Part shown: positions 1-64,000 of the stretch, one piece after another
Numbering within the stretch: the first letter of the stretch is position 1
Layout: every line of letters starts with the position of its first letter
NCBI GenBank assembly: GCA_945861855.1
Contig: CAMAWG010000003.1
Coordinates: 1-64,000 of the forward strand
From: Rhodoplanes serenus
GTDB taxonomy: Bacteria; Pseudomonadota; Alphaproteobacteria; Rhizobiales; Xanthobacteraceae
Length of the DNA: 64,000 bases
Direction: 5' to 3'
Notes under the pieces: model-generated
Told to the model about the DNA's origin: nothing
Seen by the model: the letters and a program-made list of their open reading frames with translations, nothing else
Databases searched by the model: none
Translations under genes and position numbers: made by a program

Positions 1-26
1 ATGTTCCAGTCGGAGATGATCAGGCT

Positions 27-182
27 TTATCGTTTGTCGCGCATCTTGGCGAGCGCGAGAGAGCCGTCATGCGCATCGTCGATGTCCTCAAATCCGAGCT
101 GCCGCAACAAATTGCGGATGATTCGGATCATGGTGTTGTAATCGTCCACCACGAGGATCGGCATCGAACGGTCGACAGCCAT
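27..182 (-). pseudogene. CheY-like response regulator receiver domain, interrupted by an in-frame TAA; remainder runs off the left window edge
   Basis: Minus-strand reading from ATG at 182: MAVDRSMPILVVDDYNTMIRIIRNLLRQLGFEDIDDAHDGSLALAKMRDKR*SLIISDWN; receiver-domain signature (VVDD, LIISDWNM) continues in frame after TAA at 29-27. Confidence 0.7.
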
Positions 183-428
183 TCTTCCCCTCCGTCGGCG
201 CGAATCGGGACCACTTGCGCTGCGGCCACGTTCGCCATGGTCGAATGGGGATCCTGCCCGCCATTGGACTGGCCCCCTTCCCCACGAAAGGAGACGGTAC
301 CAAGGCCCGCTTGAAGAAGCGGTTAAGAGTGTCGTGTATGCGTCTTTAGGCCCGGTTTCGCGGCCAAATCGGTTAACGTATCGTTGACGGGCCCGCCGTC
401 TTAAGCTGCACCGAGACGTTTCCTAGCC

Positions 429-1430
429 ATGTCCGCACAAAACCCCGCTCATCGGTTCGCCGTCGTGCGCGACGAGGGACCCGACCGTGACTGGCAGGGA
501 CTCGACCGGCTGGTCCGGCCGGTCGTCGCCATCGGCAATTTCGATGGGGTCCATCGCGGCCACCGCTCGGTGATCGGAATGGCGATGGAGCGGGCGGCGG
601 CCGCGCGGCGGCCCGTCGCGGTGCTCACCTTCGAGCCGCATCCACGCAGCTTCTTCCAGCCCGACGAGCCGTCGTTTCACCTCACCTCGGAGGCCGCCAA
701 ACTCCGCCTGCTGTCGGCAACCGGGCTCGACGGAGCGATCCTACTTAACTTCAACACGGCGCTGGCGGGGCTCAGCGCCGAGGCCTTCGTCGAGCAAATT
801 CTGGTGGAACGGCTCGCCATCGCCGGCGCCGTGATCGGCTTCAACTTCTATTTCGGCAAGGCAAGGCGCGGCACGCCGGATTTCCTGGCGGCACAGGGTG
901 CCCATCACGGCTTCTCGGTCGACGTCATGCCCCCCTTCCAGCTCCAGGGCCGGCGGGTATCCTCCGGCGCGGTGCGCGATGCGCTGGCCGGAGGCCACAT
1001 CGCGGAGGCGACCGAGCTTCTCGGCTATCCGTATTTTGTGACCGGCCAGGTGGTGCACGGCGACAAGCGGGGCCGCACGCTCGGCTATCCGACCGCCAAC
1101 CTGCGGCTCGGGCCGGACTGCGGCCTCAAGCACGGCGTCTATGCGGTTCGGGTCGGCGTCGGCGGCGCGCGCTACGATGCGGTCGCCAACTTCGGCCGAA
1201 GGCCGATGTTCGACACCGGCGCGGTTCTGTTGGAGATTTTTCTGTTCGATTTCTCGGGCGACCTCTATGGCGCGGCGCTCGACGTCGCCTTCATCGCCTG
1301 GATCAGGCCGGAGATGAACTTCGACAACGTCGAGGACCTGATTCGGCGGATGGATCAGGATTCCAGCCAGGCGCGGCACGCGCTGGCGCGGGCGCCGGAC
1401 GCCTTTCCGACGCTCGGCAGCCCAGGCTAA
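429..1430 (+). CDS. ribF: bifunctional riboflavin kinase/FAD synthetase
   Basis: 333 aa; [26 protein letters not shown] motifs. Confidence 0.95.
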
Positions 1431-1470
1431 TCCTTTGCGGGACCGGGAGCCTCCTGCTACACAGCGCGCC

Positions 1471-4400
1471 ATGACCGACAAGCCCGGCGAGCCCAAAAAA
1501 GGCGAAGAGACAAGCGAGCGCGACTACAGCCAGACGCTGTTCCTACCGCAGACCGAATTCCCGATGCGCGCGGGCCTGCCGCAGCGCGAGCCGGACATTC
1601 TGGCGCGCTGGACGCGGATGGACCTCTACGGGCGGCTGCGCCAGGCCGCGAAGGGCCGCGACAAATTCGTGCTGCACGACGGCCCGCCCTACGCCAACGG
1701 CAACATCCACATAGGCCACGCGCTCAACAAGATATTGAAAGACGTGGTGACGCGCAGCCAGCAGATGCTCGGCTACGATTCCAACTACGTGCCGGGCTGG
1801 GACTGCCACGGCCTGCCGATCGAATGGAAGATCGAGGAGGAGAACTACCGCTCCAAGAACAAGCAAAAGCCGAACCTGTCCGACCCCGAGGCGATGATCG
1901 CGTTCCGCAAGGAATGCCGCGCCTATGCGCAGCACTGGCTCGAGGTGCAGCGGGAGGAGTTCAAGCGGCTTGGCGTCGAGGGCGACTGGAGCCATCCCTA
2001 CACGACGATGAGCTTTCCCGCGGAAGCGCAGATCGCGCGCGAACTGATGAAGTTCGCTGCCAACGGTACGCTCTATCGCGGCAGCAAGCCGGTGATGTGG
2101 AGCGTGGTGGAGAAGACGGCGCTGGCGGAAGCCGAGGTGGAGTACGAGGATTATACGAGCGACACGGTGTGGGTGAAGTTTCCGGTCAATGGCCTACTGA
2201 CTGTCGGTGGCGATGTCGGCTCATCATCACCGACGTCATACGCGGGGACTCTTGTGAGAGATGTCGCCGTTGTCATCTGGACAACGACGCCGTGGACGCT
2301 ACCAGGCAACCGCGCAATCAGCTTCTCACCAAAAATCGAATACAGTTTGTACGAAGTCACCGAAGCCACCGGTGACAATTGGGCCAAGGCTGGCGACAAA
2401 TTTGTGCTTGCTAACAAGCTTGCCGCAGATGTTTTCAAGCAAGCCCGGGTTACGAACTTCCGAAGGGTCGGACAAGTTCAATCCAAAAACCTCGACAGCA
2501 CGACTTGTTCTCATCCGCTGAAAAGCAAAGGCGGGTACGATTTCGATGTCCCCCTGCTCGCGGGCGACCACGTCACCGACGACGCCGGCACCGGTTTCGT
2601 CCACACCGCGCCAGGCCACGGCCGCGAGGACTTTGAAATCTGGACTGCAAACGCGCGCGCGCTCGAAGCGCGCGGCATCAATCCGGCGATTCCTTATACT
2701 GTCGATGAAAACGGCGCGCTGACCGCACATGCGCCGGGCTTCGAGGGCAAGCGCGTCATCAACGACAAAGGCGAGAAGGGCGACGCCAACGAGGCCGTCA
2801 TCAAGGCTCTCCAGGCGGCCGGCAACATCATCGCGCGCGGGCGCTTAAAACATCAGTATCCGCATTCGTGGCGCTCGAAGAAGCCCGTGATCTTTCGCAA
2901 CACGCCGCAGTGGTTCATCGCCATGGACAAGCCGATCAAGGACTTGGACGGCACGCTGCGCGGCATCGCATTGAACGAGATCAAAAAGACCCGCTGGGTC
3001 CCCGCCGCCGGCGAGAACCGCATCAACGGCATGATCGAAAGCCGCCCCGACTGGGTGATCTCGCGCCAGCGCGCCTGGGGCGTGCCGATCGCGGTGTTCG
3101 TGCGCGAGAACGCCGACGGCTCGGCGACGATCCTCGAAGACGAGCAGGTCAATCGGCGCATCGCCGACGCCTTCGAGCAGGAGGGCGCCGACGCCTGGTA
3201 CAAGGCCGGCGCGCGCGAGCGCTTCCTCGGCTCGCGCGCCAACGAGGACTGGAAGAAGGTCGACGACATCTGCGATGTCTGGTTCGACTCCGGCTCCACC
3301 CACGCCTTCGTGCTGGAAGACCCGAAACATTTCCCGAGCCTCGCCGGCATCAAGCGCAAGCACGACGGCGGCCCGGACGCGGTGATGTATCTCGAAGGCT
3401 CGGACCAGCACCGCGGCTGGTTTCATTCGTCGCTCTTGGAAAGCTGCGGCACCCGCGGCCGCGCGCCGTTCGACGTGGTGCTGACCCACGGCTTCGTGCT
3501 CGACGAGCAGGGCCGCAAGATGTCGAAGTCGCTCGGCAACGTCACCGCGCCGCAGGACGTGATCAAGAACTCCGGCGCCGACATCCTGCGGATGTGGGTC
3601 TGCGCCTCCGACACCGCCGACGATCTGCGCATCGGCCCGGAAATCCTGAAAACGACGATCGAGACCTACAGAAAGCTCCGCAACACCATTCGCTGGATGC
3701 TCGGCAGCCTCGCGCATTTCACCGAAGAGGACCGCGTCGCACCGGAGAAAATGCCGGAGCTCGAACGGCTGATGCTGCACCGGCTCGCCGAGCTCGATGA
3801 ATTGGTCCGCAAGGCCTATGCCGAGTTCGACTACAAGCGCATCTTCGCCGCGCTCAGCCATTTCATGACCACCGACCTCTCGGCTTTCTACTTCGACGTG
3901 CGCAAGGACGCGCTCTACTGCGACCCGATCTCGTCGCGGACGCGGAAGGCAGCGCTCACCGTTATCGACCAACTGTTCCGCTGCACCGTCACCTGGCTCG
4001 CGCCGATGCTGTGCTTCACCGCCGAGGAGGCGTGGTGCGAGCGCATGCGCTCGGAGGACGCCTCCGTGCATCTGGAGCTGTTCCCCGAAGTGCCGGCCTC
4101 CTGGCGCGACGACAAGCTCGCGGAGAAATGGCGCAAGGTCCGGCTCGTCCGCCGCGCCGTCACCGGCGCGATCGAGATCGAGCGGGCCGGCAAGCGTATC
4201 GGCTCCTCGCTCGAGGCCGATCCGATTGTGCATGTGTCGAGCCCCGATCTGTTCGAGGCGCTGGTTGACATCGATCTCGCCGAGATCTGCATCACCTCGG
4301 CCGCGACCTTGGCCAACGACGAAGGGCCTGCGCATGCCTTCCGGCTGCCGGAGGTGCCGGGCGTCGCCGTGGTCGTGAACCTCGCCGAGGGCACCAAGTG

Positions 4401-4518
4401 CGCGCGCTCGTGGAAGATTTCGCACACGGTCGGCGCCGATCCGCAATACCCCGAGGTCACGCCGCGCGACGCGCAGGCGCTCCGCGAATGGGAAACCATG
4501 CGCAAGGCCGCGGAGTGA
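1471..4518 (+). CDS. ileS: isoleucyl-tRNA synthetase
   Basis: HIGH motif (HIGHALNK), [16 protein letters not shown] editing domain; ATG at 1471 preferred over 1435. Confidence 0.96.
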
Positions 4519-4525
4519 ACCGCTG

Positions 4526-5047
4526 ATGCAGGCCCGCCCGCGGATGCTGTGGGGGCCGCTCACCGCTTTCGGGCTCGTGGCCGCGGCGGTCGCCTGCGTG
4601 CTCGACCAGGCGTCGAAGCTGTGGCTGCTCAAGGTGTTCGATCTGGCCAGCAAGGGCGTCGTCAAGCTCGCGCCCTTCGTCGATCTGGTGCTCACCTGGA
4701 ACACCGGCATCAGCTACGGCTGGTTCCAACAGGAAGGCCCAATCGGGCAGTGGGCGCTGCTCGCGCTCAAGGTCATTGCGGTCGCGCTCCTGTGGATATG
4801 GCTGGCGAGGGCCGCCTCGCGGCTGTCGGCGCTGTCGCTCGGCCTGATCATCGGCGGGGCGCTGGGCAACGCCATCGACCGCCTCGCCTACGGCGCGGTG
4901 GCCGATTTCGTGCTGCTGCACGCCGAAACCGCCACCTGGCGCTTCAATTGGTACGTCTTTAACCTCGCCGATGTAGCCATCGTTGCCGGGGTGGCCGGAC
5001 TCTTGTATGAATCCCTTCGGGGGGACAGCGCCCCAAAAGCGCCCTGA
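4526..5047 (+). CDS. lspA: signal peptidase II (lipoprotein signal peptidase)
   Basis: four-TM protein with NTGISYG, GNAIDR and FNLADVAI motifs. Confidence 0.93.
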   Translation: MQARPRMLWGPLTAFGLVAAAVACVLDQASKLWLLKVFDLASKGVVKLAPFVDLVLTWNTGISYGWFQQEGPIGQWALLALKVIAVALLWIWLARAASRLSALSLGLIIGGALGNAIDRLAYGAVADFVLLHAETATWRFNWYVFNLADVAIVAGVAGLLYESLRGDSAPKAP

Positions 5048-5121
5048 TCCCGCGTTTACTGGGGTCTGCCGGCCGCAAACTGCCGTAGGTTCAAGGGGTT
5101 CGGCGCGTCACGGGTAACGGC

Positions 5122-5796
5122 ATGATGACCTTTCGATCCAAGCGCAAGTTCACTCGATTCGCCCTCGCCGCTGCCATCGGCATGGCGGTCGTCGCCGGCT
5201 GCGCCGGAACCGGCGCCCAGGCCGCTGACGATGACGAAGAACTGCTGGATGTGAAAATTTTTCGCGGCATCCTCAAGGGCCTTGGCCTGCGCAAGGATGA
5301 AGCGTCGATCGACTACCGCGAGCGCTCGCCGCTGGTTCTGCCGCCCGGCAGGGCGCTACCGACGCCAGACGCCAATGCCACAACCAAGGCCAGGACGGCT
5401 GCCTGGCCGGACGATCCCACCGTCAAGCAGGCCAAGCAGCGCAGGGATGCGGAACGCAATCGCAAACCCTATACCGAAGGCGTGGACGACCGGCCGCTGC
5501 TCCCGAGCGAATACAATCGGGGGGCGTCGCGCGGCAACAAGGTCGGCGAGGCGCCGGGCATCTCGGCTGAACAATCGTCCAATCCCATGTCGGCAGCCGA
5601 ACTGGGCGCCAAGAACATCTTCAGCTCGATCTGGACGCCGAAGGAAGAGTACACGACCTTCAGCGGCGAGCCACCTCGCAGCAGCCTGATCGAGCCGCCG
5701 CCGGGATACCGGACTCCCTCGCCGGCCCAGCCCTACGGTGTCGGTAAAGAGAAGTGGAAGCCGACGGTCGTCGACCGCAACGATATCGTGAGATGA
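5122..5796 (+). CDS. hypothetical exported protein (probable lipoprotein)
   Basis: N-terminal hydrophobic segment with VVAGCAG lipobox-like motif; downstream of lspA. Confidence 0.7.
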   Translation: MMTFRSKRKFTRFALAAAIGMAVVAGCAGTGAQAADDDEELLDVKIFRGILKGLGLRKDEASIDYRERSPLVLPPGRALPTPDANATTKARTAAWPDDPTVKQAKQRRDAERNRKPYTEGVDDRPLLPSEYNRGASRGNKVGEAPGISAEQSSNPMSAAELGAKNIFSSIWTPKEEYTTFSGEPPRSSLIEPPPGYRTPSPAQPYGVGKEKWKPTVVDRNDIVR

Positions 5797-5916
5797 GCTT
5801 GAGATAGGACGCCGGATCGGCCACCGTCTTCCACGGTCCGTGAATTTCCTTGACGGCGGGTGACCACCTGCCGCTGCAGACAGCGAAGACCGCGCGAGAC
5901 CGCATTGCCGATCCAT

Positions 5917-7287
5917 ATGACGTTCTGCCGTAGCGCCCAAGCCATCGCCGGCCTGGCCGTCGCCGCAACCCTGCTCACCGCCGGTGTGCAAGCCCAGCCG
6001 AAGCCGGCCGTCGGCCATTTCACGCTCGCCAACGGGCTTGAAGTGGTCGTGGTGCCGGACCGGCGCGCGCCCGTCGTCACCCACATGGTCTGGTACAAGG
6101 TCGGCGCGGCGGACGAGCCGCCGGGGACATCCGGCATCGCCCATTTCCTCGAACATCTGATGTTCAAGGGCACCGCCAACAACCCCGCCGGGCGCTTCTC
6201 CCAGGCGGTCGCGGCGGTGGGCGGGCAGGAGAACGCGTTCACCAGTCAGGATTACACCGGCTACTTCCAGCGCGTGTCGCGCGACAATCTCAAGACGCTG
6301 ATGGAGTTCGAGGCCGACCGCATGACCGGTCTGGTGCTGGCCAATGAGCAGGTGGTGCCGGAGCTCAAGGTCGTCCTGGAAGAGCAGAACCAGCGCGTCG
6401 CCAACAATCCGCGCGCGCGGCTCTCCGAACAGATCGACGCCGCGCTCTATCTCAACCATCCCTACGGCAAGCCGGTGATCGGCTGGCGGCACGAGATCGA
6501 GAAGCTCAACCGCGAGGACGCACTGGCCTTCTACAAGCGGTTCTACACGCCCAACAACGCCGTGCTGGTGGTCGCGGGCGACGTCACCACAGACGAAATC
6601 AAGACGCTCGCGGAAGCGACCTACGGCAAGGTCGGCAAGGTCGCCGAGATCGGCCCGCGGCGCCGGCCGCAGGAGCCGGCGCAGGTTGCCCCCCGCCGCG
6701 TCACGCTGGCCGATGCGCAGGTGCAGCAGCCGAGCTTGCATCGCGCCTATCTGGTGCCGTCGTCGGCGACGGCGAAGCCAGGCGAATCCGAGGCGCTCGA
6801 AGTGCTGTCGTTCATTCTTGGGCACGGCACCACCAGCCGGCTCTATCGCAATCTCGTGGTCGAGCGCGAACTCGCCGTCAGCGCCGGCGGCTGGTACAAC
6901 GGCACCGCGCTCGACGCATCGCAGTTCGGCGTCTACGGCTCGCCGAAGCCGGGCGTGACGCTTGAGCAGCTCGAAGGCGCGATTGACGCCGTGATCGACG
7001 ATGTCGTCGCCAAGGGCATCACCCCGGACGAAGTCGAACGCGCCAAGAATCGCCTGATCGCCGACGCCATCTACGCGCAGGACAGCCAGGCGACCATGGC
7101 GCGCTGGTATGGCGCGGCGCTGACCACGGGATCGACCGTTCAAAAGGTGCAAAGCTGGCCCGACCGCATTCGCGCCGTGACCGCCGATTCGGCGAATGCC
7201 GCGGCCAAGGCCTGGCTCGACAAGCGGCGGTCGGTGACCGGCTATCTCATCAAGGATTCGTCACCCCGAGAGGAAAAGCGATCGTGA
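5917..7287 (+). CDS. M16 family zinc peptidase
   Basis: HFLEHLMFKGT (HxxEH) motif; signal peptide; ATG at 5917 preferred over 5860. Confidence 0.92.
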   Translation: MTFCRSAQAIAGLAVAATLLTAGVQAQPKPAVGHFTLANGLEVVVVPDRRAPVVTHMVWYKVGAADEPPGTSGIAHFLEHLMFKGTANNPAGRFSQAVAAVGGQENAFTSQDYTGYFQRVSRDNLKTLMEFEADRMTGLVLANEQVVPELKVVLEEQNQRVANNPRARLSEQIDAALYLNHPYGKPVIGWRHEIEKLNREDALAFYKRFYTPNNAVLVVAGDVTTDEIKTLAEATYGKVGKVAEIGPRRRPQEPAQVAPRRVTLADAQVQQPSLHRAYLVPSSATAKPGESEALEVLSFILGHGTTSRLYRNLVVERELAVSAGGWYNGTALDASQFGVYGSPKPGVTLEQLEGAIDAVIDDVVAKGITPDEVERAKNRLIADAIYAQDSQATMARWYGAALTTGSTVQKVQSWPDRIRAVTADSANAAAKAWLDKRRSVTGYLIKDSSPREEKRS

Positions 7288-8624
7288 TCCGGTCCCTGCG
7301 ATGCCTCATTGCCCCTGCTGTGGCATTGATCGCCGTCCTGGCGGCGGTACAACCCGCAGCGGCGGCCAATATCCAGCGCGTGGTGTCGCCCGGCGGCATC
7401 GAGGCCTGGCTGGTGCAGGAGCCGTCGCTTCCGCTGGTTGCGCTGAACTTCGCGTTCGTCGGCGGCAGTTCCGAAGACCCGGCCGACAAGCCGGGCGTCG
7501 CCTACATGGTCTCCTCCCTGCTGGACGACGGCGCGGGCGAGCTCGACGCCAAGGCGTTCCAGCAGCGGGTTGAGGAGAACGCCGTCGAACTGCGCTTCTC
7601 CGCCACGCAGGACTATTTCTACGGGTCGATCCGCCTGCTGCGCGACCGCCGGGAGCAGAGCTTCGATCTGTTGCGGCTCGCGCTGAACCAGCCGCGCTTC
7701 GACGCCGACGCGGTCGGCCGCGTCCGCGACCAGATCCTGGCCGGGCTGCGGCGCGAGACCACCGATCCCGGCAGCATCGCCAACCGGGCGTGGTGGCGGA
7801 CGGCGTTCCCGGATCATCCCTATGGCCGCCCGACCGGCGGCACGCTCACCTCGATCCCGACGATCGCCGCCGACGATCTGCGGACCTATGCAGGGCGGGT
7901 GCTGACGCGCGACACGCTGAAGATCGCCGCGGTCGGCGATATCGACCCAGCGACCCTCGGCCAGATTCTCGACCGGGTGTTCGGCTCGCTGCCCGCGACC
8001 GGCAAGCGCGTCGGAATGCCGGATGCAGCGGTGCGCGACAGCGGCCGCCGAATCGTCACCCAGCTTAACGTGCCGCAGGCAGTGGTGCGCCTGGGCGGCG
8101 CGGGCATCATGCGCAAGGACCCGGACTTCATCCCGGCCTTCGTGGTCAACCACATCCTCGGCGGCGGCTCGTTTTCGTCGCGGCTCTATGACGAGGTGCG
8201 CGAGAAGCGCGGGCTTGCCTATGGCGTCTATTCCTACCTGCTGACGCTCCGCCACGCCGCCATGTTCATGGCCGGCACGCAGACCCAGGCCGACAGCACC
8301 CGCGAAGCGCTGGAACTGATCGAGAGCCAAATCCGCCGCATGGGGGACGAAGGTCCGACCGAAGCCGAACTCGCCAAGGCCAAAGCCTACCTCAAGGGTT
8401 CCTACGCGCTGAACTTCGACACCTCGACCAAGATCGCCAGCATCCTGCTGCAGAACCAGCTCGATGACCTGGGCATCGACTACATCGACAAGCGCAACGG
8501 CCTGATCGACGCGGTCACGATCGAGGACGCCCGCCGCGCCGCCAAACGGCTGGCCGAAGGCGGCATGCTCGTCACCGTGGTGGGCCAGCCCAAGGGACTG
8601 GCTTCGAAGGAACCGGGCGGCTAA
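7284..8624 (+). CDS. M16 family peptidase, second subunit-like (inactive HxxEH region)
   Basis: M16 fold similarity; no intact HxxEH; ATGA overlap with upstream M16 gene. Confidence 0.88.
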   Translation: MIRSLRCLIAPAVALIAVLAAVQPAAAANIQRVVSPGGIEAWLVQEPSLPLVALNFAFVGGSSEDPADKPGVAYMVSSLLDDGAGELDAKAFQQRVEENAVELRFSATQDYFYGSIRLLRDRREQSFDLLRLALNQPRFDADAVGRVRDQILAGLRRETTDPGSIANRAWWRTAFPDHPYGRPTGGTLTSIPTIAADDLRTYAGRVLTRDTLKIAAVGDIDPATLGQILDRVFGSLPATGKRVGMPDAAVRDSGRRIVTQLNVPQAVVRLGGAGIMRKDPDFIPAFVVNHILGGGSFSSRLYDEVREKRGLAYGVYSYLLTLRHAAMFMAGTQTQADSTREALELIESQIRRMGDEGPTEAELAKAKAYLKGSYALNFDTSTKIASILLQNQLDDLGIDYIDKRNGLIDAVTIEDARRAAKRLAEGGMLVTVVGQPKGLASKEPGG

Positions 8625-8678
8625 GCAGAGGTTTACTGTTCCTTCTCGCGGGGACAGCAAGGCTGCCAAGGCTTTCCG

Positions 8679-9956
8679 ATGGCACTCAAGCAGACAATCG
8701 ATCAGGCACGGCCGCCGGACTTCGCCGCGGTGCTCGCGCGCACCGGCGAGGCGCTGGCCGATCTCCGGGCGCGCCATGCCGACGGCACGCTGCCTCTGCT
8801 GCGCCTGCCGGACAAGCGCGACGACATCGCCACCATCCTCGGCTACGCCACGCTTCTCCGCGAAGGAACGAGCGACGTCGTCTTCCTCGGCACCGGCGGA
8901 TCGAGCCTCGGCGGGCAGACGCTGGCGCAACTCGCCGGACACGCCGTTCCCGGGGTTGGCAGCTTGCGCGATCCGCCGCGCATCCATTTCATGGACAATC
9001 TCGATCCCGAGAGCTATGGCGCGCTGCTCGACCGGCTGCCGCTGAAAACGAGCCGCTTCGTCGCCGTCTCGAAGTCCGGCGGCACCGGCGAGACGCTGAT
9101 GCAAACCATCGCCGCGCTCGACGCGGTCAAGGACGCCGGGCTCGATCCGCACGATCATTTCCTCGGCATCACCGAGCCTGCCCGGCCGGGCAAAGCCAAC
9201 GGCCTGCGCGACCTGCTCGCGGCCCACCAGATCCGCATGATGGATCACGATCCCGGCGTCGGCGGGCGCTTTTCGGTGCTGACCAATGTCGGCCTGCTCC
9301 CCGCCGCGGTCTGCGGCCTCGACATCGGCGCGATCCGCCAGGGCGCAGCCGATGCGCTGGCGCCCGTTCTCGCCAATAGGCAGCCGGGCGACGTGCCCGC
9401 CGCGGTCGGCGCTGCGCTGTCGGTGGCGCTTGCCCCGACCAAGACCATCGCGGTGATGATGGCCTATGCCGACCGGCTGCAGATGTTCACCAGATGGTAC
9501 GTGCAGCTCTGGGCCGAGAGCCTCGGCAAGGACGGCAAGGGCACGACGCCGATCGGCGCTCTCGGCCCGGTGGACCAGCATAGCCAGCTCCAGCTCTACA
9601 TTGCCGGCCCGCGCGACAAGCTGTTCACGATCGTGACCACATCGCCCGCAGGCCGCGGCCCGCGCATCTCCGCCGACCTCGCCAGGCTTGCCGGCGAACC
9701 GGACTTTTCCGGCATGGCCATCGGCGATCTCGTGGCGGCGCAGGGCCGCGCCACCGCCGAGACGCTTGCGAAGAACGGCTGCCCGGTGCGCACCATTCAC
9801 ATCGAGAAACTCAATGAGCGCGCGATGGGCGAACTATTGATGCACTTTATGCTGGAGACGATCATCGCCGCCCGCCTGCTCGGCGTCGATCCGTTCGACC
9901 AGCCGGCGGTGGAAGAGGGCAAGATTCTGGCGAAGACGTATCTCGCGAGCGGCTAG
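8679..9956 (+). CDS. pgi: glucose-6-phosphate isomerase
   Basis: FLGTGGSSLGG, VSKSGGTGET motifs. Confidence 0.88.
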   Translation: MALKQTIDQARPPDFAAVLARTGEALADLRARHADGTLPLLRLPDKRDDIATILGYATLLREGTSDVVFLGTGGSSLGGQTLAQLAGHAVPGVGSLRDPPRIHFMDNLDPESYGALLDRLPLKTSRFVAVSKSGGTGETLMQTIAALDAVKDAGLDPHDHFLGITEPARPGKANGLRDLLAAHQIRMMDHDPGVGGRFSVLTNVGLLPAAVCGLDIGAIRQGAADALAPVLANRQPGDVPAAVGAALSVALAPTKTIAVMMAYADRLQMFTRWYVQLWAESLGKDGKGTTPIGALGPVDQHSQLQLYIAGPRDKLFTIVTTSPAGRGPRISADLARLAGEPDFSGMAIGDLVAAQGRATAETLAKNGCPVRTIHIEKLNERAMGELLMHFMLETIIAARLLGVDPFDQPAVEEGKILAKTYLASG

Positions 9957-9962
9957 ACTTCG

Positions 9963-10385
9963 ATGATCCGCATAACCGACCAGATCAGCATCGACGAATC
10001 CGAGATCGAGGAAAGCTTCGTGCGCTCCTCCGGGCCGGGCGGGCAGAACGTCAACAAGCTCTCGACCGCGGTGCAGCTTCGCTTTGACGTGCGGCATTCG
10101 CCGTCGCTGCCGAACGACGTGGCGCTGCGGCTGATACGGCTGGGCGGCCGGCGCATCACCAAGGACGGCGTGCTGGTGCTGATCGCGCAAAGCCACCGCA
10201 CCCAGGAGCGCAACCGCGCCGACGCGCAGGCGCGACTGATCGCGCTGATCAAGGAGGCGGCGGTGAAGCCCATCCCGCGCCGCGCCACCAAGCCGCCCCG
10301 GGCCTCGAAGCAGAAGCGCCTGGAAGGCAAAAAGCGCCGCTCGGTCATAAAACACCATCGCCAGAGCAAACCGTCGTTCGAATAG
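9963..10385 (+). CDS. arfB: alternative ribosome-rescue peptidyl-tRNA hydrolase ArfB/YaeJ
   Basis: SSGPGGQNVNKLSTAVQL GGQ motif and basic C-terminal tail. Confidence 0.92.
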   Translation: MIRITDQISIDESEIEESFVRSSGPGGQNVNKLSTAVQLRFDVRHSPSLPNDVALRLIRLGGRRITKDGVLVLIAQSHRTQERNRADAQARLIALIKEAAVKPIPRRATKPPRASKQKRLEGKKRRSVIKHHRQSKPSFE

Positions 10386-10475
10386 CGGGGGCATGTCGGC
10401 TCCCGCCCTCGCGGCGGCCATATTGCGCCGATAGGCTCGGGTTTCATCCGAATCAGGCCCTCTGATCGTATCGCC

Positions 10476-12311
10476 ATGCCCGTCCGCCAGCTTTCCGAAA
10501 CCACGGTCAACCGCATCGCCGCGGGCGAGGTGGTGGAGCGCCCGGCGAGCGTGGTCAAGGAACTGGTCGAGAACGCGCTCGACGCAGGCGCCACGCGGAT
10601 CGAGATCGCGACCGACGGCGGCGGACGGCGGCTCATTCGCGTCGCCGACGACGGGACGGGAATGACCCGTGCCGACCTCGACCTCGCGGTCGAGCGCCAC
10701 GCCACCTCCAAGCTCGACGGCGACGACCTGTTGCAGATCGACACGCTGGGCTTCCGCGGCGAAGCGCTGCCGTCGATCGGCTCGGTGGCGCGGCTCACCA
10801 TCGCCACCCGTCATGCGGGCGAACCGAACGGCGAAAATTCACATGGATGGGCGATCACGGTCGATGGCGGCGCCAAGTCGGATATCAAACCCGCCGCGCT
10901 GTCCGAAGGCACCCGCGTCGAGGTCAAGGATCTGTTCTACGCCACCCCGGCACGCTTGAAATTCCTCAAGAGCGACCGCAGCGAGGCGGAAGCCGTGCGC
11001 GAGGTGGTGCGGCGGCTGGCGATGAGTCGTCCCGACGTGGCCTTCACGCTGGCCAGCGACGAGCGTCAGCCTGTGACCTGGCCCGCGGCGCTGCCGGGCG
11101 CGGCCGGACGTCTGGCCCGGCTCGCCGACATTCTCGGCGCGGAATTCCGCTTGAACGCGGTCGAGGTTAGCGCCTCGCGCGACGGCACCGTGGTCGAGGG
11201 CTACGCCGGGCTGCCGACGCACAGCCGCGCCAATTCGCTCGGCCAGTATCTGTTCGTCAACGGCCGCCCGGTCCGCGACAAGCTCCTGATCGGCGTCATC
11301 CGCGGCGCCTATGCCGACTACCTGCCGCGCGACCGGCATCCCGTGGTGGCGCTGTTCGTGACGCTGCCGCCGCGCGAAGTGGACGTCAACGTGCACCCGG
11401 CCAAGACCGAGGTGCGGTTTCGCGACAATGCCCTCGTGCGCGCGCTGCTGATGCACGCGCTGAAGGAGGGGCTTGCCCGCGACGCCCAGCGCGCCGCCAC
11501 CAACGGCGGCACCGCGACCATCGCGGCGTTCCGCCCGGCCGCCCTGCCCCGGCGCGGCAATTTCGACTGGCGGCGCTCGCCGTCGCGGCCGCTTGCCCCG
11601 CGAGGCGCAGTCGCGGCATGGACGGCGCCCGGCACCGGATTCGGGGAGGCGGCCCAGGCTGTGTTCGATGTCGGTGGCGCTGCCGCCACCGCCCGCGTCG
11701 AATTGGCCGAGCCCGCGCCCGACCTGCTCGACCGGCCGCTCGGCGCCGCCCGCGCCCAGGTGCATGACACCTACATCGTGGCGCAGACGCGCGACGGTCT
11801 GGTCATCGTCGACCAGCACGCGGCCCACGAGCGGCTCGTTTACGAGCGCATGAAGTCCGCGCTCGGCAAGAGCGGCGTCGCCCGCCAGATCCTGCTGATC
11901 CCCGAGATCGTCGAACTCGACGCGGCCGACGTCGAGCGGCTGCTCTCGCGCGTGGACGAATTGAGCCGCTTCGGCCTCGCCCTCGAGCCGTTCGGCCCCG
12001 GCGCCGTCGCCGTCCGCGAGACGCCCTCCATGCTGGGGGAGATCGACGCAGCCGCGCTCACCCGCGACCTCGCCGAGCATCTCGCCGAATGGGACGAGGC
12101 TTTGCCGCTGGAACGCCGCCTGATGCACGTCTCCGCCACCATGGCCTGCTACGGCTCGGTGCGGGCCGGACGGAGGCTCAAGCCCGAGGAGATGAATGCG
12201 CTCCTTCGCGAGATGGAGGCGACGCCCAACTCCGGCCAGTGCAATCACGGCCGGCCCACCTATGTCGAACTGAAGCTCACCGACATCGAGCGGCTTTTTG
12301 GCCGGCGCTAA
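10476..12311 (+). CDS. mutL: DNA mismatch repair protein MutL
   Basis: [42 protein letters not shown] motifs. Confidence 0.96.
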
Positions 12312-12355
12312 CGGCGCGGGCCATGTTAAAGTGAGGCTTTCCGCCGGAGGCCGTC

Positions 12356-13333
12356 ATGTCCCGTATCTCCCTTGCCCTCGCCTGCTTCGCGCTCTCGTCG
12401 CTGCCCGCACCTTCATCCGCGCAGGACTATCCCAACCGGCCGATGACCATGGTGGTGCCGTTCGCCGCCGGCGGTGCGGTCGATGTGCTGGGCCGCACGC
12501 TTGCCGCGCGCGCCGCAGAGATCCTCGGCCAGCAGATCGTGATCGAGAACGTCGGCGGCGCCGGCGGCATGAACGGCGCCAATCGCATCGCCAAGGCCGC
12601 GCCCGACGGCTACCAGTTCGTGCTCGGCAGCGTCGGCACCCACGCGCAGAACCAGTGGCTCTACAAGCGTCCCGCCTATGACGCGTTGAAGGACTTCGAG
12701 CCGGTTATCCTGGTCGGAGAGACGCCGCTGCTGCTGGTGATCCGCAAGGATTTTCCGGGCAACAACCTGCAAGAGTTCATCGCCCACGGCAAAGCCCATC
12801 CCGGCGAACTCAAGTTCGGCTCGGCCGGCGTCGGTTCGGCAATCCACATAGGCTGCGTGCTGTTCAACGCCGCAGCCGGCATCAACGCAACGCACATTCC
12901 CTATCGCGGCGGCGCGCCGGCCATGCAGGATATCATCGCCGGGCGCATCGACTACGGCTGCAATATCATCACCAGCGCCTATCCGCAGGTGCGCGACCAG
13001 TTGGTGAAGGCGCCGGCGCTTCTGGCCTCCAAACGCGCGGCGCTCCTGCCCAACCTGCCCACCGCACAGGAGCAGGGCATGGCCGGTTTCGACGCCGGGA
13101 GCTGGAACGTCATTTTCATGCCCAAAGGCACGCCGGAGCCGATCGTCCGCAAGCTCAACGCGGCGATGAGCGAGGCCATGGAATCGCCGGACACCGCAAA
13201 GCGGCTCATCGCCATCGGGATCGATATTCCGCCCAAGGACCGCCGAAGCCCGGCCTACGCGGCAGGCTTCGTCGAGCGGGAGATCAGGAAATACGAAGCG
13301 CCGATCAAGGCCAGCGGACTGGCGATTGAATAG
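12356..13333 (+). CDS. Bug-family tripartite tricarboxylate transporter substrate-binding protein
   Basis: signal peptide; YPNRPMTMVVPFAAGGAVDVLGR; VIENVGGAGG. Confidence 0.92.
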   Translation: MSRISLALACFALSSLPAPSSAQDYPNRPMTMVVPFAAGGAVDVLGRTLAARAAEILGQQIVIENVGGAGGMNGANRIAKAAPDGYQFVLGSVGTHAQNQWLYKRPAYDALKDFEPVILVGETPLLLVIRKDFPGNNLQEFIAHGKAHPGELKFGSAGVGSAIHIGCVLFNAAAGINATHIPYRGGAPAMQDIIAGRIDYGCNIITSAYPQVRDQLVKAPALLASKRAALLPNLPTAQEQGMAGFDAGSWNVIFMPKGTPEPIVRKLNAAMSEAMESPDTAKRLIAIGIDIPPKDRRSPAYAAGFVEREIRKYEAPIKASGLAIE

Positions 13334-13412
13334 GCGACATTCCGGCGCGACATAGCGCGCTTGACCTGCGGCGCCGCGGCGGCAAGTCTCCACTGCCAGG
13401 GAGAAACCGACC

Positions 13413-14393
13413 ATGCACAAGACCATCCTCTCGATCGCCGCCGCAGTCGCGTTCGCCGCGCTCACCAGCCCGGCAGTCGCCCAGGAATGGCCCAACCGTC
13501 CGGTCACGGTGGTCGTGCCCTTTGCCGCGGGCGGGCCGGTCGACACGGTCTCGCGCATCATCGCGGCGCGCCTGAGCGAAATCCTCGGCCAGCAGATGGT
13601 GATCGAGAATGTCGGCGGGGCCGGCGGCCTGACTGGCACCGTCCGCGTCGCCAAGGCCGCGCCTGACGGCTACACCGTGCTGCTCTCCGGCACCGCCGTG
13701 CTCTCGCAGAACCCGACCTTCCGCAAACAGCCGCCCTACGACCCGCTCGCCGACTTCGTGCATGTGGCGCTGTTCGCGGATTCGGCGCGAGTGCTGATCG
13801 CGCGCAAGGACTTTCCGCCGAACAATTTCAAGGAGTTCATGGCCTACGTGAAGGCGAACCAGGGCACCCTGCAATACGGCTCGGCGGGCGCGGGCTCCGG
13901 CTCGCACACCTGCGCCATCCTGCTCGACGGCGCGATGGGCGCCAAGGTCACCCACGTGCCTTACCGCGGCGCCGGCCCCGCCATGCAAGACCTGGTCGGC
14001 GGTCGCATCGACTACATGGCCGAGCAGATTTCAACCGCCACGCCGCAGATCAAGGCCGGCACGGTCAAGGCCTATGCGACATTCGGCCTCGACCGCGGCC
14101 CCGGACTTGAGAGCATCCCGACCGCGGAGGAACTCGGCGTCAAGGGCCTCGACTGCGGTGCCTGGAGTTCGTTCTCGTTCCCCAAGGGCACGCCGGAGGC
14201 GATCGTGCAGCGCCTGGCAAAGGCGTCGAGCGACGCCATCGACACGCCGGCGCTGATCGAGCGGTTCAAGCAGATCGGCGTCGTGGTCACCGCGAAGGAC
14301 CGCCGCTCGCCGGAATATCTGACGAAGTTCGTCAAATCCGAGATCGAGCGCTGGGTGGCGCCGATCAAGGCGAGTGGCGTCTCCCTCGATTGA
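13413..14393 (+). CDS. Bug-family substrate-binding protein
   Basis: WPNRPVTVVVPFAAGGPVDTVSR; tandem paralog. Confidence 0.92.
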   Translation: MHKTILSIAAAVAFAALTSPAVAQEWPNRPVTVVVPFAAGGPVDTVSRIIAARLSEILGQQMVIENVGGAGGLTGTVRVAKAAPDGYTVLLSGTAVLSQNPTFRKQPPYDPLADFVHVALFADSARVLIARKDFPPNNFKEFMAYVKANQGTLQYGSAGAGSGSHTCAILLDGAMGAKVTHVPYRGAGPAMQDLVGGRIDYMAEQISTATPQIKAGTVKAYATFGLDRGPGLESIPTAEELGVKGLDCGAWSSFSFPKGTPEAIVQRLAKASSDAIDTPALIERFKQIGVVVTAKDRRSPEYLTKFVKSEIERWVAPIKASGVSLD

Positions 14394-14412
14394 GCAGCAA
14401 TTCCTGAAACGC

Positions 14413-15408
14413 ATGATGGAGCAATCGATGACGATGACGAGAATGGCGCTCGCCGCCGGTGCGGCTCTGGTGGCTTTGACCGCGACGGCGCCCGCGCAGG
14501 ATTGGCCGACGCGGACCATCACGCTCGTCATCCCGTTCGCGGCCGGCGGCGGAATTGACGCCAGCGCCCGCTTGCAGGCGCTGGTGCTGGGCGAAATCCT
14601 GGGACAGACGATCGTGGTCGAGAATGTCGGCGCGGCGGCAGGAACCATCGGCAGCGGGCGCGTCGCCAAGGCCGCGCCCGATGGCTACACGTTCATGGTC
14701 GGAAACTCCGGGACCCACGTCTACAGCCAATCGCTCTACAAGAAGAAACCATACGACTCGGCCGAGGATTTCGAGCCGGTCGGGATGGTGACGGATTCAC
14801 CCCGCCTCCTCGTCGCCCGCAAGGGCCTGCCGGTGAACAACCTGCAAGAGCTGATCGCTTACATGAAGGCGAACCAGGCGACGATGCAGTACTCATCGGC
14901 CGGCGTCGGTTCCGGCACGCATTTGCCCTGCGCGCTGCTGAACCACACCTTGGGCGTCAACGTCACCAACGTACCTTACCGCGGCGAGGGTCCGGCGTTG
15001 CAGGACGTGATCGGCGACCGCATCGACTACATGTGCACCACCATCCAAAGCGGAGCGGTGCAGGCGAAGCAGGGGACGGTGAAGGGCATCGCCGTGATGG
15101 CGCCGCGCCGTGCCGCGATCGTCCCGAACATCGCCACCACCGGCGAGCAAGGGCTCAAGGACGTCGAAGCCACGGTGTGGAACGGGTTCTTCTTCCCGAA
15201 GGGCACGCCCAAGCCGATCGTCGACAAGATGCACAAGGCGATCGAGACCATGATCGCCCGGCCCGACGTCCGGCAAAAGCTGGAGGCGCTCGGCCTGGAA
15301 ATCCTGCCGCCGGAGCAGCGCACGCCGGCCTATCTCGCGAAATTCCTCAAGGCTGACGTCGAGCGCTGGGGCAAGGTCATCAAGGCTGCCGGCATCAGTG
15401 TGGATTGA
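14413..15408 (+). CDS. Bug-family substrate-binding protein
   Basis: WPTRTITLVIPFAAGGGIDASAR; tandem paralog; start could also be 14428 (GGAG upstream). Confidence 0.9.
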   Translation: MMEQSMTMTRMALAAGAALVALTATAPAQDWPTRTITLVIPFAAGGGIDASARLQALVLGEILGQTIVVENVGAAAGTIGSGRVAKAAPDGYTFMVGNSGTHVYSQSLYKKKPYDSAEDFEPVGMVTDSPRLLVARKGLPVNNLQELIAYMKANQATMQYSSAGVGSGTHLPCALLNHTLGVNVTNVPYRGEGPALQDVIGDRIDYMCTTIQSGAVQAKQGTVKGIAVMAPRRAAIVPNIATTGEQGLKDVEATVWNGFFFPKGTPKPIVDKMHKAIETMIARPDVRQKLEALGLEILPPEQRTPAYLAKFLKADVERWGKVIKAAGISVD

Positions 15409-15454
15409 GCTTGCTTCCCTCTTCCGCTTTGGCGGGGAGAGGGAACGCGGCGCC

Positions 15455-16009
15455 TCATGACGCACGCAAGAATATCAACCGCGTGTCGCCGTAGTCGCGC
15501 CGCTCGATCTCCTCGAACCCGGCCGGCGGCGCGAACACCGCATCCGCCGCCTCCTCGACCACGATCAGCGCGTCGGGCGCGAGCCAGCCGCCGTCGCGGG
15601 CCGAGATGAGCGCCCGCTCCGCCAGGCCCTTGCCATAGGGCGGATCGAGTAACACCAGCGAAAACGACTCCATCGGATGCGCCGGACCGAGCCTCGTCGC
15701 GTCGCGGCGATAGACCTTGGTCGCGCCGCCGGCGCCCAGCGCATCGACGTTGCCGCGCAGGAGCGCGCGCGCCTCGGCGCCGTCATCGACAAACAGCACG
15801 AAACCCGCCCCGCGCGACAGCGCCTCGAGGCCGAGCGCGCCGGTGCCGGCGAACAGGTCGAGCACGCGGGCGCCCTCGGCCGGATCGCCGTAGGAATGGG
15901 TCAGGATGTTGAACAGCGCCTCGCGCAGCCGGTCGGCGGTCGGGCGGATCGCCTGCGACTTCGGCGCCGACAGCGTACGCCCGCGAAACCGGCCGCCGAC
16001 GATGCGCAT
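15455..16009 (-). CDS. rsmD: 16S rRNA (guanine(966)-N(2))-methyltransferase
   Basis: [37 protein letters not shown]. Confidence 0.93.
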   Translation of the reverse strand: MRIVGGRFRGRTLSAPKSQAIRPTADRLREALFNILTHSYGDPAEGARVLDLFAGTGALGLEALSRGAGFVLFVDDGAEARALLRGNVDALGAGGATKVYRRDATRLGPAHPMESFSLVLLDPPYGKGLAERALISARDGGWLAPDALIVVEEAADAVFAPPAGFEEIERRDYGDTRLIFLRAS

Positions 16010-17211
16010 CAGCGATCCCGCCGGCCTTTATGGGGGCGACCGCCGCCGCTCCGTGGCAGTGGTCTGTCTCCGCGGCGCGGCGGCTTCCGTTCGCCATCAC
16101 CCTGCGGCGGACGGTGTGGCCCGCCCTTCCCAGACCGGCCCTGGCGGGCCGGCGCATTTTCGTTCCGGACTCGGCGCGGCCCGGCATCGGCGGAAAAGCG
16201 GCTCGCCTTGCCCGGGCTTCGGTCCGGCGCACCACGGCGGTGGCCGCCCTTAGTGGCTCGCGGCGCTTGGGGAGGCCGCGCCACGGCGCGCGCCTCCAGT
16301 TGGCGGGGCGCCGCCCTCACGACGGGTGCCTCCCGCTCCAACAGCGGCCCGGAGAAATCCGCGCCGGCGACGGCGGCGATGCGTTCGCCGATCTGCTCAC
16401 GCAGCGCCCGGGTCTTGACCTCCTCCACCGCACCGTCCGGGAGATCGCCGAGCTGGAACGGCCCGTAGGAAACGCGGATCAGCCGGTTCACCGCGAGGCC
16501 AAGATGCCCGAGCACGTTGCGGATCTCGCGGTTCTTGCCCTCTCGCATGGCAAAGGTCAGCCAGACGTTGGAGCCCTGCTCGCGGTCCAGCACCGCCTCG
16601 ATCGCGCCGTAGCGGATGCCGTCGACCTCGATGCCGTCGCGCAGCCCGTCGAGCTGCGCCTGGGTGATCTTGCCGTGCGCGCGCACCCGATACCGCCGCA
16701 GCCAGCCGGTCGCGGGCAGCTCCAGCGCGCGGGCGAGCCCGCCGTCATTGGTGAGCAGCAGCAGGCCCTCGGTGTTGAGATCGAGCCGGCCGATGCTCAC
16801 CACCCGCGGCATGTCCTTCGGCAATGCGCCGAAGATGGTGGGCCGGCCGTGGGTGTCGGCAAAGGTGGTGACGAGGCCGCGCGGCTTGTGGAACAGGAAC
16901 AGCCGCGTGCGCTCCTTCTGCGGCAGCGGCTTGCCGTCCACCGCGATCTTGTCCGCCGCCGTGACGTTAAGCGCCGGCGACCGGATCACCGAGCCATTGA
17001 CCGATACCCGGCCCGCCTCGATCCAGGCCTCGGCCTCGCGCCGCGAGGCAAGCCCCGCCCGCGCCATCACCTTGGCGATGCGCTCGGCCTCCTTTGGAGG
17101 CGGCAGGGGTAAGTCCACCTCCGGCTTCGGTAGCACGGTCTTGAGCCGCTTGCCGCGGAACGGACGGCCGCGATGATGGCCGGGGCCGCTCTTTTGGTTG
17201 TTATCGTTCAT
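16009..17211 (-). CDS. rRNA pseudouridine synthase (RluB/RsuA family) with long basic C-terminal tail
   Basis: S4 domain, [17 protein letters not shown] motif. Confidence 0.92.
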
Positions 17212-17220
17212 CGTTAGAGC

Positions 17221-17313
17221 TCGTCATGCCCGGCTTTATGCCGGGCATCCACGCCCTTATACAAGCAAAGCAGATAAAAGCGTGGATGGCCGGGACAAGC
17301 CCGGCCATGACGG
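17221..17313. repeat. paired inverted REP (REPIN-like) element
   Basis: CGTCATGCCCGGCTTTATGCCGGGCATCCACGC (17222-17254) and its near-perfect inverted copy GCGTGGATGGCCGGGACAAGCCCGGCCATGACG (17280-17312); each copy is itself a hairpin. Confidence 0.85.
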
Positions 17314-17322
17314 AGAACCACC

Positions 17323-17763
17323 TTGCCGTCCTTCATGGAACTGGCGCTGGACGAGGCGCGCAAGGCGCAAGGCTCGGATGAGGTGCCGATCGGCTGCGTG
17401 ATCGTGCGCGATGGCGTAGCGATCGCGGCGGCGGGCAACCGCACGCTGAGGGATCGCGATCCGACCGCGCATGCCGAGATCGTTGCGATCCGCGCCGCCT
17501 GCCAAGAACTTGGCTCGGAGCGCCTCACCGGATGCGACCTGTATGTGACGCTCGAACCCTGCGCCATGTGCGCGGCGGCGATCTCGTTCGCGCGCATCCG
17601 CAGGCTCTATTACTCCGCGCCCGACCCCAAGGGCGGCGCCGTGGACAGCGGCGTGCGCTTCTTTGCGTCGCCAACCTGCCATCACCGGCCGGAAGTCTAT
17701 GGCGGTATCGGCGAAGCCCAATCCGCCACGCTGCTGCGAGAATTCTTCGAGGCCAGGCGTTAA
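17323..17763 (+). CDS. tadA: tRNA adenosine(34) deaminase / nucleoside deaminase
   Basis: HAEIVAIRAA, PCAMCAAAI zinc-binding motifs. Confidence 0.92.
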   Translation: MPSFMELALDEARKAQGSDEVPIGCVIVRDGVAIAAAGNRTLRDRDPTAHAEIVAIRAACQELGSERLTGCDLYVTLEPCAMCAAAISFARIRRLYYSAPDPKGGAVDSGVRFFASPTCHHRPEVYGGIGEAQSATLLREFFEARR

Positions 17764-17766
17764 GCG

Positions 17767-18666
17767 TCACGCCTCGACGGGCTTCTGGCTGTCCTCGTCG
17801 CAGCCGTTGCGGAACCCGTGCTGCGTGAAGGTCACGGCGACATTGTTGGGCGTGGCACCCGCGACCTCGATGCGGTGGCAGAACTCGAAATAATGCGGCT
17901 TGGTGTCCTCGAAAATGTCCTCGTAGGTCGCACGCCCCCAGATGTAGATCTGCAGGCGCTCCTCGATCGCGCCCTGGATGTCGCGCATGGGGATGAGCAC
18001 GGTGCCCAGCTCCGCCTTGCCGCTTGGCCCAAGAAACAGCCGCTCCGGCGCCCGGACATAGGCGTAGGGAAAGTCGACCGGCAGTTCGCCGTGCGACGCC
18101 TTCCAGTTGGTGCCGATGCGGAGGTTACGGGTCGGCGTGCTGCCCGCATTCGCCCAGATCGGGCTGATCCTGACGTTATCGCCGGCCGCGCTCCAGCCGA
18201 GCGAGCCGAGATAGACGAAGGCACGCTGCCCGGCGGTGATGTTGCGCTCAGCGAGCGACGCCGACCGCCGCATCGCCCGCAGCCCGAGCCCCAGATAGAA
18301 CGCCTGCAGCATGAAGGCGATCGCCAGGAAGGCCCCGATCGCGACCAGCAGCGCGGCAAACATCAGGAACTGATCGCTCAACGCCGCCCGTTCGTCGCGC
18401 TCCCTCCGCTCGGCGTCGAACTGGGCCTCGGTCTTGGGGGACGGCACGACCCTGACCGCGAGCGGCGGATCGACGATCTGGACCGGAACCGGCCCCTGGG
18501 CTGCGGGCGGCTGGGCGTCCGCGGGAGCGACCTGCGGCGCGTCGGGCGGCGCTTGAACTTGCCCCTGTCCCTGGGTGACCGGAGGCTGGCGGGTCTGCGC
18601 ACCCGAATCTCCGGCAGCCAGCAGCGCCAGAGCCATTCCAAGGCACGCGCAAAAAACCCGCAACAT
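17767..18666 (-). CDS. hypothetical membrane protein with signal peptide and Pro/Gln-rich segment
   Basis: signal peptide plus TM segment; ATG at 18666 preferred over 18696. Confidence 0.7.
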   Translation of the reverse strand: MLRVFCACLGMALALLAAGDSGAQTRQPPVTQGQGQVQAPPDAPQVAPADAQPPAAQGPVPVQIVDPPLAVRVVPSPKTEAQFDAERRERDERAALSDQFLMFAALLVAIGAFLAIAFMLQAFYLGLGLRAMRRSASLAERNITAGQRAFVYLGSLGWSAAGDNVRISPIWANAGSTPTRNLRIGTNWKASHGELPVDFPYAYVRAPERLFLGPSGKAELGTVLIPMRDIQGAIEERLQIYIWGRATYEDIFEDTKPHYFEFCHRIEVAGATPNNVAVTFTQHGFRNGCDEDSQKPVEA

Positions 18667-18717
18667 GTTACAAACGCCCCGCACCGCCCCCCTCATGCGA
18701 ACCGTGCCGGCCCCGTA

Positions 18718-19409
18718 ATGTCAAGCAGTGTGGTTGATGCTCGGAGCGATTCCAGCCTGCGGCTCTACCTGAGCCCGGCCGAATTCATCGACAGCGATCA
18801 CGAGCGCATCCGCGCCAAGGCCGGACAGACCGTCGGATCGGTGCCCGATCCCGTCGAACGGGCGAGCCTGCTCTATCGCGCCGTGCGCGACGGGATCCGC
18901 TACGACCCCTACGTCGACTACACCGACCCGGAGACCTACCGCGCCTCGAGCGTGCTGGCGAAGGGCCACGGCTATTGCGTCGGCAAGGCGTCGCTCTATG
19001 TCGCGCTCTGCCGCGCCAACGGGATTCCGGCGCGGATCGGTCTCGCCGACGTGAAGAACCATCTCGCCACGCCGCGGCTGCTCGAAGCCGTCGGCACCGA
19101 CGTGTTCGCCTATCACGGCTACGTCGAGATCATGCCGGGGCGCGAGTGGGTCAAGGCGACGCCGACGTTCAACGCCAGCCTGTGCGAGCGGCTCGGCGTG
19201 CCTCCGCTGGAGTTCACCGGCGAGAGCGACGCGCTATTGCAGCCGTTCGACGCCCAGGGCCGCGAGTTCATGTCCTACATCGCCCAGCACGGCACGTTCT
19301 TCGACGTGCCGGCGAAGTTTCTGATCGGCGAGATGGTCGGCTCTATCCGAAGCTCTGCCGGCCGGGCGGCCTGCGCGGCGACATGGAAGCGGAAGGCACG
19401 AAGGGCTGA
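18718..19409 (+). CDS. transglutaminase-like domain protein, probable frameshift near 19345-19352
   Basis: [34 protein letters not shown]; second frame provides LYPKLCRPGGLRGDMEAEGTKG* end. Confidence 0.75.
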
Positions 19410-19431
19410 GCGACAACCGCAGGGTTGTGCG

Positions 19432-19608
19432 TCAGGCTTTCCGGTCGACGATATGGCCGGTGCCGGGATTGGGCGGCGGGCGGTCCGTTTGGTCCGCCGG
19501 CGCCCGATCGCTGTCGGCCTCATCGCTCCGGGCGGGCGGTGAATTCGCGCCCTGCCAGGCGGTCCCCCTGCGGGGCAAGATCCGCTGGACTCCGATGCTG
19601 GATGTCAT
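19432..19608 (-). CDS. short conserved-looking hypothetical protein (58 aa)
   Basis: MTSSIGVQRILPRRGTAWQGANSPPARSDEADSDRAPADQTDRPPPNPGTGHIVDRKA; fills a gap with no other gene. Confidence 0.4.
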   Translation of the reverse strand: MTSSIGVQRILPRRGTAWQGANSPPARSDEADSDRAPADQTDRPPPNPGTGHIVDRKA

Positions 19609-19685
19609 GCGGCAATCTAGGCCGCGATTTGCAAACGCCCTTTGCCAGGACAAAGCGCAATTCGATTCAAATGCCGCACAACGAA

Positions 19686-20510
19686 CTACGCGCCGAGAAG
19701 TTTCTCCAGCCGCTCCCTGACCTCGGCCTTGACCGGATCGGCGGCGCGCAGGATCGCGCTCGCCTGCAGGAAGCCGAGCGCGCGGAACGAGCCGACCTTG
19801 GGCTGCACCAGCAGATCGGGCGCGTCGTGGCGGAGCTTCTCGCTGATGATCGAGTTCGTCATCACCAGCACCGTCGCGTAGAGGCACTCCAGGGCGTTCG
19901 GCACTTCGCGCCGGCCGGCGGAGATCGGCCCCGAGATGTCGACCGCGACGATGACATCGGCAAGCCCGCGCAGATGCTCGAACGGCAGCGGATTGGTGGC
20001 GCCGCCGTCGACCAGTATCTGACCGTCGACCTCGACCGGGCGCATGATGGTCGGCAGCGAGATCGAGGCGGCGAGCGAGCGCCGCAAGGGGCCTTCCGAG
20101 AACACCACCTCGCACCGGCGATAGAGATCGGAGGCGATCACGGTCAGCGGCATCGACAGGCCGGAAAAATCCTCCGGCAGGCTGTCCGGCAGGAACTGCT
20201 CGCACAGAAGCTCGGCGTCGAGCCGCGTGGCGTCGCCCAAGCCTCCGCCGAACAGGTGCCGCAGCTTTCCGGCGCGAGAGCGCATCATGCGGCGCATCAC
20301 GTCGGTGCGGTTGTGTGCGATGTGGATGGCGTAGCGCCGCATCTCACGGCCGGACATGCCGGCGGCATAGCCCGCGCCGATGATTGCGCCGATCGAAGTG
20401 CCGGCGATGGCGACGGGCCTCACGCCCATCTCGTCGAGCGCCTCGGCCACGACGATATGCGCAAGCCCGCGCGCCCCGCCGCCGCCGAGCGCAAGCGCCA
20501 CCGTCTTCAT
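19686..20510 (-). CDS. patatin-like phospholipase family protein
   Basis: GGGGARGLAH, GTSIGA nucleophile elbow, VDGGATNPLP; ATG at 20510. Confidence 0.92.
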   Translation of the reverse strand: MKTVALALGGGGARGLAHIVVAEALDEMGVRPVAIAGTSIGAIIGAGYAAGMSGREMRRYAIHIAHNRTDVMRRMMRSRAGKLRHLFGGGLGDATRLDAELLCEQFLPDSLPEDFSGLSMPLTVIASDLYRRCEVVFSEGPLRRSLAASISLPTIMRPVEVDGQILVDGGATNPLPFEHLRGLADVIVAVDISGPISAGRREVPNALECLYATVLVMTNSIISEKLRHDAPDLLVQPKVGSFRALGFLQASAILRAADPVKAEVRERLEKLLGA

Positions 20511-21601
20511 CTGGCGCCCGCTTCGCGCGCGAAGCGCCACGCGGTCTCCGCCAGCGGCCGCACCATCTGCCCCTTCGCCGCCGCGTGCTCGTTGGTCGCG
20601 GTGCCGTCGCGCACCCGGCCGGCGATGCCTTGCAGGATCGCGGCGATGCGGAAGAAATTGTAGGCGAGATAGGTGGCCAGATGCGGCCGTGGGTCGAAGC
20701 CCGTGCGCGCGCGATACATCTCGACGTAGTCCGCCAGCGAAGGAATGCCCAGCGCCTTGAGATCGAAGCCCACGAGCGAGCCGGTGCCGGCGCCGGTGTC
20801 GTCCGGCGGCATGTGCCACGCCATCAGGTGGTAGCTGAAATCGGCCAGCGCATCGCCGAGCGTCGACAACTCCCAATCGAGCACCGCCAGCACCCGCGGC
20901 GAGTCCGTCTCGAAGATCATGTTGTCGAGCCGGTAGTCGCCGTGGACGAGGCGCACCGGGCCGGCCGGCGGGATGTGAGCCGGCAGCCATTCGATCAGCC
21001 GCTCCATCTCGTCGATGGCTTGCGTCTGCGAGGCGCGGTACTGCTTCGACCAGCGGTCGACCTGGCGGGCGACATAGTTCTCGCCGCGGCCGAAGTCGAC
21101 GAGCCCAATCGCCGCCGGCTCGAACGAATGCAGGCGGGCGAGCGTCGCCACCATCGCGTCATAGATCGAAGCGCGCTCACGCGGATTCGATCCCGGCATC
21201 TCGGGATTCCAGAACACGCGTCCCTCGACAAAGCCCATCACATAAAACGGCGTGCCGGTGACGCTCTCGTCGGCGCAGTAGAGCACCGGCTCTGCCACCG
21301 GAAAGCCCCGCGCCGCCAGCGCCTGGATCACGCGGAATTCGCGGTCGACCGCATGGGCGGACGGCAGGAGCTTTCCGGGGGGTTTCCTTCGCAGCACGTA
21401 GCTGCGCGACGGCGTTTCCAGCAGATAGGTCGGATTGGACTGGCCGCCCTTGAACTGCCGGACCTGGAGCGGCCCGGCAAAGCCCGGCACCTCCCGCGCC
21501 AGATGGGCCTCCAGCCCCGCCGGATCGAAGCGCAGCGGCTCGGCCACGTCCTTGGTCCCGGTAAACGCAACCTGGCGGTCGATCTTCTGCATGGCCCGCA
21601 A
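20507..21601 (-). CDS. phosphotransferase (APH/ACAD10-like) family protein
   Basis: LVHGDYRLDNMIF, VLDWELSTLGD motifs. Confidence 0.92.
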   Translation of the reverse strand: MRAMQKIDRQVAFTGTKDVAEPLRFDPAGLEAHLAREVPGFAGPLQVRQFKGGQSNPTYLLETPSRSYVLRRKPPGKLLPSAHAVDREFRVIQALAARGFPVAEPVLYCADESVTGTPFYVMGFVEGRVFWNPEMPGSNPRERASIYDAMVATLARLHSFEPAAIGLVDFGRGENYVARQVDRWSKQYRASQTQAIDEMERLIEWLPAHIPPAGPVRLVHGDYRLDNMIFETDSPRVLAVLDWELSTLGDALADFSYHLMAWHMPPDDTGAGTGSLVGFDLKALGIPSLADYVEMYRARTGFDPRPHLATYLAYNFFRIAAILQGIAGRVRDGTATNEHAAAKGQMVRPLAETAWRFAREAGAR

Positions 21602-21656
21602 CGTAGCATCGTCGCGGGCGGCGCGTTAAGCATGGAAAAACGGCGAGAGGAATAAG

Positions 21657-22115
21657 ATGAAACGATTGCCTGTGGCGGACGAGGATCGGCGTTCGGTCGG
21701 AGAATGGTTCCAGGTGTGGGGTGACAGGGTTGCCGCGGTGAATTTCAAAGCGGTCCGCGATATGTTCACCGAGGACGCCATCGCCTTCGGCTCAAAGGTC
21801 GAGATGGTGACATCGCGCGAGGCGCTGGAGCGCGACCAGTGGCGCGCGATCTGGCCGAGCATCGAGGACTACCTCTACGACCTGTCAACGCTTGAAGTGG
21901 TGATGTCGCCCGACCGGCTGATGGCGATGGGCGCATCGATCTTCCGCTCGACCGGCATCCACAAGGACGGCTCGAAATTCGAGCGCAACGGGCGCGCCAC
22001 CGTCATCCTGCAGCGCCCATCTATAGGTGCGCCGTGGGTGTGCAACCATTCCCACGTCTCGCTCAAGCCCGGCACGCCGGGGATGTCCCACGGCCATCGG
22101 CCGGAACACGTCTAG
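21657..22115 (+). CDS. SnoaL/NTF2-like (DUF4440-type) protein
   Basis: NTF2-like N-terminus VAAVNFKAVRDMFTEDAIAFGS. Confidence 0.65.
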   Translation: MKRLPVADEDRRSVGEWFQVWGDRVAAVNFKAVRDMFTEDAIAFGSKVEMVTSREALERDQWRAIWPSIEDYLYDLSTLEVVMSPDRLMAMGASIFRSTGIHKDGSKFERNGRATVILQRPSIGAPWVCNHSHVSLKPGTPGMSHGHRPEHV

Positions 22116-22174
22116 ACGCTCGGCGCCCGCCGCAACTCATTCCTTCCAAACCCTGGAGTCTCCCCGTGCCCGTG

Positions 22175-23842
22175 ATGTCCGGTAAGCGCGCCTTCCTCGA
22201 TCTGCTCAAGCAGGAGGGCGTCGGGATCGTGTTCGGCAATCCCGGCACCACCGAACTGCCGCTGATGGACGCCTTCGCGGTCGAGACCGACATCCGCTAC
22301 ATCCTCGGCCTGCAGGAAGCGGCCCTGATGGCGATGGCTGACGGCTATGCGCAGGCCTCCGGCAAGCTCACGGTGATCAACCTCCACGTCGCGCCCGGCC
22401 TCGGCAACGCCATGGGCATGCTCTACGACGCGCAGATGGCGGGCTCGCCCATCCTGGTGACCGCCGGACAGCAGGACACCGAATATCTCATCGAGGAACC
22501 CATTCTCTCCGCCGACCTCGCGACCTTGGCCAAGCCGTTCGTGAAATTCTCCGCGCAGGTCGAGCGGTTGGCCGACCTTCCAAAGCTGGTGCATCGCGCG
22601 GCGAAAACCGCGCTCGCCCCGCCGACCGGGCCGGTGTTTCTCGCACTGCCCGGCGACATCCTCAAGAACGACGGCGATATCGACCTGCTGGAGCCGACCC
22701 GCGTCGCCCCGCGCATGCGCGGCGATGCCGACGCGGTCCGCGATGCCGCGGATCTGCTGGCGAAAGCGCAGCGCCCGGTCATCATCGCCGGCGACGCCGT
22801 GGCGCAGAGCCGCGCGCACAAGGAGCTCGCCGCGCTGGCGGAGCTGATCGGCGCGCCGGTCTACACCGAGTTCGTGCCGAACACCGCGTCGTTCCCCTCC
22901 TCGCATCCGCTCTACCGCGGCTCGATGACCCGCTCGCAGCAGGGCGTGCGCGAGGTGCTCGACAACCACGATCTTCTTTTCTCGGTCGGCGGCGACATGT
23001 TCACCTGGTCGCTGCCGTCGAAGATCAAGCCGATGCCACCCGGCATGCCGCTCATCCATCTCGACACCGATCCCTGGCAGATCGGCAAGAGCTATCCGGC
23101 CCAGGTCGGCATCTTCGGCGACCCGAAGGCGACTCTGCCAGACATCACCGCGGCGATGCGCGAGCGCATGTCAGCCAGCGCCAGGAGCGCCGCAGTGACG
23201 CGGCTCAATTCCGCGACCGGCGCCATCAAGGCCGAGCGCGAGGCATTCCGCGCCAAGGCACGCGCCATGGCCGGCAAGACGCCGGTGCAGCCGATGGCGC
23301 TGCTGGAAGCGATCGGCGCGATGCTGCCGAAGGACGCCGTGGTGATCGAGGAAATCCTGTCGTCGGCGCCGGGCGCCCGCTCGCTGATCAACAGCGACGA
23401 CGAGCAGAGCTTCTTCGCGCTGCGCGGCGGCGGCATCGGCTGGGGCCTGCCGGCGGCGATCGGCGTCAAGCTCGCGCTGCCCGACCGGCCGGTGGTGGCG
23501 CTGATCGGCGACGGCAGCGCCATGTATACGATTCAGGCGCTCTGGACCGCCGCCCACTACAAGCTGCCGGTGATCTGGGTGATCTTCAACAACACCAGCT
23601 ACCGCATCCTCAAGCAGCGCCTCGTCGCCATGCGCGGATTGGCCGAGCAGGCCGACAATTTCGTCGGTATGGAGCTGAACGATCCGGCGATCGACTTCGT
23701 CGGCCTCGCCCGCTCGCTCGGCATCGAGGGACAGCGCGCGAAGACCGTGAAAGACACGACCGACCTGATCGCCAAGGCGCTCAAGGACAACACCGCGCTC
23801 TTGATCGACGTCGATATGGAACGGAACTACAAGCCGATGTGA
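22175..23842 (+). CDS. thiamine pyrophosphate-dependent enzyme (benzoylformate decarboxylase/acetolactate synthase-like)
   Basis: GIVFGNPGTTELPLMDAF, VALIGDGSAMYTIQALWTAAHYKLPVIWVIFNN TPP motif. Confidence 0.9.
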   Translation: MSGKRAFLDLLKQEGVGIVFGNPGTTELPLMDAFAVETDIRYILGLQEAALMAMADGYAQASGKLTVINLHVAPGLGNAMGMLYDAQMAGSPILVTAGQQDTEYLIEEPILSADLATLAKPFVKFSAQVERLADLPKLVHRAAKTALAPPTGPVFLALPGDILKNDGDIDLLEPTRVAPRMRGDADAVRDAADLLAKAQRPVIIAGDAVAQSRAHKELAALAELIGAPVYTEFVPNTASFPSSHPLYRGSMTRSQQGVREVLDNHDLLFSVGGDMFTWSLPSKIKPMPPGMPLIHLDTDPWQIGKSYPAQVGIFGDPKATLPDITAAMRERMSASARSAAVTRLNSATGAIKAEREAFRAKARAMAGKTPVQPMALLEAIGAMLPKDAVVIEEILSSAPGARSLINSDDEQSFFALRGGGIGWGLPAAIGVKLALPDRPVVALIGDGSAMYTIQALWTAAHYKLPVIWVIFNNTSYRILKQRLVAMRGLAEQADNFVGMELNDPAIDFVGLARSLGIEGQRAKTVKDTTDLIAKALKDNTALLIDVDMERNYKPM

Positions 23843-23847
23843 CGAGG

Positions 23848-24084
23848 CTATGCCGCGTCTTCCATCGTGAAGCCGACCTTCAGCGTCACCTGATAATGCT
23901 GGATCGCGCCATCGACGATGTGGCCGCTGGTTCGCACCACCTCGAACCAGCGCAGGTGCCGCAGCGTCCTGTGCGCGCGCGCCACTGCCGAGGTAATCGC
24001 GTCCTCGATGCTCTGCTCCGACGTGCCGACCAGCTCGATGACACGGTAGATGTGCTCGTCCGGGTTGACGACCTCGAGGTTCAT
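23848..24084 (-). CDS. dodecin family flavin-binding protein
   Basis: HIYRVIELVGTSEQSIEDAITSAVARAHRTLRHLRWFEVVRTSGHIVDG. Confidence 0.85.
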   Translation of the reverse strand: MNLEVVNPDEHIYRVIELVGTSEQSIEDAITSAVARAHRTLRHLRWFEVVRTSGHIVDGAIQHYQVTLKVGFTMEDAA

Positions 24085-24299
24085 CAGCGCCGCCTTGGCG
24101 GTGAAGTCGATGGCGCCGTCGCGGCCGGTCATGGCGCCGGGTTTCATCGACACGACTTTACGAGATCGTTTCATGGGGCGGTCTCCTCCGGGTTGCTCCA
24201 TGGCAACGACGAAGCAGGGGGAATGGTTCGGGCCCGCGCGACAAATTGCGAGCATTGCCTCATAGAATGGCAGTGACGCGTCCCTTTGGGAGCCCGGGC

Positions 24300-25193
24300 A
24301 TGCCGCGCATCGCAGTTTTCACCAAGAACCGCACCAATCCGGCCTATGAGGCGGCGCGGCTGGGCGCCGACCGGACCGCAGCGCGGCTCGGCGCTTCGAC
24401 CGTGCATTACGTCCCCAACGTGCCCGACAGCGTGCCGGAGCAGATCGCGCTGATCGCGCGGACCATTGCGGAGACTCCGGACGCGGCGGTCTTCGTGCCG
24501 GTGGACGAAACCGCGGTGAACGACGCCATCCGAGGCTTCGACCTGGCCGGCATCCCGCTGTTCAACATCATCACCCGCACCACCGCGGGACGGCGCGTCA
24601 CCTTCGTCGGCTCCGACGACCGGGCGCTGGCGAGGAACATCGCCCGCTATCTGTTCGGCAAGCTGTCGCGTCGCGCCACCATCATCATCCTCGAAGGCAC
24701 GCCCGCCTCGGCGACCAGCCGAGAGCGTCTGCTGGGCTTTCAGGATGCGCTGGCCGAGCACCCCGGCATCAATGTGCGATGCTCGCTGCGCGGCGATTAC
24801 CAGCGCGACGTCGCCCGCGACGTCTTCCTTCGCGCCAAAGGCCAATGGCCGGGCGTGGACGCGGTGCTGTGCGCCAACGACGTCATGGCGCTGGGGGTGC
24901 TGGATGCGCTCGATGCGAACCCGGGCGGCGGACCGCTGGTGACCGGCGTCAACGCCATCCCCGAGGCGGTCGCGGCGATCGCGGCGGGCCGGATGCTGGC
25001 CACCGCCGACTTCAACGCCATGACGATGAGCGAGATCGCGACCGAGGCGGCGGTGCGGCACCTGCGCGGCGAGCCGATACCGCCTGAGATCATGCTCCCG
25101 GTTCAGGTGGTCCATGCCGGAAACTGCGCGGCATGGAACGCGCCATTCGCAGCGCGCCCCTCGCCGGTGTGGGCCGACGTCGTCCGGACGTGA
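24300..25193 (+). CDS. periplasmic-binding-protein-like (LacI/ribose-binding fold) substrate-binding domain protein
   Basis: PBP1 pattern; AVLCANDVMALGVLDAL; no obvious signal peptide. Confidence 0.8.
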   Translation: MPRIAVFTKNRTNPAYEAARLGADRTAARLGASTVHYVPNVPDSVPEQIALIARTIAETPDAAVFVPVDETAVNDAIRGFDLAGIPLFNIITRTTAGRRVTFVGSDDRALARNIARYLFGKLSRRATIIILEGTPASATSRERLLGFQDALAEHPGINVRCSLRGDYQRDVARDVFLRAKGQWPGVDAVLCANDVMALGVLDALDANPGGGPLVTGVNAIPEAVAAIAAGRMLATADFNAMTMSEIATEAAVRHLRGEPIPPEIMLPVQVVHAGNCAAWNAPFAARPSPVWADVVRT

Positions 25194-25197
25194 CGGG

Positions 25198-25671
25198 CTA
25201 CGCCGCCAGCTTCCCGACCAGATCGCCGAGCTTGTCCAGGCTCTGCGACCAGCCAGCGTCCATGCCCGCCAGCATCTGCGGCGCGAGCGGATGAAAGCCC
25301 TTGGCGCTCGCCTTCACGATGAGCCGGGTGCGGGCGCCCTCGTCCTCGAATATTACCAGCGTGTCGGATTCCAGATACTTCGTGTCGTCGAGCCCCACGG
25401 CCAATGCCGTGAACCTGAGCCGCTCGGGCTTGACGACCTCGGTAAAGATGCCGGGCATCGGATAGACCGTGCCATCGGGCGCCTTCATGTGGATGAGCAG
25501 CTTGCCGCCCGCCCTCACGTCCATCTCGCAGACCGGATTGGTGAAGTGCCGCGGCCCCCACCATTGCGCCACCTGCTTCGGCTCGGTCCACGCCGCCCAC
25601 ACCAGTGCGCGGGGCGCGTCGATGACGCGCGTGAGCGTCACGTCGCGGGTCATGATGTCTGTTGTCGTCAT
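25198..25671 (-). CDS. SRPBCC/AHSA1 domain protein
   Basis: RVIDAPRALVWAAWTEPKQVAQWWGP. Confidence 0.9.
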   Translation of the reverse strand: MTTTDIMTRDVTLTRVIDAPRALVWAAWTEPKQVAQWWGPRHFTNPVCEMDVRAGGKLLIHMKAPDGTVYPMPGIFTEVVKPERLRFTALAVGLDDTKYLESDTLVIFEDEGARTRLIVKASAKGFHPLAPQMLAGMDAGWSQSLDKLGDLVGKLAA

Positions 25672-25701
25672 GGCGAACTCCCGGCCAAGGATTTGTGGCG
25701 G

Positions 25702-26238
25702 CTACTTCTCGGCGACCGACTTGAGCGTCGCGAGGCCCTTCTCGAAATCGCCGCCGACCATCTTGTCCATGTTGAAGAACACATGGATGACCTTGGCCCA
25801 GTAAGGCGCATCGCCGCGCATCGACCACGTCACCGTTGTCGAATCGCCCGCGGGCACGAGGGTGAACTCAACCTTGTTGTGCGCCGTCATCGGCCTCGTC
25901 ATGTTCAGGTCGAGCGCGACCTTGGACTGGGCCGGCGCGTCGGTGATCAGCATGTTGCCCGCGCCGACGTTGCTGTCGCCCTCCCAGCCGTAGGTCGCAC
26001 CCTTGCCGCTCGTAGTGGCCCCGTAGATGCGCTTCATGTCCGGGTCCTTGTTCTCGTAGGGCGACCACGCGGTCCAGGCCTTGAAGTCGTTGATCAGCGG
26101 AAAGATTTTTTCCGGCGGCGCCTTGATCGCGGCGCTGCGCTGCACGCGGAACTGGTCGGGCTTCATCGCCGCCAGGATCAGCACGACGGCGATGCCGGCC
26201 ACAAGCACGCAGCCGATGATGGCGAAAATCTTGAGCAT
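25702..26238 (-). CDS. SRPBCC (polyketide cyclase-like) protein with N-terminal TM
   Basis: AIKAPPEKIFPLINDFKAWTAWSPYE. Confidence 0.88.
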   Translation of the reverse strand: MLKIFAIIGCVLVAGIAVVLILAAMKPDQFRVQRSAAIKAPPEKIFPLINDFKAWTAWSPYENKDPDMKRIYGATTSGKGATYGWEGDSNVGAGNMLITDAPAQSKVALDLNMTRPMTAHNKVEFTLVPAGDSTTVTWSMRGDAPYWAKVIHVFFNMDKMVGGDFEKGLATLKSVAEK

Positions 26239-26256
26239 CGAACTCTCCGTTGGACG

Positions 26257-26616
26257 TCAGGCGTCGACAATGACCTTGAAGCCGCCATAGATCATGCGCT
26301 TGGCGTCGAACGGCATGTCCTTGCCCTGCATCATCTTCGCCAGGCGCGGGTCCTTCATCACCTTGGCCATGACCTTGTCGCGGTGCGCACGCGACTTGTA
26401 GACGATCCACGAGAACATCACGGTCTCGCCGCGCTTGAGCTTTACGCTGCGCGGAAACGAGGTCCACTTGCCGACCTTGACGTCGTCGGCGACGCTTTCG
26501 CGGAACTCCAGCGCGCCATGGTCCTTCCAGACCTTGGCGGCCTTCTTCGCCATGCTGCGATAGGCGTTCAGCTTCTTCTTCGGCACAGGCAGTACAAATC
26601 CATCGACGTAGACCAT
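26257..26616 (-). CDS. DUF1428 family protein
   Basis: YVDGFVLPVPKKKLNAYRSMAKKAAKVWKDHGALEF. Confidence 0.88.
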   Translation of the reverse strand: MVYVDGFVLPVPKKKLNAYRSMAKKAAKVWKDHGALEFRESVADDVKVGKWTSFPRSVKLKRGETVMFSWIVYKSRAHRDKVMAKVMKDPRLAKMMQGKDMPFDAKRMIYGGFKVIVDA

Positions 26617-26675
26617 TGCATCCTCCGTTCGGTTGTCAGTTTCCGGCCACCGCGGATCGGCGGCCGCTATTATCG

Positions 26676-27194
26676 TTAGCTCTTGGTTTTTGCCAGATAG
26701 GCTTCGAGTTGTTCCAAGGTGCCGCTCCAGCCACCCGTCATGCTGGCATGACCCTCGTCGAAGGTCTTCTGTTCCTCGGCGGTCGCATTGTGCGCCGACC
26801 AGCGGATGGTGAACTTGGTCTTACCACCAGGCTGCTCCTCGAAGGTAAACACCGACAGCATCTCGATCGGCCAGGTCGGCGCCATCGGGTGGCGCGCGAG
26901 ACCGCCCTTCTCGTCCGAGAACGAGTTGATGAACACGATCCTTTCCGGCGGCACGATCTCGCGATAGACTTGCCTGCCCCACATGATCGATCCGTCCGGC
27001 GTCTTCATGCCGTAGTGGAAGGTGCCGCCGGGACGGAAATCCATTTTCGGTTGCACGATGGTGACGCCCTTGGGGCCCCACCACTGCTGCATGCGCTCCG
27101 GCTCGGTGAAGCATTTCCAGACCAGATCGCGCGGCGCGTCGAGCACCCGCGAAATGACGAAGTCGGCACTGGCCGCGGTTTGAATTGAAGTCAT
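26676..27194 (-). CDS. SRPBCC/AHSA1 domain protein
   Basis: RVLDAPRDLVWKCFTEPERMQQWWGPKG. Confidence 0.9.
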   Translation of the reverse strand: MTSIQTAASADFVISRVLDAPRDLVWKCFTEPERMQQWWGPKGVTIVQPKMDFRPGGTFHYGMKTPDGSIMWGRQVYREIVPPERIVFINSFSDEKGGLARHPMAPTWPIEMLSVFTFEEQPGGKTKFTIRWSAHNATAEEQKTFDEGHASMTGGWSGTLEQLEAYLAKTKS

Positions 27195-27219
27195 TTTGCT
27201 GTCTCGCTCCCTGTCCGGA

Positions 27220-27660
27220 TCACTGCGCGACGATGACCATCCAGCCGACTCCGAACTTGTCGGCGACCATGCCGAACTTCGGCGAGAAGAAGGTCTTTGC
27301 CATCGGCATCTGCACCTTGCCGCCGTCGGCCAGTGCGCCGAACAGCTTTTCGGCTTCGGCTTCGTCCTTCGCCGTGATGGAAAGCGAGAAGCCCTTGAAA
27401 TCGGGCTGGCCCGCGCACATCCCGTCGGACGCCATCACCGAAGTGTCGCCGATGCGGAAGCAGGAGTGCATGATCTTTTCGGCGCCGCCCGGCGGGGAGT
27501 AGTTCGCGCCGTCGGGGTTTTCCTTGAAGCGCATCAGCATCTCGACCTTGGCGCCGAGCGTCTTCTTGTAGAAGTCGAGAGCCTCTTCGCAACGGCCGTC
27601 GAAGAACAGATAGGGCTGGACCAGCATGAAACGCTCCTTTTCTTTCGTCGGGCTTTGCAT
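27220..27660 (-). CDS. VOC family (PhnB-like/glyoxalase) protein
   Basis: QPYLFFDGRCEEALDFYKKTLGAKVEMLMRF. Confidence 0.9.
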   Translation of the reverse strand: MQSPTKEKERFMLVQPYLFFDGRCEEALDFYKKTLGAKVEMLMRFKENPDGANYSPPGGAEKIMHSCFRIGDTSVMASDGMCAGQPDFKGFSLSITAKDEAEAEKLFGALADGGKVQMPMAKTFFSPKFGMVADKFGVGWMVIVAQ

Positions 27661-27735
27661 TGGGTGAGAAGAAAACGCCGCGTCTATGACACAAGCGTGG
27701 CGAGAAGCATTTTCGCGCCCGACTCCAGGCCGATG

Positions 27736-28122
27736 CTACTTTTTGCGGACACGCTTCTTCTCCTGCTTCTGCTTCCCTGGCGCTTTTTCCCGCGGGGTTT
27801 CGGATTGCAGCGTGCGGAGATAGTCCTCCAGCCGGTCCAGGCGCTGCTCCCAAAGCCGGCGGTACTCTTCGAGCCATTCGTCCACGCCCTTGAGCGCCTG
27901 CGGCTCGATCCGGCACGGCCGCCACTGCGCCTCGCGCCCGCGCGCGATCAGGCCCGCGTGCTCAAGCACCTTCAGATGCCTGGAGACGGCGGGCAGGCTG
28001 ATGGCGAAGGGCTCGGCCAGTTCCGACACCGAGGTTTGCCCGAGCGCCAGCCGCGCCAGGATCGCCCGGCGCGTCGGGTCGGCAAGGGCTGAGAAGGTGG
28101 CGCTCAGACGATCGGTGGACAT
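27736..28122 (-). CDS. ArsR family HTH transcriptional regulator
   Basis: ALADPTRRAILARLALGQTSVSELAEPFAISLPAVSRHLKVLEHAGL; internal ATG at 28122 preferred over 28167. Confidence 0.9.
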   Translation of the reverse strand: MSTDRLSATFSALADPTRRAILARLALGQTSVSELAEPFAISLPAVSRHLKVLEHAGLIARGREAQWRPCRIEPQALKGVDEWLEEYRRLWEQRLDRLEDYLRTLQSETPREKAPGKQKQEKKRVRKK

Positions 28123-28137
28123 GACGAACTTAGCCAA

Positions 28138-28153
28138 TCTGTTAAATAACAGA
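28138..28153. promoter_or_regulatory. perfect palindrome upstream of ArsR gene, candidate operator
   Basis: TCTGTTA-AA-TAACAGA, 15 bp upstream of the ArsR start. Confidence 0.6.
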
Positions 28154-28211
28154 ACGGTTAAATACACAAGCTGGAGACGCCGGTCAAGCGCCTCGCATCA
28201 AAAAAAGTCGC

Positions 28212-28448
28212 CTAGTCTTCGAAGGTGTTGTGGCCGGCCAGCCGGCTCCGCAGTGCGGCGGTTTCGCTGACCGCCCCCGCCACGGAATCCACCAAGGATT
28301 CCTTGCGGGCCTTGGTCCTGGCGGGACGCCGGGCCTTGGACCGCGCCTTGGATCGAGACTTCAACGTCGCCACAGCTTTGCGCTTCTTGGCCGATCGCTT
28401 CGCGGATTTGCGAGCTTTTTTCCGAGCGACCGTTCGAGCCTTAGCCAT
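28212..28448 (-). CDS. histone H1-like Lys/Arg/Ala-rich small basic protein
   Basis: MAKARTVARKKARKSAKRSAKKRKAVATLKSRSKARSKARRPARTKARKE... Confidence 0.7.
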   Translation of the reverse strand: MAKARTVARKKARKSAKRSAKKRKAVATLKSRSKARSKARRPARTKARKESLVDSVAGAVSETAALRSRLAGHNTFED

Positions 28449-28532
28449 CGTTTGCCTCCCGCCTTGTGCAATCGCCCCCGAGATTTTCGGACAGTCTAGC
28501 GCTCATGCGACAGGCAAAGCCAGCGGGCGTTC

Positions 28533-29186
28533 TCACCCTTGCGGCGTCGCGATCGGAGCGTCGACGAAGACCTTGTACTGCTGCACGCGGGGCTTTGCCT
28601 TGTCTTCCTCGTTGACGAACTGGAACGAGCTTTTGCCGATCAGGGTGCGCGGCAGCACCATGACACGGATGAAGCGGCTCGGCCGGTCCATCGCCGCCTG
28701 CGCGAACACCGGATCGGAGCCGGTCTCGTACCAGGCGCTGCCGGGGCCGTAGGAGGTCGAGCGGCCGTGGGTGTCGATGCGGATGCCGCCGTCGAGCAGG
28801 CAGCGGATGCCGGGGCCCCAATGCTTGTGCAGGAACGCGCAGCCGCCGGGCGGGAACGTGACGCTGTCGCCGCGCAACAGCAACTCGCCCTGCGGAATGG
28901 TATCGAGCGCGGCGGCTATTTTCTCCTGCGAGCGGAGTGCGCCCTTGAGCGGCGCGCTGCTGCTGTTGGACGCCGCCATTTCGAAGCGCCACAGCGTGAC
29001 GCCGTCCTTGCCGGCGGTGAGCGAACACGCGCCCTCGCCGTGCCAGGCCTCGCCGTCATTGAACGTCTTGCCGTCGATTGAGACCGCGCCATGCACCACG
29101 AAGATCATGCGGGCGAGCGCGGGCAATGACAGCGGGGCGGCGGCGCCGCTGATGGAATCCTCGTAGAGCCGCATCATCGGAATCAT
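28533..29186 (-). CDS. cupin-like hypothetical protein
   Basis: two cupin-like halves (VVHGAVSIDGKTFNDGEAW, FPPGGCAFLHKHWGPGIRCLLDGGIRID). Confidence 0.65.
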   Translation of the reverse strand: MIPMMRLYEDSISGAAAPLSLPALARMIFVVHGAVSIDGKTFNDGEAWHGEGACSLTAGKDGVTLWRFEMAASNSSSAPLKGALRSQEKIAAALDTIPQGELLLRGDSVTFPPGGCAFLHKHWGPGIRCLLDGGIRIDTHGRSTSYGPGSAWYETGSDPVFAQAAMDRPSRFIRVMVLPRTLIGKSSFQFVNEEDKAKPRVQQYKVFVDAPIATPQG

Positions 29187-29248
29187 GAGTTGACCTTCCT
29201 ACCTGAAAAGCTCGATCAGCACCTTCGCAGTGAGATCGGACGTGGCCC

Positions 29249-29647
29249 TCACGGCTGCCATGCAGCGGCGATGTCGGTCTGTGAAAAATCGTCGCCTTTG
29301 AACAGCAGCGGCGCGTTGCGGGATTTGGCCAGCGCGTAGGAAAAGCAATCGGCGAGATTGAGCGATGCGCGGTGGCGGCCCTTGCCGTAGCGGTCGAAGG
29401 CATCAACTGCCGCGTTCGTCACCATCCCATCCACCGGTGCTACTTCGATGGCGAAGGTCCGGAGCAGTTCTTCCACCGTTGACCTGGCGACAGTGCGCGA
29501 GCGCCCGGTCAAAACCATCACGGTTTCGAGATAGGTTACGCTCGAGCAGACCGCTTCATCGCTCCGATCGAGGACGTCGACAAGGAAATCCCGCTCGTTC
29601 TCGCGGGCCGCAATGGCGAACATCGCCGACGTATCCACGACGATCAT
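29249..29647 (-). CDS. vapC: type II toxin VapC (PIN domain)
   Basis: MIVVDTSAMFAIAARENE, NLADCFSYALAK PIN-domain acidic residues. Confidence 0.88.
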   Translation of the reverse strand: MIVVDTSAMFAIAARENERDFLVDVLDRSDEAVCSSVTYLETVMVLTGRSRTVARSTVEELLRTFAIEVAPVDGMVTNAAVDAFDRYGKGRHRASLNLADCFSYALAKSRNAPLLFKGDDFSQTDIAAAWQP

Positions 29648-29901
29648 TTCGGCACGCCGTTCTCGTCATAGCCGATGATCTCATCGGGAGAGCGCGGATC
29701 GTCGACTGGCAAGGAATCGAAATAGGCGAGCAGTTCGGCAAGCCTCTTGCGATCCACGCGACCTTTGCGCTGCGGCGGTCCGAGCTTGGCAAGACGTTCG
29801 TCCACCGCGCGCTCGACCGCATCGGTGATCGTTTCGCCGGTCCGGCCAGCGAGTTCCCGAATCTTGGCCTCGGCTTCAGGTTTCTTGATAAAAACGCCCA
29901 T
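29644..29901 (-). CDS. vapB: type II antitoxin (VapB, Rv0623/PSK transcription factor-like)
   Basis: MGVFIKKPEAEAKIRELAGRTGETITDAVERAVDERL; ATGA overlap with vapC. Confidence 0.85.
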   Translation of the reverse strand: MGVFIKKPEAEAKIRELAGRTGETITDAVERAVDERLAKLGPPQRKGRVDRKRLAELLAYFDSLPVDDPRSPDEIIGYDENGVPK

Positions 29902-29909
29902 CGGGCCTC

Positions 29910-29940
29910 AGTATATACTCTTCAGTCTATAGTATATACT
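29910..29940. promoter_or_regulatory. duplicated palindrome AGTATATACT upstream of vapB, candidate autoregulatory operator
   Basis: AGTATATACT at 29910-29919 and 29931-29940, 21 bp centre to centre. Confidence 0.7.
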
Positions 29941-29963
29941 ATGAAGGAAGGTAGCACCAGCAC

Positions 29964-31241
29964 TCAATTCTTTTCCCTTTTGACCGCCTGCCAGCCGATG
30001 TCGCGGCGGCAGAAGCCTTCGGGCCATTCGATCCGGTCGACTGCCGCATAGGCTCGCGCCTGAGCCTGGCTCACGGTCTTGCCGCGCGCCGAGACGCCGA
30101 GCACGCGGCCACCGTTGGCGACAATCTTGCCGCCGTCCAATTTGGTGCCGGCGTGGAAAATCTCCACGCCCTCGATCCCGCCCGCGGCCTCCAGCCCCTC
30201 GATCACCGAGCCGCGCTGGTAATCCCCCGGATAGCCCTTGGCTGCCATCACAACCGTCAGCGCCGCGTCCGGATACCAGCGCAGGTCGAAGCTCCTGAGC
30301 TGCCCGTCGCATGACGCGATCAGCGCCGGGACGATATCCGACATCAGGCGCAGCGTCAGCACCTGCGTCTCCGGATCGCCGAAACGCACGTTGTATTCGA
30401 TCAGCTTGGGGCCTTCCTTCGTGATCATCAGGCCCGCGAACAGCACGCCCTTGTAGGGCGAACCCATCGCCTTCATCGCCCGCATGGTCGGAACAACGAT
30501 CTCGTCCATCGTCCGCGCGGTCATCTCCGGCGTCATCACTGGCGCCGGCGAATAGGCGCCCATGCCGCCGGTGTTGGGCCCGGTGTCGCCGTCGCCGACG
30601 CGTTTGTGGTCCTGCGCCGAGGCGAGCGGAATGGCCGTCTCGCCGTCGCACAACGCGAAGAATGACGCCTCCTCGCCGACCAGAAACTCCTCGATCACGA
30701 CCTCGGCGCCGGCCTGGCCCAATCCGCCGCCGAACATCATGTCGATGGCCGCCTCGGCTTCGGCGAGTTCCTCGGGGATGATGACGCCCTTGCCGGCCGC
30801 GAGACCGTCGGCCTTGATGACGATCGGCATGCCCTGCTTGCGGACATAGGCCTTCGCCGGCTCGGTCGACGTGAATCGCTCGTAGGCCGCGGTCGGGATG
30901 CCGTTGGCGCGGCACAGATCCTTGGTGAAGCCCTTCGAGCCCTCCAGCCGCGCGGCCAATCTGCTCGGGCCGAACGCCTTGATGCCTTCGGCAACCAGGT
31001 CGTCGACGATGCCGGCAACCAGCGGCGCCTCCGGCCCGACCACCACCAGATCGATCGCATGCCTCTTGCAACACGCGATCACCGCCGCGTGGTCGGCGAT
31101 GTCGAGCGCCACGCATTCGGCCTCCCGCGCGATACCGGCGTTGCCCGGCGCGCAGATCAACCGGTCGGTCAGCGTGCTGGAGGCGATCTTCCAGGCCAGA
31201 GCGTGCTCGCGGCCACCGGAGCCGAGGAGGAGAATGTTCAT
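29964..31241 (-). CDS. purD: phosphoribosylamine-glycine ligase
   Basis: [37 protein letters not shown]. Confidence 0.96.
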
Positions 31242-31345
31242 GCGGGACAAGGACTAGCACGGCCGCAAGCGCGGACGGAACTTGGCCGTCCACAGCGTCC
31301 ACACCCGCCTCGACGCGGCGGCATGGGCGTGATTTGCTGGATGCC

Positions 31346-31681
31346 ATGAAAATCCTGGTGGCGTTGCTATTGTTTGTTGCAGGCTTGACGGCCCCCGCCG
31401 CCGCCGGCGAGTACACGCTGGAAAACCGGCCGCAGGTCTCTTTCAAGAACGGGCCGGTCCACGTCTCCCCCTATCCGCAAGGCGTCCGCGCCGCCTCGGT
31501 CTGGAATTCCGACGCCTGCTGGCGCGATTGCAAATCGTCCTGCGCCTGGAAAATGGACTATTGCGTCGGCTCCGCCAGTCCGGACGCCTGCCGCCCGCAT
31601 CTCGACGCCTGCGACCGGTCCTGCCAGCGCTCCTGCCGCAGCCCGTGGAGCGGCCCGCTGCTCGGCTTCATCGATTTCTAG
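31346..31681 (+). CDS. small secreted cysteine-rich protein (8 Cys)
   Basis: signal peptide MKILVALLLFVAGLTAPAAA then CX3CX3CX6CX8CX6CX3CX3C. Confidence 0.75.
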   Translation: MKILVALLLFVAGLTAPAAAGEYTLENRPQVSFKNGPVHVSPYPQGVRAASVWNSDACWRDCKSSCAWKMDYCVGSASPDACRPHLDACDRSCQRSCRSPWSGPLLGFIDF

Positions 31682-31734
31682 GCTTTCGTCATTCCGGGAC
31701 GGCCCCGCGTGTCATGGGTTAGTCTCACGCTCAG

Positions 31735-32928
31735 ATGTTTGAAAAGTTCACCGCCCGTTTCCGCTCAAGCGACACCAACCACCGTCTGCTCGTGCCGCTG
31801 CTCATCAGCACCATGCTGGTGCAACTCGTTACAGCGATGGTGCGCGTCACCACCTCCTACCGCGCGGTCGAGCTCGATCTGTCGATCGTCTGGCTCGGCC
31901 TGATCGCCGCAACCTTTGCCATCTGCCCGATCCTGATCGCGGTCCGCGTCGGCCGCCAGATCGACCGCGGCTACGACGCGCAGACGAGCTGGCTCGGCGC
32001 CGTCATCTTCGCTTTCGCCTGCACGGGCTTCACGTTCGCCTCGTCGCCGGTGGCGCTGCTGGTTGCATCCACCGTCATGGGCACCGGCCACATCATGCTG
32101 ATGGCGAGCCAGCAGATGCTGTGCGTGCGCGCGGCAGGCCCCCGCAGCCTGGAATCGGTGTTCGGCAACTACATGGTGGCCGGCGCCATCGGCCAAGGCA
32201 TCGGGCCCTATGTGGTCGGCTGGGTCGGCGGCGCCGCGTCGGTGCCGCCCACGCAGACGCTGTTCGTGATCGCCGCGATCATCTCGGTGCTGTCGTTCGG
32301 AGTCGCGCTGGCGATGCGGCCCGGGCCCGACAAGCCGCTGGCCAAGGGCGCGAGCGAGATCGTCCCGGTCCGGCAGATCGTGCGCATCCCCGGTCTGGTC
32401 GCGGTGGTGCTTGCCGGCGTGATCCTGGTGTCCTCCTCCGACATCATCCTGATCTACATTCCATTGCTCGGCGCCGAGCGCAACATCGACGTCCATGCCG
32501 TAGGCCTCTTGCTGACGGTGCGGGCGGCGTTCTCGATGGTGGCGCGGGTGTTCTACGCCCGCATCGTCGGCATCGTCGGCCGCTGGCCGCTGATGATCGC
32601 CTCAACCTTCGCCTGCGGCCTGAGCTACGCCGCGTTCGCGGCTCCGCTGCCGCTGTGGGCGATGCATGTCTCGATCGCGGTGATGGGCTTCTCGTTCGGG
32701 CTCGCGACCACGCTCAGCATCACCATCGTGGTCGACATGACCACCGCGGGCGCGCGCGGCACCACCAATTCACTCCGCATCATGAGCAATCGCGTCGGCC
32801 AGTTCGTGCTGCCGTTCGGCGCGGGACTGGTGGCGGCAGCGGCCGGACTTGCCGGACTGTTCCTGATCCTTGCGGTGGCCATCGGCGGTTCGGCCGCGGC
32901 GATGGCCTGGAGGCGGCCAGCGGCGTGA
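31735..32928 (+). CDS. MFS transporter
   Basis: multiple TM segments, about 397 aa, MFS-type arrangement. Confidence 0.88.
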   Translation: MFEKFTARFRSSDTNHRLLVPLLISTMLVQLVTAMVRVTTSYRAVELDLSIVWLGLIAATFAICPILIAVRVGRQIDRGYDAQTSWLGAVIFAFACTGFTFASSPVALLVASTVMGTGHIMLMASQQMLCVRAAGPRSLESVFGNYMVAGAIGQGIGPYVVGWVGGAASVPPTQTLFVIAAIISVLSFGVALAMRPGPDKPLAKGASEIVPVRQIVRIPGLVAVVLAGVILVSSSDIILIYIPLLGAERNIDVHAVGLLLTVRAAFSMVARVFYARIVGIVGRWPLMIASTFACGLSYAAFAAPLPLWAMHVSIAVMGFSFGLATTLSITIVVDMTTAGARGTTNSLRIMSNRVGQFVLPFGAGLVAAAAGLAGLFLILAVAIGGSAAAMAWRRPAA

Positions 32929-33048
32929 CAGTCCGCCGCATCGCGATGCGGATATCGGCTTGGTCTCACGGTACTGTGCCTGGAACCGCATTTCCCCCTT
33001 TCAACGTGCTAGCTTGAGCAGGGCGATCATCATGCTCGCCAGGACTGA

Positions 33049-34042
33049 CATGAAGCGGCGCGAATTCATCACGTTCGCCGGCGTTGCGGCGGCAGCGAGT
33101 GCATGGCCGCTCGCGGCGCGAGCGCAGCAACTGACCATGCCGGTGATCGGGTTCCTCAACCCCACATCGCCTGACACAATGACGGACCGTCTGCGTGGAT
33201 TTCGCCAGGGCCTTAAAGACACCGGGCTTGTCGAAGGCGAGAACGTGGCGATCGACTACCGCTGGGCCAACAATCAAATCGACCGGCTGCCGGCGCTGGC
33301 GGCCGAACTGGTTCGCCGGCAGGTGGCCGTGATCGCCACGACCGGAAGCAGCGCTCCGGCGTTGGCGGCCAAGGCGGCAACCACGGCCATCCCTATCGTC
33401 TTCAACGTCTCCGAAGACCCGGTCAGGCTTGGTCTTGTCGCCAGCCTCGCGCGGCCGGGCGGCAATGTGACAGGAGTCAATTTTTTCAGTGGGGAGTTGG
33501 CGGCAAAGCGGTTGGAACTTCTGCGCGAACTGGTGCTTGGAACGGCTCGTGTTGCCGTGCTCGTCAATCCGTCTAATGCCTCCAATACCGAAACCACGTT
33601 GAGAGACATGGAAGTGGCTGGTCGCACCATCGGGTTGCAGATCCAGGTCTTCAACGCCAGCACTAACCGCGAGATCGACGCCGCCTTCGCAACATTTATG
33701 CGCGAGCGGCCTGACGCGCTCTTCGTCGGCATCGATCCCTTCTTAAGCAGCCGGCGTGTCCAAATTGTCCAGCTGGCGGCGCGTCACACGATCCCCGCGA
33801 CATATTCTGGGCGCCACTTTGCCGAAGTCGGCGGGCTGATGAGCTACGGAAGCAACCTTACGGATGCGTATCGTCAGGTGGGCGTCTATACCGGCCGCAT
33901 CCTCAAGGGTGCGAAGCCGGCAGAACTGCCCGTGGTGCAGCCGAGCAAGTTCGAGCTGATCATCAACGCACAGACGGCCAGGATGCTCGGCCTCATTATG
34001 CCGCAGTCGCTGCTCTCGACCGCCGACGAGGTGATCGAATAA
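33049..34042 (+). CDS. ABC transporter substrate-binding protein (DUF534/TrpX-like) with Tat-like signal
   Basis: MKRREFITFAGVAAAASAWPLAARAQQ; GFLNPTSPDTMTDRLRGFRQGLKDTGLVEGENVAIDYRWA. Confidence 0.92.
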
Positions 34043-34228
34043 AGCCTCTGTTTGTTGCGGTGCATGAGTCTGCTTCTGGCACACCGCGGATATCCCAATG
34101 GCACTCATGAATGTCCGTTTGCGGGGGCAACACAGACCTAGAGCAAGCCCCATCCAGAATGCGCAACTTATGAAGTTCGCATCCTGGCCGGCGCAAAATG
34201 CCCCGGAAATCGGCTACTGTCATGAGCC

Positions 34229-35788
34229 ATGAACGAGTCGCAACCCAACGTCGCGGAATTCACCGTCTCGGAACTCTCCGCCGCGCTCAAGCGCACGGTC
34301 GAGGACAATTTCGGCTACGTGCGCGTGCGCGGCGAAATCTCCGGCTACAAGGGCCCGCACGGCTCCGGCCATGTCTATTTCGCGCTCAAGGACCAGGCCG
34401 CCAAGATCGACGGCGTGATCTGGAAGGGCGTGTTCGGCCGGATGCGAATGAAGCCCGAAGAGGGCATGGAAGTCATCGTCACCGGCAAGCTCACGACCTA
34501 TCCCAACCGGTCGAGCTACCAGATCATCGTCGAGACGCTCGAGCCGGCCGGCCTCGGCGCGCTGATGGCGCTGCTCGAAGAACGCAAGCGCAAGCTCGCC
34601 GCCGAAGGCCTGTTCGACGAGGCGCGAAAGCAGCTTCTGCCGTTCCTCCCCGAAGTGATCGGCGTCGTCACCTCGCCGACCGGCGCCGTGATCCGCGACA
34701 TTCTCCACCGCCTCGCCGACCGCTTTCCGCGCCACGTCATCGTCTGGCCGGTCAAGGTGCAGGGCGACGGCTCGGCCGAGCAGGTCGCCGCCGCGATCCG
34801 CGGCTTCAACGCGCTACCGGAGGGCGGCCGCATCCGCCGGCCCGACCTGCTGATCGTCGCGCGCGGCGGCGGCTCGCTGGAGGACCTGTGGTCGTTCAAC
34901 GAGGAGATCGTCGTCCGCGCCGCGGCCGAGAGCATGATCCCGCTCATTTCGGCGGTCGGCCACGAGACCGACGTGACCTTGATCGACTTCGCCTCCGACA
35001 AGCGCGCGCCGACGCCGACCGCCGCCGCCGAGATGGCGGTGCCGGTGCGCGCCGACCTGATCGCCGAGCTGATGAGCAAGGCGCGCCGCGCGCTCGCCTG
35101 CTGGCAGCGCGCCCAGGACCACCGCCGCACCGAATTGCGCGCGGCGGCGCGCGCGCTCCCCAGCGCCGAGGAGCTTTTGGCGATCCCGCGCCAGCGGCTC
35201 GATGCCTGCGCCGAACGGCTGCCGCGGGCGCTGCGCGCCAACGCACAGATTCATCACACGCAATACTCCCGCATCGCCGGGCGGCTTTCGCCGCAGCTTC
35301 TTCGCACCCAGGTCGAGCGCCGCCGCGTGCGGCTCGACGCCTGCACCCATCGGCTCGGCACGGCGCTTAGGACCTACAAGGAAACGCAGAACACCCGCAT
35401 CGTGCGCGCACGAGATCGAACGGCGGCGCTGGGCGAGCGTTCGAAGCGCGCAGCGATTGCAACGATCGCAACACGAATGGCGCGACTCGATCGTTCCTAC
35501 CAATTGCTGCGGGCATTCTCTTATCAGAGCGTGCTCGAACGGGGCTTCGCGCTGGTCCGTGATAGCGGCGGCCATCCGCTGCGCTCCACCACCGCCGTGC
35601 AGCCCGGCATGGCGCTCGATATCGAGTTCGCAGATGGCTGTGTCGGTGCAACCGCCCAGGACATCCGCAGCTCGGGTACGCCGCAACCCGCAGAGCCAAG
35701 TGTCCCCACGTCCTGGAAGCCGCGCAAGTCCAAAGGCGGCTCAGGGAGCGGGTCGGGAACCGGCGGCCAGGGAAGCCTGTTCGGGTGA
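34229..35788 (+). CDS. xseA: exodeoxyribonuclease VII large subunit
   Basis: OB-fold [70 protein letters not shown]. Confidence 0.96.
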
Positions 35789-37155
35789 ACGCGCAAGCCG
35801 AACACGCCAGGAGCGGCGACCTGTTCGGCCATCCGCGCGGGCTGACCTATCTCTTCACCACCGAGATGTGGGAGCGCTTCTCCTACTACGGCATGAAGGC
35901 GCTGCTCGTGCTGTATATGGTGAAGTACCTGCTGCAGCCCGAGCGCGCGCAGACGATCGTCGGCTTCGCCACGCTCAAGGGCGGACTGGAATTCCTGTTC
36001 GGCCCGCTCGACATCCAGCCGCTGTCTTCGCACATCTACGGACTCTACACCGGACTCGTCTATCTCACGCCGGTACTTGGCGGCTATCTCGCCGACCGCG
36101 TGCTCGGCCAGCGTCGCATGGTGATCGTCGGCGCATCGCTGATGGCGATCGGCCATTTCATGATGGCGTTCGAGACGCTGTTCCTCATGGCGCTGCTCGT
36201 GCTGATCCTCGGCAACGGCGCGTTCAAGCCCAACATCTCCACGCAGGTCGGCTCGCTGTACGCGCCCGGCGATCCGCGCCGCGACCGGGCGTTCTCGATC
36301 TTCTACGTCGGCATCAATCTCGGCGCGTTCCTGGCGCCGCTGGTCTGCGGCACGCTCGGCGAGGAATTGGGCTGGCACTACGGCTTCGGCGCTGCCGGCG
36401 TCGGCATGACGCTCGGCCTTGCGATCTATCTCTATGCGTCGCGGACGCTGCCGCCGGACGAGCGAAGCCGCGCGCTGTCCGAAGGCCCGGCGCAACCCTT
36501 CGGCCGCGACGAGTGGCGGGCGATGGGGGCGCTCGTGCTGCTCGCCCTGCCGGTCACGTTCTTCTGGGCGACCTACGAGCAGCAGGGCAACACCATCGCG
36601 CTTTGGGCCGACGGCTACACCGACCGGAGCATCAACCTGCTGATCTGGTCCGGCCAGATCCCCGTCACCTGGTTCCAGGCGTTCAATCCGTTCATGATCT
36701 TTGCCTTCACACCATTCGTGCTGATGCTGTGGCGCTGGCAGGCGGCGACCGGCCGCGAGCCCTCGACCGTCGCCAAGATGGCCTTCGGCTGCTTCGGCGT
36801 CGCGCTCGCCAACCTGATCATGGTCGCGGCGGCGCTCAACTCCGACGGCGGCAAGGCGAGCTGGCTGTGGCTCACGGCCTATTTCGTCGTCATCACCATC
36901 GGCGAGCTTTATCTGTCGCCCGTCAGCCTCTCGCTGGTGACCAAGGTCGCCCCGGCCCGCGCGGTCTCGATGATGATGGGCGTGTGGCTCGCCACGAGCT
37001 TCACCGGCAACTTCCTCGCCGGCTATCTCGGCAGCTTCTGGTCGGGCATGGCCAAGGGCTCGTTCTTCACGATGATCGCCGTGATCGCGGCGCTGGCCGG
37101 CCTGGTGATCCTGGCCTTCGTGCGGCCGTTGAAGCCGATGCTCCGCGAGTCGTAG
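35785..37155 (+). CDS. peptide MFS transporter (POT/PTR2 family)
   Basis: [37 protein letters not shown]. Confidence 0.93.
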
Positions 37156-37184
37156 TATCTCCCGCACACAAGGGAGGACTGCCC

Positions 37185-37871
37185 GTGAAGATCGTCGACT
37201 TAAGCCGTGAGCTCTACCACCGCACCCCGAGCTATCCGGGCCAGCCTCCCATCATCCACGGCGTCTGGAAGACCCACGAGGAGGCGTTCGCCGACTCCGG
37301 CAATATCCAGGGCAACAGCGTGATGTTCTTCTCGATGCCCGACCACGGCGGCACCCACATGGACGCGCCGCGCCATTTCGGCATCGCCGGCACGCCGATC
37401 AACGAATACCCGCTGGAGAACTGCATCGTGCCGGGCATCTGCATCGATCTGCGCCACATCGCGCCGAAGGCGGAGTTCGGACCGGCGGAGATCGAAGCCG
37501 CGGTCAAGAAGGCCGGCGTCCCGGTGCCGAAAGGCGGCACCGTGCTGCTCTGCACCGGCCATCACGAGCGCACCTTCCCGCGCAAGGAATATTCGACCGA
37601 CAACTCCGGCATCAACGTCGCCGGAACCGAATGGCTGGCCAAGCAGGGCGTGGTGCACTTCGGCATCGACTCGATGCGGCCCGGGCCGGAGGGCACGGTC
37701 AACTCGCTCGTGCACAAGGCCTGCCTGGAGTTCGACATCACCCACATCGAGAGCCTGTGCAACCTCGAAGCGCTGCTCGGCCGGGGCCAGTTCACCTTCA
37801 TCGGCCTGCCGATGAAATGGCGCGGCGGCACCGGCTCGCCGATTCGCGCGGTCGCCGTGTTCGACCTCTAA
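37185..37871 (+). CDS. cyclase family protein (kynurenine formamidase-like)
   Basis: DLSRELYHRTPSYPG; HGGTHMDAPRHF; GTG start at 37185. Confidence 0.9.
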   Translation: MKIVDLSRELYHRTPSYPGQPPIIHGVWKTHEEAFADSGNIQGNSVMFFSMPDHGGTHMDAPRHFGIAGTPINEYPLENCIVPGICIDLRHIAPKAEFGPAEIEAAVKKAGVPVPKGGTVLLCTGHHERTFPRKEYSTDNSGINVAGTEWLAKQGVVHFGIDSMRPGPEGTVNSLVHKACLEFDITHIESLCNLEALLGRGQFTFIGLPMKWRGGTGSPIRAVAVFDL

Positions 37872-38714
37872 CTATCTTTCGAACCACTTCGGCACGCGCT
37901 TGAGCGCATCGGCCCGCGCGCCCGCGTGGGTGCCGCTGTGCACGCGGCCGGTCCCGTCGACCGAGAAGGCGAGACCGGTTCGCACCTGCAGCGGCCGGTT
38001 CGGGTGGTCGAAATCGTGGTGGGCACCGGGATAGACGTGGATCGCCAGCCGGGCGCTGCGGCCCCGCGCGCCCGCCACCATCTGCTGGCAGACCGCGGCC
38101 GAGGCCTGGTCGTCGGCGCGCCCGATCAGGACCAGCGTCGGCACCCGCGCACTCCAGGCGGCATTGCCGAGCCTGCGGCATCCCGGATAGAGCGCGACCG
38201 CGGAGCGGAAATCCGGGCCGTCCTTGGCCAGCGGCTGCGGCCGCGCGCGCACCGCCCACAGCGCGGCGATCGCACCGCTCGACCAACCGAGCAGCGACAC
38301 GCGGTCGGTCGAGATCCAGGATTGCGTCTGCAGCCAGGCGCGTGCGGCATCGGCATCGGCCACCCGCTCGCGGTCGACGCGGATTGAGCGCGCAGCCGCG
38401 CCGCACTGGCTGCCGATCCCGCGCGAGCCGTTGCTGTCGGGCAGCAGTACGGCGTAGCCGCCGCTGGCGAGACGCTGGCCCCAGTCCCGATAGCGCGCGC
38501 CCAACACTCCGGCCGAATTGATCAAGCCAGTGCAGTTGTGCAGGCCGACCACTGCGGGGAACGGACCCTGCCCGTCCGGGCGAAACAGCACCGCCTTGAG
38601 CCGGACGCCATCCTTCTGCGGAATCTCGACGGGTTCTGGACTGGCCGCTGCCAACGCAGGGCTGGCCGGGATCAGCACGGCGACGGCGGTCAGGAGAGCG
38701 AACAGGGCGCGCAT
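37872..38714 (-). CDS. dienelactone hydrolase family protein (exported)
   Basis: signal peptide; LLGWSSGAIAALWA nucleophile elbow; HVYPGAHHDFDHP. Confidence 0.88.
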   Translation of the reverse strand: MRALFALLTAVAVLIPASPALAAASPEPVEIPQKDGVRLKAVLFRPDGQGPFPAVVGLHNCTGLINSAGVLGARYRDWGQRLASGGYAVLLPDSNGSRGIGSQCGAAARSIRVDRERVADADAARAWLQTQSWISTDRVSLLGWSSGAIAALWAVRARPQPLAKDGPDFRSAVALYPGCRRLGNAAWSARVPTLVLIGRADDQASAAVCQQMVAGARGRSARLAIHVYPGAHHDFDHPNRPLQVRTGLAFSVDGTGRVHSGTHAGARADALKRVPKWFER

Positions 38715-38882
38715 GAAATGGAAAAACGGCTCTCGATCGATGCATGGCAGATTAACACGAGTTGCCAAGTGGTGGGCAGTCATGCGATGGCGATGGACGG
38801 GTTTCATGCGGGCGGCAGAGCGACTATCTTATTCGACGAACACCGGGGCCCATTCCGTTATCCGAAGCAACGGAGAATATCT

Positions 38883-39107
38883 TTGCTGAACCGCTACGAT
38901 CGCCCGTCGCCCATGGCGGGAGAAGCCGAGGTCAAGTTTCTCGACGGAGATTTCCGGATCGTGCGGCCGGGCGCCTTCGTCCGTTGCGCCGTGACCGGCG
39001 TGCCGATCCCGCTCGAAGAGCTGAAATACTGGAGCGTGGAATTCCAGGAGCCCTACGCCTCGCCCGAGGCGGTGATGCGTCGGTTGCACCCGCAACAGGT
39101 CAAGTGA
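38883..39107 (+). CDS. DUF2093 domain protein
   Basis: LNRYDRPSPMAGEAEVKFLDGDFRIVRPGAFVRCAVTGVPIPLEELKYWSVEFQEPY; likely TTG start. Confidence 0.8.
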   Translation: MLNRYDRPSPMAGEAEVKFLDGDFRIVRPGAFVRCAVTGVPIPLEELKYWSVEFQEPYASPEAVMRRLHPQQVK

Positions 39108-40116
39108 CGGCGGAAGCCGGGCTCGAAGCCTTCAGGATCAAGTCCCGGAACGCGTCGTCCTCTACGACCGAAAGCGTGACCGGGAGCGCGCGCGAAATCC
39201 CGGCGAGCGCCGCGAGATCATCCTGTCCCGCAAGCCGCGCCAGGTCCTTTTCGGTGGTCACCAGCAACAGGCCCTCGCGTTCGGCGCGGCTCACCAGATT
39301 CAGCGCTTCGCTCCGCCGGAAGCGGTGATGGTCGGGAAACGAAAGCCGCGCGCGGACGTCCATGCCCGCGTCGCGCAGCGTTGCAAAGAACTTTTCCGGA
39401 TCGCCGATTCCGGCAAAGGCCAGCACCGGATGGCCCCTGAGGCCGGCCAGGGCCTTGGCATCCGGTTCCAGCCGCCCATGAAACACCCGCAGCCCCCGAG
39501 CCTGTGCGGCGGCCGACACCGCCTCGCCCGCCACGCCCGGTCCGATCGTGAGCAGCGCATCGGCGCGGCGAAGCTGCGCGTCGAGCGGCGCGCGGAGCGG
39601 CCCCGCCGGAAACACCCTGCCGTTGCCGATGCCGCGGCGGCCATCCACCACCAGAATCGACAAATCCTTTCGCAGGCTCGGGTTTTGAAACCCGTCGTCC
39701 ATGACGATGGAATGGGCGCCCAATGTGCCGGCGGTGACAGCTCCCGCGAAGCGATCCCGTGCCACCACCGTCGGTACGAACCGGGCCAGCAGCAGCGGCT
39801 CGTCACCGACGTCCACCGCACGGTGGACCGCCAGATCGACACGCACCGATCCGGTCTGCGTGCCGCCATAGCCGCGACTCAGAGCATACGGTTCACGGCC
39901 CGCCGCGCCGAGGATCTGCGCCACCGCCAGGACGGTCGGCGTCTTTCCAGCGCCGCCAAGTGTCAGGTTGCCGATGCAAACTACAGGTTCTGGCCCGATC
40001 TGGCCCGGCCGCGCCATGCGCCACGCCGCCACGGCTCCATAAACGGTCGCCAGCGGCGACAGCAGCCCGGCCGCGAGCCCGGCCGGGCGCCACCAGAATG
40101 CCGGATCGCGCATCAC
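39100..40116 (-). CDS. lpxK: tetraacyldisaccharide 4'-kinase
   Basis: NLTLGGAGKTPTVLAVAQIL Walker A; MDDGFQNPSLRKDLSILVVD. Confidence 0.95.
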   Translation of the reverse strand: MMRDPAFWWRPAGLAAGLLSPLATVYGAVAAWRMARPGQIGPEPVVCIGNLTLGGAGKTPTVLAVAQILGAAGREPYALSRGYGGTQTGSVRVDLAVHRAVDVGDEPLLLARFVPTVVARDRFAGAVTAGTLGAHSIVMDDGFQNPSLRKDLSILVVDGRRGIGNGRVFPAGPLRAPLDAQLRRADALLTIGPGVAGEAVSAAAQARGLRVFHGRLEPDAKALAGLRGHPVLAFAGIGDPEKFFATLRDAGMDVRARLSFPDHHRFRRSEALNLVSRAEREGLLLVTTEKDLARLAGQDDLAALAGISRALPVTLSVVEDDAFRDLILKASSPASAVT

Positions 40117-41432
40117 GCCTTCTGGCTCCTGTCTTTGGCTCCCTCGCCGCTCAACTGGAACTGGATGAGATAGGGATCGAGCGCCGCCACGGTCCGCTCC
40201 AGCGCGCCCGTCAGCGCCTCCATCGCCTTGAGGCCGGCCTGCGCGACCCGGCCCCTAGCCTCTGTGTCCTTGAGCCAGGCGCCGATCCGCACCGTCAGCT
40301 TGCCGGCGTCGGCGACCATCTCGGCGCCGCCGGCCGCATCCAGCGCGGAATAGACCTCCGTGAAATTCCAGACATGCGGCCCATGAAGAATGGCGGCGCC
40401 GAGCTTGGCCGCCTCGATCGGATTCTGTCCGCCATGCTCGACCAGGGAGCCGCCGACGAACACGATCGGCGCGAGCCGGTAGATCACGCCAAGCTCGCCC
40501 AACGTATCGGCGATGTAGATTTCGGTCGAGCGGTCCGGCAGTTCGCCGCGCGAGCGCTCCGCGAACTTCAGCCCCGCGCCTCGGGCGATCCCGGCGATGC
40601 CCGGGCCGCGCTCCGGATGTCTCGGTACAAGGATCGTCAGCAGGCCGGGAAAGGTGTGCTTGAGTTTGCGATGCACGTCGATCAGCGCGATCTCTTCGCC
40701 CGGATGGGTGGAGGTTGCAGCAATCACAGGCCGCGTGCCGATGGCGGCCTGCAGCGCCCAGAGCGTCGAGGCATCGGCCGGTGGAGCCGGCACGTCGAGC
40801 TTGAGGTTTCCGGTCGTGACATAGCGCGGCGCACCGAGCCCGGCGTAGCGCGCGGCATCCTCGGCGGATTGCGCGAGGCAGAGATCGAAGCGGCCGAGCA
40901 GCGCTCCGATCGTGCGTGGCGCAACTCGCCAACGGTTGAACGATCGCTCCGACATCCGGCCGTTGACCAGGATGAGCGGAATATCCCGCGCCGCGCTCGC
41001 CATAATGAGATTGGGCCACAGATCGGATTCGACGAACAGCGCGAGATTGGGCCGCCAGTGGTCGAGAAAGCGCGCGGCGAATTGCGGCAGGTCGAGCGGC
41101 GCGAACTGATGGATCACGCCCGGCGGCAACCGCCGCTCGGCCAGTTCGGCGGCGGTCACGGTTCCCGCCGTCACCAGCACGGTGATGTCGCGCGCGCGGA
41201 TGCGCTCGATCAACGGCAGGATCGAGATCATCTCGCCGACGCTGGCGCCGTGCAGCCAGACCAGCGGTCCATCGGGCCGCGCGATCTTGCTCTCGCCGCG
41301 ACGCTCCGCCACCCGCGGGGCAAGCTCCTTGCCGTTCTTGAGGCGGTGACTGAGCAACAGATCCGCGACCGGCGCGGCCATCGCCGTGAGCAGACGATAG
41401 GCCTGCAAGGTCAGCGGCAACCGGCTAGCCAC
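40113..41432 (-). CDS. waaA: 3-deoxy-D-manno-octulosonic acid transferase
   Basis: WLHGASVGEMISILPLI; FVGGSLVEHGGQNPIEAAKLG; GTG start at 41432. Confidence 0.94.
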   Translation of the reverse strand: MASRLPLTLQAYRLLTAMAAPVADLLLSHRLKNGKELAPRVAERRGESKIARPDGPLVWLHGASVGEMISILPLIERIRARDITVLVTAGTVTAAELAERRLPPGVIHQFAPLDLPQFAARFLDHWRPNLALFVESDLWPNLIMASAARDIPLILVNGRMSERSFNRWRVAPRTIGALLGRFDLCLAQSAEDAARYAGLGAPRYVTTGNLKLDVPAPPADASTLWALQAAIGTRPVIAATSTHPGEEIALIDVHRKLKHTFPGLLTILVPRHPERGPGIAGIARGAGLKFAERSRGELPDRSTEIYIADTLGELGVIYRLAPIVFVGGSLVEHGGQNPIEAAKLGAAILHGPHVWNFTEVYSALDAAGGAEMVADAGKLTVRIGAWLKDTEARGRVAQAGLKAMEALTGALERTVAALDPYLIQFQLSGEGAKDRSQKA

Positions 41433-42144
41433 GGGCCGGGTCTCCGGAGGTTGGGGTTCCGTCCACCACTTCGTAGGCCCGGGTGGTCGCGGCGTTGAGC
41501 GCCTCCTCGACGGCCTTCCGCGCGAGTTCGAGCGTCTCGGCGTCGGCGTCGCGCGGCACGTAGATCGGCGCGCCGGCAACGCTGATGCCGCGGCTGAACG
41601 GAAGGTTGACCGTGGTGCGATCCCAGTTGTCGAGCACCAGCCGCCGCCGGGTGGCGATCGCAATCGGCAAGATCGGTCGGCCCGACACCTGCGCGAGCTT
41701 GACGATGCCAAGCCCCGCCACGCGCGAAACCTTGGGCACGTCGGCGGTCATTGCGACGTTGATGCCCTCCTCAAGCGCGCGAACCAGCTCGGTGAAGCCG
41801 AACACGCCGCCCTTGCGGGCGAAATCGGAACCGTGCGTCCCGGACCCGCGAATGGTTTCGATGCCAAGCCGCTCGGCGGCGACGGCGTTTATCTCGCCGT
41901 CCCGGTGGCGCGAGATCAGCACCTTGGCGCGCAGCTCCTTGGGCTTCACGAACGGCATCATGAAATGCTGGCCGTGCCAGAACGCGAGGATGATCGGCGT
42001 GAGCTTCGGGATTCGCTCATACACATCCACCGGATCGTTGCTGAACCTTGTGGTGAGCCAAACCAGGCGCAGATAGTGCGCTGCGGCCACCCCCGTCGCC
42101 CTCTGGACCCATTGCGACCTGGTCAGCTCCCGCAAGGACAGCAT
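41425..42144 (-). CDS. lysophospholipid acyltransferase family protein (DUF374-like)
   Basis: FWHGQHFMMPF; RGSGTHGSDFARKGG. Confidence 0.9.
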   Translation of the reverse strand: MLSLRELTRSQWVQRATGVAAAHYLRLVWLTTRFSNDPVDVYERIPKLTPIILAFWHGQHFMMPFVKPKELRAKVLISRHRDGEINAVAAERLGIETIRGSGTHGSDFARKGGVFGFTELVRALEEGINVAMTADVPKVSRVAGLGIVKLAQVSGRPILPIAIATRRRLVLDNWDRTTVNLPFSRGISVAGAPIYVPRDADAETLELARKAVEEALNAATTRAYEVVDGTPTSGDPARG

Positions 42145-42159
42145 ACGGCAAATGCCCGA

Positions 42160-42414
42160 TCAGCGCGCCGGGCCCGGCCCGGTCGCATCGGGGTCGAGCA
42201 GCCGGTGGAGGTGAACGATGAAATAGCGCATCTCTGCGTTATCGACGGTCTGTTGCGCCTTGGCGCGCCAGGCGGCATGGGCGCTCGCGTAGTTCGGATA
42301 GACGCCGACGAGCTCGACCTTGTCGAGATCCTTGAATTCACTGGAATCGAGCTTGCTCAGCTCGCCGCCGATCACAAGATGGAGCAGTTGCTTCTTTGGA
42401 GTGGGTGCGGACAT
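42160..42414 (-). CDS. DUF4170 domain protein
   Basis: LLHLVIGGELSKLDSSEFKDLDKVELVGVYPNYASAHAAWRAKAQQTVDNAEMRYFIVHLHRLL. Confidence 0.88.
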   Translation of the reverse strand: MSAPTPKKQLLHLVIGGELSKLDSSEFKDLDKVELVGVYPNYASAHAAWRAKAQQTVDNAEMRYFIVHLHRLLDPDATGPGPAR

Positions 42415-42453
42415 CGCCAGTTCCTCTGCGTTGAGCACGCCCGGCGCCCAACG

Positions 42454-43242
42454 TTACACCGGCCCGCTGGTTTGCGCACGGATGAGATCGACCAGCGCCG
42501 CATGCCGCTCGCGGCCCGCCGCGACCAGCACGCTGTGCACCGGATCTGGCCTGTTGTAGATCAGCATCTGGCCGTCGAGCGCGGTCATCAGGCCGCCGGC
42601 TTCGTGCACCAAAAGGTCCGCTGCCGCAAGGTCCCAGTCATGGCCGTTGCCACCGGCCACCGCCGCATCGAGCTCGCTGTGGGCGACCCGCGCCAGCCGC
42701 AACGCCAGCGAGTGAATGCGCGGCATCGGGACGATGCCGGTGCCCTGGAGCGCGAACCGCTCCAGCATCCGCTTGGGGCCGCCGATGCGGGCGCCTTCGA
42801 GGCCGCCGGCGCTGGCGCGGATCGCCACGCCGTTGCGCGTCGCACCGCGGCCCGCGACCGAAAGGAACAGTTCGTCGGTCACCGGCGCGAACAGCGCCGC
42901 GAGCGCCGGCCGTCCTTCCACCACGAGCGCCACCGACACCGACCAGTCCTCGCGGCCGGCGATGAAAGCGCGGGTGCCGTCGATCGGATCGACCACCCAG
43001 ACGCGCCGCGCCTGGAGCCGCGCCGGATCGTTCTCGCTTTCCTCCGACAGCCAGCCGTCGCCCGCTTGGACGAGGCGCTTCTGCAGCAGATCGTTGGACG
43101 CGATGTCGGCTTCGGTGACCGGAGAATCGCCCTCGCCCTTGGTCCACTGCTTGAGCGGGCCGCGAAAGAAATTCAACGCGATGGCGCCGGCCTCCTTCAC
43201 CGCAGCGGCCAGGCGCTCGAGATCGCGCTCAGACTCCGGCAA
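42454..43242 (-). CDS. cysQ: 3'(2'),5'-bisphosphate nucleotidase / inositol monophosphatase family
   Basis: WVVDPIDGTRAFIAGREDWSVSVAL; WDLAAADLLVHEAGG. Confidence 0.9.
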   Translation of the reverse strand: MPESERDLERLAAAVKEAGAIALNFFRGPLKQWTKGEGDSPVTEADIASNDLLQKRLVQAGDGWLSEESENDPARLQARRVWVVDPIDGTRAFIAGREDWSVSVALVVEGRPALAALFAPVTDELFLSVAGRGATRNGVAIRASAGGLEGARIGGPKRMLERFALQGTGIVPMPRIHSLALRLARVAHSELDAAVAGGNGHDWDLAAADLLVHEAGGLMTALDGQMLIYNRPDPVHSVLVAAGRERHAALVDLIRAQTSGPV

Positions 43243-44581
43243 TGGTCAGCCCCTCAAGCCGCAAGGTCGGGGCGTTGGTGCCGTAGCGGAACCGCAGATC
43301 GTTCGCCGGAGTTACGGTGCGGAACATGTCGAGCAGATGGCCCGCGATCGTCACCTCGCTCACCGGATAGGTGCGCTGGCCCTTCTCGATCCAGAATCCG
43401 GATGCGCCGCGGCTGTAGTCACCGGTCACCATGTTGGCGCCCGAGCCGATCAGGTCGGTGATGTAGAAACCCTCTTCGATGTCCTCGATCAGCTCTTCGG
43501 GGCGGAGCGTGCCCGGCTCCAGATGCAGGTTGGTCGGCCCGGGCGACGGCGTCGAGGACGCGCTGCGGCCGGCGTGGCCGGTGGTGACCAGCCCCAGCTC
43601 GCGGGCGGTGGCGCTGTCGAGCAGCCAGGTCTTGAGCACGCCGTTCTCTATCAGCGCCATGCGCTTGCCCGCCACGCCCTCGGCGTCGAACGGCCGCGAG
43701 CGCAAGCCGCGATGGCGCAGCGGATCGTCGATGATGTTGATGGCCGAGCCGAAAATCCGCTCGCCGAGCTTGTCCTTGAGGAAGCTCGTCTTGCGCGCGA
43801 CGGACGCGCCGTTGATCGCGCTGACGAGATGGCCGACGATCGAGCCCGCCACCGACCAGTCGAACACCACCGGCACCTTCTTGGTCGAGACCTTGCGCGG
43901 GTTGAGCTTGGCCACCGCCTTCTCGCCGGCGTGGCGGCCGATCTTCTCCGGCGCGTCGAGATCGGACGCATGCAGCGCCGAGCTGTAGTCGTAGTCGGTC
44001 TCCATCGCGGTGCCTTCGCCCGCGATCGCCTGCATCGATACGCTGTGGCGCGAGCCGAGATAGGCGCCGGAGAAGCCGTGGCTGGTCAGGAGCACCATGC
44101 CTCCGATCCCGGCGGAGGCGGACGCGCCGCCCGATTTGCTCACGCCGCGAACAGCACGCCCAGCGTCTTCTGCGCGCCGTGCAATGGCCTCAAGCGCGGA
44201 AACATCGGGCAGCTCGCGGTCGAACAAGTCGAGTTCGGGAAAGCGTTTCGCCAGCAGCGCCGGGTCGGCGAGGCCGGCATACTTGTCCTCGGGCGCCACG
44301 CGCGCCATCGCCACCGCGCGCTCGGCCAGCGCGGTGATGCCGTCGCCGCTCATGTCGTTCGTCGAAACAACGGCTTGTTTGCGCCCGATCAGCACGCGAA
44401 GGCCCATGTCATCGCCTTCGGAGCGTTCGGATTCCTCCACCGCGCCGTCGCGCACCTCGACCGACTGCGACACCGAGCGCATCGCCACGGCGTCGGCGGA
44501 ATCGGCGCCGGCCGCGCGTGCGGCCTTGATGAGCCGCTCGGCAAGCGCAATCAGGGGGGATTGGTCGAACAGGGAATCCAT
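43229..44581 (-). CDS. pmbA: TldD/PmbA family protein
   Basis: TPSPGPTNLHLEPGTLRPEELIEDIEEGFYITDLIG; GDYSRGASGFWIEKGQ. Confidence 0.92.
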   Translation of the reverse strand: MDSLFDQSPLIALAERLIKAARAAGADSADAVAMRSVSQSVEVRDGAVEESERSEGDDMGLRVLIGRKQAVVSTNDMSGDGITALAERAVAMARVAPEDKYAGLADPALLAKRFPELDLFDRELPDVSALEAIARRAEDAGRAVRGVSKSGGASASAGIGGMVLLTSHGFSGAYLGSRHSVSMQAIAGEGTAMETDYDYSSALHASDLDAPEKIGRHAGEKAVAKLNPRKVSTKKVPVVFDWSVAGSIVGHLVSAINGASVARKTSFLKDKLGERIFGSAINIIDDPLRHRGLRSRPFDAEGVAGKRMALIENGVLKTWLLDSATARELGLVTTGHAGRSASSTPSPGPTNLHLEPGTLRPEELIEDIEEGFYITDLIGSGANMVTGDYSRGASGFWIEKGQRTYPVSEVTIAGHLLDMFRTVTPANDLRFRYGTNAPTLRLEGLTIAGV

Positions 44582-44773
44582 CGGGGCTTTCTGGTTTAGG
44601 AGGGGGATCGCGCTCTGACAAGCATCAGATAGTGGGCAAACAGCCTGGATTCGAGGGCGTTACGGAAATTTGCACCATCCCCGGCAACGCCCCGTCAATC
44701 ATGCGCCTCGAACAACGGCCGATTAACCAGGCCTCTTAAGCCGATTCCGACGGCGTTGCGGCATGCTCGCGGC

Positions 44774-45388
44774 ATGACTGGGCAGATAAGCCCGGCTGGG
44801 AAGCTTCGAGGCGTCAACATGACCGGAGTCATGTCTCCGGGGTCGGGCCGCGCGTTGCGGCTCGACCCCCATCACCTGCCCGTGCGCTACGCGGCGCGCG
44901 ATAATGGCGCCGACGGACAGGTTCGCGACATCGAACTCGACCGCGACCGCGTCGTGCTCAGGCGTGAGGTGCATGGTATTCCGATGCGTATCGGCGTGAA
45001 CATGGCCGAATTCGCCGGTGTTACGATGCGCTCACTGCCGCCCGACGGCGAGGAACCGGCCGCGGTCGCCATCATGCTCGAACACCGCGACACTGGCCTC
45101 ACCGTGCCGCTGTTCGTCGCCGCCGAAGGCGACGACGCCATGGCGCAATGGAAATCCTGGAGCCGCGTGCTCGGCGTTCCCCTGCTGGTGGACGACGGCG
45201 ACGGAAGCTTGCGCGAGCCGTTCCGCCGGATCGGCCGCCTCGGCGTCAGCACCCCTGCCCCGCGGCGGCGGCGGCGCGCGGCCATCAAATGGCGGCGGCC
45301 CTCGATCCTGATGCGGCGCAAGCCCGGACGTCCGTCCGCCACGCCGACCGTCCACCGCGGCGAGCGCGAGATCATCGCGCGGAGCTAG
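44774..45388 (+). CDS. DUF6101-like protein with Arg-rich C-terminus
   Basis: GSGRALRLDPHHLPVRYAARDNGADGQVRDIELDRDRVVLRR. Confidence 0.75.
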   Translation: MTGQISPAGKLRGVNMTGVMSPGSGRALRLDPHHLPVRYAARDNGADGQVRDIELDRDRVVLRREVHGIPMRIGVNMAEFAGVTMRSLPPDGEEPAAVAIMLEHRDTGLTVPLFVAAEGDDAMAQWKSWSRVLGVPLLVDDGDGSLREPFRRIGRLGVSTPAPRRRRRAAIKWRRPSILMRRKPGRPSATPTVHRGEREIIARS

Positions 45389-45458
45389 GCGTGGCTATTC
45401 GAACGTTGACCTCCGGCAATTGCGCGATGCGCATCTGGGGCGCGGTGGCCGCCGGAGG

Positions 45459-46439
45459 CTAGATTCTGAAAATCCGCCTCGCGTTGTCGCCAGCAACTTT
45501 GCTTGCCCGATCGCCCGGCAATCCGCGTACCAGAGCCAGGCAGCCCTTCATGTCGCCGACGTTGTGCGGAAAGTCCGTGCCGTAGAGAACATTGTCCGCA
45601 CCGGCCACAGCGACGCACATCTCCAATGCGCGCGGCTCATAGATGACGGTGTCATAGAAAATCCGGCGCAGATAAGCGCTGGGCGGCTCCTTGATGGCGG
45701 AGCGGCAGGCGGGGATGGTCTCGTAGCAGCGGTCGAGCCGCCCGCTGAGATAGGGAAGCGTGCCGCCGCCGTGCGGCGCGATCAGCTTGGCGTTGGGGTA
45801 GCGGTCGAGGAAGCCCGACAGAATCAGCCGCGCGAAGGCGAGCGTGGTGTCGACCATGAAACCGATCGGCGTCGCCAGGCTGAATTCGTCGAGCCGCATC
45901 GCCGCGCCGCCCGGCGGAATGGTCGGATGGACGAACACCGGCAGACCCAGGCGGTCGATTTCCGACCAGACCGGTTCGAACAGCGGGTCGGTCAGGTCGC
46001 GTCCGCGGATGTTCGCAAGCGTCGCCACCCCGAGCGCGCCGTCGGCGCGGGCGCGTGCGAATTCGGCCAGGGCGTCATCCGGATATTCCCACGGCAGCGA
46101 CGCGATCCAGCGAATGCGGTCGGGATACTGCCGCTGGCTCGCGGCATAAGCGGCATTGCCGATCCGCGCCGCCTTGATGCTGGTTTCGCGCGCGCCCCAG
46201 AACACGTTGGGGCCGGTCAGCGACAGCACGGCCATGTCGACGCCCGCCTCGTCCATCGCGCGCAAACGCAGGTCGTAGTCGAACATCTCGGGCATCAGCG
46301 TCACGAACGGCGCGCCGGCGAGATGGATCGCCATCTGTCCCGCCCGCGTCGGCTTCAACTCGTAGTCGCCGCCGTCCTGCTGCAGCAGGTCGAGCCACTC
46401 GCGAGGGATCATATGCGTGTGGATGTCGATGACGGTCAT
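45459..46439 (-). CDS. amidohydrolase family protein (ACMSD-like)
   Basis: IDIHTHMIPREWLD; FVHPTIPPGG; LYGTDFPHNVGD. Confidence 0.9.
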   Translation of the reverse strand: MTVIDIHTHMIPREWLDLLQQDGGDYELKPTRAGQMAIHLAGAPFVTLMPEMFDYDLRLRAMDEAGVDMAVLSLTGPNVFWGARETSIKAARIGNAAYAASQRQYPDRIRWIASLPWEYPDDALAEFARARADGALGVATLANIRGRDLTDPLFEPVWSEIDRLGLPVFVHPTIPPGGAAMRLDEFSLATPIGFMVDTTLAFARLILSGFLDRYPNAKLIAPHGGGTLPYLSGRLDRCYETIPACRSAIKEPPSAYLRRIFYDTVIYEPRALEMCVAVAGADNVLYGTDFPHNVGDMKGCLALVRGLPGDRASKVAGDNARRIFRI

Positions 46440-46593
46440 GTGGTTTGGCGGCAGTATATTACGATGCGTATCCGCAACATGTCTGCTTGTTAAGATAAAG
46501 CGGAAATGTTTCGCTCACACTGAGTTCTACCGGTTTTGACTCAACGCGGACATCGGCCGCCGGGCAATCGCGGCCTGCGTCCGTCCTCAATTC

Positions 46594-49500
46594 TCAGCTC
46601 TGAGCAAGGGCAGGAAGGCTATCTGGTATCGTCCGCTGCGGTGCCGAATTTGGCTTGATCCGAAACCACGCAACGTACAGGGCTGGCAAGAATACGAGAG
46701 TCAGCAGCGTCGCGACCACCAGGCCGCCCATCACCGCATAGGCCATCGGCCCCCAGAACACGGTGGGGGCGATTGGAATCATGCCCAAGATAGCGGCTGC
46801 AGCGGTCAGCAGGATTGGGCGCAGCCTGTGCTCCGTGGCCACGATCACTGCGTCCCATGGGTGCTGGCCCGCAGCAATTTCGGTATCGATCTGGTCGATC
46901 AGGATCACCGAATTGCGGATGACCATGCCGATCAACGAGACGACGCCGAGGATCGCAACGAATCCCATAGGTGCGCGCGAGATAAGCAGCGCGGCGGCAA
47001 CACCGATGAGAGCCAGCGGTGCGGTGGCAAGCACAAGGAACAGCCGCTGAAAGCTCTGCAGTTGCACCATAAGGATCGTAATCATGATGAGGATCATGAG
47101 TGGAAAGACCGCGAAAATGCTGGCCTCAGCCTTGGCGCTCTCTTCAACCGTGCCGCCTGCAACCACGTCATAACCCGCCGGCAGGTTCGATTTGAATGCT
47201 GCAACGTCGGAGGAGAGCGCTTTGACAACGGTCGCTGCCTCCAGGCCCGGCGCCGTATCGGCTTGCACCGTGATTGTTGGCAAACGATGCCGGCGCCAAA
47301 CCAGCGGAGATTCGGTCGCGTAAGAGAGCTTAGCGACCTGCTCAAGGGGCACCGAGCGCCCGCCAGGCACGTTGATCATCAGGCTGCGCAGAGTCTCTAG
47401 CTTGGCGCGCTCTTCCGGAATAGCGCGGGCGACGATATCGATCAGGTAGATATCATCGCGGACCTGGGTGACCGTTGTGCCCGATAACACAGCGTTGATG
47501 GTCTGACTCAATGCTTGCGAACTGATACCGAGCGCCCGAGCCCGGTCCTGGTCCACCTCGACGCGGACCACCTTGGACGGCTCGTTCCAGTCGAAGTTGA
47601 TGTTCCGCGCATTCGGAGTGTTGCGCAGTAGTGAGGCGAAGTTCTGCGCGATCTCGCGGACTTTCATGGGATCGGGACCGCTGATGCGGAACTTAAGCGG
47701 CCAGCCGACCGGAGGTCCAAGCTCCAACGGACTGACGCGCGGCTGCACCTGATCGAATTCCGGCCCCTGCAATGCGGCGAGGATGCGCTTGTGCACGGCT
47801 GGGCGAACTTTGAAGCCCTTCGTGACAATGACGCCTTGCGAGAAGAAGTCGTTCGCCAGCTGTTGGTCGAGCGGCAGGTAGAATCGGATTGCGCCGCTTC
47901 CGACATAAAACGACCAGTGTTCGATGTCGGGATCGGTCTTCAGAATCCTCTCGAGATCATCAACCACCTTGCGCGTTGCATTGATCGAAGATCCTTGCGG
48001 AAGCGTCAGGTCGACAAGCAGCTCAGGACGGTCGGAGCTCGGGAAGAACTGCTGCTGCACGAATTGCATGCCCGCGAGAGCGGCGACGAACATCCCCACA
48101 GTGGCACCGATCACCCAGCACTTGAGATGCAACACGCGATCGAGGAGAGCATGGAAGGCGCGGCCGAAGCGCGACGGCTCATGGCCGTGGTCCTTCATTT
48201 TGTCTGGCAAAATGAAGACGCCTATCAGCGGCGTAAACAACACGGCCACGAACCAGGAGGCAATCAACGCGATTCCGACGACGGCGAACAGCGTGAAGGT
48301 ATACTCGCCGGCGCTACTCGCCGCAAAGCCCACGGGGACGAAACCTGCAATGGTGACGAGCGTTCCGGTCAGCATCGGGAAGGCGGTGGCGGAATAGGCG
48401 AACGACGCGGCGCTCACCTTATCGGAGCCCTCCTCGAGTTTTTTGATCATCATCTCCACCGCAATCATCGCGTCGTCGACCAGAAGGCCTAGTCCGATGA
48501 TGAGCGCGCCGAGCGAGATACGCTGCAGGCTCACTCCGGCAAGATTCATGACGACGAAGGTGATCGCAAGAACCAGCGGAATCGAAATCGCGACGACGAT
48601 GCCGGGGCGCCAACCGAGTGCTAAGAAGCTCACGGCCAAAACGATGGCGATGGCTTCGATCAAGACCTTAATGAACTCGCCTACCGCATCTTGGACGACC
48701 TTTGGCTGGTTGGCGACCAGATGGGTCTCGATTCCCGCAGGCAGGTCGGCCGTCACCTTGGTGAGGCGCTTTTTAACGTGCTCCCCGAAAGCAAGGACGT
48801 CGCCGTTCTTGCGCATCGACATAGCCAGGCCGACGGCGTCGCGACCATTGTAGCGGAACATCGGCTGCTGTGGGTCAGCGTAGCCCCGTTGCACCTTGGC
48901 AATGTCGCTCAGCCGAAAGAAACGGCCGTTGAAACGGAAATTGATGGCTTTCAGGCTCTCTTCGGACGTGAACTGACCCGAGACGCGAATCGCGATCTTC
49001 TCTTCAGCTGAATCCACTGTCCCACTCGGCTGGATCGCGTTCTGCGCCTGCAATGTCTGGATCAACTCGGAAATGTCGAGCCCCATGGCGGCGAGCTGTT
49101 GAGTGGAGAACTCCAGATAGACTTTTTCGTCCTGGGTGCCGAGAAGGTCGATCTTCGCAACGTCGGGAACGCTGAGCAGCTCGGCTCGCACGCGCTCGGC
49201 GTGATCACGCAGCTCTCGGTGGGAGAAGCCATCCGAAGTCAGCGCGAAGATCAGGGCAAAGGTATCGCCGAACTCATCGTTGAAGAAGGGACCTTGCACG
49301 CCTTGCGGCAAGGTCTGTTTGATGTCGCCGACCTTCTTACGCACCTGATACCAGAGATCGGGCACGTCCGAGGCACGGGTGGAGTCCTTTAGATACACGA
49401 ACACCACAGACTCGCCTGGCTTGGTGTAACTCTTTTGATAATCGATGTTCGGCAGCTCCTCGAGCTTCTTCTCGATCCGATCCGTGACTTGCTGCATCGT

Positions 49501-49683
49501 CTCCAGTGTCGTGGCGCCGGGCCATAGCGTCTTCACCACCATTGTCTTGATGGTGAAGGGCGGGTCTTCATCACGCCCGAGCCGGCGGTATTCGAAAATG
49601 CCAGCGAGCGTCACGACCAGCATCAGGTAGACGACAAAGCTCTTATGCTCAAGCGCCCAGCGGGAGAGGTTAAAGGTCGTCAT
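46594..49683 (-). CDS. RND efflux transporter permease (AcrB-type)
   Basis: 1029 aa; GLLVDDAMIAVEMM; IGMVIRNSVILIDQI. Confidence 0.95.
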   Translation of the reverse strand: MTTFNLSRWALEHKSFVVYLMLVVTLAGIFEYRRLGRDEDPPFTIKTMVVKTLWPGATTLETMQQVTDRIEKKLEELPNIDYQKSYTKPGESVVFVYLKDSTRASDVPDLWYQVRKKVGDIKQTLPQGVQGPFFNDEFGDTFALIFALTSDGFSHRELRDHAERVRAELLSVPDVAKIDLLGTQDEKVYLEFSTQQLAAMGLDISELIQTLQAQNAIQPSGTVDSAEEKIAIRVSGQFTSEESLKAINFRFNGRFFRLSDIAKVQRGYADPQQPMFRYNGRDAVGLAMSMRKNGDVLAFGEHVKKRLTKVTADLPAGIETHLVANQPKVVQDAVGEFIKVLIEAIAIVLAVSFLALGWRPGIVVAISIPLVLAITFVVMNLAGVSLQRISLGALIIGLGLLVDDAMIAVEMMIKKLEEGSDKVSAASFAYSATAFPMLTGTLVTIAGFVPVGFAASSAGEYTFTLFAVVGIALIASWFVAVLFTPLIGVFILPDKMKDHGHEPSRFGRAFHALLDRVLHLKCWVIGATVGMFVAALAGMQFVQQQFFPSSDRPELLVDLTLPQGSSINATRKVVDDLERILKTDPDIEHWSFYVGSGAIRFYLPLDQQLANDFFSQGVIVTKGFKVRPAVHKRILAALQGPEFDQVQPRVSPLELGPPVGWPLKFRISGPDPMKVREIAQNFASLLRNTPNARNINFDWNEPSKVVRVEVDQDRARALGISSQALSQTINAVLSGTTVTQVRDDIYLIDIVARAIPEERAKLETLRSLMINVPGGRSVPLEQVAKLSYATESPLVWRRHRLPTITVQADTAPGLEAATVVKALSSDVAAFKSNLPAGYDVVAGGTVEESAKAEASIFAVFPLMILIMITILMVQLQSFQRLFLVLATAPLALIGVAAALLISRAPMGFVAILGVVSLIGMVIRNSVILIDQIDTEIAAGQHPWDAVIVATEHRLRPILLTAAAAILGMIPIAPTVFWGPMAYAVMGGLVVATLLTLVFLPALYVAWFRIKPNSAPQRTIPDSLPALAQS

Positions 49684-50765
49684 TTGCGGTTACTCCCGGC
49701 CAGGTTTACTGCGGCGAGCCTGACCTTCTGACCGACGGTGAGGGTGTTCACGCCCGCGGTGACGACGATGTCACCTTTGGCAAGACCGCTGGCGACCACG
49801 ACAGTATTTGCCTCATAGCGCGCGACCGTGATCGACCTCAGAGCGAGACTGCTCGATGGCTGATCCAGTACCCAGACGGCCGGCGACCCGGCCTTTTCAA
49901 ACAGAGCGGCGAGCGGCAGTGCGACCGCGAGAGCGGTCTGCCCTTTCAGGCGGCCACCGATACTCATGCCGAAGCGAAGCTGCGGCGGCGGGTTCTTCAG
50001 CGTGACTTTCACTGCGTAAGTGCGCGTCACTGGATCGGCGACTGGAGAGACCTCCCGCACCATGCCCTCCACCGTTAGCTCCGGATTGGACAACGGCCAA
50101 ACCAGAACGTCGATTTGCGTCGTACCGATTTCGGTTAAGGCCGTTTCGGCGATGTTGAACACGCCGTCCTTGTCGTCCGGTCGCGCCAGCTTCACCGCCA
50201 ATTGGCCGGGATTCACGTTCTGGCCTGCTTCCGCGCCGACGGCAGTAATCACACCGTCGAAATCGGCCCTGAGCGTGGTGTAATTGAGCTGGTCGCGAGT
50301 GAGATCGAGATTGGCCTTGGCAGCCTTGAGCCGTGCCTCGGCGGCCTGCAGGTTGTGCAGCGCGCCGTCGTAGGTCGCCTTTGGCGTCCAGCCGTCCTTC
50401 AGGAGCTTGGCTTGGCGCGCCTCCGTTCCCTGTGCGTTGACGAGCGCCGCCTCGGCGGAGCTGACATCCGCCTCCGCCGAGCGCAGGCGGTTCTGATAAT
50501 CCTGGGTGTCGAGCGTCGCCAGCGTGTCGCCTTGTTCGACCCAAGTTCCGACATCGACGAGCCGGGAAAGCACCTTGCCGGCGACGCGGAACGACAGATC
50601 GCTCTCATATCGCGGCTTGACCTCGCCGATCGCGTGGCGGTCTTCGCCGATGGGTTTGGGATTGACAACGAGCGTACGGACCAACCGGTTTTCCACCGGC
50701 ACGTCCTCGGGCTTGCAGCCGGCAAGCACCAGCAGAAGCGTGAAAAGAAGGATGCAGGGCCGCAT
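49680..50765 (-). CDS. RND efflux periplasmic adaptor (lipoprotein)
   Basis: lipobox LAGC; SFRVAGKVLSRLVDVGTWVEQGDTLATLD hairpin. Confidence 0.93.
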   Translation of the reverse strand: MRPCILLFTLLLVLAGCKPEDVPVENRLVRTLVVNPKPIGEDRHAIGEVKPRYESDLSFRVAGKVLSRLVDVGTWVEQGDTLATLDTQDYQNRLRSAEADVSSAEAALVNAQGTEARQAKLLKDGWTPKATYDGALHNLQAAEARLKAAKANLDLTRDQLNYTTLRADFDGVITAVGAEAGQNVNPGQLAVKLARPDDKDGVFNIAETALTEIGTTQIDVLVWPLSNPELTVEGMVREVSPVADPVTRTYAVKVTLKNPPPQLRFGMSIGGRLKGQTALAVALPLAALFEKAGSPAVWVLDQPSSSLALRSITVARYEANTVVVASGLAKGDIVVTAGVNTLTVGQKVRLAAVNLAGSNRK

Positions 50766-50937
50766 GTTTCGGGCTCCCAAAATCAGAGGTTGTCTTTGGC
50801 TACTTGTTGGTGGCCGATCGCGTCAGTTGCAAAAGTTTGGCCATTCGGCGATTTTGCCGGCGGCGCTCGACCGCAGGACGGACCTGCGATCGAGCAACCG
50901 AGGTTGGTGCGGCCAAATCGACCTAGCGGCGCGGCCA

Positions 50938-51243
50938 CTATGCTGCGAGCGCTTCCTTCGTCAGCGTCCAGGCTTGGCTGAGCTTCTTCGAACGCATGTC
51001 GAAGTCCGCTTGAGCGTCGGCAATGCGCCTTTCGATGCGTGCCTTGGCCTGGCCGGTCGCGGCCTTCGCCTGATCCTGCAGCGCCTTAATCCGCGTCTCG
51101 GCTTCAGCCTTCGCCTGGTCCAGCCTTACCTTGGCCTGCTCCTGTACCGCCTTGATCTGCTTTTTCACGCGCTCGATGTCTTGCTGGATGGCCGCGCGAT
51201 TCTCGGAGGCCGCCTGCTTGAGATCGTCGCTGAGCGCTTTCAT
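50938..51243 (-). CDS. coiled-coil hypothetical protein
   Basis: MKALSDDLKQAASENRAAIQQDIERVKKQIKAVQEQAKVRLDQAKAEAETRIKALQDQAKAATGQ; ATGA overlap with upstream gene. Confidence 0.75.
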   Translation of the reverse strand: MKALSDDLKQAASENRAAIQQDIERVKKQIKAVQEQAKVRLDQAKAEAETRIKALQDQAKAATGQAKARIERRIADAQADFDMRSKKLSQAWTLTKEALAA

Positions 51244-51737
51244 ATTCGCTTCAAGGGCCTCCCTTTCGCGCACATCTGGTCTGCGACCACTTCGCCGCGC
51301 AGCCGCCTGAACACGATCGCGTTGAGCCGCTGCAGCCGGGAATCGACCGGTGTCGTCCAGGTCTCGTCGATTTCCGCGAGAACGGCGAATTTGCCGGCCG
51401 TGAGGGTCTTGGAAACGTCATCAAGGAACGTCACATCGACCCCGCTCTTGCTCACGTCGAAGAACAGGCCCGCCAAGCCGCCGACCGAGGCGCCGACGGC
51501 TACTCCGACGGGACCGCCGAAGATTCCGATCAAGCTGCCCGTGAGTAATCCGACCGCTGTGCCGACCGGCCCGGAGTCGGCCGCCTGTTTGACTTCGATC
51601 TTTCCGCTTTTCTCCTTGGCGATCACCGCCGCCGAATAGAGGCTGATGTCGCCGTCGTGGTGCAGACCCTTCAGGGCGCTCAGCCCCTCGTATGCCGCAT
51701 CCTCACGGTCAAAAACTGCAACAAGCATCTTGTTCAT
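51240..51737 (-). CDS. DUF1269-type membrane protein
   Basis: LVAVFDREDAAYEGLSALKGLHHDGDISLYSAAVIAKE; Gly-rich TM segment GTAVGLLTGSLIGIFGGPVGVAVGASVGGLAG. Confidence 0.85.
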   Translation of the reverse strand: MNKMLVAVFDREDAAYEGLSALKGLHHDGDISLYSAAVIAKEKSGKIEVKQAADSGPVGTAVGLLTGSLIGIFGGPVGVAVGASVGGLAGLFFDVSKSGVDVTFLDDVSKTLTAGKFAVLAEIDETWTTPVDSRLQRLNAIVFRRLRGEVVADQMCAKGRPLKRI

Positions 51738-51789
51738 GGGTAGTACTCCTTCTGTTGGTTCGACTGTTTGATTGACTTGCTTGCGTCAT

Positions 51790-51880
51790 GTTGACGATGG
51801 CAACTTTATATCCGGCGGTAGTTGTCAATGTCTACATTTTCTAACAAATAGCTGATATGCAGAATGTTGACATCGACAAC
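51790..51880. promoter_or_regulatory. divergent promoter region with three related imperfect palindromes (candidate TetR operators)
   Basis: GTTGACGATGGCAAC (51790), GTTGTCAATGTCTAC (51821), GTTGACATCGACAAC (51866). Confidence 0.55.
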
Positions 51881-51922
51881 TTGATTTGTTAAATGTAGGC
51901 AAATTCAGCGGGTTATCGAGCA

Positions 51923-52600
51923 ATGCCCAAGCCTCAATCCCACGAGCGTCCATACCACCACGGCGACCTGCGCCGTGCGATCGTCATGGCCGCGCTGGAA
52001 ATCCTGCACGAAACCCAAAGCCTTGAGTTTTCGCTGCGCGAACTTGCCCGGCGAGCGGGCGTCAGCCACAACGCCCCTTACAAGCACTTTGCCGACAAAC
52101 GTGAGCTATTGGCGGCCGTATCGGCGGCGGGGTTCGAGACGCTGACGAAGAGAATGGCCCGCGAAATCGTGGGCCTCGACAATGCTCGCGAGCGGTTGTT
52201 CGCAATGTTGCGCGCTTATATCGACCATGGCGTTGAAAATCCGGCGCTCTACAGCTTGATGTTCGGAGGCCATCTGAGCGGTCCGGAACGTAGCCGCCCC
52301 GCTATCGAACGGGCTGAAGCGGAGAAGACCAAAGCTCTGCTTGCGGGCGTGATCGTCGCCGGAGGTCTGGGACGCGCTATCCCGCACATCTCACGCAACG
52401 AACGAAAAATTGCCGGCGCGATTCTGGCGTGTTGGTCCCTTGTGCATGGTCTCACTCTGCTACTGGCCGATGGGCTCGTCGGACCGAAGAAAAAATCTGG
52501 CGCGCTGGGTGACAGCCTCGTGCAGGGCATTCTGGACGGTCTCGCGGTGGAACTTCCCGCCTTGCCGCCGGGTACTTGGATAGGGCCGCAAGGGTCCTAG
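51923..52600 (+). CDS. TetR/AcrR family transcriptional regulator
   Basis: ALEILHETQSLEFSLRELARRAGVSHNAPYKHFADKRELLAAV HTH. Confidence 0.92.
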   Translation: MPKPQSHERPYHHGDLRRAIVMAALEILHETQSLEFSLRELARRAGVSHNAPYKHFADKRELLAAVSAAGFETLTKRMAREIVGLDNARERLFAMLRAYIDHGVENPALYSLMFGGHLSGPERSRPAIERAEAEKTKALLAGVIVAGGLGRAIPHISRNERKIAGAILACWSLVHGLTLLLADGLVGPKKKSGALGDSLVQGILDGLAVELPALPPGTWIGPQGS

Positions 52601-52842
52601 CGAAATTTTCTCCACTGTTAGTTCCGAATATCCAAGAACAGCTACCCCGATATTTTCTGCGGTTCGAAATGACGCGATTGGCACAAGGCGAACCTGGTTC
52701 AATGTTCGCTTTGCAGTCGCTATCGGGAGGAAAGCGGACATAACGTGGCCCTTACCCAGCAAGCTCGATTTAGGAGTACACGTCCCGGACTTTTGGAAGG
52801 GTCGGCGGCCGCAAGGGCAGCGCCCAGTGGAGATGAAACGAT

Positions 52843-53778
52843 CTACAACGCCCGCTTTGCGGCCGCGTCGAGCAGCAGCGCCACGAACAATATCAGGCCG
52901 GCGTCACGGTTGGAGCGAAACATCCGCAGGCACGATTCCGGATCGTCGATCTCGATGCGCGCGATCTGCCAGGCGAGATGCGCTGCGAAGGCCAAAAGCC
53001 CAAGCGGGAACACCATGCCCGCGTTCGCGGTCAAGCCCGCAAGCCCGATCAGGATCACCGCCGCGATTGAGAAAATCGCCAGCATCGGCCTGGTCCGCGC
53101 GCCGAACAGGAGCGCGGTCGATTTGAGCCCGACCAGCGCGTCGTCCTCGCGGTCCTGGTGCGCGTAGATCGTGTCGTAGTGGATCACCCAGGCGATCGAC
53201 CCCAAGTAGAGCAGGAACGCGGGCCACTCCAGCGCACCGCGCGCCGCGGCCCAGCCCATGAGCGCACCCCAGGAAAAGGCGAGCCCCAGAAAAATCTGCG
53301 GCCAATAGGTGAAGCGCTTCATGAACGGATAGATCGCCACCACGCCGAGCGAGGCGATGCCGACCGCGATCGCGAAGCGGTTGAACTGCACGAGCACCAG
53401 AAGCCCGGCGAGCGCCTGCAGCACCAGAAACACGGCGGCCGCCTTCACGCTCACCTGACCCGAGGGAATGGGCCGCGAGCGCGTGCGCTCCACGCGCGCG
53501 TCGATGTCGCGATCGACCAGGTCGTTCCAGGTGCAGCCCGCGCCGCGCATCACGATGGCGCCGATCAGCAGCAGCAGGATGTGCCAGGGGCTCGGACCCC
53601 AGTCGCCGCTGGCTGTGGCGGCGAGCGCCGACGACCACCAGCACGGCAACAGCAAGAGCCACCAGCCGATCGGCCGGTCGAGACGGGTCAGCCGGAGGTA
53701 AGGGCGCGCCCACCCCGGCGCGCTGGTGTCGACCCAGTTGCCGGTCGCATCGGCGACGCGTCCGGCTGACCGGCTCAT
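52843..53778 (-). CDS. ubiA: 4-hydroxybenzoate polyprenyltransferase
   Basis: AGCTWNDLVDRDIDARVERTRSRPI; YDTIYAHQDREDD. Confidence 0.95.
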   Translation of the reverse strand: MSRSAGRVADATGNWVDTSAPGWARPYLRLTRLDRPIGWWLLLLPCWWSSALAATASGDWGPSPWHILLLLIGAIVMRGAGCTWNDLVDRDIDARVERTRSRPIPSGQVSVKAAAVFLVLQALAGLLVLVQFNRFAIAVGIASLGVVAIYPFMKRFTYWPQIFLGLAFSWGALMGWAAARGALEWPAFLLYLGSIAWVIHYDTIYAHQDREDDALVGLKSTALLFGARTRPMLAIFSIAAVILIGLAGLTANAGMVFPLGLLAFAAHLAWQIARIEIDDPESCLRMFRSNRDAGLILFVALLLDAAAKRAL

Positions 53779-54533
53779 CGCTGCAGGGCGTTGCCCGTCA
53801 AGGTGTCAAAGGTGCCGCGCCCGGGCTGCTTGGAGGAGGTATCGTCGGCGATGATCGGGCCGCCGAGCGCATCGCTCAGCGTCGGGCCGGGACCCGGACC
53901 CGAGGGCCCGGCGCTGCACACGGCGTTGCGGATCTGGATCGTCTTGGCGTGGTTTCCCTTGATCTGCGGGATGAGCTGCGGGGGCACGCCGCAAAGCTTC
54001 TGGTTGGTCTCAAGGAACTTGACCATCTTGGCCTCCTTGACCGCGAAGCTCTTGAACAGCGGGCACACCTCTTCGCGGGTCGCCTTGCGCTCGCCGGCCG
54101 CCTTGATCCCGGCAGCGCCCTTTTCGACATCCTCGCGAAGCGCGGGAAAGGTCAGGCATACCTTCTGGGCTTCAGAGGGGCCCGGACCGCCGCCACCGCC
54201 AAATCCGCCTTGCACCGGAGCGGAAAAGCCGGCCGGCGCCGAAGCCTGACCTGGGGCTGGGGGCGGCGGAAACGCGGAGCCCTGGCGCAGCGCCGGAGCC
54301 TGCCCCGGGGCAGGCGGAAAGGCGCTGGACGGCTGGGTGCCGGGCGGTGGCGGAAACACGCCGGGCTGCTGAGCCCCGGGCGGAGGCGGAAACACCCCGC
54401 CCTGATTGGCTTGCCCCGAATTGGCCTGACCTGGCGGGGGCGGGAACTGGGCGGCTGCCGGCAACAGTCCGGCCAGAACCAGAACGCATACGCCGGCCGC
54501 TATCCGGTAGCGGGACAAGCGATATGGATTCAT
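53775..54533 (-). CDS. exported proline-rich hypothetical protein with FPPPPG repeats
   Basis: signal peptide; FPPPPGQ/FPPPPGA/FPPPPGT/FPPAPGQ/FPPPPAPGQ; four cysteines in C-terminal domain. Confidence 0.75.
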   Translation of the reverse strand: MNPYRLSRYRIAAGVCVLVLAGLLPAAAQFPPPPGQANSGQANQGGVFPPPPGAQQPGVFPPPPGTQPSSAFPPAPGQAPALRQGSAFPPPPAPGQASAPAGFSAPVQGGFGGGGGPGPSEAQKVCLTFPALREDVEKGAAGIKAAGERKATREEVCPLFKSFAVKEAKMVKFLETNQKLCGVPPQLIPQIKGNHAKTIQIRNAVCSAGPSGPGPGPTLSDALGGPIIADDTSSKQPGRGTFDTLTGNALQR

Positions 54534-54712
54534 CGTGTCGTCTCCAAGCCCGCCCCCCCTGGGGACGGCTATCAATATCAAGTCCAAGATTCAGGCGATA
54601 GGGCGGCATGATGCACCGCCGCCGCCGGACGCCCCTATCCGGCCGCCAAGGCTCTGGCGCCGCCCCGCCGGGAGGCGTAAGCCGGTCAAAACCTGCCTGA
54701 AGGACTGTTTCT

Positions 54713-55501
54713 TTGCCCCAATACGACTTTCGAAGCCCCCGGCTCTACGTCACGGGCGCGCTGAAGGCCGGCGCGGACCTCACGCTCGACAAGCCGCAGG
54801 CGCACTATCTCCGCAACGTGCTGCGCCTCAAGCCCGGCGACGGGGTGCTGGCGTTCAACGGCAAAGACGGTGAATGGCGGGCCGCGGTCGCCGGCGAGGG
54901 CAAGCGCACCGCGCTGACCTTGCAGGACCAGACCCGGCCGCAGACCGAACCCCGGGACCTGCATTACCTGTTTGCGCCGCTCAAGCACGAGCGCCTCGAT
55001 TACATGGTGCAGAAGGCGGTCGAAATGGGCGTCTCGCAGCTGCAGCCGGTGCTGACGCGCCACACCCAGGTCCAGCGCGTCAATGTCGAGCGCATGCGCG
55101 CGAACGCGATCGAGGCCGCCGAGCAATGCGGCGTCCTTTCCATCCCCGACATCGGCGAGCCCATGACGTTCGCGCGCGCGCTCGCCGCGCGCAAGCCCGA
55201 TCGCCTGCTGGTGTTCTGCGACGAAGCGGCGGACGTGAAGGACCCGGTGGCCGCACTCGCGGCCGCGCGGGAGGCGCCGAGCGCCATGCTGCCGTTGACG
55301 ATGTCCGGCGCAGGCGCCGGGCCGCAGCCCCTGGCGCTGCTAATCGGCCCCGAAGGCGGCTTCGCCGAGGAGGAGCGCGATGCCCTGCTCAAGCAGACCA
55401 ATATCGTGCGGCTGTCGCTCGGTCCCCGCATCCTGCGCGCCGACACCGCGGCGGTGGCGGCGCTGGCGCTGATCCAGGCGGTGCTGGGGGATTGGCGGTA
55501 G
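54713..55501 (+). CDS. rsmE: 16S rRNA (uracil(1498)-N(3))-methyltransferase
   Basis: LIGPEGGFAEEERDAL; LSLGPRILRADTAAVAALALIQ; TTG start. Confidence 0.93.
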   Translation: MPQYDFRSPRLYVTGALKAGADLTLDKPQAHYLRNVLRLKPGDGVLAFNGKDGEWRAAVAGEGKRTALTLQDQTRPQTEPRDLHYLFAPLKHERLDYMVQKAVEMGVSQLQPVLTRHTQVQRVNVERMRANAIEAAEQCGVLSIPDIGEPMTFARALAARKPDRLLVFCDEAADVKDPVAALAAAREAPSAMLPLTMSGAGAGPQPLALLIGPEGGFAEEERDALLKQTNIVRLSLGPRILRADTAAVAALALIQAVLGDWR

Positions 55502-55522
55502 CACGGGCGACTCCTCCCGGAG

Positions 55523-56749
55523 TCAGCGCGAGCTCGCCGGCAGCATCGGCCGCAGCACGAGCACGAGCGGAAGCGTCAGCAGGCACATGCCGGCCACCGC
55601 CATGAGCGCGGACGGCACGCCGACCGAGTCGCCCACGAGACCGTAGAGCGCGGGCGAGATCGCGCCGGAGCCGATCGTGCCGGTGTAGAAGATGCCGAAC
55701 ATCCGCGTGCGCTGGGCGGGCTCGACGAGCTCCGGCACCGAGCCGTAGAGCACCGACGAAGTGCCGTTGAGCATGATGCCGATGACCGGCAGCACGATCA
55801 GCGCCGCTTCGAGCGGCAGCGGCAAGAGCGCGAGAATGCCCGCCATGGTCAGCCCTTCGGTCAGGCACACGGTCGCGATCACGCCGATGCGCGCGCCGAT
55901 GAAGGCGCAGACGAGCTTGCCCACGGCGCCGCCGGCAAACACCAGCGTCAGCGCGAGGCCCACGGTCGGCAGGCTCGCGCCTTTGGCGATCAGGATGAAC
56001 GGCAGGAAGATCAGGAAGCCCATGCGGGTCGCGCTGTCGACCATGCCGATCGACAGCAGCACCGAAAAGCCGAACCGGCTGGGACGGCCGCTCGTGCCGG
56101 ACGCCGCGGCCTCGGCTTCGCCGGCCGGCGCCCCGGCGGCTTCGGCCGGCAATCGCGGCGCCAGCCAGAAGATCGCCACGGCCGTGGAGATGCCGACCAG
56201 CCCCATGATGGAGAGCACCGGCTGCCACGGCAGCAGCACCAGCATCAGCGAGGCCGCCGCCGGCACCGACATCTTGCCGATGTCGCCCGCAAAATTGTAG
56301 GTGCCGAGCGCCTTCATCGACCTCGGCCCGGCGAAGGCGCGGGCCACGAGCGCGGAGGCGAGCGGATGCTGGGTGCTGGAGCCCAAGCCCCCGATCAGCA
56401 GCGCCGCCACCAGGGTCCAGAAGCCGATGCTTGCGCCGGCGATCAGATAGCCGATGCCCGACAGCGCGGTGCCGACGGCCAGAACAAGAGGCAGGCCGAG
56501 GCGTTCGGCGAGCAGTGCGGACGGAATCTGGAAGCCCGCCATCGCGCCGGAGTAGCAGGTGCGCAGGAGACCCAGCGCGGCATAGCCGATGCCGAACTCG
56601 GCCTGCCAGAGCGGCAGCATGACGTAGATCAGATCGGTGTAGCCGTCGTGCAGCGCATGCGCGCCGGAGGAAACCCCGATCGCGCGGCGTTCGTCGGCGC
56701 GGGTGGCGACCGCGTCGCCCGGCTGGCCTGAGGCGGCGGCCGTGCTCAT
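55523..56749 (-). CDS. MFS transporter
   Basis: 12-TM pattern; HDGYTDLIYVMLPLWQAEFGIGYAALGLLR. Confidence 0.9.
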   Translation of the reverse strand: MSTAAASGQPGDAVATRADERRAIGVSSGAHALHDGYTDLIYVMLPLWQAEFGIGYAALGLLRTCYSGAMAGFQIPSALLAERLGLPLVLAVGTALSGIGYLIAGASIGFWTLVAALLIGGLGSSTQHPLASALVARAFAGPRSMKALGTYNFAGDIGKMSVPAAASLMLVLLPWQPVLSIMGLVGISTAVAIFWLAPRLPAEAAGAPAGEAEAAASGTSGRPSRFGFSVLLSIGMVDSATRMGFLIFLPFILIAKGASLPTVGLALTLVFAGGAVGKLVCAFIGARIGVIATVCLTEGLTMAGILALLPLPLEAALIVLPVIGIMLNGTSSVLYGSVPELVEPAQRTRMFGIFYTGTIGSGAISPALYGLVGDSVGVPSALMAVAGMCLLTLPLVLVLRPMLPASSR

Positions 56750-57228
56750 GAGCCTGCCTTGCGGCGCTCGACGAAGACCGTGCTGGTGAAGGAGATCACG
56801 GTTTCGCCCTTCTGATTGACGCCGCTGTTGCGGATCGACATCAGACCCCATTCGGGCCGGCTTTTGGAAGTGCGCTTTTCGACGACCTCGGTGGAATAGG
56901 CGACGATGTCGCCGGCATAGACCGGCTTCTGCCATTTCAGCTCGCGGAAGCCGGGCGACGGCCCAAGCTTCGCAACAGGCTCACCGCGCGCGCGGCACGC
57001 GTCGTCCTCGCGGCGCTTGTGCTCGACCATCAGCCGCATCCAGGTCGAGGCGGTGTGCCAGCCCGAGGCGCAGAGCGCGCCGAAATGCGAGCGCGCCGCG
57101 GCGGCCTCGTCGAGATGGAACGCCTGCGGATCGAAGCGCCGCGCGAACGCCTTGATGTCCTCGGCGGTGAAGGTGTGGCGGCCGAGTTCGGCGTGTTCGC
57201 CGACGACGGTGTCGTCCCAGAATTTCAT
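56746..57228 (-). CDS. MaoC family dehydratase
   Basis: HTFTAEDIKAFARRFDPQAFHLDEAAA; LKWQKPVYAGD. Confidence 0.9.
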   Translation of the reverse strand: MKFWDDTVVGEHAELGRHTFTAEDIKAFARRFDPQAFHLDEAAAARSHFGALCASGWHTASTWMRLMVEHKRREDDACRARGEPVAKLGPSPGFRELKWQKPVYAGDIVAYSTEVVEKRTSKSRPEWGLMSIRNSGVNQKGETVISFTSTVFVERRKAGS

Positions 57229-57728
57229 GACGCGGCCTTCACGCGCCGCCCCAGCATCAGCGACGTGGTCAGGGACATCACCCGGTTGCCGGCCGGGTCG
57301 AACAGCTCGAACTCGAAGCGCACGAAGCCCATGTCGGGCCGGCTCTTGGAGGTGCGGGTGTCGAGCACGGTCGCCCGGAGCCGCAACTCGGCGTCGGGGC
57401 GGACCGGCAGAAGCCAGCGCACCTCATCGACCCCCGGCGCGCCCATCGAGCTGGACCGGCCGACGAAGGCGTCGACGCACATGCGCATCACGATGCAGCA
57501 GAGATACCAGCCGGAGGCCGAGAGCCCGCCCAGCATGGTGTCCCGCGCCGCGGCCTCGTCGAGATGCATCGGCTGCGGATCGAACTCCGCGGCGAACGCG
57601 ATCATCTCCTCGCGCGGCAGGCGGCGGGGGCCGTGCTCGAAGGTGCGGCCCGGCGTGAAGTCTTCCCAAGTCAGTTCAGGCCAGGTCAGTTCAGGCACGG
57701 AGGCTTGCGCTTTCGGCTGAGGTTTCAA
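57225..57728 (-). CDS. MaoC family dehydratase
   Basis: RLPREEMIAFAAEFDPQPMHLDEAAARDTMLGGLSASGWY. Confidence 0.9.
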   Translation of the reverse strand: MKPQPKAQASVPELTWPELTWEDFTPGRTFEHGPRRLPREEMIAFAAEFDPQPMHLDEAAARDTMLGGLSASGWYLCCIVMRMCVDAFVGRSSSMGAPGVDEVRWLLPVRPDAELRLRATVLDTRTSKSRPDMGFVRFEFELFDPAGNRVMSLTTSLMLGRRVKAAS

Positions 57729-57893
57729 CCGTTAGAAACCGTGGCGCGCGGCGCGTCAACCGCAAGCCTGCGCGATCCGCCGCAATAACGGCGGGAATTG
57801 AACATGATTGTCCATTCAGGATTGTTCATTCTTGCTAAACTTATCGCTTACCAAACTGCCCCGCACGGATCGTCGCGACGGGAGGACCCAAAG

Positions 57894-58184
57894 ATGTTCA
57901 GCTTCCGCGACCTGTTTCAGTGGGAACGCTTCGTCACGCCCTCGATTATCAAGCTGTTCTTCTGGCTGGCAATCGCCATCATCGTGCTGTTCGGGCTCTC
58001 GGCCATCGCATCCGCGGTGCAGATGATGGCGGTCAGCGCCGGCGTCGGCGTTTTCATGCTGATCGGGGCGTTGCTCGGCGTGACGATCGGAATTCTGTTC
58101 GCGCGGATCGTCGCCGAGTTCGTCCTGATCGTGTTCCGCATCAACGAGCACCTGGGCGCCATCCGCAGCCGGGGCGATCTTTAG
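57894..58184 (+). CDS. DUF4282 domain membrane protein
   Basis: MFSFRDLFQWERFVTPSIIKLFFWLAIAIIVLFG; two TM segments. Confidence 0.85.
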   Translation: MFSFRDLFQWERFVTPSIIKLFFWLAIAIIVLFGLSAIASAVQMMAVSAGVGVFMLIGALLGVTIGILFARIVAEFVLIVFRINEHLGAIRSRGDL

Positions 58185-58191
58185 GGCAGGC

Positions 58192-58656
58192 ATGAGCCGG
58201 GCATTCGTCAAGGAAGACGACAGTGGCGGGATCGAGCCGCTGCCCGACCGGCCGATTTCCGAGCATCCCAACATCGTGACGCCGGAGGGCCTCGCGGCCA
58301 TCGAACGCATCGTGGCGAAACTGCAGGAACGCCATGCCGCGGCATTCAAGGCGGAGGACCGCGCGGCGCAGAGCGGGGTCGCGCGCGATCTGCGCTACTG
58401 GAGCGCGCGGCGCGCCAGCGCCCAGGTGCTCAAGGCCCCGGACGCGCCGTCGGAGGCCGCCTTCGGTACGACGGTGACGATCATGCGCGACGACGGCCGC
58501 AAACAGATTTGGCGCATCGTCGGCGAGGACGAGGCCGATCCCGCGAAAGGCACTTTGTCCTTTGTGTCGCCGGTGGCGCGGGCACTGATCGGCAAGCGCG
58601 TCGGCGACGTTGTGCGCGCCGGCAATTCCGACGCGGAGATCGTCGATATTTCCTAA
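58192..58656 (+). CDS. GreA/GreB family transcription elongation factor
   Basis: FGTTVTIMRDDGRKQIWRIVGEDEADPAKGTLSFVSPVARALIGKRVGDVV. Confidence 0.9.
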   Translation: MSRAFVKEDDSGGIEPLPDRPISEHPNIVTPEGLAAIERIVAKLQERHAAAFKAEDRAAQSGVARDLRYWSARRASAQVLKAPDAPSEAAFGTTVTIMRDDGRKQIWRIVGEDEADPAKGTLSFVSPVARALIGKRVGDVVRAGNSDAEIVDIS

Positions 58657-59759
58657 GTGTTGAAGCGGAAGTGCATCACGTCGCCGTCGGCGACGACATA
58701 CTCCTTGCCTTCCAGCCGGAGCTTGCCGGCGTCGCGCGCGCCGGATTCACCACCGTACTTCACGAAGTCGTCGTAGCCGATGGTCTCGGCGCGGATGAAG
58801 CCGCGCTCGAAGTCGGTGTGGATCACGCCCGCGGCCTTCGGCCCCTTGGTGCCCTTGGTGATGGTCCAGGCCCGCGCCTCCTTCGGACCCACCGTGAAAT
58901 AGGTCACGAGATGCAGGAGGTCATAGCCGGCGCGAATAAGCCGGTCGAGGCCGGTTTCCTTCAGCCCGAGATCGGCGAGGAAGCTCTGGCGTTCCTCAGC
59001 CGGCAGCGCCGCGATCTCCGACTCGATCTTGGCCGAGATCACAACCCATCCCGCGCCTTCCTTCTTTGCGAGTGCCTCGACTTTTTCCGACAGGGCGTTG
59101 CCGGTCGCAGCCGAGCCCTCGTCCACATTGCACACATAAAGCACCGGCTGCGCCGTCAGCATGCCAAGCTGATGAAACAGCGACTCCTCCTCGGGCTTGC
59201 GTTCGACGAACCGCGCCGGCTTGCCCTCGCGCAACAGCACGAGTGCGCGCTTGATTAGATCGAGCGCCACCTTGGCGTCTTTCGCCTCCTCGCCGCTGCC
59301 CTTGGCCTTTTTCTCAAGATTGTCGACACGCTTCTCCAAACTTTCGAGATCCGCGAGCATCAATTCGGTCTCGACCGTCTCGATATCGGCGACCGGATCG
59401 ATCCGGCCATCGACGTGGGTCACGTCGTCGTCCTTGAAGCAGCGCACCACATGGGCGACGGCGTCCACCTCGCGGATGTTGGCCAGGAACTGATTGCCGA
59501 GCCCCTCGCCCTTCGAGGCGCCGCGCACGAGCCCTGCGATGTCGACGAACGACAGCCGCGTGGGAATGATCTGCTCGGACTTGCCCAGCTTCGCCAGCGT
59601 GTCGAGCCGCGGATCCGGCACCGCCACCTCGCCGACGTTCGGCTCGATGGTGCAGAACGGATAGTTCGCCGCCTGCGCCGCCGCGGTCTGCGTCAGCGCA
59701 TTGAAGAGCGTCGACTTGCCGACATTGGGCATACCGACGATGCCGCATTTGAAGCCCAT
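58653..59759 (-). CDS. ychF: redox-regulated ATPase YchF
   Basis: GIVGMPNVGKSTLFNALTQT; FVDIAGLVRGASKGEGLGNQFLANIREVDA. Confidence 0.97.
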   Translation of the reverse strand: MGFKCGIVGMPNVGKSTLFNALTQTAAAQAANYPFCTIEPNVGEVAVPDPRLDTLAKLGKSEQIIPTRLSFVDIAGLVRGASKGEGLGNQFLANIREVDAVAHVVRCFKDDDVTHVDGRIDPVADIETVETELMLADLESLEKRVDNLEKKAKGSGEEAKDAKVALDLIKRALVLLREGKPARFVERKPEEESLFHQLGMLTAQPVLYVCNVDEGSAATGNALSEKVEALAKKEGAGWVVISAKIESEIAALPAEERQSFLADLGLKETGLDRLIRAGYDLLHLVTYFTVGPKEARAWTITKGTKGPKAAGVIHTDFERGFIRAETIGYDDFVKYGGESGARDAGKLRLEGKEYVVADGDVMHFRFNT

Positions 59760-59768
59760 GAGATTATT

Positions 59769-60221
59769 TCACCTGGAAAAACTGAAATTGGGATCGAGTT
59801 TGAAGGGGCTGACAATGGTCATGTCGCCCACTCGGTGCTCGTGTTGCATATCCTCGCTGAAAAACAAGCCGCAATGGGCAAGCGATGCAGAAGCCAGCAA
59901 CATGCAATCCCACCAACTGTAGCCGTACCGATCCCCGATCGCCCACGCGGCTTGGGTGGTGAAAAAATCGTAGGGAGCGGTGCAAAACTCGCTCAAGAAA
60001 CCGACGAAACGTCTCACCTCATTGACCGTCGCGACGCGGCGCCTTACCGCGAGCACGTGGTAGCACTCGTTTAGACTTTGCGGGCTGAGCACCAGAGTAT
60101 GGTCCTTGACGATCTGCCTCAGCAAATCCGCCCCGCGCTTTTGCTTTTCCGGCTCCGTCGGATCGATCGCGTAGACGAGTAGATTCGTATCGACGAAGCA
60201 GTTCGTCTTCCCGTTCTGCAT
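59769..60221 (-). CDS. PIN domain toxin (VapC-like)
   Basis: CFVDTNLLVYAIDPTEPEKQ; YSWWDCMLLASASLAHCGLFFSEDMQH. Confidence 0.88.
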   Translation of the reverse strand: MQNGKTNCFVDTNLLVYAIDPTEPEKQKRGADLLRQIVKDHTLVLSPQSLNECYHVLAVRRRVATVNEVRRFVGFLSEFCTAPYDFFTTQAAWAIGDRYGYSWWDCMLLASASLAHCGLFFSEDMQHEHRVGDMTIVSPFKLDPNFSFSR

Positions 60222-60441
60222 AGAGCGCCTCGCGTCCGGGCCACGCCTTGCCGGCGCCGGGGAAACCCGGGCCACTCAGAAACCTCTCCAGCATAGCCAA
60301 CTTGTCCGGCTCGTTCGTTCGTTTGCACCGTTCCGCCAGCAGATCGGCCACGAAGCGCGACAAGCTCTTATCCGCCTTGGCGGCCTCGATCCGCGCTCGG
60401 TGCGCGAGATCGTCGGGCAGCGTGATGGTGACGTTTTTCAT
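60019..60441 (-). CDS. ribbon-helix-helix-type antitoxin, ORF overlapping the PIN toxin gene by about 200 bp
   Basis: MKNVTITLPDDLAHRARIEAAKADKSLSRFVADLLAERCK; no stop before 60019 in this frame. Confidence 0.75.
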   Translation of the reverse strand: MKNVTITLPDDLAHRARIEAAKADKSLSRFVADLLAERCKRTNEPDKLAMLERFLSGPGFPGAGKAWPGREALYAEREDELLRRYESTRLRDRSDGAGKAKARGGFAEADRQGPYSGAQPAKSKRVLPRARGKAPRRDGQ

Positions 60442-60472
60442 GACACGGGTATCGTGTTTCCGTGTTTCAGTG

Positions 60473-61072
60473 TCAAGCGGATTCCTCGGGCTGGCCAAAG
60501 CCCTTGGCATCCATCGCGAGATGCACCTTGTTCTGGAAACTCGCGTCCTCGCCGCGCGCCAGAAGCTCGGCGTTGTCGGCGACGATGCCGATGAGCGCCT
60601 CGACCCAGTCGCGCTCGCTCTTGGCGAAGTCGCTGAGCACGTAAGGATGCACCATCTCCTTGACGCCGGGATGGCCGATGCCGATCCGCACCCGGCGGTA
60701 ATCGTTGCCGACATGCGCGGTAATCGAGCGCAGGCCGTTGTGCCCGGCGATTCCACCTCCGGTCTTCACCCGCATTTTGCCCGGCGGCAGTTCGAGCTCG
60801 TCCTGGAACACCACCACGTCGGAGAGCGCCATCTTGTAGAAATGCATGGCCTCGGCGACCGCATGCCCGGACTCGTTCATGAAAGTGCCGGGCAGGAGCA
60901 ATTGCACGCGCTCGCCGCCGAGCGGTCCTTCCGCCACCACACCCTGAAAGCGGCGGCGCCACGGCGGAAAGCCGTGGCGCTTGGCGATGGCGTCGACCGC
61001 CATGAAGCCGATGTTGTGCCGGTTGCGAGCATACTTTTCGCCGGGATTTCCCAGCCCGACGAAAAGCAGCAT
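60473..61072 (-). CDS. pth: peptidyl-tRNA hydrolase
   Basis: [49 protein letters not shown]. Confidence 0.96.
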
Positions 61073-61094
61073 GACGAACCGTCCGTGTATCGCC

Positions 61095-61862
61095 TCACTT
61101 CTTCGGTGCAGCACCGCCAGCAGCAGGTGCAGCACCGCCAGCAGCCGGAGCAGCACCCGCAGCAGGTGCAGCGCCCGCAGCTGGAGCGGCGCCTGGAGCA
61201 CCTTCGGCGCCCGGTACAACGCCAGCAGCAGCGGCGGCGGCAGCAGCGGCAGCCGCAGCAGCGGCGGCCTCGGCAGCGGCCTTCATTTCTTCGGCGTAGC
61301 CCGACGGCGGCACGATGGTCACCAGCGTCAGATCGATTCGCGAAGTCGCCTTCACGCCCGCCGGAAGCTTGATGTCGCTCAGATGCTTCGAATAGTTGAT
61401 CTCGAGCTCGCCGACATCGACATCGATGTGGTCCGGAATCTCCTCCGGCTTGACCATGACGTCGATCGTATGGGTGACCATGTTCACGGTGCCGCCGCGC
61501 TTCACGCCGGGGGCCGTATCGGCATTGGTCACGCGAATGGGGATCGCGACGCGGATCACCGCGCCCTCGCCAAGCCGCATGAAGTCCACATGCAGCGGGT
61601 TGTCGCGGATCGCATCGAGCTGGAAGTCGCGCGGGATCACGCGGTGCTTCTGGCCGTCGACCTCGAGGTCGTAGACGGTGGTCAGAAACCGCCCGGCGTA
61701 GATCTTCTGCCGCAGGTCGGCGTAATCGAGCGAAATGGTGATCGGCGGCTTGGAATCGCCGTAGATCACTCCTGGTACTCTGCCAGCGCGACGCTCCGAC
61801 CGGGCGGCCCCCTTGCCTGCCTTCGGACGCGCCGTCGCCTTGATTTCCTTGACGGTCGCCAT
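61095..61862 (-). CDS. rplY: 50S ribosomal protein L25/general stress protein Ctc with extended Ala-rich tail
   Basis: [19 protein letters not shown]; Ala/Pro/Gly low-complexity C-terminus. Confidence 0.95.
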
Positions 61863-62016
61863 GACGTAAGTCCTCGTGTTTAGGCTCGAAATTAAAGGGT
61901 TTTGGCCCGCGGCATGCCTCCAGGGGTGCTGGAACCGCAAGCTGGCGGCTGTATAGCGGTGCCGGGCGGCAAAGACAAGAAAACCGGCCGAAAATGAATC
62001 CGGGCAGGACGGCCGA

Positions 62017-62328
62017 TCAACCCTGGCCGGACGCGCCTTGTCCGGGGCCGGCATCGGCAAACTTGGTTTCCGCGGGCTTGGCCTCGAGCCTGGCTTCCAG
62101 CGCGGCAATCCGGACCTTGAGCGCCTCGTTTTCCTCGCGCGCCAGCCGGGCCATTTCCTTGACCGCCTCGAACTCCTCGCGCCGGACCACGTCGAGGTCG
62201 CCCAGGATGCGCTCGGCCTGTTGGCGCAGCATGGTGTCGAACTCGCGCCGCACGCCCTGGGCCACGCCAGCCGCGTCGTTCATCAGCCGCGCGGCTTCGT
62301 CGAAGAACCGGTTGTTTGTCTGGGCCAT
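62017..62328 (-). CDS. UbiK-like accessory factor (BMFP coiled-coil)
   Basis: RFFDEAARLMNDAAGVAQGVRREFDTMLRQQAERILGDLDVVRREEFEAVKEMA. Confidence 0.88.
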   Translation of the reverse strand: MAQTNNRFFDEAARLMNDAAGVAQGVRREFDTMLRQQAERILGDLDVVRREEFEAVKEMARLAREENEALKVRIAALEARLEAKPAETKFADAGPGQGASGQG

Positions 62329-62542
62329 CGGCGTCTCCGGGCTCCTGGAAGCGATTGGACAGCACAAACAATGGCAATCGGACCCCGTAATCGCAAGAGC
62401 AAGGTCGAGGCATTGTTAAGCCAGGGGAGCGACGAGCCGCCTCATTCCCTGGAGCGGCCGAGGCCGAGAGAGGCTGCGCCGTCGCCGCGCCTTGACTTCG
62501 CCATCCTCGTGGCCGCATCACGGCTGAAGCGCCGGATTCATC

Positions 62543-63367
62543 ATGCCATTCCTCTCCCTGCAATTTCCCGCATTCGATCCCGTGCTGATCTCGATCGGCC
62601 CGTTCCAGATCCGCTGGTATGCGCTGGCCTATATCGCCGGCATCCTGCTTGGCTGGCTCTACGCGCGCGCGTTGATCCGCAGCGAGCGGCTGTGGGGGGG
62701 GCCTGCGCCGCTCACGCTCGCGGACTTCGACGATTTCGTGCTGTGGGTGACGCTCGGCATCATTGTCGGCGGCCGGGCCGGCTACGTGCTGTTCTACAAC
62801 CCGGCGCATTTCGCGGCGCATCCGCTGGAAGCCCTGCAACTGTGGAAGGGCGGCATGTCGGTCCACGGCGGCTTCGTCGGCTGCGTGGTGGCGGTCGTGC
62901 TGTTTGCGCGCCGGCGCGGCATCTCGATCCTGTCCCTCGGCGACCTCACCTGCGCGGCCGGAACGATCGGGCTGTTTCTCGGCCGCATCGCCAATTTCAT
63001 CAACGGCGAGCTCTGGGGTCGCGCGACCGATGCGCCCTGGGGTATGGTGTTCCCGGGCGGCGGGCCGTTGCCGCGTCATCCAAGCCAGCTCTACGAGGCC
63101 ACCCTCGAAGGCTTGGCGCTGTTCATCGTGCTCTGGCTTTTCATACGGGCGGGCGCGCTGAAGCGGCCGGGGTTCGTGATCGGGGCCTTTGCCGTCGGCT
63201 ATTCCATCGGCCGGATCGTCTGCGAGTTCTTCCGTGAGCCTGACGCGCAGCTTGGATTTCTCTGGGGGGGCCTGACCATGGGGATGCTGCTGTCGGTGCC
63301 GCTGATGCTCACCGGTCTGGCCTTCATCGTGGCCGCGCAAAAGCGCCCGCCGCTGCGCCACACCTGA
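62543..63367 (+). CDS. lgt: prolipoprotein diacylglyceryl transferase
   Basis: [33 protein letters not shown]. Confidence 0.96.
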
Positions 63368-63384
63368 ATGTGCCGGGCCTGACC

Positions 63385-64000
63385 ATGGCGTCCACGCCGC
63401 TCGAAGCTGAAATTCGCCGGCGCATCATGCTGGCCGGGCCGATGCCGGTGCGGCAGTTCATGACGCTGTGCCTGAGCCATCCCGAGCACGGCTACTACAC
63501 GACGCGCGACCCGCTGGGCCGCGACGGCGATTTCATCACCTCGCCCGAGATCAGCCAGGTGTTCGGCGAATTGCTCGGCCTGTGGGCGGCGTCGGCGTGG
63601 CACCGCATGGGGCAGCCGGAAAACGTGCGGCTGGTCGAGCTGGGCCCCGGCCGCGGCACCATGATGCTCGATGCGCTGCGCGCGGCGCAGGTGGTGCCGG
63701 CGTTCCGCTCGGCGATCGTGCTGCACCTGGTCGAGATCAGCCCGGCGCTGCGGGAGCGACAGCGGCAGGCGCTCGCCACGCTCGACGTGCCGATGCTCTG
63801 GCATGAAACCTTCGACGAAGTGCCGGACGGCCCCGCCATCGTTCTCGCCAACGAGATGTTCGACGCGTTGCCGGTGAACCAGGCGATCAAGCAGTTCAAT
63901 GGCTGGTATGAGCGCGTGGTGGAACTCAACAGCGAGGGCAACCTTGCGTTCGGGATGGCCAACGAAGTGATCCCGCTGTTCGACCAACTCGTGCCGGCAA
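63385..64000 (+). CDS. SAM-dependent methyltransferase, NDUFAF7/COG1565-like (truncated by window end)
   Basis: HPEHGYYTTRDPLGRDGDFITSPEISQVFGELLGLW; VELGPGRGTMMLDALRA. Confidence 0.92.
   Translation, partial: MASTPLEAEIRRRIMLAGPMPVRQFMTLCLSHPEHGYYTTRDPLGRDGDFITSPEISQVFGELLGLWAASAWHRMGQPENVRLVELGPGRGTMMLDALRAAQVVPAFRSAIVLHLVEISPALRERQRQALATLDVPMLWHETFDEVPDGPAIVLANEMFDALPVNQAIKQFNGWYERVVELNSEGNLAFGMANEVIPLFDQLVPA

Follow-up and report, generated by a model that had tools for sequence, protein, structure and literature searches.

Sequence and modelling evidence for a probable cysteine-stapled helical hairpin in a family of exported-type proteins from Xanthobacteraceae

The window analysed here, a stretch of 64,000 nucleotides from Rhodoplanes serenus, carries a small gene whose product, judged by its sequence, belongs to a new protein family. 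Its members have an exported-type precursor and two fixed cysteine arms, and in their alignment cysteines are lost only in mirror pairs. We consider it very probable that the mature protein folds as a two-helix hairpin with the connectivity C1-C8, C2-C7, C3-C6 and C4-C5. The complete explanation, that of an exported periplasmic or secreted antiparallel hairpin with a nested disulfide ladder that presents conserved segments to an envelope partner, seems fairly probable to us, and its functional part, a scaffold or binding role, is put forward tentatively.

The open reading frame at 31346-31681 (+, stop included) starts with ATG and encodes a precursor of 111 amino acids that reads MKILVALLLFVAGLTAPAAA/GEYTLENRPQVSFKNGPVHVSPYPQGVRAASVWNSDACWRDCKSSCAWKMDYCVGSASPDACRPHLDACDRSCQRSCRSPWSGPLLGFIDF, where the slash marks the cleavage position as we read it from the A-x-A motif. 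A predicted Sec-type signal peptide of 20 amino acids (31346-31405, +), with the hydrophobic stretch ILVALLLFVAGL and cleavage after AAA, is followed by a conserved P-[FY]-P...R-[AS]-x-x-V-W segment at the start of helix 1 (31469-31504, +). Arm 1 with the pattern CX3CX3CX6C (C1-C4; 31517-31564, +) is assigned by the model to helix 1 and arm 2 with CX6CX3CX3C (C5-C8; 31589-31636, +) to helix 2, and the C4-C5 loop between them (31565-31588, +) holds the predicted turn. The protein ends in a conserved GGPLL-like tail, here SGPLLGFIDF (31652-31678, +), which like the helix 1 segment was recognised in alignments A1 and A2. The eight cysteine codons within 31517-31636 have the spacing 3,3,6,8,6,3,3, exactly as the earlier note had described it. 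Its emphasis on a spacing that is identical in both directions applies to the window protein, whereas the full palindrome is not conserved across the family, in which the length of the central loop varies. The signal peptide proposed there proved to be a family feature: by a simple rule, a strongly hydrophobic stretch precedes the mature part in 47 of the 50 members and an A-x-A-type site is present in 46. Among the exceptions are one gene truncated at the edge of its contig and some proteins whose start was probably placed too far in.

Within the genus the dN/dS of the gene is 0.26-0.79, as expected of a genuine gene that is subject to selection. The eight-cysteine frame is not a product of chance, since both the reading frame and the cysteine arms are preserved across 50 proteins and the DNA pattern is specific to this gene: in a phylum-wide sample of 389 genomes, the exact eight-codon pattern matched otherwise only low-complexity CTG-type repeats or stretches containing stop codons. 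In viral contigs the matches listed were repeats and one Gly/Cys-rich repeat protein. A possible paralogue in the same genome was rejected, as the CX3CX3CX6C motif on contig C177 lies in a frame of 33 codons with neither signal peptide nor second arm.

A profile built from nine members found matches in 52 out of 399 genomes of Xanthobacteraceae, the family to which the window belongs, representing seven genera by tally. Two matches, a spurious frame (G275) and a frame-disrupted copy (G257), were left out, giving 50 analysed proteins with the window protein included. In the latter genome (G257:C7:733-1046, locus L079) the homologue is split across two overlapping reading frames, reflecting either a frameshift of recent origin or a fault in the assembly. 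The gene is near-universal in the two main genera (9/11 and 37/44 genomes), where it is single-copy and keeps its position inside each genus. A broader profile gave no convincing relative in 398 genomes of the order or 289 of the class, although very distant relatives may escape the initial step of the profile search, which acts as a filter. Two further searches around outlying members added no relatives. Marginal matches (G693, G701, G080, G423, G071, G275 and a second match in G010) were rejected as distant homologues because they lacked the cysteine frame or lay in the frames of other genes. Among the samples searched, the homologues appear confined to a small number of genera within a single alphaproteobacterial family. 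A viral or plasmid origin was also rejected, as tblastn found no relative in IMG/VR or in plasmids and PHROGs gave no match.

No accepted family of Pfam, NCBIfam or PHROGs matched the window protein. Weak, cysteine-driven matches were seen in some members, such as PF10868 with a best E-value of 5e-4, which does not amount to membership of a curated family, and TIGR04117 scored 11.9 bits against the window protein with a cut-off of 50. The protein matched no PDB chain by sequence, and a fold search of the PDB returned nothing at an E-value of 0.001 or better. In the open-access literature searched, we came across no account of a bacterial hairpin of this type with four rungs and mirror symmetry.

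The connectivity was read from the pattern of cysteine loss. The arms 3,3,6 and 6,3,3 are fixed in every one of the 50 members, with C4 of G331 shifted by one inserted residue, and extra residues are tolerated solely in the C4-C5 loop. Most members have 8 residues there, whereas five have 9, three have 17-18 and a single one has about 23. All members keep C2 and C7, which served as alignment anchors. Thirty-nine proteins have all eight cysteines and the remaining 11 have six of them, each without exactly one mirror pair: C3 and C6 are absent in seven (G009, G010, G339, G302, G335, G306 and G066), C1 and C8 in two (G003 and G346) and C4 and C5 in two (G350 and G209). Neither a single loss nor the loss of a non-mirror pair was observed. 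The number of cysteines in the mature protein is even in 50/50, including G063, the sole member with extra cysteines, which has two more. The earlier note had regarded homologues without the cysteine pattern as evidence against its proposal; they do occur, and because both mirror partners are always lost they strengthen the idea of a hairpin.

On a maximum-likelihood tree built with the eight cysteine sites masked, these absences correspond to eight independent pair losses (five of C3+C6, two of C1+C8 and one of C4+C5), and the well-supported branches alone force six. If random pairs were lost, the chance that all events would hit mirror pairs is 1.7e-7 for eight events and 8.5e-6 for six. A published method derives connectivity from the tandem loss of bonded cysteines (PMC4498770). 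A single one of the 105 possible pairings fits the losses, namely C1-C8, C2-C7, C3-C6 and C4-C5, the C2-C7 bond being assigned solely by elimination. It is scarcely credible that the protein is simply rich in cysteine, has no defined fold and shows the mirror spacing by coincidence: the central loop varies in length and the complete palindrome is not conserved, but both arms are fixed family-wide and cysteines were lost solely as mirror pairs in eight events.

Structure modelling points to the same hairpin. On a helical wheel the four cysteines of each arm fall on one face, and 3% of the possible spacings cluster as tightly. AlphaFold2, run on the window protein together with seven relatives, places helices at mature residues 27-56 (C1-C4) and 59-78 (C5-C8) with a turn at 57-58, coinciding with the mirror centre of all four cysteine pairs at 57.5. 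The same layout was predicted for L034, which is without C3 and C6: helices 18-35 and 40-60 around a mirror centre at 38.5. The confidence of the models is moderate, with mean pLDDT values of 67 and 74 and about 75-88 in the hairpin; they derive from eight sequences, and the two runs share most of the alignment and are not independent. The models have the two helices joined by a turn that a disulfide-stapled antiparallel helical hairpin would have, a term that we use for a general kind of structure and not for a homology family, and the nesting of the cross-helix disulfides is predicted from evolution, that is from the mirror-pair losses and the unique compatible pairing. On the combined evidence of the losses, the single pairing and the modelled helices and turn, the disulfide-stapled antiparallel hairpin proposed in the earlier note is well supported.

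As to how the protein may act, we infer that Sec carries the precursor across the inner membrane and that thiol oxidation in the periplasm would close the disulfide ladder; a DsbB homologue is encoded. Rigidity may be the purpose of the bonds, and the rigid hairpin would present two conserved elements, the R-[AS]-x-x-V-W segment near the beginning of helix 1 and the GGPLL tail, to a putative envelope partner.

Genome context indicated no partner or process at the loci of the window's genus and the second genus. The gene is flanked on the left by the divergent purD and on the right by an MFS transporter gene, an order kept in the eight other gene-carrying genomes of the genus. In the second genus rimO adjoins the homologue, with or without a gene for an AspH-type hydroxylase (PF05118). 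This gene, found at L081 7311-8273 and at matching loci, is divergent to the homologue and next to rimO. As a functional partner the hydroxylase was rejected: most members of the second genus have it as their divergent neighbour, but several homologues without it abut rimO and the window's genus has purD at that place, so it is probably a matter of neighbourhood only. A scan for promoters and terminators returned nothing.

Other features of the locus were also noted. Beside purD lies a VapBC-like toxin-antitoxin pair (29252-29901, -; PSK_trans_fac antitoxin and PIN domain), which is shared by just two of the eight syntenic loci, L023 and L024, indicating that the pair comes and goes at this site. 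Also beside purD, a protein of 217 amino acids (28533-29186, -) has no Pfam match and shows 68-88% identity within the genus. Between the MFS gene and xseA there is an orphan gene for an ABC transporter substrate-binding protein (PF04392; 33056-34042, +), for which tblastn gave no match at any of the eight syntenic loci.

The main biological rival is a secreted bioactive peptide that would act as an antimicrobial, an inhibitor or a signal and would employ the stapled hairpin in the way of alpha-hairpinins, and we regard it as unlikely. The predicted fold resembles plant defence hairpins (PMC7191063) and divergence is fairly fast, with dN/dS up to 0.79, but the calculated charge is near neutral in most members and the gene is single-copy and near-universal in two genera, which argues against a classic cationic antimicrobial peptide. 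Its position is conserved inside each genus, and no export or immunity genes were recognised adjoining it.

The main chemical rival, a thiolate metal-binding protein such as a small Cu(I) chaperone or storage protein whose two-helix cysteines would hold metal as in Csp, appears more doubtful still. Like Csp1-type copper storage proteins, the window protein is predicted to be exported and helical with several cysteines, here in many CX3C steps, on its helices, and pairwise loss could reflect two-cysteine sites or the loss of a shared metal site. However, the exported Csp1-type proteins are four-helix bundles that use Tat export and hold 13 Cu(I) by thiols (PMC7558416), whereas the window protein has a Sec-type signal without a twin-arginine motif. 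No His or Met is conserved family-wide in the alignments, no copper family was matched in Pfam, and no copper genes adjoin the gene at the loci of the two genera. The two cysteines of each lost pair always belong to opposite helices and occupy mirror positions, as would be needed for cross-links. The compact metal site that the earlier note had offered as an alternative is less likely than the stapled hairpin.

The predicted disulfide ladder is of interest in several respects. The family represents a clean natural experiment in which eight independent double losses point to a single pairing from sequence alone, three of the four rungs having been seen lost, and it provides an apparently undescribed four-rung cysteine-stapled helical hairpin in the bacterial periplasm. 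Natural six-cysteine variants exist for three rungs and could be used for comparing stability. The hairpin could further be used as a rigid mini-protein scaffold, and the family as a test substrate for the closure of nested bonds by Dsb.

Several known groups of proteins share parts of this design. Snakin/GASA proteins likewise have a signal peptide, a CX3CX3C start (CX3CX2RC) and a helix-turn-helix (PMC7711543; PMC7956376), but they are plant proteins whose GASA domain has twelve cysteines and a different second arm, whereas the window protein has eight and no Pfam match. Turgencins, viscotoxins and crambin resemble the layout predicted for the window family in their fully nested C1-C6, C2-C5 and C3-C4 bonds and helix-loop-helix-like shape (PMC7024374). 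They differ from it in being short eukaryotic peptides with three bonds and another spacing.

The cysteines of twin-CX3C and twin-CX9C proteins are paired in a nested manner. As predicted for the window family, these mitochondrial proteins (small Tim and CHCH, respectively) are helical hairpins with mirror-placed cysteines that are oxidised in a periplasm-related compartment (PMC5203823), but they have two bonds, are synthesised in the cytosol and are imported by Mia40. The spacing 3,3,6,8,6,3,3 contains no two CX9C motifs, the eight cysteines exceed the two CX3C motifs that are the only cysteines of small Tim proteins, and neither a Pfam profile nor sequence links the window protein to either group. 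The likeness to twin-CX3C proteins noted earlier thus stands as an analogy of design and not as a relationship. A more far-reaching reading would make the new family, with its four-rung mirror ladder, a periplasmic chaperone-like or envelope-assembly factor, which in alphaproteobacteria would independently parallel the stapled hairpins that occupy the mitochondrial intermembrane space; we consider this improbable at present.

Plant alpha-hairpinins are antiparallel helix-loop-helix peptides with one CX3C motif per helix and nested C1-C4 and C2-C3 bonds (PMC7191063), and together with similar helical toxins of scorpions and cone snails they share the helix-loop-helix, the CX3C per helix and the nested pairing with the design predicted for the window family. 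They are eukaryotic peptides of 22-40 amino acids with four cysteines and two bonds, whereas the window family is bacterial and has eight cysteines, four predicted bonds, CX3CX3CX6C arms and long conserved flanks. With six to ten cysteines and extra CX6C and CX3C steps, its members depart from the alpha-hairpinin motif XnCX3CXnCX3CXn (PMC7191063), and no alpha-hairpinin among the PDB chains matched the window protein by sequence. As cysteine number and spacing differ and no profile matches, the family belongs neither to the alpha-hairpinins nor to the mitochondrial twin-CX3C proteins; by analogy, its design may be described as that of either one extended to four rungs.
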